A program made the translations under genes and the position numbers. Source: Chloroflexota bacterium (GTDB lineage: Bacteria > Chloroflexota > Anaerolineae > DTLA01). From it: a stretch of DNA of 33,577 bases. This document shows, piece by piece, positions 1 through 33,577 of the stretch (positions are counted from its first letter, which is position 1; the number at the start of each line of letters is the position of its first letter). The DNA is taken from positions 50,445-84,021 of the forward strand of contig JADBJK010000049.1 in assembly GCA_014874485.1 (NCBI GenBank). Direction: 5' to 3'. The notes below the pieces were generated by a model, which was not told the origin of the DNA, did not search any database, and worked only from the letters and a program-made list of their open reading frames with translations.

Positions 1-185
1 AGCACTCGGTTGGCGAGATTCTTCGCGGCTTCGCCGCTCAGAATGACAGCATTTGTCATGCTGAGCGAAGCGAAGCACTCGGTTGGCGAGATTCTTCGCG
101 GCTTCGCCGCTCAGAATGACGGGTTAACGCTGTCATGCTGAGCGAAGCGAAGCATCTCGGTTGGCGAGATTGTTCGCGGCTCCGC
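1..185. repeat. REP-like repeat cluster, type B units
   Basis: Two and a half copies of a palindromic intergenic unit of about 73-77 bp. Each unit has a left arm resembling GTCATGCTGAGCGAAGCG and a right arm resembling TTCGCCGCTCAGAATGAC, so the ends pair (GTCAT with ATGAC). The window begins inside a unit. The last unit is truncated on its right side, where a different palindrome follows. The same family recurs near 17.0, 23.6 and 23.85 kb. The cluster lies upstream of the ABC operon and no gene is visible in it. Confidence 0.85.
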
Positions 186-191
186 GCCTGA

Positions 192-243
192 GTAGGGACA
201 ATTCATGAATTGTCCCTACGGGCGCTGCGTGCCTCGCAATGAC
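192..243. repeat. Perfect 28-bp palindrome joined to a REP type A right arm
   Basis: Positions 192-219 form a perfect palindrome beginning GTAGGGACAATTC. It is followed directly by the right arm of the other REP-like family (220-243, ending CTCGCAATGAC). Related GTAGGG...CCCTAC palindromes occur at 6281, 17030, 18881 and 21273. The palindrome seems to have replaced the left part of the REP unit. Confidence 0.8.
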
Positions 244-347
244 ATGCGATCGGGAATCACTGCGGTGAAGCACTGGCAACTGGGATGCAACCCGAACCAA
301 GCAAGCCGACAGCGCTGTCGCGCAGAATGACATAGACAAGGAGAGAC

Positions 348-1916
348 ATGGCCCCTGTCCTTGAGTTACGAGGGATTACCAAGGCGTTTCCAGGCGTGCT
401 GGCCAACGACCACATTGACTTGACGCTGGAAGAGGGGGAGATTCTCGCCTTGTTGGGCGAGAACGGCGCCGGCAAAACGACGTTGATGAACATCCTGTAC
501 GGATTGTATCAACCCGATGCCGGCGAGATTTTTGTCCGCGGCAAGAAGGTGGAAATCCACCAGCCCAACGACGCCATCCGCCTGGGCATCGGCATGGTGC
601 ACCAGCACTTCATGCTCGTGCCGGTGTTCACCGTTACCGAGAACGTGATGCTGGGCGTAGAGTCCATGCGGTACGGCCTGTTCCTGGACCGCCGGAAGGC
701 CGCCGACAAGGTCCGGGAGATTTCCAAACAGTACAAGTTGGAAGTCAACCCCGACGACTACATCAAGGACCTGCCGGTGGGCGTGCAGCAGCGCGTGGAA
801 ATCATCAAGGTCCTGTACCGCAAGGCGGACATCCTCATCCTGGACGAACCTACCGCCGTGCTCACGCCGCAGGAAGTTGAGGAGTTATTCAAGATCATTC
901 GGTCATTGAAAGCGCAGGGCAAGTCCATCATCTTCATCACCCACAAGTTGAAGGAAGTGATGGCCATCGCCGACCGCATCACGGTCTTGCGCCAGGGCCG
1001 CGCCGTGGGCACGACGACGCCCGCCGAGGCCACCATGGAGAAACTCGCGCAGATGATGGTGGGGCGCGAGGTGGAACTGGTAGTCAGGAAGAAAGAGGCC
1101 AAGCCCGGCGATGTGGTGCTGGATGTGGAGAACCTGCACGTCGTGGACCACCGCGGGACCCCTACGGTGCGAGGCGTTACGTTCAACGTGCGCGCGGGCG
1201 AGGTCCTGGGCGTGGCAGGCGTGCAGGGCAACGGGCAGACCGAACTGGTGCGCGCGCTCACGGGCCTGATGCGCCCGGAGATGGGCCGCATCCGCATCAA
1301 CGGTGTGGACATCACGAATGCCTCGCCCCGCGAGATTCTGGAGCAGGGCGTGGCCCACGTGCCCGAAGACCGCCAGAAGGACGGCCTCATCCTCAAGTAT
1401 CCGGTTCACGACAACCTGGTGTTGAATACGTACTACGTCCCGCCGTTTGCCAAGGGCCTCAACCTTCAGTTCCAGAAGATTTACGAGGCTGCCGCCGAGC
1501 GCGCCTACGAATTTGACATCCGCACGCCCAACATCTACGTGCCGGTGTCCACGCTGTCGGGTGGCAACCAGCAGAAGACCATCGTGGCGCGGGAGTTCAG
1601 CCGCCCCATTCGCCTGCTCATCGCATCGCAGCCCACCCGTGGCCTGGACGTGGGCTCCATTGAGTACATCCACCAACGGATCGTGCAGAAGCGCGACGAG
1701 GGGTGCGCGGTGCTCCTTGTGTCGCCGGAACTGGACGAGATTCTGGCGCTGTCGGACCGCATCGCGGTGATGTACCGAGGGCAGTTCGTGGCGATTCTGC
1801 CCGCCGCCGAGGCGACCCGCCAGCAACTGGGGCTCCTGATGGCAGGCGTTACGGCGGCAGAGGCCATGGCCGCCGAAGAAGCGCCCGCGGCCGTGGAAGA
1901 GAACCCGGCCCTGTGA
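348..1916 (+). CDS. BmpA-family nucleoside/sugar ABC importer, double ATPase subunit
   Basis: Cytoplasmic ATPase that energises uptake of nucleosides or simple sugars with the two permeases that follow (family of YufO/NupA, RbsA-like). The 522 residues are two fused nucleotide-binding domains. The first has an intact Walker A (GENGAGKT, residues 37-44), a signature-like LPVGVQQR and a Walker B LDEP (D166, E167). The second has a typical LSGGNQQK signature but a degenerate Walker A (GVQGNGQTE, no lysine) and SQPTRGLD in place of the Walker B region, a known asymmetry of this family. The start ATG has AAGGAG five bases upstream. No substrate-binding lipoprotein gene is present downstream; it may lie upstream of the window. 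The substrate cannot be fixed from sequence. Confidence 0.93.
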   Translation: MAPVLELRGITKAFPGVLANDHIDLTLEEGEILALLGENGAGKTTLMNILYGLYQPDAGEIFVRGKKVEIHQPNDAIRLGIGMVHQHFMLVPVFTVTENVMLGVESMRYGLFLDRRKAADKVREISKQYKLEVNPDDYIKDLPVGVQQRVEIIKVLYRKADILILDEPTAVLTPQEVEELFKIIRSLKAQGKSIIFITHKLKEVMAIADRITVLRQGRAVGTTTPAEATMEKLAQMMVGREVELVVRKKEAKPGDVVLDVENLHVVDHRGTPTVRGVTFNVRAGEVLGVAGVQGNGQTELVRALTGLMRPEMGRIRINGVDITNASPREILEQGVAHVPEDRQKDGLILKYPVHDNLVLNTYYVPPFAKGLNLQFQKIYEAAAERAYEFDIRTPNIYVPVSTLSGGNQQKTIVAREFSRPIRLLIASQPTRGLDVGSIEYIHQRIVQKRDEGCAVLLVSPELDEILALSDRIAVMYRGQFVAILPAAEATRQQLGLLMAGVTAAEAMAAEEAPAAVEENPAL

Positions 1917-1941
1917 ACGCCGTGGATTGAAGGAGAGCGAC

Positions 1942-3231
1942 TTGAGCGAACAGAAGGAACGCGCATTGCAGAACAGCCAGGACACTCGCGCCCAGGCCCT
2001 CGCGCGGTTGCTGCTGCGGCCGGCGCGAGGCAGCCTGTGGCAGGCGATCCTGCTGCCTGTGCTGGCGGTGTTCACCGCGCTCATCATCGGCGCGCTGGTC
2101 ATCGTCTTCACGGACGTGCAGGTGCTGAATCTGTACAAGGACTTCTTCGCCGCGCCCGGCAAGGCGCTGGCGGCGTCGTGGAAGTCCATCGCCAGCGCGT
2201 ACAGCGCCCTGTTCAAAGGCTCCATCGGGAACCCCGCCGAGTTCGCCAACGCGTTCAGCGTGCTGCGCGAGACGGGCGACACGGCCCCCCTGCGGCAGGC
2301 GTTCTGGCCTATCAGCGAGAGCCTGGTAACGTCGGTGCCCTACATCTTCGCGGGGCTGGCGGTGGCGCTGGGATTCCAGTGCGGCCTGTTCAACATCGGG
2401 GCCGAGGGGCAGATTTTCATCGGCGCGCTGGCGTCGGTGTACGTGGGCTACAGCGTCAAGGGCCTGCCCCAGTACATCCACCTGCCGCTGGCGTTCTTCA
2501 CGGGCGCTGCGGCTGCGGGCCTGTGGGCGGCTGTGGCCGGCCTGCTGAAGGCGAAGACAGGCGCGCACGAGGTCATCAACACCATCATGATGAACTACAT
2601 CGCCTTTCTGCTGAGCGACTGGCTGCTGAACGGCCCCATGAAGCGGCCGGGCTGGTCGCCCATCAGCCCGGCGATTCAGGATTCGGCGTGGCTGCCCAAG
2701 TTCTTCCCCGACCCGCTGCGATTCCATGCGGGGTTCTTCGTGGCGCTGGCCATCGCCGCGCTGGTGTACTGGCTGCTGTTCAAGACCACCATCGGGTTTG
2801 AGATTCGCAGCGTGGGCGCGAACCCGGACGCGGCGCGGTACGCGGGCATCAGCGTTACGCGCAACTTCATCCTGGCGATGTTCCTGAGCGGGGCGCTGGC
2901 AGGCATGGCCGGGGCCAACGAGGTGCTGGGCGTGAACCACCAACTGGCCAGCGCCTTCTCGTCGGGCTACGGATTTGACAGCATCGCGCTGGCGCTGCTG
3001 GGCAAGAGCCACCCCGTGGGGGTTGTCCTGGCGGCGTTGCTGTTCGGCACGCTCCGCAGCGGGGCGACTCGTATGCAGTCGTTGGCGGGCGTGCCCATAG
3101 ACATCATCTCCATCCTACAGGCGTTGGTGATCATCTTCATCGCCGCGCCGGCCATCATCCGCTGGCTGTACCGGCTGCGCCTGGAACGCGAGGTGGGCGA
3201 GACGGTGTTCACCCGCGGCTGGGGCCAGTGA
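1942..3231 (+). CDS. BmpA-type ABC importer permease 1 (YufP/NupP-like)
   Basis: Integral membrane permease of the BPD_transp_2 family, 429 residues, one half of the translocation pore with the next gene. Hydrophobic segments include an N-terminal one (LLPVLAVFTALIIGALVIV), followed by a long periplasmic-type stretch and then about eight more. Family landmarks are FQCGLFNIGAEGQ, a GAHEVINTIMMNYIA block (the coupling region contacting the ATPase) and the VGANPDAARYAGI motif. I chose the TTG at 1942 because AAGGAG lies at 1930-1935 with six bases between; an in-frame TTG at 1927 would put this ribosome site inside the gene. The gap to the ATPase gene is 25 bp, so the genes are an operon. Confidence 0.9.
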   Translation: MSEQKERALQNSQDTRAQALARLLLRPARGSLWQAILLPVLAVFTALIIGALVIVFTDVQVLNLYKDFFAAPGKALAASWKSIASAYSALFKGSIGNPAEFANAFSVLRETGDTAPLRQAFWPISESLVTSVPYIFAGLAVALGFQCGLFNIGAEGQIFIGALASVYVGYSVKGLPQYIHLPLAFFTGAAAAGLWAAVAGLLKAKTGAHEVINTIMMNYIAFLLSDWLLNGPMKRPGWSPISPAIQDSAWLPKFFPDPLRFHAGFFVALAIAALVYWLLFKTTIGFEIRSVGANPDAARYAGISVTRNFILAMFLSGALAGMAGANEVLGVNHQLASAFSSGYGFDSIALALLGKSHPVGVVLAALLFGTLRSGATRMQSLAGVPIDIISILQALVIIFIAAPAIIRWLYRLRLEREVGETVFTRGWGQ

Positions 3232-3245
3232 TAGGGGGGGCGACC

Positions 3246-4511
3246 ATGGCAGTTGCTGCACGGAATGCGGAACTGACGATTGCACGGCGGCGGCATGTCG
3301 GGACGGGGGTCTTCTTCCTCCTGGTGGCGCTGCTCATCTTGGCGTTCTTCGTTCGCACCACCGCGCCCGACCTGACCACGACGTTTGGCCTCAACCCGGC
3401 GCGCCTGACGACGGCCCTCAAACTGCCCGATCTGGTGCTCCCATCGCTGCCCAGCCTTTGGTTCCTGACGGTCGTGTGCGCGTTCCTGGGCGGCTGGCAA
3501 CTGGCGAAAGGTTTCCGCAGCACCGGCTGGGCGCTGGGGGTGGTGGCCTTCGCGTTCGTGGCGGCGTTCCTCATCTGGGCCGCGCGTGGCAAGTCCATGA
3601 ACCTGGTGGGGATGCTGTCATCCAGCGTCCTGCGGTCCATCCCCATCGCGCTGGCCGCGTTCTGCGGCATCCTGTGCGAGCGTGCGGCGGTCATCAATAT
3701 CGCCATTGAGGGGATGATGCTCACGGGCGCGTTCATGGCCGCGTGGATTGGGAGCATCACGCACAGCCTGTGGATCGGGCTGCTGGCGGCCATGTTGGCC
3801 AGTGGGCTCCTGGCGGCCATCCTCGCCGTGCTGTCCATCAAGTTCAAGGTGGACCAGATCGTGAGCGGGACGGTCATCAACATCTTCGCAACGGGCCTGA
3901 CCAGTTACCTGAGCGCCAAGTTCCTGCAGGTGTACCAGAACCTGAACAACCCGGGCATCTTCAAGCCCATCCCGCTGCCGCTGCTGTCGCGGATTCCCCT
4001 CATCGGGCCGGTGTTCTTTGAGCACAACATCATCGTGTACATCACCTTCCTGCTGCTCATCCTCATCCACGTGATGCTGTTCTACACGCGGTGGGGGCTG
4101 CGCACGCGGGCCGTGGGCGAGCACCCGAAGGCTGCCGACACGCTGGGCGTGAACGTGTTCCGCACCCGCTACATCAACGTCATCATGGGCGGGCTGGTGG
4201 CCGGCATCGGCGGGGCGTTCTTCACCATCGGCTCGGTGGGCCGGTTTGACGAAGTGATGACCGCCGGCAAGGGGTTCATCGGCCTGGCCGCCATGATCTT
4301 CGGCAAGTGGACGCCTTTGGGGGCCTTCGGGTCGTCCATCATCTTCGGGTTCGCCGACTCGCTCCAGACCAAGTTGCAGATTCTCCAGGTGCCCATCCCG
4401 TCCGAGTTCCTGCTGATGGCACCGTACCTGGTAACGATGATCGTGCTGGCGGGGGTCATCGGGCGCGCCGTGCCACCCGCCGCCGACGGCCAGCCCTACG
4501 AGAAGCAGTAG
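3246..4511 (+). CDS. BmpA-type ABC importer permease 2 (YufQ/NupQ-like)
   Basis: Second permease of the importer, 421 residues, rich in membrane segments. Recognisable blocks are INIAIEGMMLTGAF (matching the NIGAEGQ region of permease 1), VDQIVSGTVINIFATGL, the RAVGEHPKAADTLGVNV coupling motif and GGAFFTIGSVGRFDE. It is about 100 residues longer than typical YufQ because of an N-terminal extension with three extra hydrophobic stretches before residue 125. The ATG at 3246 is preceded by a G-run (AGGGGGGG); an upstream GTG at 3228 overlaps the stop of permease 1 and is the alternative start. It is the last gene before a hairpin terminator, closing the operon. Confidence 0.9.
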   Translation: MAVAARNAELTIARRRHVGTGVFFLLVALLILAFFVRTTAPDLTTTFGLNPARLTTALKLPDLVLPSLPSLWFLTVVCAFLGGWQLAKGFRSTGWALGVVAFAFVAAFLIWAARGKSMNLVGMLSSSVLRSIPIALAAFCGILCERAAVINIAIEGMMLTGAFMAAWIGSITHSLWIGLLAAMLASGLLAAILAVLSIKFKVDQIVSGTVINIFATGLTSYLSAKFLQVYQNLNNPGIFKPIPLPLLSRIPLIGPVFFEHNIIVYITFLLLILIHVMLFYTRWGLRTRAVGEHPKAADTLGVNVFRTRYINVIMGGLVAGIGGAFFTIGSVGRFDEVMTAGKGFIGLAAMIFGKWTPLGAFGSSIIFGFADSLQTKLQILQVPIPSEFLLMAPYLVTMIVLAGVIGRAVPPAADGQPYEKQ

Positions 4512-4533
4512 CGTTACGCGCATCCGACGTTCA

Positions 4534-4566
4534 CAGAGGGCGCACTGCGCGCCCTCTGCGCGTTTT
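4534..4566 (+). terminator. Rho-independent-type terminator after the ABC operon
   Basis: A perfect 10-bp G+C-rich stem (4534-4543 pairs with 4549-4558) with loop ACTGC is followed by CGCG and TTTT. It lies 22 bases after the stop of the second permease. Confidence 0.75.
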
Positions 4567-4581
4567 CTGCGGAGGGCGGAT

Positions 4582-4655
4582 CACGAAATGCACGAAAGGG
4601 CACGAAGGACGCGAAAAGCATTCGTGCCTTTCGTGGCCTTTCGCGCTGTTCGCGG
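4582..4655. repeat. CACGAAA-type inverted repeat
   Basis: Imperfect inverted repeat. The arm 4591-4606 (CACGAAAGGGCACGAA) pairs with 4621-4635 (TTCGTGCCTTTCGTG) with a one-base gap. It belongs to the same CACGAA/TTCGTG family seen at 16.87, 19.1, 19.33 and 21.5 kb. The rest of the 316-bp gap (4512-4827) holds the upstream terminator and the ubiE promoter; no gene is seen. Confidence 0.65.
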
Positions 4656-4762
4656 TCCAAGCATTGCCCGACCGCGCGCGACAGAGCAATGCTCCGTGAA
4701 CTGCTACTGTTTAGGGAGAGTCTCTGCGATCTCTGCGGTAGATGCCTGGCTGCAACCCGAAA

Positions 4763-4792
4763 TTGCCAAATCTCCCCGCTTTGCCGTACAAT
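4763..4792 (+). promoter_or_regulatory. Likely sigma-70-type promoter of ubiE
   Basis: TTGCCA (4763-4768), an 18-base spacer and TACAAT (4787-4792), 35 bases before the chosen start. The form is shared with other promoters in this window. Confidence 0.6.
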
Positions 4793-4827
4793 GGCGCGAA
4801 CAGCAAACCCTTCATCGGAGACCCGCA

Positions 4828-5550
4828 TTGCAACCGATACCTTTTGATAACCCCGAAGAGAAGCGCCGCTACGTGCAGGCGATGTTCGCCCGCATGGCGC
4901 GATACTACGACATCATGAACCGAATCCTGTCGCTGGGGCGGGATATGGCCTGGCGGCGGACTCTGGTGGAGTGGGCCAATGTGCCCGACGGCGGCCTGGT
5001 GCTGGACGTGGCCGCGGGCACGGGGGACGTTACGCGCCTCCTGGCCGAGAGGACGCCCGCCCGGCTCGTGGTGGGCCTGGACTTCTCGGAGCCGATGCTG
5101 CGCGTCGCCCAGTGGAAGTTGGGCCGCCTGCTGGGGATGGAGCGCGTGCGCCTGGTGCAGGCCGACGGGCTGCGGATGCCCTTCGCGGACGACACGTTTG
5201 ATTCCGTAACCTCGGCCTTCGCCCTGCGCAACGCGGTGGACGTGGCCGCGCTGTTCCGCGAGATGTGGCGGGTGCTGCGGCCCTGCGGGCGGGTGGCGTG
5301 CATGGAAATCTGCAAGCCGACCGCACCGGTGTTCCGCTCGCTGTTCGCGCTGTACTTCAACCGCATCGTCCCGCTGCTGGGCCGTGCTCTCGGACGAGAT
5401 GCGGAAGCCTATACGTACCTGCCCGAGTCGCTCAATCGGTTCATGAGCAGCGGCCAGGTGATGCGCACGCTGGAACAGGCGGGGTTTCATTCCGTGGCGT
5501 GCCAGAAACTGATGCTGGGCACTGTGGCGATCTACGTGGGAGTGAAGTGA
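4828..5550 (+). CDS. ubiE: Demethylmenaquinone methyltransferase (UbiE/MenG family)
   Basis: SAM-dependent C-methyltransferase of the quinone pathway, expected to act on demethylmenaquinone in this setting; 240 residues, normal for the family. Seen features: an N-terminal block VQAMFARMARYYDIMNRIL typical of UbiE, SAM motif I VLDVAAGTGDVT, GLDFSEPML, and the UbiE signature region SAFALRNAVD with a C-terminal Y-L-PES---F segment (YTYLPESLNRF). I place the start at TTG 4828, which has GGAG seven bases upstream and lies just after the promoter. The open frame continues upstream to 4588, but only through repeat sequence. Its stop overlaps the start of the next methyltransferase, so the two are translationally coupled. 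Confidence 0.9.
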   Translation: MQPIPFDNPEEKRRYVQAMFARMARYYDIMNRILSLGRDMAWRRTLVEWANVPDGGLVLDVAAGTGDVTRLLAERTPARLVVGLDFSEPMLRVAQWKLGRLLGMERVRLVQADGLRMPFADDTFDSVTSAFALRNAVDVAALFREMWRVLRPCGRVACMEICKPTAPVFRSLFALYFNRIVPLLGRALGRDAEAYTYLPESLNRFMSSGQVMRTLEQAGFHSVACQKLMLGTVAIYVGVK

Positions 5551-6284
5551 TGGCGAGTCCGACGGAGAAGGACATCCGACTTGGGCGGCCGAGCGCGGCG
5601 TGGGACTTCGGCCAGGACCGCCGCATGGGCATGATCCGCCGCCACGCGCCGCTGGAGGGCCGCCGCGCGCTGGACGTGGGCTGCGGCATCGGGTTCTACA
5701 CGAGGCGCTTGCAGGAGGCCGGCGCCGAGGCCTACGGCGTGGACGTGGACCCCGACAAGGTGGCCAAGGCCCGCGAGGTCGTGGCGAATGTTCAGGTGGC
5801 GCCCGCCGAGGAGTTGCCCTTCCCCGATGGCTTCTTTGACGTGGTGCTGTCGCACGAGGTGCTGGAGCACGTGGACGACGACCGTCAGGCGGTGGCCGAG
5901 GCGATTCGGGTGCTGAAGCCTGGCGGGCGACTGGTCATCTTCGTCCCCAATCGGCTGTACCCGTTTGAGACGCACGGCTGCTACTGGCGCGGGCGCTACC
6001 GCTTCGGGAACATCCCCCTGGTCAACTGGCTGCCGAACCGCCTGCGGAACCGACTGTGCCCCCACGTGCGGGCCTACACCGCGCGCGGGCTGGCGCGATT
6101 GTGGGAGGGCCTGCCGTGCCGCGTGGTGGTGTTCACGCAGATTTACCCCGGATACGACAAGATCGCATCGCGCCGCCCGTACCTCGGGCGGGTGTTTCGC
6201 ACGGTAACGTACGCGCTGGAGCGGACGCCGCTGCGGGCCTTCGGCCTGTCGCACTTCGTGGTGCTGGAGAAGACGAACCCGTAG
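5550..6284 (+). CDS. Class I SAM-dependent methyltransferase, substrate unknown
   Basis: Soluble Methyltransf_11-type enzyme of 244 residues. Motif I is ALDVGCGIGFYTRRL, motif II region is AYGVDVDPDKV, followed by ELPFPDGFFDVVLSHEVLEHV and the post-motif LKPGGRLVIFVPN. The region after residue 140 (YPFETHG, then a basic stretch with NWLPNRLRNRL) resembles methyltransferases that act on lipid or polyprenyl substrates, but no specific substrate is shown. The ATG shares its A with the TGA of ubiE, so it is probably co-expressed and may act on the same quinone or lipid pool (inference). The stop codon lies inside a GTAGGGGCAG repeat element, so the C-terminus may have been set by insertion of that element. 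Confidence 0.85.
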   Translation: MASPTEKDIRLGRPSAAWDFGQDRRMGMIRRHAPLEGRRALDVGCGIGFYTRRLQEAGAEAYGVDVDPDKVAKAREVVANVQVAPAEELPFPDGFFDVVLSHEVLEHVDDDRQAVAEAIRVLKPGGRLVIFVPNRLYPFETHGCYWRGRYRFGNIPLVNWLPNRLRNRLCPHVRAYTARGLARLWEGLPCRVVVFTQIYPGYDKIASRRPYLGRVFRTVTYALERTPLRAFGLSHFVVLEKTNP

Positions 6285-6340
6285 GGGCAGGTCTCAGGGG
6301 CAGGTCTCAGATCTGCCCCTGCGCGCCGGGTGGCCCCTAC
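6281..6340. repeat. GTAGGGG-type palindromic element with an internal 13-bp tandem repeat
   Basis: The element begins GTAGGGGCAG and ends GGCCCCTAC. Inside, GGGCAGGTCTCAG occurs twice in tandem (6285-6297, 6298-6310), and GGGGCAG/CTGCCCC form a hairpin around 6297-6319. Its first bases supply the stop codon of the preceding methyltransferase gene. Confidence 0.7.
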
Positions 6341-6384
6341 GGTTTGCGATGGCGGGCGCGTGAATCGTGAAACGCCGGCGACAT

Positions 6385-6413
6385 TTGCCCCGCACCCCCT
6401 TTTCTGATAGTAT
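6385..6413 (+). promoter_or_regulatory. Likely promoter of the PBP-surE-nitroreductase unit
   Basis: TTGCCC (6385-6390), a 17-base spacer and TAGTAT (6408-6413), 40 bases before the PBP start. Moderately good match; spacing agrees with the murE and MATE promoters. Confidence 0.5.
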
Positions 6414-6452
6414 AAAGCCCGCACCATATCCGAAACCCGCAGGTTTGAGACA

Positions 6453-9400
6453 ATGAGAAGGTCCACGAAACAGGTTCTGATTCGCCGCCGCGAGCGAAAC
6501 AACGGCGGCATGAGTATCTTTGCCAAGGCGGCACTCGCGCTGGTGGCCCTGCTGCTGGGCGGCGCGCTGGCGATTGCGCTCACGGGCGTGGCCGCCGTCG
6601 CGGGCGTGTACGCCTACTTCGCGCAGGACCTGCCCGACCCCAGCGCCATTGAGATCGCCGAGCAGGACTTCCAGACGACGAAAATCTACGACCGCACGGG
6701 CCAGCACCTGCTGTACGAAATCTTTGACCCCCGATGGGGCGACCGCACGTACATCCCCCTGGATCAGATTCCGCTGTACCTGCGCGAGGCCACGATTTCC
6801 ATTGAGGATCGGTCGTTCTACGAGAACCCGGGCGTTGACATTCGCGGCATCGCGCGGGCGGCCCTGTCCAACCTGCGCGGCGAGCGGATTCAGGGCGCCA
6901 GTTCCATCACCATGCAGTTGGTGAAGAACGTCCTCATCCCGCCCGAAGAACGCTACGTGATCTCCTACGAGCGCAAAATCAAAGAGGCGATTCTGGCGCT
7001 GGAGATTTCCCGCCGCTATCCGGGCCGCGAGGGCAAGGACAAGATTCTGGAGTGGTACCTGAACAACAACTTCTACGGCAACCTGGCCTATGGTGTGGAG
7101 GCCGCCGCGCAGACCTACTTCGGCAAGAGCGTGCGCGACCTGAACCTGGCCGAGTGCGCCATGCTGGCGGCCATCCCCCAGTACCCCGGCATGAACCCCA
7201 TTGACAACCCGGACAAGGCCAAGGAGCGCCAGCACCTGGTTCTGGACCAGATGCTCCGCGAGGGGTACATCACCGAGGAGCAGGCGGTGGAGGCCAAGTA
7301 CACGCCGCTGTACATCGCTCCCCAACAGCGGTTTGACATTGACGCGCCGCACTTCTCCATGTACGTGCGTCAACTTCTCGTGGACGAGTTCGGCGCGGAC
7401 ATGGTGTACCGAGGCGGGCTGAAGGTCTACACGACGCTGGACTACGACATGCAGAAGTTGGCCGAGCAACTGGCCCGCGAGCAGATCGCCAAGTTGCAGG
7501 CCGATGGCTGGGACATCAACAACGCGGCCGTCGTCTCCATCCGCCCCACCACGGGCGAGATTCTGACCATGGTCGGCTCGCTGGACTACTTCAGCACGAC
7601 CATCAAGGGCCAGGTGAACTGCGCCCTGTCGGAGCGCCAGCCAGGGTCATCGTTCAAGCCGTTCACCTACGTTACGGCGCTGGCCCAGGGGTACACGCCC
7701 GCGACCATGCTGCTGGACGTGCGGCAGGCGTTTGACGACTACCCGAACCCGCCCTACGTGCCCGAGAACTACAGTCTCAACTACAGCGGGCCGGTGCGCA
7801 TGCGCTTGGCGCTGGCCCGGTCGCTCAACATCCCCGCCGTGGAGATGCTGAGCAAGGTCGGCGTGAAGAACGTCATCAACACGGCGCACCAGATGGGCAT
7901 CAACACCCTGACCAAGGACTTCTACGGCCTGAGCCTGACCCTGGGCGGCGGCGAGGTTACGCTGCTGGACATGACTTACGCCTACAGCGTGTTCGCCAAC
8001 AACGGCGTCATGGCGGGGCAACCGGTGCCCCCCAGCCGCCTGCGGCCGGGGTTCCGCCAGTTGGACCCGGTGGCGATCCTGCTGGTTACAGACCGCAACG
8101 GCAAGGTGCTCAAGCAGTTCAAGCAGCCCGAGACGCGAGAAGTCCTCAGCCCGCAACTGGCCTACCTGATGCAGGACATCATGTCCGACAACAACGCGCG
8201 GGCGGCGGCCTTCGGCCCCGACAGCCCGCTGAAATTGAGCCGCCCCGCCGGGGTCAAGACCGGCACGACCAACGACTTCCGCGACGACTGGATTATCGGA
8301 TACACGCCGCAGATCGTTACCGGCGTGTGGTGCGGCAACACGGACTACGAGCCGATGGGGCGCATTCCCGCGAGCCGGGCGGTGGGCCCCATCTGGCACG
8401 ACTTCATGGAGAAGGTGCACGAGAACCTGCCTGTGCTGCAGTTTCAGCGGCCGCCCGGCATCATAGAGGTGTACGTGTGTCCGCTGTCGGGCCTGCTGCC
8501 GACGGAGCATTGCCCAAGCCAGGTGAAGGAGATTTTCATCGCGGGCACCGAGCCGACCCAGCCGTGCGACATGCACCGCGAGTTCAAGGTCAACAAGATC
8601 ACGGGCAAATTGGCGACGGTGTACACACCGCCGGAGTTGGTGGAGTCGCGGGTGTACGAAATCTACCCGCCGCGCGCGGCCGACTGGGTGCGCGAGAAGG
8701 GCATCCCCCAGCCACCGACGGAGTACGATGACATGTACGGCCCCGGCCCGGCACAGGGCGATGTGGCCATCCTCTCGCCCGCGCCCTACTCCTACGTGCG
8801 GGGCGGCGTGGTCATCATGGGCAACGCGCGCTCGGACAACTTCCACTACTGGCGGTTGGAATACGGGCAGGGCCTGAACCCCTCGGCCTGGAGCCAGATC
8901 GGAGGCGAGCACTACAATCAGGTCAGCAACGGGCCGCTGGAGTACTGGGACGTGAGCCAGCTGGACGGGCTGTACACGCTGCAACTCACCGTCGTCCGCC
9001 AAGACCAGAGCGTGCGCCAGGCGGCCATCCAGGTCAACGTGGACAACCAGCCGCCCAAGATCCGCATCATCAACCCCGACGAGGGCAGGGTCTATATCAA
9101 GGAGCAGGACGACTACATCAACATCCAGGTGGACGCCCGCGACAACCTGTCCATGGATCGGGTGGAGTTCTTCGTGGACGGGCAGTCGGTGGGGTTCACG
9201 ACCGTGGCCCCGTACAGCCTGAAGTGGACGATCGCCATGTCGGACACGATTCCGATTCCGGGCACGGTCATCACGACGACCGGGCCCATCACAGGCCCCG
9301 ATGGCGTGGTTACGGAGGGCGTGATCACGGTAACCGAGGTCATAAAGGAACCGGATGGGCGATTGGTGCAGATTTGGGCCAACGGGATGAGTATCATCTC

Positions 9401-9599
9401 GGACACGCATGGGTACACCGAGACGCACACGATCCACGCGGTGGCCTACGACTCGGCGGGGAACACGACGGCGAGCGAGAAGGTTCGCGCGCAGGTCATC
9501 CACAGGCCCAAGACGGAGAAGGACAAGAAGAGTTCGTCGGCGGCCCCCATCGCGCCGGTGGCATGGAGGGAGCGGCGCGTGTGGAGCCTGATTATATAG
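6453..9599 (+). CDS. Class A penicillin-binding protein with C-terminal Ig-like domains
   Basis: Bifunctional peptidoglycan glycosyltransferase/transpeptidase, 1048 residues, anchored by one N-terminal membrane helix (about residues 24-55) after a basic cytoplasmic tail. The GT51 domain carries the catalytic glutamate in IEDRSFYENPG (E118). The transpeptidase domain has S399-SFK (SxxK), SLN (S457-N459) and KTGTT (from K602). Beyond about residue 690 are two Ig-like beta domains (near ILSPAPYSYVRGG and IRIINPDEGRVY). The second appears split by a Thr/Pro/Gly-rich insert of roughly 70 residues (SDTIPIPG to HGYTE) before strands resume at THTIHAVAYDSAGN. The Ig domains may bind wall polymers (inference). 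surE starts 8 bases after the stop. Confidence 0.94.
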   Translation: MRRSTKQVLIRRRERNNGGMSIFAKAALALVALLLGGALAIALTGVAAVAGVYAYFAQDLPDPSAIEIAEQDFQTTKIYDRTGQHLLYEIFDPRWGDRTYIPLDQIPLYLREATISIEDRSFYENPGVDIRGIARAALSNLRGERIQGASSITMQLVKNVLIPPEERYVISYERKIKEAILALEISRRYPGREGKDKILEWYLNNNFYGNLAYGVEAAAQTYFGKSVRDLNLAECAMLAAIPQYPGMNPIDNPDKAKERQHLVLDQMLREGYITEEQAVEAKYTPLYIAPQQRFDIDAPHFSMYVRQLLVDEFGADMVYRGGLKVYTTLDYDMQKLAEQLAREQIAKLQADGWDINNAAVVSIRPTTGEILTMVGSLDYFSTTIKGQVNCALSERQPGSSFKPFTYVTALAQGYTPATMLLDVRQAFDDYPNPPYVPENYSLNYSGPVRMRLALARSLNIPAVEMLSKVGVKNVINTAHQMGINTLTKDFYGLSLTLGGGEVTLLDMTYAYSVFANNGVMAGQPVPPSRLRPGFRQLDPVAILLVTDRNGKVLKQFKQPETREVLSPQLAYLMQDIMSDNNARAAAFGPDSPLKLSRPAGVKTGTTNDFRDDWIIGYTPQIVTGVWCGNTDYEPMGRIPASRAVGPIWHDFMEKVHENLPVLQFQRPPGIIEVYVCPLSGLLPTEHCPSQVKEIFIAGTEPTQPCDMHREFKVNKITGKLATVYTPPELVESRVYEIYPPRAADWVREKGIPQPPTEYDDMYGPGPAQGDVAILSPAPYSYVRGGVVIMGNARSDNFHYWRLEYGQGLNPSAWSQIGGEHYNQVSNGPLEYWDVSQLDGLYTLQLTVVRQDQSVRQAAIQVNVDNQPPKIRIINPDEGRVYIKEQDDYINIQVDARDNLSMDRVEFFVDGQSVGFTTVAPYSLKWTIAMSDTIPIPGTVITTTGPITGPDGVVTEGVITVTEVIKEPDGRLVQIWANGMSIISDTHGYTETHTIHAVAYDSAGNTTASEKVRAQVIHRPKTEKDKKSSSAAPIAPVAWRERRVWSLII

Positions 9600-9607
9600 G
9601 AGGCAAC

Positions 9608-10375
9608 ATGCCCCTTATCCTCATCACCAACGACGATGGCATAGACTCGCCCGGCCTGGTGGCGCTGAAGCAGACGCTGAGCCGGCTGGGCGACGTGGCG
9701 GTGTTCGCGCCGGCCCACAGTTGGTCGGCGGCCGGCCACACCAAGACCATGCACAAGCCCATGCGCGTGCGTCGCGGCGCGCTGGCCGATGGCTCTGAGG
9801 CGTGGGTTACCACCGGCTCGCCGTCGGACTGCGTGGCGCTGGCGCTGCTGGGCATCCTGGACCGCCGGCCCGACTTGGTGGTGTCCGGCATCAACAAGGG
9901 GCCGAACATGGGCGAGGATGTAACGTACTCGGGCACGGTGGCCGCCGCCATGGAGGGCGTTGTCTCCGGAATCCCGGCCATCGCTGCGTCGGTGGATGGC
10001 TGGGAGGGGTGGGACTTTGAGCCGGCGGCGCGGGTGGTGGAGCAGGTGGCTCGTGAGGTGCTGGCCCGTGGCCTTCCTGCGGGCGCCCTGCTGAATGTGA
10101 ACGTGCCGGCACTTCCCTACGAGGCGCTGAAAGGTGTGCTGGTTACACGCCTGGGCCGCCGGGTGTATAAGGATGTGCTGATTGAGCGCAAAGACCCGCG
10201 CGGCGAGAGTTACTACTGGATCGGCGGGGACCCGCCCGATGGCGAACCGCTGGAGGGAACGGACTTCTGGGCTATCAAGCATGGCTACGTGTCCATCACG
10301 CCGCTCAAACTGGACCTTACCGATTACGCGCTCATGGAAAGCGTGCGCGAATGGAACTTACAACTGGCGAGGTGA
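9608..10375 (+). CDS. surE: 5'-nucleotidase SurE
   Basis: Metal-dependent nucleoside monophosphate phosphatase (SurE family), 255 residues, cytosolic. The N-terminus ILITNDDGIDSPGL carries the metal-binding D9-D10 pair. The region SWSAAGHTKTM includes the conserved serine, and SGINKGPNMGEDVTYSGTVAAAMEG includes the metal-binding asparagine. AGGAGG overlaps the stop region of the PBP gene and sits four bases before the ATG, so translation is likely coupled to the upstream gene. The nitroreductase gene follows after 6 bp. Confidence 0.95.
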   Translation: MPLILITNDDGIDSPGLVALKQTLSRLGDVAVFAPAHSWSAAGHTKTMHKPMRVRRGALADGSEAWVTTGSPSDCVALALLGILDRRPDLVVSGINKGPNMGEDVTYSGTVAAAMEGVVSGIPAIAASVDGWEGWDFEPAARVVEQVAREVLARGLPAGALLNVNVPALPYEALKGVLVTRLGRRVYKDVLIERKDPRGESYYWIGGDPPDGEPLEGTDFWAIKHGYVSITPLKLDLTDYALMESVREWNLQLAR

Positions 10376-10381
10376 AAGCGC

Positions 10382-10906
10382 ATGGAGTTCTGGGACGTGG
10401 TGCAAGCCCGGCGCAGTGTCAGGCAGTTTCGGAAGGACAAGCCGCTCAAAGAGGCGCAGGTGCAGAAGTTGCTGGAGGCGGCTATTCGGGCGCCATCGGC
10501 AGGGAACCGTCAGCCGTGGCACTTCTACGTGGTCTGGTCGCAAGATGTGAAGGATGGGCTTGCGGCGGCGGCCTTTGACCAGACGTTCGTGGCCGAAGCG
10601 CCCGTGGTCATCGTAGTCTGCGCCGACGCGGCGAGGTCTGCGGCGCGCTACGGCAACCGCGGGCGCGATCTGTACTGCATCCAGGACACGGCCATCGCGG
10701 CGACGCACATCTTGCTGGCCGCGGTGGACATGGGGCTTGGCGCGTGCTGGGTGGGGGCGTTTGACGAAGAGCAGGCAGCCGCCGTGCTGCGGCTACCCTC
10801 GGTGCTGCGCCCGGTGGCAATGCTGCCCGTCGGCCAACCAGCAAAGGACTCGGGCGGGCGAACATCCCGCAGGCCCATGGACGAGGTAACCACGTTCATT
10901 GCGTAG
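10382..10906 (+). CDS. Nitroreductase-family FMN protein
   Basis: Small nitroreductase-fold flavoprotein of 174 residues. The N-terminal VVQARRSVRQFRKDKPL contains the phosphate-contacting arginines. The block LEAAIRAPSAGNRQPWHFYVV is the typical FMN-binding segment, and MGLGACWVGAFDEEQAA matches the family C-terminal region. Such enzymes reduce nitroaromatics, quinones or flavins with NAD(P)H; the natural substrate is not shown. GAGGTGAAA overlaps the end of surE and serves as a ribosome site, so it is probably the last gene of the PBP-surE unit. The compositional break described at 10.95 kb begins just after this gene. Confidence 0.92.
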   Translation: MEFWDVVQARRSVRQFRKDKPLKEAQVQKLLEAAIRAPSAGNRQPWHFYVVWSQDVKDGLAAAAFDQTFVAEAPVVIVVCADAARSAARYGNRGRDLYCIQDTAIAATHILLAAVDMGLGACWVGAFDEEQAAAVLRLPSVLRPVAMLPVGQPAKDSGGRTSRRPMDEVTTFIA

Positions 10907-10956
10907 AGCAGGCCCATCACGCGCTTGCCGCAGTGTCCTCAACGGGGAGGAAGAGC

Positions 10957-12306
10957 ATGTCAGATTTGCAGGCGAATCCTGAGAGAACCGCGAAGCGCTC
11001 CGGAGAAACAGCGCGCTCGATTGCCGACAAAGACCGGCAGCTCCACACCGTCTTCGAAGTCGCGCGGGTGCTGGCAACTGAACACGATCTGGAGGTATCG
11101 CTGCCCCGGCTGCTGCAAAGCCTCATAGAGACATCCCCTGCTGCCGACGCCGGGCTGCTCTTTCTCTACGATCCCACCGATGACCGGTTGAAGGTTGCGG
11201 CTGCGCAGGGGTACGTTCTGGCCGAGATGCAGCGCCTTCGTCTCGCTCGCGGCGAGTCTATGAGCGGGACTGTGTTCGAATCTGGGAATGGCCAGTTGTA
11301 TGCGACGCCTGAAGCCGTGGCCCAGGTGATGGGAAATCTGTCACCCGAGAACCGCGACATCTTCCAGAAAGCCACGTCTGGTGTGGCGCAGCCGCTGAGT
11401 GCCGTCTGTGTGCCGTTGAATGCGCGCGACGCGAAGGTTGGGACGCTGGAGCTGCAGAATCTGCGCCAACCTGGAAGCTTCACAGATTCGGACCTCACGT
11501 TCCTGCAGCATGTCTCCGACTTGATCGCGCTCTCCATCGAAGAAGCGCACCTGCGAGAAGAATTGGAGGAAGCGCGGGCGTTGAGCGAGGCGAATCGCCT
11601 CAAGGCAGAGCTGATCTCCACGCTGGCTCATGAAATGAGGACCCCGCTCACATCCATCAAAGGGTACTCCACCGCTCTTCTGATGGAGGACGCCGACTTC
11701 AGTGCCGATACGCAGGCCGAGTTCTTGCAGATCATAGACGAGGAATGCGATGTGCTGCAAGACCTCATCCACGACCTGCTGGAATCGTCCATCATTGACG
11801 CGGGCCTGTTGAAACTGGAGATGCAGCCTGTTCTTCTTCCCCGTCTCGTCAACAGTGTGCTGAGCGATATTGCGCACCGCGCCAGAGAACATCGTTTCGT
11901 CGTAGACTTCCCCGCCGCGTTTCCCATCGTGGATGCCGATCCTCAGCGAATCGCGCAGGTGCTCCGCAATCTCTTGGACAATGCCATCAAGTACTCTCCG
12001 AAAGGTGGGCTTGTCGTCGTGAGGGGGGAGGTCCGTCCCAAAGAAGTGGTCATCAGCGTGGCCGACCAGGGCGAAGGCATTGCGCCTGAGCACCTGAATC
12101 GTCTTTTCGAGAAGTTCTTCCGCATCAAGTCGGGCCTGGGCCGCCACGTTGTGGGTTCTGGACTGGGACTGCCGATTTCCAGAACAATCGTTGAAAGCCA
12201 CGGCGGCCGCATCTGGGCAGAGAGCCAGTTGGGACAGGGCACCACGCTCTATTTCACGATTCCACTCGGCAAGCCCGACCCATCAGCGGCAGAACAGGAG
12301 GGGTAG
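10957..12306 (+). CDS. GAF-domain sensor histidine kinase
   Basis: Soluble two-component kinase of 449 residues with no membrane segment. A GAF domain spans about residues 35-197 (LLFLYDPTDDRLKVAAAQGY to GTLELQNL), then a coiled linker, the HisKA dimerisation helix with the phospho-acceptor H225 in STLAHEMRTPLTSIKGY, and the HATPase_c domain with N box NLLDNAIKYSP, G1 DQGEGI and G2 GSGLGLPIS. The input is therefore cytosolic, perhaps a small ligand or redox signal. GGGGAGG precedes the ATG at 10957. The response regulator starts 4 bases after the stop. Five TCGA words occur in this gene, a word missing from the rest of the window outside this block, which hints at transfer. Confidence 0.93.
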   Translation: MSDLQANPERTAKRSGETARSIADKDRQLHTVFEVARVLATEHDLEVSLPRLLQSLIETSPAADAGLLFLYDPTDDRLKVAAAQGYVLAEMQRLRLARGESMSGTVFESGNGQLYATPEAVAQVMGNLSPENRDIFQKATSGVAQPLSAVCVPLNARDAKVGTLELQNLRQPGSFTDSDLTFLQHVSDLIALSIEEAHLREELEEARALSEANRLKAELISTLAHEMRTPLTSIKGYSTALLMEDADFSADTQAEFLQIIDEECDVLQDLIHDLLESSIIDAGLLKLEMQPVLLPRLVNSVLSDIAHRAREHRFVVDFPAAFPIVDADPQRIAQVLRNLLDNAIKYSPKGGLVVVRGEVRPKEVVISVADQGEGIAPEHLNRLFEKFFRIKSGLGRHVVGSGLGLPISRTIVESHGGRIWAESQLGQGTTLYFTIPLGKPDPSAAEQEG

Positions 12307-12310
12307 AACC

Positions 12311-13024
12311 ATGCGTGAGAAGATCCTCGTCGTAGATGATGAGCCTCGCGTCGTGCGCCTGGTAACCGAAGTGCTGCAAGCGGTGGGGTACAAAGTCGTT
12401 GCCGCCGCCAATGCGAATACTGCGCTGGAGATGTTCGCGCTGGAGCAGCCGGACCTGGCGCTGCTGGATGTCATGCTGGGGGGCGGGCCGGATGGCTACA
12501 GCATTTGCAGGCGCATCCGTGAGTTCTCAGACGTGCCGGTGATCATGCTAACGGCGAAGGCGCTGGAGTCTGACATCCTGTGCGGCTTTGATGCCGGCGC
12601 GGACGATTACCTGACCAAGCCGTTCAGCGCCAAAGAACTGATCGCGCGCGTCAGGGCAGTCCTGCGGCGCGCGCAGAGACCTGAAGAGGTCGTATCCACT
12701 ACGATGAGGTGCGGCGACCTGGAGATTGATTTCGCGCGGCACATCGTCAAAGTTCGCGGCGAGAAGGTGTCGCTCACGCGCACCGAGTACGGACTGCTGC
12801 GCGAACTGGCGCTTCACCCGAACAAGATCCTGCTCCATCGCGACCTGCTGACCGCCGTTTGGGGGCCCGAATACCGAGACGACGTGGACTATCTCAGGGC
12901 CTACGTGCGGTATCTGCGGCGCAAGTTGGAGCCAGACCCGGCAAACCCGAAGTACATTGTTACCGAATCGGGCCTGGGTTACATGCTAGCCTGCCCGGAA
13001 GAGGGCAAAGACGTGCCTGAGTAG
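12311..13024 (+). CDS. OmpR/PhoB-family response regulator, KdpE-like
   Basis: DNA-binding partner of the upstream kinase, 237 residues. The receiver domain has the acidic pair D9-D10, phospho-acceptor D53 (LALLDVML), T81 (MLTAK) and K103 (LTKPF). The winged-helix effector has LTRTEYGLLRELALHPNKI, with LTAVWGPEYRDDVDYLRAYV and YLRRKLEPDPANPKYI, closely following KdpE-type regulators. No kdp potassium-pump genes are in the window, so the KdpE resemblance need not mean potassium control. AGGAGG lies eight bases before the ATG. A strong terminator follows the stop, so kinase and regulator form a two-gene unit. Possible targets are the adjacent unrecognised gene and gdh (inference). Confidence 0.93.
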   Translation: MREKILVVDDEPRVVRLVTEVLQAVGYKVVAAANANTALEMFALEQPDLALLDVMLGGGPDGYSICRRIREFSDVPVIMLTAKALESDILCGFDAGADDYLTKPFSAKELIARVRAVLRRAQRPEEVVSTTMRCGDLEIDFARHIVKVRGEKVSLTRTEYGLLRELALHPNKILLHRDLLTAVWGPEYRDDVDYLRAYVRYLRRKLEPDPANPKYIVTESGLGYMLACPEEGKDVPE

Positions 13025-13047
13025 CGTCATCCACGCCATTCCTCGAA

Positions 13048-13080
13048 AGCGGCCGCTGCGCGCACAGCGGCCGCTTTTTT
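13048..13080 (+). terminator. Strong rho-independent terminator
   Basis: Perfect 11-bp stem (13048-13058 with 13065-13075, AGCGGCCGCTG) and loop CGCGCA, followed by TTTTTT. It closes the kinase/regulator unit. Confidence 0.93.
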
Positions 13081-13147
13081 CATGGATTTTTCAGGAAGCC
13101 GCGGGGTATTTCTATGTGTTTCTCACCGGTGCTGTGGTATCCTGTTC

Positions 13148-13176
13148 TTGCAGAGGCGGAAAGCCCATGCGATATT
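13148..13176 (+). promoter_or_regulatory. Possible promoter of the 13213 gene and gdh
   Basis: TTGCAG (13148-13153), a 17-base spacer and GATATT (13171-13176), 36 bases before the next start. Four of six -10 bases match consensus. Confidence 0.45.
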
Positions 13177-13212
13177 CGATGAGTAGATAATCCAATCGAG
13201 GAGGATTGAGAA

Positions 13213-13758
13213 ATGACGCAGATGGAAGAAGGCGTAACCAGAGTAACAATGCCAACGCTCTCCGCGGTATCCGTGGGTGAGGAAGCCAAGGCCGCGGTGA
13301 ACGCCGCGCTTGGGTTTACCGCGCAGAAACTGGGCAAGCCGGTGAACACAGTTGTAGCACGCCTGCAGGAAGGCGACAGAGATGCCGCGTCCTACTGGCG
13401 CTATGGCCTCTCAAAAGTGATCGCAGAGTGCCTGGCCGACTGGGATGACAGCGTCAAGGCCGTCTACGCCGTGGACTACGATGCCACCCCCCACGACATC
13501 GCCTTTGGCAGTGCCAGACTTCCGGTGCTGGTTCACCTCATCGCGTGGGTTGACCGCAAGACCGCAGCGCTGGAATCGCTGGTTGCGGCCCTGGACGGCG
13601 CGCTTGGCGGCGAATTCGCGGGACTGATGGGCACAGACAACATCGCCCACCTGCTGGATGTGCAGGTCGTGGATGACGAGGATGTGGAGGCCCGCAGGGG
13701 ATACGGTGCGGTTCTGACTTCGCTTCACAACAGGCCCATTCAGGTCTGGAAGCGCTAA
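13213..13758 (+). CDS. Unrecognised 181-residue protein upstream of gdh
   Basis: I do not recognise the family. The gene looks real: a strong ribosome site GAGGAGGA seven bases before the ATG, a preceding terminator and promoter, and G/C-rich third positions. The protein appears soluble, with no signal peptide or long hydrophobic segment. It is acidic and predicted mostly helical, with AVNAALGFTAQKLGKPVNTVVARL near the N-terminus, an acidic aromatic stretch VYAVDYDATPHDI in the middle, VLVHLIAWVDRKTAALESLVAALD, and a C-terminal block with VQVVDDEDVEARRGYG. The gdh gene starts 109 bp downstream behind a hairpin and has the same kind of ribosome site. A role linked to glutamate dehydrogenase is only a guess from position. 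Confidence 0.75.
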   Translation: MTQMEEGVTRVTMPTLSAVSVGEEAKAAVNAALGFTAQKLGKPVNTVVARLQEGDRDAASYWRYGLSKVIAECLADWDDSVKAVYAVDYDATPHDIAFGSARLPVLVHLIAWVDRKTAALESLVAALDGALGGEFAGLMGTDNIAHLLDVQVVDDEDVEARRGYGAVLTSLHNRPIQVWKR

Positions 13759-13798
13759 CCAGGCCTTCGACCCAGAGAAAAAGGGGACATCCAGAACA

Positions 13799-13832
13799 CG
13801 CGGTGCCCGCACGGTTGAGCGCAGGCACCGCG
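13799..13832 (+). other. Leader hairpin before gdh
   Basis: A perfect 9-bp stem (13799-13807 CGCGGTGCC with 13824-13832) encloses a 16-base loop that can extend the stem by two pairs after a mismatch. No U-tract follows, so it is not a plain terminator. It lies 35 bases before the gdh start and could be an attenuator, RNA-processing or protein-binding site. Confidence 0.45.
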
Positions 13833-13867
13833 ATGCTCTGAGAAAGATACCTTTGAGGAGGAATCGC

Positions 13868-15187
13868 ATGACGACGGAGATGTTGGGGGGCATGACGGAC
13901 ATCCGCCCCCAGATGATTGTTGCGGAATCCCCCAAGCACGACCTGTGGCACACGGCGCTCGCATTGCTGGACGATGTGGCCGCACGCCTGAAACTGGAGC
14001 CAGGCATACACGCGATGCTGCGTCAGCCTGAGCGCGAACTCACTGTGTCCGTGCCTGTTGTGATGGACGACGGGTTGATCAAGGTATTCACCGGTTACCG
14101 CGTGCAGCATTCCAGCGCTCGCGGGCCTTACAAAGGCGGAATCCGCTATCACCCCAACGTAAATTTGAACGAGGTCAGGGCGCTCGCTGCGCTGATGACC
14201 TGGAAGTGCGCAGTGGTGGGTATACCCTACGGCGGCGCCAAGGGCGGCGTTCAGTGCGACCCCTCGCAGATGTCGCAGGACGAACTGGCCCGGATGACGC
14301 GGCGGTTCACGGCCATGATCATGCCCATCATCGGCGGCAGGCGCGATATCCCCGCGCCCGACGTCAACACCAACGCTCAGGTCATGGCGTGGATGGTAGA
14401 CACGGTGAGTATGCTGGAGCGCAAGGCTGTGATGGAGGTCGTAACGGGCAAGCCCGTGTCCCTTGGAGGCTCGCTGGGGCGCAGGGAAGCCACCGGCAGA
14501 GGCGTGGCGATCTCCACCGAGGAACTGCTGAAGCGCAAGGGCCAGCACCTTTCCGACACGACCGTCGCCGTGCAGGGCTATGGGAACGTGGGCTCGGTGG
14601 CTGCGACGCTCCTCCACGAGATGGGTGCCAGAGTCGTGGCTGTCAGCGACATCAGCGGCGGCATCTACAATCCCAAAGGGCTGGATATCGCCGCCATCAA
14701 CAAGCACGTGGAAGCGCACCCCAAGCGGCTGCTGGAAGGGTACGCTGCGCCAGGTGTCGAGAAGGTTACCAACGATGAACTGCTCCTGCTGGACGTGGAC
14801 GTGCTGGTACCCGCCGCGCTGGAGCACCAGATCCATGCCGACAATGCTCCATTTATCAAAGCAAAGATGATCGTGGAAGCGGCCAATGGTCCCACCACAC
14901 CCGAAGCTGACGCGATTCTCAACGACCGGGGGATCATTGTCGTACCAGATATCCTGGCAAACGCGGGCGGCGTGGTGGTCAGTTACTTCGAGTGGGTGCA
15001 GGACTTGCAGGCGTTCTTCTGGGATGAAGAGGAGGTCAACAAGAACCTACACCGCATCATGGTGCGCAGTTTCAAAGAAGTGTGGGATGTCAGCGAGAAA
15101 GAGGCGGTTCCGTTGCGGCTGGCAGCCTACATGCTGGCGGTGGGCCGGGTGGCGCAGTCTGTGCGCGAGCGCGGCATCTTCCCGTGA
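13868..15187 (+). CDS. gdhA: Glutamate dehydrogenase (hexameric, NAD(P)-dependent)
   Basis: Catalyses reversible oxidative deamination of glutamate to 2-oxoglutarate and ammonium. The 439 residues match the roughly 420-440-residue hexameric GDH class. The substrate lysines are in GPYKGGIRYHP (K89) and TWKCAVVGIPYGGAKGG (K113 and catalytic K125). RRDIPAPDVNTNAQ carries the conserved aspartate. The Rossmann motif is VAVQGYGNVGS, with the acidic residue of VVAVSD after it, which would favour NAD over NADP (weak inference). The ATG at 13868 follows GAGGAGGAA; an in-frame TTG at 13853 overlaps that ribosome site and is unlikely. TCGA occurs twice near the 3' end. It converges on hisS at a shared terminator. 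Confidence 0.95.
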   Translation: MTTEMLGGMTDIRPQMIVAESPKHDLWHTALALLDDVAARLKLEPGIHAMLRQPERELTVSVPVVMDDGLIKVFTGYRVQHSSARGPYKGGIRYHPNVNLNEVRALAALMTWKCAVVGIPYGGAKGGVQCDPSQMSQDELARMTRRFTAMIMPIIGGRRDIPAPDVNTNAQVMAWMVDTVSMLERKAVMEVVTGKPVSLGGSLGRREATGRGVAISTEELLKRKGQHLSDTTVAVQGYGNVGSVAATLLHEMGARVVAVSDISGGIYNPKGLDIAAINKHVEAHPKRLLEGYAAPGVEKVTNDELLLLDVDVLVPAALEHQIHADNAPFIKAKMIVEAANGPTTPEADAILNDRGIIVVPDILANAGGVVVSYFEWVQDLQAFFWDEEEVNKNLHRIMVRSFKEVWDVSEKEAVPLRLAAYMLAVGRVAQSVRERGIFP

Positions 15188-15220
15188 TCTGGATCGCAAA
15201 GACAACGGCTTGGCAAATTC

Positions 15221-15250
15221 AGCGGGGTGGCCTGCTCAGGCCGCCCCGCT
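15221..15250. terminator. Bidirectional terminator between gdh and hisS
   Basis: A 12-bp stem (15221-15232 with 15239-15250) with a single G-T wobble and loop TGCTCA. It sits between the convergent stops and can serve both strands, though U-tracts are weak (CTTGTC on plus; AATTTG on minus). Confidence 0.7.
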
Positions 15251-15257
15251 CTTGTCG

Positions 15258-16586
15258 TCACGCGGTTTGCCAGCTACGAATGACCTGCGCCGCCTCAGCC
15301 TGTGGCACGGTGCGCTGTTCGCCCGAATCCAGGTTCTTGATGGTAACTTGCCCCTGCGCGACTTCGTCGGGGCCGAGAATCGCGGCGAACGGGATGCCCT
15401 TTCGGCTGGCGTAACGCAGTTGCTTCTTGAGCGGCTCGGCCTCAAAGTACAATTCCACCCGCAGCCCCTGTTCACGCAGGTTGCGGGCAAGCCGAAGGGT
15501 CTCGGCCAGCAAGCCGGGATGGAACTGGAGCACCAGCACCTCCACGAGCGTGCGCCCCAGCGACGACGGGAACATGCCCAATTCGTCCATCACGTCAATG
15601 ATGCGCTCAATCCCAATGGTGGTGCCGGTGGCAGGATAGCCCCTCTCGGAGAACATCTCAATCAGGCGGTCGTAGCGCCCGCCGCCGGTGATGCTGCCGA
15701 TCTTCGGTTCCTCCACGACGGTCTCGTAGATGGGGCCGGTATAGTAGTCCAGGCCGCGCACCATGGAGAAGTCAATCTGGTATGCGCTTGGGGGCACGCC
15801 CATGGCGTCTAGGTCCGAGACCAGGTCGCGCAGTTCCGCCAGGCCCTCGGCGGCGATGGGAATGCTCCCCAACCGCCGTTCCATCTCTGGGATGATCGCC
15901 GCGCTCTCGCCTCGTATCTGGAGCAGGTCCACCATGCGGGCGATGACGTCTTCGGCGATGCCCGCGCCGCGCAATTCCTTGCGAACGCCGTCCATGCCGA
16001 TGCGGTCCAGTTTGTCAATGGAGCGGTAGAGCTGGCCCAGCGCCTCGCCTTCCACGCCCGCGTAGATGCCGATGCCGGTGAGGACCTTGCGGTTGTTGAT
16101 GCGCGTGGTGTAGCGGCGGAAGCCCAGGCGCTCCAGGACGGTATAGATGACCGCGATGATCTCGGCATCGGCGAGCATGCTCGCGGAGCCCACGATGTCA
16201 GCGTCGCACTGGTAGAACTCGCGGTACCGGCCCTTCTGAGGGCGTTCGGCCCGCCATACAGGGGCGATTTGGTAGCGCTTGAAAGGCATGAGGAGATCGG
16301 GATTCATGGCGATCACGCGGCTCAGCGGCACGGACAGGTCGTAGCGCAGCGCCATCTCCTCGTGCCCCTGCCTCTGGCGGACGTCGTAGATGAGGCGCTC
16401 GGCGTCGGGGCCGTACTTGCCCATGAGGGTTTCGGCCATTTCCACGGCGGGCGTGTGCAACGGTTCAAACCCGAACTGCTCAAAGACGGTTCGGATGGTG
16501 TTCATCACGTAATCGCGGAGGATCATCTTTTCAGGCAGGATGTCGCGCATCCCCCTGGGCAGGCGCGGCGTAATACGTTCGGGCAT
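15258..16586 (-). CDS. hisS: Histidyl-tRNA synthetase
   Basis: Class II synthetase charging tRNA-His, 442 residues. N-terminal RLPRGMRDILPEKM is the usual HisS opening. Motif 2 region is FKRYQIAPVWRAERPQKGRYREFYQCDADIVG-like (seen in two parts: IAPVWRAERPQKGRYRE and FYQCDADIVG). The HisA signature is VRGLDYYTGPIYE; motif 3 contains TGGGRYDRLI and TTIGIERI. The C-terminal anticodon-binding domain ends with KQLRYASRKGIPFAAILG. The start at 16586 is preceded by GAGGAG on the minus strand with eight bases between; the open frame extends 53 codons further, but through its promoter. It is a single-gene unit, with its own promoter at 16616-16644. Confidence 0.96.
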   Translation of the reverse strand: MPERITPRLPRGMRDILPEKMILRDYVMNTIRTVFEQFGFEPLHTPAVEMAETLMGKYGPDAERLIYDVRQRQGHEEMALRYDLSVPLSRVIAMNPDLLMPFKRYQIAPVWRAERPQKGRYREFYQCDADIVGSASMLADAEIIAVIYTVLERLGFRRYTTRINNRKVLTGIGIYAGVEGEALGQLYRSIDKLDRIGMDGVRKELRGAGIAEDVIARMVDLLQIRGESAAIIPEMERRLGSIPIAAEGLAELRDLVSDLDAMGVPPSAYQIDFSMVRGLDYYTGPIYETVVEEPKIGSITGGGRYDRLIEMFSERGYPATGTTIGIERIIDVMDELGMFPSSLGRTLVEVLVLQFHPGLLAETLRLARNLREQGLRVELYFEAEPLKKQLRYASRKGIPFAAILGPDEVAQGQVTIKNLDSGEQRTVPQAEAAQVIRSWQTA

Positions 16587-16615
16587 GCTCGCTTCTCCTC
16601 GCACAGTGTTGGCCT

Positions 16616-16644
16616 TTTTTACCACATGTGGCAGCAGATTGCAA
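16616..16644 (-). promoter_or_regulatory. Likely hisS promoter
   Basis: On the minus strand: TTGCAA (16639-16644), a 17-base spacer and TAAAAA (16616-16621), about 30 bases before the hisS start. Confidence 0.55.
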
Positions 16645-16740
16645 AGCGACGCGGGCGACGACGCGGCAGGTGCGAGCGCGAACCGTCGGGGCAGCAGCCG
16701 CCCACGGCCTACTACTTGGCCACAGAGAGAACCTCCTGTT

Positions 16741-17086
16741 GTCATTGCGAGCGGAGCGAAGCAATCCCCACGTGCGACGCACCTCGGAGGTGCGTCGCAC
16801 GTGCCTTCTCACGTCATGCTAGCGAAGCATCTCGGTTGACGAGATTCTTCGGCGCCGCACGAAGGTTCAATCCACGAATCGCACGAATCTACACGAATGC
16901 AAGGGTGCCGTTCGTGCTCATTCGCGCGGATTGGCGATTCCTCTGCATTGTCATGCTGAGCGAAGGCGAAGCATCTCGGTTGGCGTGATTCTTCGCGGCT
17001 CCGCCGCTCAGAATGACAATGGTAAACTTGTAGGGGCGACTCGCCGAGTCGCCCCTACTTCGGGCGCTGCGCGCCCTCGGAATGAC
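16741..17086. repeat. Composite palindromic repeat block (copy 1, inverted relative to copies 2 and 3)
   Basis: In order: a REP type A left arm (16741-16766), a 35-bp near-perfect palindrome (16769-16803, CACGTGCGACGCACCTC and its complement), a REP arm, a CACGAATC-type repeat (16868-16935), a REP type B unit (16951-17018), a GTAGGGGCGACTCG palindrome (17030-17058) and a REP type A right arm ending at 17086. The same modules run in reverse orientation at 18881-19377, on the other side of murE. Together with the hisS and murE promoters it accounts for the 719-bp gap; no gene is visible. Confidence 0.88.
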
Positions 17087-17219
17087 AAACGATCAAGAGT
17101 CCCTGCGGTAAAGTACTCCATCCTCTCGCGGGGATCCGCCTGGATTCGCGGCTCCCGCACGAGACCGCTTTGCCCCTAACGGCAGCGGAATGGCAGGCAC
17201 GCTCGCCAGCACCGATTGT

Positions 17220-17248
17220 TTGCCCCAGGCTTCGCCGCAGGCTATAAT
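17220..17248 (+). promoter_or_regulatory. Good promoter for murE
   Basis: TTGCCC (17220-17225), a 17-base spacer and a perfect TATAAT (17243-17248), 57 bases before the chosen murE start. Confidence 0.75.
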
Positions 17249-17305
17249 TCGCCACAGCGGCGAAGCGCTCTCTGCCGCAACCCATACCCGAGCAGGATGG
17301 ACAGC

Positions 17306-18826
17306 ATGCGGCTATCTCGGCTGTGCAGCACATTGCCCAACTGGGTTCAGACGCAAGGTGGCGACCCTGAAGTTTTGGCCGTAGAGACCGACTCCCGCAA
17401 AGTGCAACATGGGAGCCTGTTCGTCGCCATTCCAGGGGTTGAAGTGGACGGCCATCGGTTCATCCCCCAGGCGGTGGAGCGAGGCGCGGTGGCCGTCGTC
17501 TTCTCCGACGAGCGGTGGGCCGAAACCTTGCGCCGATGGCCGCACGTGGCCGCCGTCCGCGTGTCCGACAGCCGCGAGGCGCTGGCCTACCTCGTGGCGG
17601 CGTGGCACGGGTTCCCAGCGCGCTCCCTGCGTGTCATCGGCGTAACGGGCACCGACGGCAAGACGACGACGGTGAACCTCATCGCCGCCGTTCTGTCCGC
17701 CGCGGGCTTTCCCACCAGCCTCATCAGCACCGTCAACGCGCGCATCGGCGACCGCGAGTACGACACGGGCCTGCACACCACGACGCCCGACGCCCCCGAC
17801 GTGCAGCGCTACCTCGCCGAGATGGTCGCCGCGGGAAGCCGCTACGCCGTCCTGGAAGCCACGTCGCACGGCCTGGCCCAGCACCGCGTTACCGCCTGCG
17901 AGTTTGACGTGGCCGTGGTAACCAACATCACCCACGAGCATCTGGATTACCACGGCAGTTATGAGGCGTACCGCGACGCCAAGGCGCGACTGTTCTGGGC
18001 GCTGTCGCAATCGCACCGAAAGCCCGACACGCCCAAGGTCGCCATTCTCAACGCGGATGATTCGTCCTATGAGTTCCTACGTCCGATTCCCGCCGACGTT
18101 CGGCTGGCCTACAGCACACGGCCCAGTGCCGCCGACGTGAGCGCCGTGGACGTGCGCCATTCGCCCCAGGGCTTGCACCTGCGGGCCGCGACCCCGCTGG
18201 GCGAGGTGGACATTCAATCCCCGCTGGTCGGCATGTACAACGCCCAGAACATCCTGGCCGCCGTGGCGACGGGCATCTCCCAGGGCGTCGGTCTGGATGC
18301 CATACGGCAGGGCGTGGAGTCCCTGCGCGGGGTCAAGGGGCGCATGGAGATCATAGACGAAGGCCAGGACTTCACCGCCATCGTGGACTTCGCCCACACG
18401 CCCAATGCGCTGCAGCGGGTACTGGAGACCGCTAAGTCGCTGTATTCCGGTAGGGTCATCGTGGTGTTCGGGAGCGCGGGCCTGCGCGACCGGCAGAAGC
18501 GCGCCCTCATGGGCCATGTGGCCGGACGGCTGGCCGACCGCATCGTCATCACCGCCGAGGACCCCCGCACCGAGGACCTGAACGCCATCATGGAGGAAAT
18601 CGCCCAGGCGTGCCGCGCCGAGGGCCGCATGGAGGGGCGCGACTTCTGGCGAATCGGCGACCGCGCCCAGGCCATCCAGTTCGCGGTGGACATGGCCGAG
18701 CCGGGCGACGTGGTCATCGCGGCGGGCAAGGGCCACGAGCAGTCCATGTGCTTCGGGACGGTGGAGTACCCCTGGAGCGAGCATGACGCCATGCGCACCG
18801 CCCTCCGCAAGCGCCTGGGCAAGTAG
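17306..18826 (+). CDS. murE: UDP-MurNAc-tripeptide ligase MurE
   Basis: Adds the third amino acid to UDP-MurNAc-L-Ala-D-Glu in peptidoglycan synthesis; cytosolic, 506 residues, usual length. N-terminal domain: VETDSRKVQHGSLFVAIPG. Central ATPase domain: P-loop VTGTDGKTTT (from residue 113), ATSHGLAQHRV, and KARLFWAL with the lysine that is normally carbamylated. C-terminal domain: AHTPNALQRVL, VFGSAGLRDRQKR and AGKGHEQ. The specificity motif that reads DNPR in diaminopimelate-adding MurE is EDPR here (residues 418-421): the arginine is kept but the Asn is not, so the third residue cannot be assigned safely. ATG 17306 gives the family-like MRLSRL start; ATG 17297 is the alternative. Ribosome site AGCAGGA is modest. 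Confidence 0.94.
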   Translation: MRLSRLCSTLPNWVQTQGGDPEVLAVETDSRKVQHGSLFVAIPGVEVDGHRFIPQAVERGAVAVVFSDERWAETLRRWPHVAAVRVSDSREALAYLVAAWHGFPARSLRVIGVTGTDGKTTTVNLIAAVLSAAGFPTSLISTVNARIGDREYDTGLHTTTPDAPDVQRYLAEMVAAGSRYAVLEATSHGLAQHRVTACEFDVAVVTNITHEHLDYHGSYEAYRDAKARLFWALSQSHRKPDTPKVAILNADDSSYEFLRPIPADVRLAYSTRPSAADVSAVDVRHSPQGLHLRAATPLGEVDIQSPLVGMYNAQNILAAVATGISQGVGLDAIRQGVESLRGVKGRMEIIDEGQDFTAIVDFAHTPNALQRVLETAKSLYSGRVIVVFGSAGLRDRQKRALMGHVAGRLADRIVITAEDPRTEDLNAIMEEIAQACRAEGRMEGRDFWRIGDRAQAIQFAVDMAEPGDVVIAAGKGHEQSMCFGTVEYPWSEHDAMRTALRKRLGK

Positions 18827-18880
18827 ATTCGGCTCTGGAGTCGCCGGCCATGGGCATGGTGAGGAGGTGTAGCGCCCGAA

Positions 18881-19377
18881 GTAGGGACGACTCGCCGAGT
18901 CGCCCCTACAAGTTTGCCATTGTCATTCCAAGCGGCGAGGCCGCGAAGAATCTCGGCAACCGAGATGCTTCGCTCGCAATGACGTGAGAAGGCACGTGCG
19001 ACGCACCTCCGAGGTGCGTCGCACGTGGGGATTTGCTTCGCTTCGCTCGCAATGACAGTGTGGAGAAACCGCCAACCCGCGCGAATGAGCACGAATGGCA
19101 CCTTTGGCACCTTTAAATTCGTGTAGATTCGTGCGATTCGTGGATTGAACCTTCGTGCGGCGCCGAAGAATCTCGGCAACCGAGATGCTTCGCTCGCAAT
19201 GACGTGAGAAGGCACGTGCGACGCACCTCCGAGGTGCGTCGCACGTGGGGATTGCTTCGCTTCGCTCGCAATGACAGTGTGGAGAAACCGCCAACCCGCG
19301 CGAATGAGCACGAATGGCACCTTTAGCACCTTTAAATTCGTGTAGATTCGTGCGATTCGTGGATTGAACCTTCGTGC
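18881..19377. repeat. Composite palindromic repeat block (copy 2) with a 220-bp tandem duplication
   Basis: Begins with a GTAGGGACGACTCG palindrome (18881-18909) and a REP unit. Then a unit of about 215-220 bp occurs twice in tandem (18944-19163 and 19164-19377). Each contains the 35-bp CACGTGCGACGCACCTC palindrome (18993-19027; 19213-19247), a REP arm and the CACGAATGG/ATTCGTG repeat. By eye the two units differ by one single-base deletion and one G-to-A change, so the duplication is recent. With short flanks it fills the 643-bp gap between murE and the glucosidase; no gene or clear promoter is seen. Confidence 0.92.
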
Positions 19378-19469
19378 AGATTCGCGTCAATTCGCGGCTC
19401 ACGCCCGAAATGGCTTTGCTCGCAATGACGGGTCAGCAACCATCCTTACGTCAACGGGAGACCTCTCAA

Positions 19470-21227
19470 ATGGCATCTTTCAAGTGGTGGCAGAAGGCGG
19501 TATTCTATCAGATTTACCCACGCAGTTTCGCCGACGCCAACGGCGACGGCATCGGCGACCTGCCCGGCATCATCGCGAGGCTGGACTACCTCCGCGACCT
19601 GGGGATTGACGCCATCTGGCTGTCGCCGCACTACCCCTCGCCGCTGTTTGACTGCGGGTACGACATCTCCGACTACACGAGCGTGGCGCCCGAATACGGC
19701 ACGCTGGACGACTTCCGGCGGTTTCTGGACGGTGCGCACCAACGCGGCATCCGGGTCATCCTGGACCTGGTGCTGAACCACACGTCGGACCAGCACCCGT
19801 GGTTTCTGGAGTCCGCGTCCAGCCGCGACAACCCAAAGGCCGACTGGTACGTGTGGCGCGATGGCAAAGGCGATGGCCCGCCCAACAACTGGCAGTCCAC
19901 CTTCGGCGGCTCCGCGTGGGAGTACGTCCCCGCACGCGGCCAGTACTACTACCACTATTTCTTCAAGCAGCAGCCTGACCTGAACTGGCACAACCCGGAG
20001 GTGAAAGACGCCATGTTCCAGGCCGTGCGCTTCTGGCTGGATATGGGGGTGGATGGCTTCCGGCTGGACGCCATCGGCACCATCTTTGAACACCCCGACA
20101 TGCCCGATCACCCCGTGCCGATGACCATCGGCCAATTGCGGCACCTGGGCGAGTCGGCCCGGACGGAAGAGGAGCGGGCCGAGTGCGGCAGGCTCTGGGA
20201 CGCCATGTTCCAGTACCAGCACAGCCGCCCCGAGGTGCACGACCTGATGCGCGAGTTGCGGGCGCTGGTGGATACCTACGCCGGCGACCGGGTGCTGGTG
20301 GGCGAGGACGACAACCTGGCCTACTACGGCAACGGCACCGACGAGTTGCACATGGTGTTCAACTTCCCCCTGATGCGCACCGAGCGGCTGAACCCTGCCT
20401 GGGTACGCGCGAACCAGCGGGAGCGGCTAAGGGCGCTGGCGAAGATTTCGCCCGACGCTTGGCCCTGCAACACCCTGGGCAACCACGACTCGCCGCGCGT
20501 GTACAACCGGTACGGCGACGGCGTCCACGACGCGGAACTGGCACGGCTGCACCTCACGCTGCTGCTGACCCTGCGCGGCACGCCGTTCCTCTACAACGGC
20601 GAGGAAATCGGCATGACCGACCTGATGCTGGCGGACATCCGCCAGTTCCGGGACGTGCTGGGCATCTGGTTCTACCAGGCGCAGGTGGAGGAACTGGGCG
20701 TGCCGCCCGACATTGCGCTGCAACGGGCCGCCCGCCTGACCCGCGACAAGTGCCGCACGCCCATGCAGTGGGCCAATGCGCCCAACGGCGGGTTCTGCCC
20801 TGCCGGGGTGGAGCCCTGGCTGCCGGTGAACCCAAACTACGCGCAGGGCGTCAACGTGGCCGAGCAGGAGCGCAATCCCGACTCGCTGTTGAACTTCTAC
20901 CGGCGTGCCTTGCGCTTGCGGAGGGAGACGCCCGCCCTGATGGTGGGCGACTACGTCCCGCTGGACACGAACGCCGAGGACTACCTGGCTTTCCTGCGGC
21001 GCACCGAGGGGCAGGCGTGCCTGGTGGTGCTGAACTTCTCGGAGCGGCGGCTGACGTTGCGGGCGACGGGCGAGGCCCGCGTGCTTCTGTCCAGCCGTGC
21101 GGGCGGGCAAGGCGCAGGCCCGTCGGGCGTCCTGCGCGCGGGCACGGAACTCGTGGTCCTGCCCTACGAGGCGGTGGTCCTGGAATGGGGTGGCGGCGCG
21201 CCCCGCATTCGCCCGGCCCGGCGGTGA
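19470..21227 (+). CDS. GH13 alpha-glucosidase (oligo-1,6-glucosidase type)
   Basis: Retaining glycoside hydrolase, 585 residues, no signal peptide, so probably acts on small alpha-glucosides or maltodextrins inside the cell. The (beta/alpha)8 signatures are visible: YQIYPRSFADANGDGIGDL, region I DLVLNHTSDQHPWF, region II GVDGFRLDAIG with nucleophile D200, acid/base E279 in VGEDDN, and region IV NHDSPR with D340. DKCRTPMQW is typical of the oligo-1,6-glucosidase/alpha-glucosidase subfamilies. A small C-terminal beta domain follows. GGGAG lies nine bases before the ATG. Trehalose synthase or sucrose-acting relatives cannot be excluded. It stands alone between direct copies of a composite repeat. 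Confidence 0.92.
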   Translation: MASFKWWQKAVFYQIYPRSFADANGDGIGDLPGIIARLDYLRDLGIDAIWLSPHYPSPLFDCGYDISDYTSVAPEYGTLDDFRRFLDGAHQRGIRVILDLVLNHTSDQHPWFLESASSRDNPKADWYVWRDGKGDGPPNNWQSTFGGSAWEYVPARGQYYYHYFFKQQPDLNWHNPEVKDAMFQAVRFWLDMGVDGFRLDAIGTIFEHPDMPDHPVPMTIGQLRHLGESARTEEERAECGRLWDAMFQYQHSRPEVHDLMRELRALVDTYAGDRVLVGEDDNLAYYGNGTDELHMVFNFPLMRTERLNPAWVRANQRERLRALAKISPDAWPCNTLGNHDSPRVYNRYGDGVHDAELARLHLTLLLTLRGTPFLYNGEEIGMTDLMLADIRQFRDVLGIWFYQAQVEELGVPPDIALQRAARLTRDKCRTPMQWANAPNGGFCPAGVEPWLPVNPNYAQGVNVAEQERNPDSLLNFYRRALRLRRETPALMVGDYVPLDTNAEDYLAFLRRTEGQACLVVLNFSERRLTLRATGEARVLLSSRAGGQGAGPSGVLRAGTELVVLPYEAVVLEWGGGAPRIRPARR

Positions 21228-21272
21228 GCGTCTGACCGCGGCAAGCGCCCTTGCGAGGACGCGGGGCCCAAA

Positions 21273-21552
21273 GTAGGGACGACTCGCCGAGTCGCCCCTA
21301 CAAGTTTGCCATTGTCATTCCGAGCGGCGAGGCCGCGAAGAATCTGGCCAACCGAGATGCTTCGCTCGCAATGACGTGAGAAGGCACGTGCGACGCACCT
21401 CCGAGGTGCGTCGCACGTGGGGATTTGCTTCGCTTCGCTCGGCATGACAAGTGGGGAGCGACCGCAAGTCCGCGCGAAAGAACACGAATGGCCCCTTGCA
21501 TTCGTGTCCATTCGTGCGATTCGTGGATTTGCTTCGCTTCGCTCGGCATGAC
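21273..21552. repeat. Composite palindromic repeat block (copy 3)
   Basis: Same module order and orientation as 18881-19163: GTAGGGACGACTCG palindrome (21273-21301), REP unit, 35-bp CACGTGCGACGCACCTC palindrome (21385-21419), REP arm, a diverged CACGAATGG/ATTCGTG repeat, then a REP arm ending ATGAC at 21552. It lies in the 407-bp gap before the MATE gene; no gene seen. Confidence 0.88.
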
Positions 21553-21574
21553 AGGGGGCGACGTCGTCCGCGGT

Positions 21575-21603
21575 TTGTGGCGATGGGGGCGCGCGGGTAT
21601 AAT
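21575..21603 (+). promoter_or_regulatory. Promoter of the MATE gene
   Basis: TTGTGG (21575-21580), a 17-base spacer and a perfect TATAAT (21598-21603), immediately after the repeat block and 32 bases before the TTG start. Confidence 0.65.
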
Positions 21604-21634
21604 GCGGCCAACCGGACCGCACAGGAGCGACGGC

Positions 21635-23029
21635 TTGAGCGACGCATCCGCACCCAAAGGCCAGGGGCTGATTCTAACCGACGAGAACCTCACCCGCAAT
21701 ATCGTGAAACTCTCCGGCCCCGCCGTTGTGGAAAACCTTCTCTACACCGCCGTGTGGTTCGCCGACACGATGCTCATCGGCTGGCTTCACCACCCGGCGA
21801 GCCTCGCGGCGGTCAGCCTGGGCGGGATGTTCGTGTTCATCGCCGAGTCCATCTTCGCGGCGCTCACGACCAGCACCGTCGCCCTGGTGGCGCGGGCGTG
21901 GGGCGCGAAGAACTACGACCTGGCGAAGCGTATCGCGGGGCAGGGCATTGCCCTCTCCATCCTGTTCGCGGCGGCCGTTACCGCCCTCATGTGGCCCAAC
22001 GCCGAGGGCATCATGCGGCTGATGGGCGTGGAACCGGAAGTCGTGCGCCTGGGAAGTCTCTACATGCGCATCGTCCTGCTCTCGTCGTTCTTCGGATTCC
22101 CGCTGTCGGTGGTCAACGGCGTCATGCGCGCCGCGGGGGACACGAAGACGCCCATGTACGTAACGGCGGCGATGAACGCGTGGAACGTGCTGGCTGCCTA
22201 TGGCCTCATCTTCGGCGTGGGACCGCTGCCGGCTCTGGGGGTTGCGGGCGCGGCGACGGCTACCATGTCGGCGCGGGTCGTGGGCGGCGGCCTTGCCATG
22301 TGGATCGTGTTCACGGGCCGACGGCTGGTGCACGTGGAGCCTCGCCGCGTTCTCCAGTGGCACCGCGCCATCGTCAAAGAGATGATCCGCCTGGCGCTCC
22401 CGTCGGCGGGCGAAAACCTCATCCTGCGAGCGGGGTCCGTCGCCTTCACGCGCATCGTGTCATCCCTGGGCACCAACGCCATCGCCGCCCACGAAATCGC
22501 CGTTACGGTGGAATCGCTGTCGTTCATGCCAGGGTTTGGCCTGTCCGTCGCGGCCACAACCATGGTGGGCCAGTCCCTGGGCGCTGGCAGGCCCGACATG
22601 GCGGAGCGAAGCGTCCGCACGTCCCTGCGGTACGCGCTCATCGTGATGAATTTCATCGCGGTGGTGTTCGCGGTATTCGGGCGGGCGCTGGCGTCCATCT
22701 TCGGGGCCACGCCGCAGGTGGTGGATTTGGCAGGACTGGCCGTGCGGCTGGCGGCGCTGGAGCAGGCGTCCATGGCGGTGCAGATGGTGCTGGGCGGCTC
22801 GCTGCGAGGCGCGGGCGACACCCGTAGCCCCATGTACGTTACGCTCATCGGCACCGTCTTCTTCCGCATCATCACGGTCTATCTGTTCACCGTCGTGTTT
22901 GGGTGGGGGCTGGCCGGGGTCTGGCTTGGGACGGCGGTGGACTGGGGCGGGCGCGCGGCCCTCATGTACGGGATGTTCCGCCGCGGGCGGTGGAAGACCA
23001 TCCGCGTGCTGGAATCCCAGGGCGGGTGA
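21635..23029 (+). CDS. MATE-family multidrug/metabolite exporter
   Basis: Cation-coupled efflux transporter of 464 residues with about twelve membrane helices in two homologous halves. The first half begins IVKLSGPAVVENLLYTAVWFADTMLIG; the second begins MIRLALPSAGENLILRAGSVAFTRIV. Each half has a MATE-type block: VVNGVMRAAGDTKTPMYVT and VLGGSLRGAGDTRSPMYVT. The substrate is unknown. I chose TTG 21635, with AGGAG seven bases upstream; the open frame runs upstream to 21425, but only through repeat sequence and the promoter. The DUF456 gene follows after 36 bp and is probably co-transcribed. Confidence 0.93.
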   Translation: MSDASAPKGQGLILTDENLTRNIVKLSGPAVVENLLYTAVWFADTMLIGWLHHPASLAAVSLGGMFVFIAESIFAALTTSTVALVARAWGAKNYDLAKRIAGQGIALSILFAAAVTALMWPNAEGIMRLMGVEPEVVRLGSLYMRIVLLSSFFGFPLSVVNGVMRAAGDTKTPMYVTAAMNAWNVLAAYGLIFGVGPLPALGVAGAATATMSARVVGGGLAMWIVFTGRRLVHVEPRRVLQWHRAIVKEMIRLALPSAGENLILRAGSVAFTRIVSSLGTNAIAAHEIAVTVESLSFMPGFGLSVAATTMVGQSLGAGRPDMAERSVRTSLRYALIVMNFIAVVFAVFGRALASIFGATPQVVDLAGLAVRLAALEQASMAVQMVLGGSLRGAGDTRSPMYVTLIGTVFFRIITVYLFTVVFGWGLAGVWLGTAVDWGGRAALMYGMFRRGRWKTIRVLESQGG

Positions 23030-23065
23030 GTGGCCACGATAATGACATTCTGAAGGGAGAGGCGT

Positions 23066-23548
23066 ATGGCAACCGTGCTGACCGTTATCGCGTTTGTCCT
23101 CCTGGTCGTCGGACTCATCGGCGCGATCATTCCCAACTTCCCGGACAGTGTCCTCATCGTCGTGGGGGCGCTGCTGCTCACCGCCGCCGACGGGCTGACC
23201 TGGTCGGACGGCGTACTCCTGGGCGCGGTGGTGCTCATCGCCCTGGCGGCTGAGGGCCTGGTGTACCTGGCCCAGGCCTACGGGGCCAAGCGGGCAGGCG
23301 CATCTTGGAAGGGCGTCGTGGGCGCGGTTCTCGGCGGGGTGCTGGGGCTGTTCATCCTCCAGCCGGTGGGCATCCTCATCGGGCCGATTGTAGGGGCCGT
23401 GGCCGGAGAGTTGATCGGCGGGAAGCGGGGCGGCGAGGCGTTCAGGGCCGGCCTCGGCGCGCTTGTGGGCACGCTCGGCGGGGTCGTGCTGAAGTTCGCG
23501 GCGGCGGTTACCATGGTGGGGCTTGTGGCCCTGTCGCTGTTCCTGTAG
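23066..23548 (+). CDS. DUF456 family membrane protein
   Basis: Small integral membrane protein of 160 residues, nearly all hydrophobic. It shows the DUF456 pattern: an N-terminal helix pair (VIAFVLLVVGLIGAIIPNFPDSVLIVVGALLL) with the conserved P-x-P/D turn, YLAQAYGAKRAGASWKGVVGAVLGGVLGLF, and GPIVGAVAGELIGGKRGGEAFRAGLGALVG with glycine-zipper repeats. Function is unknown in the family. Ribosome site GGGAGAGG precedes the ATG. It follows the MATE exporter closely and is followed by REP repeats. Confidence 0.88.
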   Translation: MATVLTVIAFVLLVVGLIGAIIPNFPDSVLIVVGALLLTAADGLTWSDGVLLGAVVLIALAAEGLVYLAQAYGAKRAGASWKGVVGAVLGGVLGLFILQPVGILIGPIVGAVAGELIGGKRGGEAFRAGLGALVGTLGGVVLKFAAAVTMVGLVALSLFL

Positions 23549-23572
23549 CGCGGGACGACTACGGCTCGCATT

Positions 23573-23885
23573 GTCATCCTGGACGGGGCGAAGCCTCTCG
23601 GATGCCGAGATTCTTCGCGGCTTCGCCGCTCAGAATGACAGCCTGCGAGATTGCTTCGGGCGCTGCGCGCCCTCGCAATGACACCCCTTGTGCTGTCATT
23701 GCGAGCGAAGCGAAGCAATCTCGCGCTCCGGGGATTGCTTCGGGCGCTACGCGCCCTCGCAATGACACCCCTTGTGCTGTCATTGCGAGCGAAGCGAAGC
23801 AATCCCAGGCCCTATCCGTCATGCTGGGCGAAGGTGAAGCCCCTCGGTTGGCGAGATTCTTCGCGGCTTCGGCGCTCAGGATGAC
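23573..23885. repeat. REP-like cluster mixing type A and type B units
   Basis: Four to five units: a type B unit (about 23573-23640), a type A right arm ending near 23683, one full type A unit (about 23696-23766), another A left arm (about 23778-23805), and a diverged type B unit (about 23819-23885). The arms GTCATTGCGAGCGAAGCG and CTCGCAATGAC can pair. The cluster occupies most of the 437-bp gap before ssb; open frames read through it are artefacts. Confidence 0.88.
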
Positions 23886-23909
23886 AAGACTGCCAACCCC
23901 GCGTCGGCC

Positions 23910-23939
23910 TTGACACGCCCTGCAGAGTTGCGCTATCAT
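23910..23939 (+). promoter_or_regulatory. Strong promoter of ssb
   Basis: Consensus TTGACA (23910-23915), an 18-base spacer and TATCAT (23934-23939), 46 bases before the ssb start. Probably drives the ssb-to-phosphoribosyltransferase run. Confidence 0.75.
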
Positions 23940-23985
23940 AGCGCGTAGTCAGCAGCGTTCAGTCTTGAAGCAAAGGAGTGCGACC

Positions 23986-24387
23986 ATGTACCAGACGACC
24001 ATCGTGATCGGCCACCTCGGAAGCGATCCCAAGATGAAGTATACCCCCACTGGCCAGGCTGTTACGGAGTTTAGTGTCGCCACAACAAGAAAATGGAAGA
24101 ATGCCAACGGCGAACAACAGGAGAAGACCACCTGGTTCCGGGTCTCGGCCTGGGGCAAACTCGCCGAACTCTGCAACCAATACCTGGCCAAAGGGAGGCT
24201 TGTGCTGGTGGAAGGCGAGATTGACGCTTCCGCCTGGGTGGGGCAGGATGGTCAACCCCGCGCGTCGTTGGAACTGCGCGCCCGCAACGTGCGCTTCCTG
24301 GGCGGGCGTGGCGCGCAGCTGGAGGACGTGGGCCTGGGGGACCGCGAGGACCTGGGACTTGACTCTGGAGACAGTACGCCCTTCTAG
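23986..24387 (+). CDS. ssb: Single-stranded DNA-binding protein
   Basis: OB-fold protein protecting ssDNA in replication and repair, 133 residues. N-terminal YQTTIVIGHLGSDPKMKYTPTGQAVTEFSVATTRKW is the standard SSB opening, and TTWFRVSAWGKLAELCNQYLAKGRLVLVEGEI matches the OB core. The tail is short (GLGDREDLGLDSGDSTPF) but ends acidic with a terminal Pro-Phe, as in SSB tails that recruit partner proteins. AAAGGAG lies seven bases before ATG 23986. DUF3467 follows after 43 bp. Confidence 0.95.
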   Translation: MYQTTIVIGHLGSDPKMKYTPTGQAVTEFSVATTRKWKNANGEQQEKTTWFRVSAWGKLAELCNQYLAKGRLVLVEGEIDASAWVGQDGQPRASLELRARNVRFLGGRGAQLEDVGLGDREDLGLDSGDSTPF

Positions 24388-24430
24388 TCGCCCGCGCCCA
24401 GCACAATCCCAAACCTGAAGGAGGCCCGGA

Positions 24431-24742
24431 ATGAGCAATCCCCAAGACGGAGCCCGTCCCGTCTCCGTGAATGTGGAACTGCCCGCAGACCTGGAGGCCG
24501 TGTACGCCAACTTCGTGATGATCACCCATTCGCCATCGGAGGTGGTGCTGGACTTCGCGCGCATCCTGCCCAACGTCCCGAAGGCGAAGGTGTACGCGCG
24601 GGTGCTCATGACGCCGATGAACGCCAAACTGCTGCTGCGCGCCCTGGGCGAGAACTTGCAGAAGTTTGAGGAGCAGTTCGGCGAAATCAAGACGCCCACC
24701 GAGGGGTTCGGCCCGGAGCGCCCCATCGGGTTCAAGAAATAG
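24431..24742 (+). CDS. DUF3467 family protein
   Basis: Small soluble protein of 103 residues. It shows the DUF3467 pattern VNVELPADLEAVYANFVMITHSPSEVVLDFARILP, followed by VYARVLMTPMNAKLLLRALGENLQKFEEQFG. Function is unknown; the fold is thought to be a compact beta/alpha unit (family knowledge). GAAGGAGG gives a strong ribosome site. It lies between ssb and thpR; only 6 bp separate it from thpR. Confidence 0.88.
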   Translation: MSNPQDGARPVSVNVELPADLEAVYANFVMITHSPSEVVLDFARILPNVPKAKVYARVLMTPMNAKLLLRALGENLQKFEEQFGEIKTPTEGFGPERPIGFKK

Positions 24743-24748
24743 CGCGCT

Positions 24749-25342
24749 ATGGCAGCGATTCGGTCCTTTGTGGCAGTAGAACTCGGCGACGAGGTCAAGG
24801 GTCGCCTGGCGGAAATCCAGCGGCAACTGAAGGCCGCGGTCCCCAGCGGCAGCGTCCGGTGGGTGCAGCCGGACTCTATCCACCTGACGCTCAAGTTTCT
24901 GGGCGACGTGCCGGAGGAGCGGATTCGGGCCATCGTGGCGGCGCTGGAGCGGGAGTGCGCGCCCGTGACCCCCTTGACCTTCGCGGTGGCGGGTGCGGGC
25001 TGCTTCCCCAACGCGCGCCGGCCCAACGTGGTGTGGGTGGGCGTTGAGGATTCCACCGGCCAACTCCTGGCGCTGCAGCAGGCTGTGGAGCGCGCGCTGA
25101 ACCCGCTGGGCTACCCGCCCGAAGGCCGCCCGTTCAAGCCACACCTGACGCTGGGCCGCGCGAATCGCACTGCTTCGGGCGCGGACCTGCGCAGGGTGGG
25201 CGATCTGGTTGGCGGCCTGCACGTGGCGCAGTTGGGACAGGTGCGCGTGGCCGAGATCGTCCTCATGCGGAGCGATTTGTCGCCGGCGGGCGCGCGCTAT
25301 ACCCCGCTGGCGCACATTCCATTGGGTGGAGCAGGAACATGA
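24749..25342 (+). CDS. thpR: RNA 2',3'-cyclic phosphodiesterase (2'-5' RNA ligase family)
   Basis: 2H phosphoesterase of 197 residues that opens 2',3'-cyclic phosphate ends on RNA. Both HxT motifs are present: SIHLTLKFLG (H45, T47) and FKPHLTLGR (H132, T134). N-terminal IRSFVAVELGDEV is the usual ThpR start. No clear ribosome site exists; the ATG is 7 bases from the DUF3467 stop, so translation is likely by re-initiation. Its stop overlaps the ATG of the next gene (ATGA). One of the window's only three GTSAC words lies in it, at 24965. Confidence 0.93.
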   Translation: MAAIRSFVAVELGDEVKGRLAEIQRQLKAAVPSGSVRWVQPDSIHLTLKFLGDVPEERIRAIVAALERECAPVTPLTFAVAGAGCFPNARRPNVVWVGVEDSTGQLLALQQAVERALNPLGYPPEGRPFKPHLTLGRANRTASGADLRRVGDLVGGLHVAQLGQVRVAEIVLMRSDLSPAGARYTPLAHIPLGGAGT

Positions 25343-25809
25343 TCATCGCAGTGGTGGGGAGCGGAACGGCCTCGGACGAGTTGTGTGCGCTGGCCGAAGA
25401 GGTCGGGCGCGAGGTGGCGCGGCAAGGCGCGGTGCTCATCACCGGCGGGCTGGGCGGCGTCATGGCCGCAGCGTCGCGCGGGGCCCAGGAGGAAGGCGGC
25501 ATCACCGTGGGCATCCTGCCGGGGACCGACCCGAAGGATGCCAACCCGTGGGTGGAGATTCCCATCGCCACGGGCATGGGGCAGGCCCGCAACGTCATCA
25601 TCGTAACCGCGGCCCATGCGGTGGTCGCCGTGGGCGGGGAATACGGCACCCTATCGGAAATCGCCCACGCCCTGAAAATCGGCAAGCCGGTGATCGGCCT
25701 GCGCACCTGGGTGCTTGCCAAGGAGTTCGCGGAGCAGGACGAGAACATCATCGCCGCGTTCTCGCCGATTGAAGCGGTGAACATGGCCATCGCGCTGGCC
25801 AAGGAGTGA
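25339..25809 (+). CDS. LOG-like/SLOG-fold protein (TIGR00725 type)
   Basis: Rossmann-like nucleotide-binding protein of 156 residues. Features: IAVVGSGTAS at the start, LITGGLGGVMAAASRGA (glycine-rich loop), GITVGILPG, and GEYGTLSEIAHALKIGKPVIGL, which matches the PGGxGTxxE-type motif of lysine-decarboxylase-like/LOG proteins with GGEYGTLSE in its place. LOG enzymes cleave nucleoside monophosphates to base and ribose 5-phosphate; whether this subgroup does is uncertain. It overlaps thpR by 4 bp and precedes a phosphoribosyltransferase by 6 bp. Confidence 0.87.
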   Translation: MIIAVVGSGTASDELCALAEEVGREVARQGAVLITGGLGGVMAAASRGAQEEGGITVGILPGTDPKDANPWVEIPIATGMGQARNVIIVTAAHAVVAVGGEYGTLSEIAHALKIGKPVIGLRTWVLAKEFAEQDENIIAAFSPIEAVNMAIALAKE

Positions 25810-25815
25810 GGTCGG

Positions 25816-26505
25816 GTGTTGTACCGGGACCGCCGCCATGCCGGACAGGAAGTCGCCGCCCGGCTGCGGGACCTGAAGGGGCGGCAGGACCTCTTGGTGC
25901 TGGGCGTGCCGCGCGGCGGGGTTGTCGTCGCGCACCAGATTGCCCTGGCGCTGGGCGCTCCGCTGGACGTGTACCTCGCCCACAAACTGGGCGCACCCGG
26001 CAATCCCGAACTCGCTATCGGAGCCATCAGCGCCGACGGGCAGGTTTTCGTGGACGAAGCCCTGGCCCGCGCCGTGGGCGCAGATGACGAGTACCTGCAG
26101 GGCGAAGTGGCACACCAGAAGCGCGAGATTGAGCGGCGACTGGCGCGGTATCGCGGGCAGGCTGCCCCGAACCCCGTCAAGGACAGGGTGGTCATCCTGG
26201 TGGACGACGGCGCGGCCACCGGCGCAACCCTGCTGGCAGCCGCCAAGGCGCTGCGGCTGGCCGGGCCGCGAATGCTCATCGTGGCTGTGCCTGTGGCCTC
26301 GGTGGAGGCGGCGGAGAAACTGTCGGAAGTTGCGGACCGATTCGTGTGCCCGCTGGTGCCTGATTTCTTCTGGGCCGTCGGCGCGTTCTACGAGGACTTT
26401 GACCAGACCACCGACGAAGAGGTCATCCGCCTGCTTCACGACCCCGCATTGCCGCGGTCGCCCGCCCCGGGCCGCGAGGGGAACAGCGCCCCGAACAGCG
26501 CGTAG
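25816..26505 (+). CDS. Phosphoribosyltransferase-domain protein
   Basis: Type I phosphoribosyltransferase of 229 residues. The PRPP-binding motif is VVILVDDGAATGATL (D130-D131). Upstream blocks LLVLGVPRGGVVVAHQIALAL and DVYLAHKLGAPGNPELAIGAI are typical of the subgroup often annotated as predicted phosphoribosyltransferase. Base specificity is unknown. GTG 25816 is chosen with AAGGAG nine bases upstream; a TTG follows immediately. The last 23 codons (from about HDPALPRS) overlap the convergent membrane-protein gene on the other strand, and the tail is low-complexity, as though it runs on past the domain. Confidence 0.88.
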   Translation: MLYRDRRHAGQEVAARLRDLKGRQDLLVLGVPRGGVVVAHQIALALGAPLDVYLAHKLGAPGNPELAIGAISADGQVFVDEALARAVGADDEYLQGEVAHQKREIERRLARYRGQAAPNPVKDRVVILVDDGAATGATLLAAAKALRLAGPRMLIVAVPVASVEAAEKLSEVADRFVCPLVPDFFWAVGAFYEDFDQTTDEEVIRLLHDPALPRSPAPGREGNSAPNSA

Positions 26506-27845
26506 GCCCCGCTCCCGACCGCCCACGGGATGACGAAACCCCAGACCAGCGCGATCCCTACACCGATGGCCTGCGCGTACAGTTGCCCTTCCCATCCGGC
26601 GGCTGCGGGCGCGAGCAGCCCCGCGACGCCCGCTCCGGCGATGCCGTTCCAGCCTGCGCCGTACGCGCCGTCGGCCAGAATCGCGGGGACGAAGGCGCCG
26701 ATGAATCCCGGTACGCCCAGCGTCGGAATCAGCGCCGCCTCGTCGGACAGTCGCAGGGCCTTGTCAACCAGGTAGATGCCCACGGGCACGAGCAGCCCCG
26801 CCAGCGCGCCCACCGCCCAGCCTGCCCACACGGGCACAAATGGCGCGCCGGCCAACGTTGCCACGGCCCCGGCCACCGCCCCGCGGCCCACCATGAACAG
26901 GTCGGCGCGGCGGGCGACGAACCACGTGTAGAACCCCGCCGCGAGCATCCCGGCCAGGCCGCCCGACACGACCACCACCAGCGCGCGCGGAATCGCATTC
27001 GCGGCGGCCTGCGCCTGGGGGGCAGACGCCATCCATCCGGCCCAGCCCGCCAGCATCAGGAACACGCCGACGACGGCCACGGCAGGCTGCGCCAGAACCG
27101 GCATCTGTCCGCGGGGGGCTGGCGATTCTTTATCGGCCTTGCGCCGAAGCAGGAGCATGGCCAGGGCCAGCGCCGCCGCGAGGAGGAACGGGCCGCCCGA
27201 CCCCCCGTAGTCCACGAACCCGTGCCCCAACAGGCGCGTGTGCCCCAGGTTGGCAAGCCACCCTCCGCCCCAGACCCAGTTCCCGAATAGAGGGTACAGG
27301 AACCCGCCTGTGAGGACGGCCAGGATGTAGGCCAGGCCCGCCCGCTTGTGCGAGGCCAGCGCAAGGGCCGGCAACATGCAGACGACCAGCACCCAGGGCA
27401 AATGCGACAGAAACAGGGTCAACCCCTCCGGCGTGGACGCGCCGTTGGTGAGGAAGAACCCTCGCAGACCGGCCATCCCCCAGCCAGGCCCCCACTGGAC
27501 ATCCAAGAGCGACCATTCCCAGGAGAGGTCGCGGTACGCAGCACCGCCCAGCGCCAGGCCGATGCCCCCGAACTGGAGCGCAAAGCCTGTGGCCCAGTAG
27601 GCCAGGGCTCCCAGCCCGCCCGACAGCATGGCGACCAGGCCGGCCCGCGGCACCCGCTCGGACGGCATGCCCGCGATGGCGACGAACAGCAGCCCCACGG
27701 GCACGAGCAATGCCAGGAGCGCCGGAAGCAGCGCCGACTCCAGCGCCCCGGTTTGTGCGTCTGCCTGCCCGGCCGCCCCCGCGGGAAGCGCCACCATCCA
27801 ACTCCCCACGGCAAGGAGTGCCACGAATCCTAGACATTTGCGCAT
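26436..27845 (-). CDS. Ammonium-transporter-like (Amt/Rh fold) membrane protein lacking twin histidines
   Basis: 469 residues: a signal peptide (MRKCLGFVALLAVGSWMVALPAGAAG) and about eleven membrane helices. Amt-like landmarks are FGNWVWGGGWLANLG (Amt: AHWVWG-GGWL), a following FVDYGGSGGPFLLAA where Amt has DFAGGTVVH, and PVWAGWAVGALAGLLVPVGIYLVDK with SDEAALIPTLGVPGFIGAF where Amt has DDPxGAxxVHGxxG. Both pore histidines of AmtB (H168 and H318) seem replaced, so ammonium conduction is doubtful; it might transport something else or act as a sensor. The start at 27845 follows GAGGG; an upstream ATG (27878) is less likely. It converges on the phosphoribosyltransferase gene with 70 bp overlap. 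Confidence 0.78.
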   Translation of the reverse strand: MRKCLGFVALLAVGSWMVALPAGAAGQADAQTGALESALLPALLALLVPVGLLFVAIAGMPSERVPRAGLVAMLSGGLGALAYWATGFALQFGGIGLALGGAAYRDLSWEWSLLDVQWGPGWGMAGLRGFFLTNGASTPEGLTLFLSHLPWVLVVCMLPALALASHKRAGLAYILAVLTGGFLYPLFGNWVWGGGWLANLGHTRLLGHGFVDYGGSGGPFLLAAALALAMLLLRRKADKESPAPRGQMPVLAQPAVAVVGVFLMLAGWAGWMASAPQAQAAANAIPRALVVVVSGGLAGMLAAGFYTWFVARRADLFMVGRGAVAGAVATLAGAPFVPVWAGWAVGALAGLLVPVGIYLVDKALRLSDEAALIPTLGVPGFIGAFVPAILADGAYGAGWNGIAGAGVAGLLAPAAAGWEGQLYAQAIGVGIALVWGFVIPWAVGSGAYALFGALFPSRPGAGDRGNAGS

Positions 27846-27895
27846 CTGCCTGCCCTCACACTCCGAATTACGCCGCATCTGGCCGGCATATCAAC

Positions 27896-27924
27896 TTGCG
27901 CGGCGCTGGGCCCTATGCTAGAAT
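27896..27924 (+). promoter_or_regulatory. Promoter of rsfS
   Basis: TTGCGC (27896-27901), a 17-base spacer and TAGAAT (27919-27924), 36 bases before the proposed CTG start. It lies in the divergent gap with the Amt-like gene. Confidence 0.65.
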
Positions 27925-27960
27925 TGGCCGCGAAAATCCTAACGCAAAGGAGAAGGGTAT

Positions 27961-28305
27961 CTGGAATCCATAGACCTGGCCCGACTGATTGTGGATGCCG
28001 TCGCCGACAAACAAGGCGAAGACATCCTCCTGCTGGACATCAAGTCCATCTCCCTGATCACGGACTATTTCGTGATCACCTCGGCCGACACCGACCGACA
28101 AATCCAGGCCATCGCCGACGAAGTGGCGATCCGAGCCAAACAGAACGGCATCCTGCCCCTGCACGTTGAAGGTGAGGCGGAGTCAGGATGGGTGCTGCTG
28201 GATTTTGGCGGCGTTATCGTGCACCTGTTCTCGCCGGAGAAGCGGGCCTACTACGCGCTTGAAGACTTCTGGAAGCGCGCCGCTATGGTGTTGCGCATGC
28301 CCTAG
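27961..28305 (+). CDS. rsfS: Ribosome silencing factor RsfS, probable CTG start
   Basis: Binds uL14 on the large ribosomal subunit and blocks subunit joining when nutrients are short. The domain is seen in DKQGEDILLLDIKSISLITDYFVITSA, DRQIQAIADEV, and EGEAESGWVLLDFGGVIVHLFSPEKRAYYALEDFW. The first ATG/GTG/TTG codon is GTG at 27991, which would cut off the conserved helix IDLARLIVDAVADK. The ribosome site AAAGGAG (27946-27952) points instead to CTG 27961, eight bases downstream, giving 114 residues with a family-like N-terminus. An in-frame stop at 27940 rules out a start further upstream. RsfS often sits with nadD; here it stands alone, followed by tandem repeats. Confidence 0.88.
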   Translation: MESIDLARLIVDAVADKQGEDILLLDIKSISLITDYFVITSADTDRQIQAIADEVAIRAKQNGILPLHVEGEAESGWVLLDFGGVIVHLFSPEKRAYYALEDFWKRAAMVLRMP

Positions 28306-28333
28306 CACTTGACCGCAGGGGAAGGTGTGCACT

Positions 28334-28565
28334 GTCATTGCGAGCGAAGCGAAGCAATCCCTGACCGCGGAGATTGCTTCGGGCGCTACGCGCCCTCGCA
28401 ATGACCCCCCGTTGTCATTGCGAGCGGAGCGAAGCAATCCCTGACCGCGGAGATTGCTTCGGGCGCTACGCGCCCTCGCAATGACCCCCCGTTGTCATTG
28501 CGAGCGGAGCGAAGCAATCCCTGACCGCGGAGATTGCTTCGGGCGCTACGCGCCCTCGCAATGAC
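28334..28565. repeat. Three tandem 80-bp REP type A units
   Basis: Units start at 28334, 28414 and 28494 with an exact 80-base period; the third ends at 28565 after its CTCGCAATGAC arm. Units 2 and 3 appear identical and unit 1 differs by one base (GAGCGAAGC versus GAGCGGAGC). Each unit can fold: GTCATTGCGAG pairs with CTCGCAATGAC, and GAAGCAATC with GATTGCTTC. This fills the 300-bp gap between rsfS and ndk, with no gene and no separate terminator seen. Confidence 0.93.
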
Positions 28566-28605
28566 ACACCATCAAGAACCCCCGGTGGTGAAGCATTAGG
28601 CCGGG

Positions 28606-29055
28606 CTACTCAAAAATCCATTTGTCGGTATCGCGCGAGTAGTCCAACAACTCTTCCGGCTTGAAAAACAGGGCGATCTCCGTCTTGGCCGTCTCCGGGC
28701 CGTCGGAGCCATGCACCAGGTTGCGGCCGATTTCCAGCGCGTAGTCGGCGCGGATGGTGCCGGGCGCAGCGGCCACGGGGTTGGTCGCGCCCATGGTGGC
28801 CCGCACGACCTCTATGGCCTTCTTGCCCTCCACAACCATCACGACCACAGGCGCCGACGTGATGTAACGGATCAGGCCCTCAAAGAACGGCTTGCCCTCG
28901 TGGATTGCGTAGTGCTTGCGGGCCAGTTCCGGGGTAACCTGCATCATCTTGAGACCGACGATTTTCAGCCCCCGCTGCTCCAGCCGGGTGATGATGGGGC
29001 CGATGAGCCCGCGCTGAACGCCATCGGGCTTGACGATTACGAGCGTGCGTTCCAC
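28606..29055 (-). CDS. ndk: Nucleoside diphosphate kinase
   Basis: Transfers the gamma-phosphate of ATP to nucleoside diphosphates through a phospho-histidine; 149 residues, standard length. N-terminal [21 protein letters not shown], then [19 protein letters not shown], and the active-site [20 protein letters not shown] with H115. The start is GTG with AAGGAGG five bases upstream on the minus strand. It lies 24 bp downstream of the large TPR gene and is probably co-transcribed from the promoter at 31115-31143. Confidence 0.97.
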
Positions 29056-29079
29056 AAAAGCCTCCTTGACAGCGATGAT

Positions 29080-31080
29080 TTAGTGTTGCTGCTTCACAAG
29101 TTCCAAAGCGCGCCTGTAGGCTTCCAGAGCCTTTTGCAGGCGCTCCTGCTTCATGCACAGGTCGCCGATGAGGGTATATGTGCGCGCCTGGGCCAGCGGG
29201 CCGGTTGCGCCACTCTCCAGGTCGGCGAGCACTTTGTCCAGCAGTACCCCTTTCCGTATGAGTTGCTCGTACAAGTCCAGCGCGCCGCCGACGTCTCCGC
29301 TGTCGCGGCGCTCGCGGGCCTGGGCCAGCACCTGCTCGGGCGAGAGTTCCTCCGCGACGGCAGGAGCCGGTGCCTCGGCGGGCGCGGCCTCCTCTGCGGC
29401 GGGGGCTTCGGCGACGGCCTCGGCGGGCGCGGCCTCCTCTGCGGCGGGGACTTCGGCGACGGCTTCGGTAGGCGCGGCCTCCTCTGCGGCGGGGGCTTCG
29501 GCTTCGGCTACAGCCTCCGGTGCGGCTTCTGCCACCGGTGCAGCCTCCTCTGCGGCGGGGGCTTCCAACGGGGTTTCGGCCAGGCGCGCGGCTTCGGCCA
29601 GCAGCGCCTCCAGGTCTATGACGGTGGGCCCGGCCTCTTCCGGCGCGGCCTCTGCCACCGGTGGGGCTTCGGCCTCGGCGGCCGCTTCCTCCGGGGCTTC
29701 GCCTGTAATCCCCGCAAGGAGCGCCTCAAGTTCCACCTCGGTGGGCTCGGCCTCTTCCAGCGCGGCCTCTGCCACTGGCCCGGCCTCCTCCACGGGCGCG
29801 ACCAGCCACTCGGGTAGCGGCTCCGGCGGGGCTTCCGCCGGCGCGGGGGCTTCTTCGGTCTCGGCCTGCGCCTCCAACTGCTTCAGCCAGTCGGGGATGC
29901 CTTCTCCGGCGACTGCTTCCGTCGGTTCCTCGGCGAGCGGCAACTCCTCGGTTGCTTCCTCGGCAGCCGGCGGTTCGGCCACGCCCTGCTCCTGACGCAA
30001 ACGCGCCAGCCAGTCGGGCACTTCCTCGGCTTCCTCGGCCGGGGCCGCGGGCTGTGCTGCCTCCTCCTTCTGTCGCTCGCGGATGCGCCGCAGCCAGTCG
30101 GGGATGCCTTCCTCAGCCTCCTCGCCCGCCACGGGCAACCCGGCCGCGACCGCAGCTGCTGCCTCAGTCTCCGGTTCCGCGGGTGCGCCGGTCTCGGCTT
30201 CGCCTTCGCGCAGGGGTTCCAGCGGCGCGCCCTTCAGCCAGTCGGCCAGCGCCTCTGCCGGAATCTCCTCTTCGGTGATCACGACTTCGGGCGCGGGAGC
30301 GGGTGCGGGCATCTCCTCGGGCGGGATGATTTTGACCACCCGCGCGGGCAGAGGAGACCGGTCGCCGAACAGTTTCTGCGCGACCGTGTTTTCGGGGTCT
30401 ATGTCCTGGGCCAGTTGGAGCAGCATCCGGCCTTCGCTCTCGCGCTCGCCGCGCAGGTTGATTTCGCCCAGGATGAGGTTGGCCTTCAGGCAATGAGGGT
30501 ACTCGGCCAGAATCTCCTCGCAAACCCGGACGGCCTCCTTGCGCTGGTCTGAATGCCACAGAGCCTCGGCCAGGGCGACTTTGATATCCACCAGGTTGGG
30601 GTCTTGCCCCAGGAGGGTGCGGTACTCCTGGATGGCCTGGAGCCACAGGCCGCTGCGGGCGTAGAGCCGCGCCACCGCCGCCGACGTGAGTTTTAGGCGG
30701 GGCCGCGCGACGCCCTCCCGCTGTGCGTACAGGCGCTGCAACTCCTTGCGGAGTTCCGCATTCCCAGGGGCCAGTTCATAGGCACGTTCCAAGTGCCAGA
30801 TGGCGAGGTCCAGGTTCCCCTGCTTCTCGTGGGCCACGGCAATGCCCACCCGCGAGAACAGGTCTTCCGGGTCGCAGGCCAGCGCGCGGGCGAAAAGCCC
30901 ATGCGCTTCCCTGTAGTTCCCTTTCTCCAAACAGGCTTCGCCCAGGATGCGATAGGTCTGGAGGTGTTTGGGATACACGCGCAACACATGCCGACCCATG
31001 GCGATCGCCTGGTCGTACAGGCCCTCGCCCACCAGTCGGCGCATCTCTTCGCCATAGGATTGCAGACTAACCTCTGGCAT
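29080..31080 (-). CDS. TPR protein with repeated PDWL motifs in an Ala/Glu/Pro-rich region
   Basis: 666 residues, no signal peptide or membrane helix. An N-terminal TPR array covers about residues 8-235 (e.g. LGEACLEKGNYREAHGLFARAL, KQGNLDLAIWHLERAYELAP). Residues 255-580 are acidic and Ala/Pro-rich, with five spaced tryptophan motifs: ADWL (279-282), PDWL (327-330, 355-358, 396-399) and PEWL (423-426). Two copies of LEALLA (451-456, 490-495) and a 15-residue tandem repeat (EAVAEAPAAEEAAPA type) follow. A second TPR-like segment ends the protein (about 580-666, ALEAYRRALELVK). Probably a scaffold; partners unknown. The start at 31080 follows GGGAGGT. Confidence 0.9.
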   Translation of the reverse strand: MPEVSLQSYGEEMRRLVGEGLYDQAIAMGRHVLRVYPKHLQTYRILGEACLEKGNYREAHGLFARALACDPEDLFSRVGIAVAHEKQGNLDLAIWHLERAYELAPGNAELRKELQRLYAQREGVARPRLKLTSAAVARLYARSGLWLQAIQEYRTLLGQDPNLVDIKVALAEALWHSDQRKEAVRVCEEILAEYPHCLKANLILGEINLRGERESEGRMLLQLAQDIDPENTVAQKLFGDRSPLPARVVKIIPPEEMPAPAPAPEVVITEEEIPAEALADWLKGAPLEPLREGEAETGAPAEPETEAAAAVAAGLPVAGEEAEEGIPDWLRRIRERQKEEAAQPAAPAEEAEEVPDWLARLRQEQGVAEPPAAEEATEELPLAEEPTEAVAGEGIPDWLKQLEAQAETEEAPAPAEAPPEPLPEWLVAPVEEAGPVAEAALEEAEPTEVELEALLAGITGEAPEEAAAEAEAPPVAEAAPEEAGPTVIDLEALLAEAARLAETPLEAPAAEEAAPVAEAAPEAVAEAEAPAAEEAAPTEAVAEVPAAEEAAPAEAVAEAPAAEEAAPAEAPAPAVAEELSPEQVLAQARERRDSGDVGGALDLYEQLIRKGVLLDKVLADLESGATGPLAQARTYTLIGDLCMKQERLQKALEAYRRALELVKQQH
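29381..29515. repeat. Three in-frame 45-bp tandem repeats inside the TPR gene
   Basis: Copies begin at 29381, 29426 and 29471, each starting GGCGCGGCCTCCTCTGCGGC on the plus strand, and encode the 15-residue Ala/Glu/Pro repeats near residues 523-568. The few differences suggest recent in-frame expansion. Confidence 0.85.
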
Positions 31081-31114
31081 CGCGCTACCTCCCTTCGTTC
31101 TCGCTGCCCGCCCT

Positions 31115-31143
31115 ATTATGCGGCCCTTTGGGCGAAAAGTCAA
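31115..31143 (-). promoter_or_regulatory. Promoter of the TPR-ndk unit
   Basis: On the minus strand: TTGACT (31138-31143), a 17-base spacer and CATAAT (31115-31120), 34 bases before the TPR gene start. Confidence 0.7.
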
Positions 31144-31221
31144 CCGGCCGAGGGCGATGGGCGCATTTCCATTCTGGGGCGAGAATGACCGAATGTCGTT
31201 AGGTTGTCGCGCAGAATCTTG

Positions 31222-31306
31222 CCTCACCTATCCCCACCGCCGGCCTTCCCCTTCCCTCTGCGCCCGCAGAGAGGAGAGGGGAGGGTGTGGGAGGGGTTAG
31301 GTGAGG
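31222..31306. repeat. 85-bp inverted repeat with CCTCACCTA/TAGGTGAGG ends
   Basis: The ends CCTCACCTA (31222-31230) and TAGGTGAGG (31298-31306) are perfect complements. The interior is purine- and pyrimidine-biased on opposite arms, with CTCTGCG/CGCAGAG at the centre. It is distinct from the REP families and single-copy in this window. Confidence 0.75.
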
Positions 31307-31340
31307 TCAAGCAGGTGCGCCCTCGCAAGGACGCCCCGTT

Positions 31341-31412
31341 GTCATTGCGAGCGAAGCGAAGCAATCCCTGACCGCGGAGATTGCTTCGGGCGCTGCGCGC
31401 CCTCGCAATGAC
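31341..31412. repeat. Single REP type A unit upstream of recA
   Basis: Same unit as in the 28334-28565 array, from GTCATTGCGAG to CTCGCAATGAC, with one base change (CGCTGCGCG). A partial right arm precedes it at about 31316-31333. The 487-bp gap (31081-31567) holds this, the 85-bp inverted repeat and the two divergent promoters; no gene is seen. Confidence 0.88.
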
Positions 31413-31494
31413 ACCCCATTGTCATGCTTCGCGGTTTCGCCGCCGAGATGAAATGCCCACCGGCAGCCGCAACCGAATTCACCTTCTGTGAAAC

Positions 31495-31523
31495 TTGCAT
31501 TTTCGTTGCACGTCGTGTAAACT
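31495..31523 (+). promoter_or_regulatory. Likely recA promoter
   Basis: TTGCAT (31495-31500), a 17-base spacer and TAAACT (31518-31523), 44 bases before the recA start. I see no GAAC-N4-GTTC-type SOS box nearby. Confidence 0.5.
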
Positions 31524-31567
31524 ATTGCTAGATGCCATAGGCGGATGTGCGCCAGGAGGAAGAGTGT

Positions 31568-32644
31568 ATGCCGGAAGCAGGGCGAGAGAAAGCGTTGGAG
31601 ACGACGCTGCTGGGGTTGCGGAAACGGTTTGGCGATGGGGTCATCATGCGGCTGGGCGAGAGCACCGGCCTGAACGTGGACGCGATACCTACGGGCTCCA
31701 TCGCGCTGGACATCGCGTTGGGCGTGGGGGGCATCCCGCGCGGGCGCATCACCGAAATCTACGGCCCCGAAGCGTCGGGGAAGACGACCCTGTGCCAGCA
31801 CATCATCGCCGAGGCGCAGAAGCGGGGTGGTATCGCCGCGTTTATTGACGTGGAGCACGCCCTGGATCCTGCGTATGCCCGCCGCTGCGGGGTGAACATT
31901 GACGAGTTGTACATCTCGCAGCCCGACACGGGCGAGCAGGCCCTGGAAATCGCGGAGGCGCTGGTGCGCAGCGGCGCGGTGGATGTCATCGTCATTGACT
32001 CCGTCGCCGCGTTGGTGCCGCGCGCCGAGATTGAAGGCGAGATGGGCGACGCTCACATGGGGTTGCAGGCCCGGCTGATGTCGCAGGCCCTGCGCAAACT
32101 CGCAGGCGCCATCAAGCGGTCCAACACAGCCGTCGTGTTCACCAACCAGTTGCGGATGAAGATAGGCGTCCTGTTCGGAAATCCAGAGACCACGCCTGGC
32201 GGCAATGCCCTGAAGTTCTACGCGTCGGTGCGGCTGGACATGCGCCGCATGGAGGCCATCAAGCAAGGCGGTGCGGTAGTCGGAAACCGCGTCAAGGTCA
32301 GCGTCAAGAAGAACAAAGTGGCGCCGCCGTTCCGAGTGGCCGAGTTTGAAATCATGTTTGACGAGGGCATTTCCCGCACGGGCGACCTGCTGGATGTGGC
32401 AACGGCGCTGGGCGTCGTGGAGAAGCGCGGCGCGTTCTACTCCTATGGCGACCTGCGACTGGGACAGGGACGCGACAACGCGAAGGCGTTTTTGGCCGAG
32501 AACCCCGACCTGTTTGCTGAAATAGACCAAAAAGTCCGTGAAATCGCAGGATTGACACGGCAGGGAGGTGCAGTGTCGGGGCCCCTCTTTGCAGAAGGGG
32601 ATGAAGACCTAGAAGACGTAGAAGGCATAGAAGGCGACGAATAG
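31568..32644 (+). CDS. recA: Recombinase RecA
   Basis: ATP-dependent strand-exchange protein and co-protease for LexA-type repressors; 358 residues. Walker A GPEASGKT is at residues 66-73, the position found in E. coli RecA. Other features: [30 protein letters not shown]-type region (seen in [13 protein letters not shown]), Walker [23 protein letters not shown], loop L2 [22 protein letters not shown] (canonical FINQIR...TTTGG has small changes), and a very acidic C-terminal tail ([16 protein letters not shown]). AGGAGGA lies seven bases before ATG 31568. recX follows after a 365-bp structured gap. Confidence 0.98.
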
Positions 32645-32794
32645 ACACCTGGCTGAGTGCGACATGGTTGCTGATTTTCACTGAGACGGCACGCCATGCG
32701 TTCACGACGTTGCCCCTGTGGGCAGCGATCGGTGCATGAAGACGCAATGCGGGCTTTGCCCCAGCACATCGTAGCAGGGGCGAAGCAAAGAGGT

Positions 32795-32932
32795 GTATAT
32801 GGAAAACCCTTTGCCCGACAGTTGCGAACGGGGCAAGGTTTTGTGCACAGCATTTGAACAGCGCGGGGTAGACGAGGCGAGACCGTAGGCTCTGGCACGG
32901 TCTCCTCTTGGACTACCCGCGATTCCATATAC
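32795..32932 (+). ncRNA. Candidate structured RNA in the recA-recX gap
   Basis: A perfect 10-bp outer helix (GTATATGGAA 32795-32804 with TTCCATATAC 32923-32932) encloses two hairpins. The first pairs AAAACC-TTGCCC (32803-32816) with GGGCAAGGTTTT (32831-32842), with a 2-base bulge and a slight overlap with the outer helix. The second is long: GCGGGGTAG (32863-32871) with CTACCCGC (32913-32920), and GAGG-cg-AGACCGT (32874-32886) with ACGGTCTCCTC (32897-32907). Further hairpins lie upstream (about 32711-32724 and 32755-32784). I recognise no known RNA class. It could be a small RNA, an mRNA-processing element between recA and recX, or a 6S-like RNA. The strand is not certain. Confidence 0.5.
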
Positions 32933-32959
32933 TTCTTTTCCGATTTCGGGGCGAAAATC

Positions 32960-32992
32960 AGCCATGGCACTCCGCCATGGCTGTTTGCGTTT
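32960..32992 (+). terminator. Terminator-like hairpin before recX
   Basis: Perfect 9-bp stem AGCCATGGC (32960-32968) with GCCATGGCT (32974-32982), loop ACTCC, followed by GTTTGCGTTT. It lies 18 bases before the recX start, so it may end the RNA upstream or attenuate recX. Confidence 0.6.
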
Positions 32993-33009
32993 AGGGAGCC
33001 TGTGGCGAA

Positions 33010-33577
33010 GTGGACGCACACGAAATCACGGCACTGGAGGTGCAACAGCGCAACAAGGAGCGGGTGAACCTGCACCTGGACGGGGTGTACGCGTTCAGCA
33101 TCACGGCGCTGGAAGCGGCCCGCCTCAAGGTGGGCCAGCGCCTGACCGACGCCGAAGTCGCGCGCCTGAAGGCCCAGGCGGAGGTTGACCGCGCCTACGA
33201 GCGAACGCTGCGCTTCCTGACCTACAGGCCCAGGAGCGAGGCGGAGGTCGTCAAGTACCTCGCGTCCAAAGGCGTGGAGCCCAGCGTGCAGGCCGAAATC
33301 CTGGCGAAACTGCGCCGCCTGAACCTGGTGGACGACGAGGCGTTCGCCCGCTTCTGGATAGAAAGCCGTGAGCAGAGCCATCCGCTGGGGCGCATGGCGC
33401 TCCGTGCCGAACTGCGGCTGAAGGGCGTGCGCGACGAGACGATAGAGAAGGCGTTGCGGGCGCTGGACGAAGAGGAAAGCGCCTACCGCGCCGCGCGCAG
33501 GCAGGCGCGACGCTACGGCGACTTGAACGATAGGCAGGCACAAGAGAAACTCGGTGCGTTTTTGGTTCGGAGAGGTT
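33010..33577 (+). CDS. recX: Regulatory protein RecX (partial, cut by window end)
   Basis: Inhibitor/modulator of RecA filaments; at least 189 codons are visible. Translation from GTG 33010 reads VDAHEITALEVQQRNKERVN, then LDGVYAFSITALEAARLKVG, ERTLRFLTYRPRSEAEVVKYL, and LRRLNLVDDEAFARFWIESR, which are typical RecX helical-repeat segments. GRMALRAELRLKGV and EEESAYRAARRQARRY follow. An in-frame stop at 32992 limits the start; TTAGGGAG at 32991-32998 lies 11 bases before the GTG, a rather long spacing. The gene runs off the right edge. Its place directly after recA agrees with its role. Confidence 0.93.
   Translation, partial: MDAHEITALEVQQRNKERVNLHLDGVYAFSITALEAARLKVGQRLTDAEVARLKAQAEVDRAYERTLRFLTYRPRSEAEVVKYLASKGVEPSVQAEILAKLRRLNLVDDEAFARFWIESREQSHPLGRMALRAELRLKGVRDETIEKALRALDEEESAYRAARRQARRYGDLNDRQAQEKLGAFLVRRG

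Follow-up and report, generated by a model that had tools for sequence, protein, structure and literature searches.

The twin histidines of the pore are regarded as near-universal in Amt/Mep/Rh proteins. The blood-group proteins RhD and RhCE have the Amt/Rh fold and are not known to keep the twin histidines or to transport ammonium.

Published work states the conservation of both residues (PMC3647058) and names a Glu at the first histidine, in fungal Mep proteins, as the sole natural variation of the pair (PMC7447429, 2020). In simulations, H168, H318, Y32, S263 and I110 of AmtB hydrogen-bond the substrate (PMC3647058). Single histidine mutants of AmtB stay active on ammonium (PMC3647058), as does F107A (PMC10433425); transport is lost when H, E, S or W takes the place of F215 (PMC10433425), H168A/H318A shows no transport and S219A/H168A/H318A no current (PMC7447429). 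A literature search that took in few subscription papers and preprints turned up no bacterial clade described as lacking the twin-histidine motif. The bacterial clade described here has lost that motif several times.

The analysis started from one gene in a window of 33,577 nucleotides (the whole stretch of DNA that was analysed) from a genome of the class Anaerolineae, phylum Chloroflexota. Compared with canonical Amt/AmtB, the protein has the same fold, keeps D160 and D310 and scores above the cut-off of PF00909, but it is without both histidines, the Phe gate, S219 and N216, and also without Y32, I110, S263, the C-terminal Arg and a P-II neighbour. Its nearest relatives outside the clade, among the best 80 matches of the genome scan (within L168-L203), are histidine-keeping Amts of Geobacter, Gemmatimonadetes, Ignavibacteria, Omnitrophota and others, 28-31% identical. 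This subfamily shares GNWxWGGGWLA-like and GHGxVDFAG blocks with the window protein; it differs in having the twin histidines and Phe gate complete and a P-II motif beside 19 of 29 loci. RhD and RhCE are animal proteins that form mixed trimers with RhAG and are structurally much farther away (Z 34.7 for chain Q of 7uzq, the RhAG-RhCE complex). In fungal Mep1/Mep3, as in the window protein, the first pore histidine is naturally replaced; theirs is a single acidic replacement, Glu (PMC9040831, PMC3647058), whereas here both sites are lost and the replacements are hydrophobic. Ks-Amt5 (6eu6) has the Amt fold (Z 43.3) in a module removed from transport duty. It keeps the binding site, Phe gate and twin histidines (PMC10433425) and carries a fused kinase, whereas the window protein has neither gate, histidines nor kinase.

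Gene, fold and pore residues of the window protein

The gene is a full-length, intact open frame on the minus strand (Table 1), its end at 26436 including the stop codon. The Met at 27845 is the likely start, and an alternative start at 27878 gives the longest open reading frame. The product matched PF00909 at 102.4 bits (cut-off 23.2) and, at 92.7 bits, did not reach the cut-off of 343.3 for TIGR00836, the canonical ammonium transporter. Two other genomes of the genus (G001 and G002) have the same residues at both histidine sites, and dN/dS among the three genes was 0.22-0.25, which indicates purifying selection. Both observations mark a conserved gene, neither a sequencing error nor a decaying copy.

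Table 1. Positions in the window of the Amt-fold gene, of its pore residues (AmtB columns) and of the adjacent genes.
Feature	Coordinates	Strand	Basis or remark
LigT / RNA 2',3'-cyclic phosphodiesterase gene	24749..25342	+	TIGR02258; convergent
SLOG / TIGR00725 gene	25339..25809	+	convergent with Amt gene
Phosphoribosyltransferase-domain gene	25816..26505	+	PF00156; convergent
Amt-fold membrane protein gene	26436..27845	-	469 aa; open reading frame, PF00909, AlphaFold2
Leu376, H318 column, second pore histidine lost	26718..26720	-	alignment
Arg321, S263 column, cytoplasmic pore exit	26883..26885	-	Arg clade-specific
Ala275, S219 column, ammonium-binding S1 site	27021..27023	-	alignment
Trp271, F215 column, inner Phe-gate residue	27033..27035	-	alignment
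Phe220, H168 column, first pore histidine lost	27186..27188	-	alignment
Asp212, D160 column, kept	27210..27212	-	alignment
Trp151, F107 column, outer Phe-gate residue	27393..27395	-	outgroup F 44/44
Signal-peptide-like N-terminus, residues 1-26	27768..27845	-	boundary by eye
Ribosome silencing factor RsfS	27964..28305	+	TIGR00090; divergent from Amt gene; start codon tentative

With an alignment of the window protein and 67 relatives, AlphaFold2 predicted a full Amt fold over residues 29-452 (mean pLDDT 89.7, pTM 0.89; Z 42-44). The N-terminus was modelled as a helix (residues 2-23) with low pLDDT, the fold itself beginning near residue 29. The top structural match was Sd-Amt1 (8qj3_A; Foldseek, VIA), with Z 44.0 over 367 residues, and other Amt/Mep/Rh structures gave 43.6 (A. 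fulgidus Amt1), 42.2 (AmtB) and about 36 (Rh50). Urea transporters, the next fold, reached a Z of only 12.9. An Amt-like fold and the loss of both pore histidines had been proposed in an earlier note made from the sequence alone, and both proposals held. The predicted fold is Amt-like, and pairwise alignments to PDB chains put DYGGSGGPF on DFAGGTVVH and TLGVPG on VHGxxG, with Phe and Leu, and no histidine, at the H168 and H318 columns.

With the translation from NC_000913 as the AmtB reference, the change in the pore extends, as aligned, far past the twin histidines. The five substrate-contact positions of AmtB (H168, H318, Y32, S263 and I110) read F, L, A, R and V. In the S1 site (F107, W148 and S219), which reads W, W and A, W148 alone is kept; N216 is replaced by M, and the D310 column is kept. 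The Arg of the C-terminal tail, present in 44/44 outgroup proteins and 32/111 clade proteins, is replaced by Phe.

A Chloroflexota clade and the history of its histidines

The clade sample comprised 150 proteins among the matches listed: the window protein, the products of 110 loci (L004-L113) drawn from the better-scoring matches, and those of 39 weaker-scoring loci added from the same list. Of the 396 genomes of the class, 271 had matches with an E-value no worse than 0.001, a count that takes in canonical Amts. The outgroup (n = 44) combined canonical Chloroflexota Amts with the subfamily found in Geobacter, Gemmatimonadetes, Ignavibacteria, Omnitrophota and others; it also took in a handful of canonical Amts that lie beside this subfamily.

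Both histidines were lost in 102 of the 150 clade proteins (69 of the first 111 and 33 of the 39) and one in 15 (14 and 1, respectively), while 30 kept both (28 and 2) and three sequences were incomplete. The weaker-scoring set was thus poorer in proteins with both histidines (2/39). All 44 outgroup Amts had H168 and H318. The other pore positions differed as sharply. Phe was found at F107 in 1/111 clade proteins and at F215 in 2/111, versus 44/44 outgroup proteins at each, the clade gate being mostly Trp or Leu; N216 was kept in 0/111 and S219 in 10/111, again versus 44/44. The S263 column was Arg in 103/111 clade proteins and 37/39 further ones, versus 0/44 in the outgroup. D160 was retained in 148/150 (109/111 and 39/39) and W148 in 71/111, so that a piece of the ammonium site survives in part of the clade. 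The changed Phe gate and the Arg are already present in every one of the 28 histidine-complete proteins from the first set.

Judged by sequence, then, the clade is marked by a changed gate and an Arg at the pore exit, and the window protein, with Arg321, Trp151 and Trp271, belongs to it. Clade members occur in many families of the class. Among the best 80 matches of the genome scan, the 51 named clade loci are all titled as Chloroflexota (Caldilineaceae, Anaerolineae, Thermoflexales, Ardenticatenia and similar groups). Another 301 genomes sampled across the phylum added two members outside the class (L219 and L220, in G409 and G405), which share the Arg and the changed gate. In the sequences searched so far, the clade has been seen only in Chloroflexota.

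Two trees were inferred after removal of the pore columns and those next to them. For the 114-row tree, gappy rows and rows more than 80% identical were dropped (L004-L006 were kept); the 31-row tree, thinned at 56% identity, excludes L102 as a long branch. The clade formed a single branch in both (SH-aLRT 100 in the larger tree; 100/100 in the smaller), with no resolved position inside it for the window protein in the smaller tree. Forcing the 16 histidine-less rows of the 31-row tree together made the fit worse by 83.5 log-likelihood units (p-AU 1e-5). In 1000/1000 bootstrap trees, each histidine site called for three changes or more. The changes required were 12 at the first site and 8 at the second in the 114-row tree, and 5 and 5 in the 31-row tree. 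A single loss of the histidines is rejected; the losses happened several times within the clade. Since the outgroup has both histidines throughout and all 28 members of the first set that keep both have the changed gate and Arg, the simplest order is probably gate and Arg first, histidines later. The earlier note had asked whether the loss defines a conserved clade, and it does so only in part: the clade is real and is marked by gate and Arg, but the loss itself was repeated inside it.

The clade forms a natural series on one fold, from HH at the two sites via HS, NH and QH to FF, FL and YG. In the 69 first-set proteins that have neither histidine, 20 different residue pairs occupy the two sites, and no charged residue was found at either site in the 111 proteins. 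Phe or Tyr fills the first site in 56 of the 69. Most columns flanking it have few aromatics, with the exception of column 213, aromatic in 41/69. The bias looks like constrained replacement rather than random decay, and because column 213 is also aromatic, the preference at 220 is suggestive only.

Nitrogen context and possible functions

In G001 and G002 the window-type gene is the sole PF00909 gene, and each of the three genomes of the genus encodes glutamine synthetase. No PF00909 match was found in 114 of the 396 genomes of the class, so ammonium is apparently obtainable there without an Amt. Among 40 genomes hand-picked for having no canonical Amt, 30 had no P-II match and 10 a weak one (best 31.6 bits, the value in the window genome, where the match lies on another contig). 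By HMM search, 8 of 15 hand-picked genomes with canonical Amts had P-II at 72-103 bits, and in 7 of those 8 it adjoins the canonical Amt by coordinates. The idea that histidine-less copies occur where a canonical Amt is also present was not supported (Fisher p 1.0): of the proteins with both histidines, 10 had a canonical Amt alongside and 17 had none, and of those with neither, 27 had one and 42 had none (L006 excluded; a tree-aware test had no power).

The earlier note had offered a sensor as one possibility and had called for a search for associated GlnK or signalling domains. A custom P-II motif pattern of limited sensitivity gave no hit beside clade genes at 110 + 51 loci and did give one beside 19 of 29 outgroup loci. 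It was also blank beside 10/10 canonical Chloroflexota Amts with short flanks (L114-L123), so the pattern misses some P-II genes or P-II is often unlinked. No recognisable fused signalling domain was found in 110 clade proteins, judged from tail lengths and from six tails by eye. The median C-terminal tail is 53 residues long, the longest (260) being of low complexity by eye, and the window protein ends about 17 residues past the aligned Amt fold. The missing P-II motif and the missing signalling domain together weaken the sensor idea, and the sought GlnK association did not appear beside the clade loci.

A second Amt-like gene in the window assembly (G000) lies on another contig, C59; it encodes both histidines and has SLOG and phosphoribosyltransferase neighbours, as the window gene does. 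It was considered as a twin-histidine paralogue and rejected. The contig is collinear over 14.7 kb, at 84-92% and with short gaps, with G018, a genome of another family; its G+C is 0.576 and that of the window 0.647, and neither sister genome has a counterpart gene. Contig C59 is likely assembly contamination, with wholesale transfer as the alternative. Its protein (L006) was counted as one of those with both histidines in the 111 and the 150.

We tentatively favour the explanation that the window protein is a channel or transporter of Amt fold that passes some solute different from ammonium, its ammonium filter having been rebuilt in a Chloroflexota ancestor. A protein combining F215W, loss of both histidines and S219A would be unlikely to transport ammonium by the known mechanism, if the AmtB mutants are a guide. 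Ammonia or ammonium might nevertheless still be carried without twin histidines or Phe gate, for example through a simple pore for NH3 or a channel that leaks NH4+, and the clear Amt homology and fold, the retention of D160 and often W148, and the standing of the gene as the sole Amt-family member of the genus (the probable contaminant aside) beside glutamine synthetase all speak for it, as do the active F107A and single histidine mutants of AmtB (PMC10433425; PMC3647058). We consider it rather doubtful nonetheless: the window protein unites changes reported to inactivate AmtB singly or together, P-II of the usual strength was found in none of the 40 genomes without a canonical Amt, the three of the genus included, and many genomes of the class have no PF00909 match at all. 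For the 30 clade members that still have both histidines, ammonium may still be the cargo. An Amt fold that no longer conducts, acting as a receptor or structural subunit in the manner of RhD/RhCE or Ks-Amt5, would also account for the missing pore-critical residues, and AmtB mutants gain no new substrate, so that a non-conducting protein is equally compatible with the mutant evidence. Ks-Amt5 itself is described as an Amt module that lost transport and turned receptor (PMC5764959). We regard this explanation as unlikely, given the 110 proteins with no recognisable fused signalling domain, the P-II motif at none of the 110 + 51 clade loci versus 19/29 in the outgroup, and, as regards a mixed trimer, the lack of a second Amt-family gene in G001 and G002, that of G000 being on the probable contaminant contig.

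Two further explanations carry less weight. AmtB with a single His-to-Ala change (PMC7447429) and twin-histidine variants of Mep2 (PMC9040831) pass K+, which raises the possibility of a cation leak, a K+ or NH4+ channel. The double-alanine AmtB mutant, however, has no K+ current (PMC7447429), and the leak of K+ has been linked to reduced hydrophobicity of the pore (PMC9040831). Both sites of the window protein hold hydrophobic residues, no clade protein of the 111 is charged at either site and an Arg stands at the exit, all of which make such a leak quite improbable here. Decay of the gene would explain the diversity of the 20 residue pairs, but against it stand the dN/dS within the genus, the full-length frame, the strong conservation of other alignment columns across the 111 proteins and the spread over many families of the class; we give it very little credence.

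A transporter for a putative different substrate, also raised in the earlier note, fits the evidence best. Under this explanation, the Phe gate of the clade ancestor would have become Trp or Leu and its cytoplasmic exit would have gained an Arg. Once NH4+ was neither bound nor deprotonated, the twin histidines would have become dispensable and have been replaced several times, at the first site mostly by Phe or Tyr. The predicted result is a dry, narrow, aromatic-lined pore with one positive charge at its inner mouth. Such a pore should exclude NH4+ and K+ and may accommodate a small solute without charge or a weak-acid species.

These natural variants, with their intermediates, offer a test of the roles of the histidines and the Phe gate and of other substrates for the Amt fold. 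PF00909 would label the clade genes ammonium transporters, and reconstructions of nitrogen uptake in Chloroflexota that rely on it may therefore err.

Neighbouring genes

The 3' end of the phosphoribosyltransferase gene overlaps the Amt gene by 70 bases. Across the 110 clade loci examined, a LigT gene was convergent in all 57 where it was found, a lower bound since the flanks of L007-L033 span only about 1.5 kb. Where found, phosphoribosyltransferase (24/24) and SLOG genes (23/23) were likewise convergent, and Mut7-C RNase genes were divergent (36/36). TMEM260-like genes lay upstream in 28 loci, on the opposite strand in 26 of them. Save for the other two, no operon partner was found among the recurrent neighbours of the 110 loci. 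The recurrent neighbours reflect synteny and not co-transcription: the chromosomal site is partly conserved, and the Amt gene stands alone in it. Rfam gave no match in the window, and the PHROGs match was to one family of unknown function.

Ammonium-site tryptophan and histidine-keeping relatives

Glutamine replaces the usually fixed ammonium-site residue W148 (AmtB numbering) in Caldilineaceae loci of the Amt clade, such as L125, L129 and L154 (NWVQGGGW), and of the 69 first-set proteins that lack both pore histidines, 22 have it in this column. The same group carries Phe at the first histidine position, and the second is occupied by a small residue.

Among the outgroup members, signatures like GHGHVDFAGSSVVH mark a histidine-keeping Amt subfamily (L168-L203), found in Geobacter, Gemmatimonadetes, Ignavibacteria and Omnitrophota. 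Its genes are often adjoined by P-II, and some by a second Amt.

P-II-like genes and a probable contaminant contig

The three genomes of the window's genus (G000, the window's own assembly, G001 and G002) encode weak P-II-like proteins, located apart from the Amt gene, which perhaps represent a P-II-like family with a different function.

Contig C59 of G000 (L213; 14.7 kb) aligns at 84-92% to G018, a genome of another family, and its G+C is lower than that of the window; it is probably contamination.

Repeat arrays

Near-identical units with the motif TCATTGCGAGCGAAGCGAAGCAATC or a similar one form arrays at window positions 28333-28565, 23649-23804 and 18944-19377, and a 73-base unit of related appearance lies in the first 185 bases. 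Together they look like a multiplying intergenic repeat.

Coordinates of P-II-like genes, repeats and the TPR protein
Feature	Location	Strand	Detail
Weak P-II-like protein	G000, C79, 44012-44305		PF00543, about 31 bits
Weak P-II-like protein	G001, C42, 1468-1761		PF00543, about 31 bits
Weak P-II-like protein	G002, C81, 1478-1768		PF00543, about 31 bits
Repeat array	window 28333-28565		80-base unit x 2.9, near-identical
Repeat array	window 23649-23804		84-base unit x 1.9, near-identical
Repeat array	window 18944-19377		219-base unit x 2.0, near-identical
Related-looking unit	window 1-185 (first 185 bases)		73-base unit
TPR protein	window 29083-31227	-	715 residues
Repeat array	window 29372-29502		45-base repeat, within the TPR protein's reading frame

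Follow-up and report, generated by a model that had tools for sequence, protein, structure and literature searches.

The window, by which we mean the whole 33,577-nucleotide stretch of Chloroflexota DNA that was analysed, carries recA and recX in tandem on the plus strand. The two genes are separated by 365 nt (last nucleotide of recA, 32644; first of recX, 33010) without a conserved ORF, as the first-pass annotation had reported. Further upstream, at 29080-31227 on the minus strand, lies a gene for a TPR protein with a long, repetitive, Ala/Glu-rich middle section. The genes and the predicted features of the gap are as follows; G001 and G002 denote the two other members of the genus.

31568-32644, plus strand: recA, the upstream gene (Pfam PF00154, E 1.3e-133)
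32645-33009, plus strand: non-coding recA-recX gap with the putative leader RNA (fold z -5.2; low divergence from G002)
32655-32679, plus strand: 5′ strand of the putative long-range antiterminator helix P1 (GAGTGC .. CATG .. GCTGATTTTC); the duplex with its own partner has an energy of -20.4 and ranks with the most locus-specific of the 68
32697-32746, plus strand: hairpin A; the inner stem in G001 has another sequence and the same fold
32753-32786, plus strand: hairpin B; G001 keeps a hairpin, in a shifted register
32795-32804, plus strand: 5′ arm of the perfect 10-bp helix that closes the inner multi-branch domain, GTATATGGAA
32810-32837, plus strand: first enclosed hairpin (TTTGCCC/GGGCAAG), loop conserved
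32838-32859, plus strand: small hairpin separating the main two, sequence conserved
32862-32921, plus strand: long bulged stem; its sequence is variable in G001 yet refolds (dG -35.6)
32923-32932, plus strand: 3′ arm of the 10-bp helix, TTCCATATAC
32953-32972, plus strand: 3′ strand of P1 (GAAAATCAGC CATG GCACTC), overlapping the 5′ arm and loop of the terminator
32959-32983, plus strand: intrinsic terminator hairpin (CAGCCATGGC ACTCC GCCATGGCTG); identical hairpin in G001 and G002
32984-32992, plus strand: U-tract region TTTGCGTTT after the terminator
33010-33577, plus strand: recX, the putatively regulated gene, which leaves the window (Pfam PF21982, PF02631)

The gap folds more stably than shuffled sequence, with a z score of -5.2 for 32645-33010 (none of 100 shuffles equals it) and of -4.75 for 32785-32995 (none of 200). 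The perfect 10-bp helix described in the first-pass annotation is exact at 32795-32804 / 32923-32932, and the two hairpins that it was said to enclose are present, together with a third, small hairpin between them; the terminator-like hairpin placed just before recX was likewise found, at 32959-32983, followed by TTTGCGTTT. What had been described as a closed multi-branch RNA is indeed structured and uncatalogued, and it recurs in both other members of the genus, but the putative recX leader is larger, with this RNA as no more than its inner domain, and the structured element begins at approximately 32655 rather than at 32700.

A second perfect 10-bp pair, GCTGATTTTC (32670-32679) with GAAAATCAGC (32953-32962), brackets the entire element. 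This helix, P1, is extended by CATG/CATG and then by GAGTGC (32655-32660) paired with GCACTC (32967-32972). Because P1 occupies the 5′ arm of the terminator, P1 and the terminator are mutually exclusive. In our reading of the sequence, it is P1 (32655-32679 / 32953-32972), and not the 10-bp helix of the inner domain, that is the defining helix of the element. Constrained folding gave, for the P1 and the terminator state, respectively, -159.0 and -155.5 kcal/mol in the window, -147.3 and -144.1 kcal/mol in G002, and -153.3 and -148.6 kcal/mol in G001, i.e., an energy gap of 3-5 kcal/mol in all three members of the genus. P1 is already formed when the folded RNA is cut just past the terminator 5′ arm. 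In the terminator-state fold of the window and of G002, and partially in G001, an alternative local hairpin (approximately 32648-32704) traps the 5′ strand of P1. The terminator of the window lies 26 nt before recX, and its U-tract is weak.

Comparison within the genus indicates where the constraint lies. The gap is 95% and 78% identical in the two relatives, with blocks of 80-100% identity alternating with variable stems of 25-55%. Between the window and G002 the gap diverges by 3.7%, compared with 11-17% at fourfold sites (11% in recA and 17% in recX). The divergence of the gap from G001 is 25% overall, similar to that of fourfold sites; the constraint therefore sits in the blocks. The variable segments of G001 refold as matching hairpins in the case of hairpin A and the long stem, and as a hairpin of shifted register in the case of hairpin B. 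For this comparison each sequence was folded on its own, RNAalifold on the plain alignment of the trio having misaligned the variable stems. Of the conservation and covariation of helices in relatives, to which the first-pass annotation had looked, the former holds, in that the domain recurs in the genus and its variable stems still pair, but the 10-bp helix is without covariation support, because its arms vary in the trio at a single position, a G-to-C change in G001 that breaks the last pair. The 10-nt arms of P1 are invariant in the trio; it is in lineages outside the genus that P1 covaries.

When 298 genomes of the class were searched with R1, a covariance model built on the inner domain, matches came only from the three members of the genus. 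An inner domain shared by the whole class was rejected: the domain of the window is limited to its genus, and the words shared across families are only those of the terminator and the antiterminator. Neither R1 (298 genomes) nor word enrichment (69 groups) revealed a conserved sensor or aptamer domain across lineages.

The class was sampled through relatives of recA together with recX matches to which upstream regions were added, which yielded 92 recA-recX gaps. Their median length is 426 nt, whereas the phylum's other classes have gaps of -3 to 171 nt; the earlier statement that most recA-recX gaps are short thus holds for other Chloroflexota classes and fails for this Anaerolineae-like class. 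Separately, the 482-nt gap of L088 (Dehalococcoidia) resembles, when its sequence is read by eye, a small ORF of GIY-YIG type and not a leader. The words found far above shuffles across 69 independent groups were GCTGTGG, CCACAGC, and U-tract words, the first two of which are the predicted terminator and its partner strand. The median distance from the terminator end to recX is 27 nt in 68 leaders, 58 of which have a terminator with a YGTGR core; the terminator of the window has CAGCCATGGC, a variant of the class core GCTGTGG. Leader bodies fold beyond shuffles as well (mean z -2.3, compared with -1.06 for recA coding ends). P1 is clear in approximately one third to one half of the leaders and weak in the others. 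The energy difference between the two states has a median of -0.3 kcal/mol in 25 class leaders and stays within 7 kcal/mol in 23 of them, figures that show balance and not frequency, since this set was picked for strong P1.

The pairing of the terminator with its leader is specific to the locus. For 67 independent leaders, the 5′ arm of the terminator was paired with nucleotides 1-200 of every leader, its own and the others, and the pairing energies were double-centred, which strips shared sequence and composition from them. The advantage of the own leader averages -3.40 kcal/mol, compared with -0.01 kcal/mol (sd 0.30) under permutation (z -11.3; 0 of 5000 permutations), and the own leader falls within the top 5% of its row in 19 of 67 cases, where 3.4 were expected; the window is among the stronger cases. 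In the controls, neither the terminator 3′ arm with the first 200 nt of the leader (z 1.5) nor the 5′ arm with the end of the recA coding sequence (z 0.7) gave a signal; against leader nucleotides 200-400, the 5′ arm was null (z -0.3) and the 3′ arm weak at most (z -2.0). A duplicated hairpin was rejected as the source of the signal because it would also produce one from the 3′ arm, which gave none. It should be noted that the pairing tests were devised during the analysis and that the own-versus-cross form replaced a weaker plain-shuffle version, whose crude finder mislocated some terminators. In our opinion, this comparison shows that the predicted three-strand arrangement of P1 and terminator co-evolves in recX leaders across the class.

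Two simpler readings of the gap are to be weighed against these results. Long inverted repeats can have roles in DNA, and the repeats might be DNA-level palindromes, or chance, without RNA function; the folding z scores, the strand specificity of the pairing, and the null controls make this scarcely credible. Alternatively, the gap could work by plain incomplete termination, the long intervening sequence being filler and its folds incidental. In E. coli a terminator between recA and recX limits recX, and readthrough supplies ~10% of recX transcripts (PMC3542578). An intergenic terminator would suffice for this known mode, and some relatives do have a short gap with the terminator alone (87 nt at L038 and 85 nt at L215). 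It would not, however, explain why the upstream strand and the terminator arm co-evolve locus by locus (z -11.3), nor the low divergence of the gap or its structure beyond chance, and we regard it as improbable.

The distribution of loci shows that the predicted terminator and leader belong to recX and not to recA. The recX of the window lies directly behind recA, yet the leader also precedes recX genes with no upstream recA. Where recA is absent within ~1.2-1.5 kb of recX, the terminator, often with its core, is still present in most loci, the upstream genes being (according to translations read by eye) trmD-like or encoding a beta-propeller protein, a sensor kinase, a glycosyltransferase, and others. 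Among recA genes without recX, the core occurs in few loci and a likely terminator only at L063 (recX could lie beyond the searched range). An RNA of the recA 3′ UTR was rejected because the core is mostly absent behind such recX-less recA genes, with exceptions such as L063. A strict hairpin pattern occurs at 10 places in 100 class genomes, of which 8 are just before recX and 2 have no clear gene behind them. Some class genomes contain two recA genes (L031/L038, L053/L061, and L068/L073); in the first pair, recX is nearby only at L038, across the 87-nt gap. In family f27 (L219, L226, L231, L235, and L236), where recX lies away from recA, a different hairpin, of the AGCCGAGGC...CGGCTGT type, is found upstream and is possibly a derived version of the switch.

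Neither a sigma-70 promoter nor a LexA box was found in the gap of the window, so the leader may belong to a recA-recX transcript. In one clade (L046, L049, L055, L067, L080, and L168), a LexA-like box (GCACN4GTTC or GAACN4GTGC) is located 54-58 nt after the recA stop, adjoining the P1 (antiterminator) strand directly on its upstream side. In the class, this motif is also strong upstream of recA, and the box of this clade suggests an SOS-controlled recX promoter there. Within 250 nt upstream of recA, exact GAACN4GTTC boxes are present in 23 of 79 class loci (0.2 expected), often accompanied by GAACN4GTGC; no box of either kind was found upstream of the recA of the window.

These observations bear on whether the element could instead be a discrete non-coding RNA, made from the recA 3′ region or from its own promoter, ending at the terminator and acting in trans, with P1 as its closing stem. 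The element is closed, highly structured, and non-coding, its 3′ end carries a terminator, and the LexA-like box that precedes the P1 strand in one clade would suit such a transcript. The element, however, always sits immediately upstream of recX, in the same orientation and at a median distance of 27 nt from the gene start, and it travels with recX and not with recA; moreover, the overlap of the closing strand with the terminator arm creates balanced, exclusive folds that a free RNA would not need. We consider a free RNA unlikely, and the arrangement of the loci favours a cis-acting recX leader over the free transcript of 140-200 nt that the first-pass annotation had envisaged.

A different kind of attenuator, in which translation ending at the recA stop, or of a leader peptide, covers the P1 5′ strand, would be compatible with the window, where this strand starts 11 nt past the stop codon. 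Elsewhere, however, the strand lies up to ~186 nt past recA, or no recA is upstream, and sense ORFs in the leaders are shorter than in shuffles; ribosome-dependent control is, in our view, very unlikely. A coding origin of the leaders was rejected, their longest ORFs being no longer than in shuffles.

The structure had been said to fit no nameable class, and Rfam agrees: the window has no match at gathering or relaxed thresholds. No family was found for 20 class loci at gathering thresholds or for 20 more at E<=1, one spurious miRNA aside. A weak cmscan alignment to rli61, a Listeria sRNA, is largely confined to the terminator hairpin (E 0.18, 21.3 bits; gathering score 50), and the resemblance is generic. 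ARAGORN and Rfam detected no tRNA, tmRNA, or other housekeeping RNA in the window.

Taken from sequence and folding, the gap is probably a transcription-attenuation leader of recX with an antiterminator/terminator switch. An intrinsic terminator stands just upstream of the gene start in the window (32959-32983) and in 68 leaders, and a strand upstream of it that excludes the terminator is provided by P1 in the window and its genus and indicated class-wide by the pairing test (z -11.3). P1 would form before the terminator 3′ arm is made, giving readthrough into recX by default. Under some condition the local hairpin (~32648-32704) would capture the P1 5′ strand, freeing the terminator and stopping transcription. 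The inner domain with its 10-bp helix may be the site at which the signal acts in this genus, candidate signals being a metabolite, a partner RNA, or a protein, for example RecA or RecX. RecX is an inhibitor of the RecA filament (PMC3062782), and the switch would set the timing and strength of the restraint that RecX places on RecA.

Like known terminator/antiterminator attenuators, such as transcriptional riboswitches and T-boxes, the leader has exclusive folds, an antiterminator that takes the terminator 5′ arm, and a position directly upstream of the gene. Unlike them, it has no Rfam-detected aptamer or specifier and its target is recX; furthermore, lineages share the terminator with P1 but have different inner domains. 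The term riboswitch is unsuited because no conserved aptamer was found. The terminator between the two genes is shared with E. coli, which differs from the long leader here, with its competing helix, kept even where recA is not adjacent. In Mycobacterium tuberculosis, recX is partly co-transcribed with recA and partly transcribed separately from a promoter inside recA, the two coding regions overlapping (PMC3062782); M. tuberculosis has that internal promoter and no leader RNA. No earlier report of an RNA switch before recX was found in the literature searched, the coverage of which was limited; the class of mechanism is known, and the RNA and its target gene appear to be new.

More tentatively, sensory leaders of several hundred nucleotides throughout the Anaerolineae might directly sense a DNA-damage or nucleotide signal, or the RecA or RecX proteins, and switch recX transcription, as an RNA-level feedback on homologous recombination; we regard this as a possibility on the doubtful side. 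The attenuation model makes a sharp prediction, with named strands, two states, and compensatory mutations. The expression of recX is known to be set by promoters, co-transcription, and leaky termination; with a dedicated and co-evolving RNA switch upstream of the gene, the control of RecA would gain an RNA layer. The putative recX leaders occur in a large, mostly uncultured class of bacteria and point to an undescribed tuning of DNA repair.
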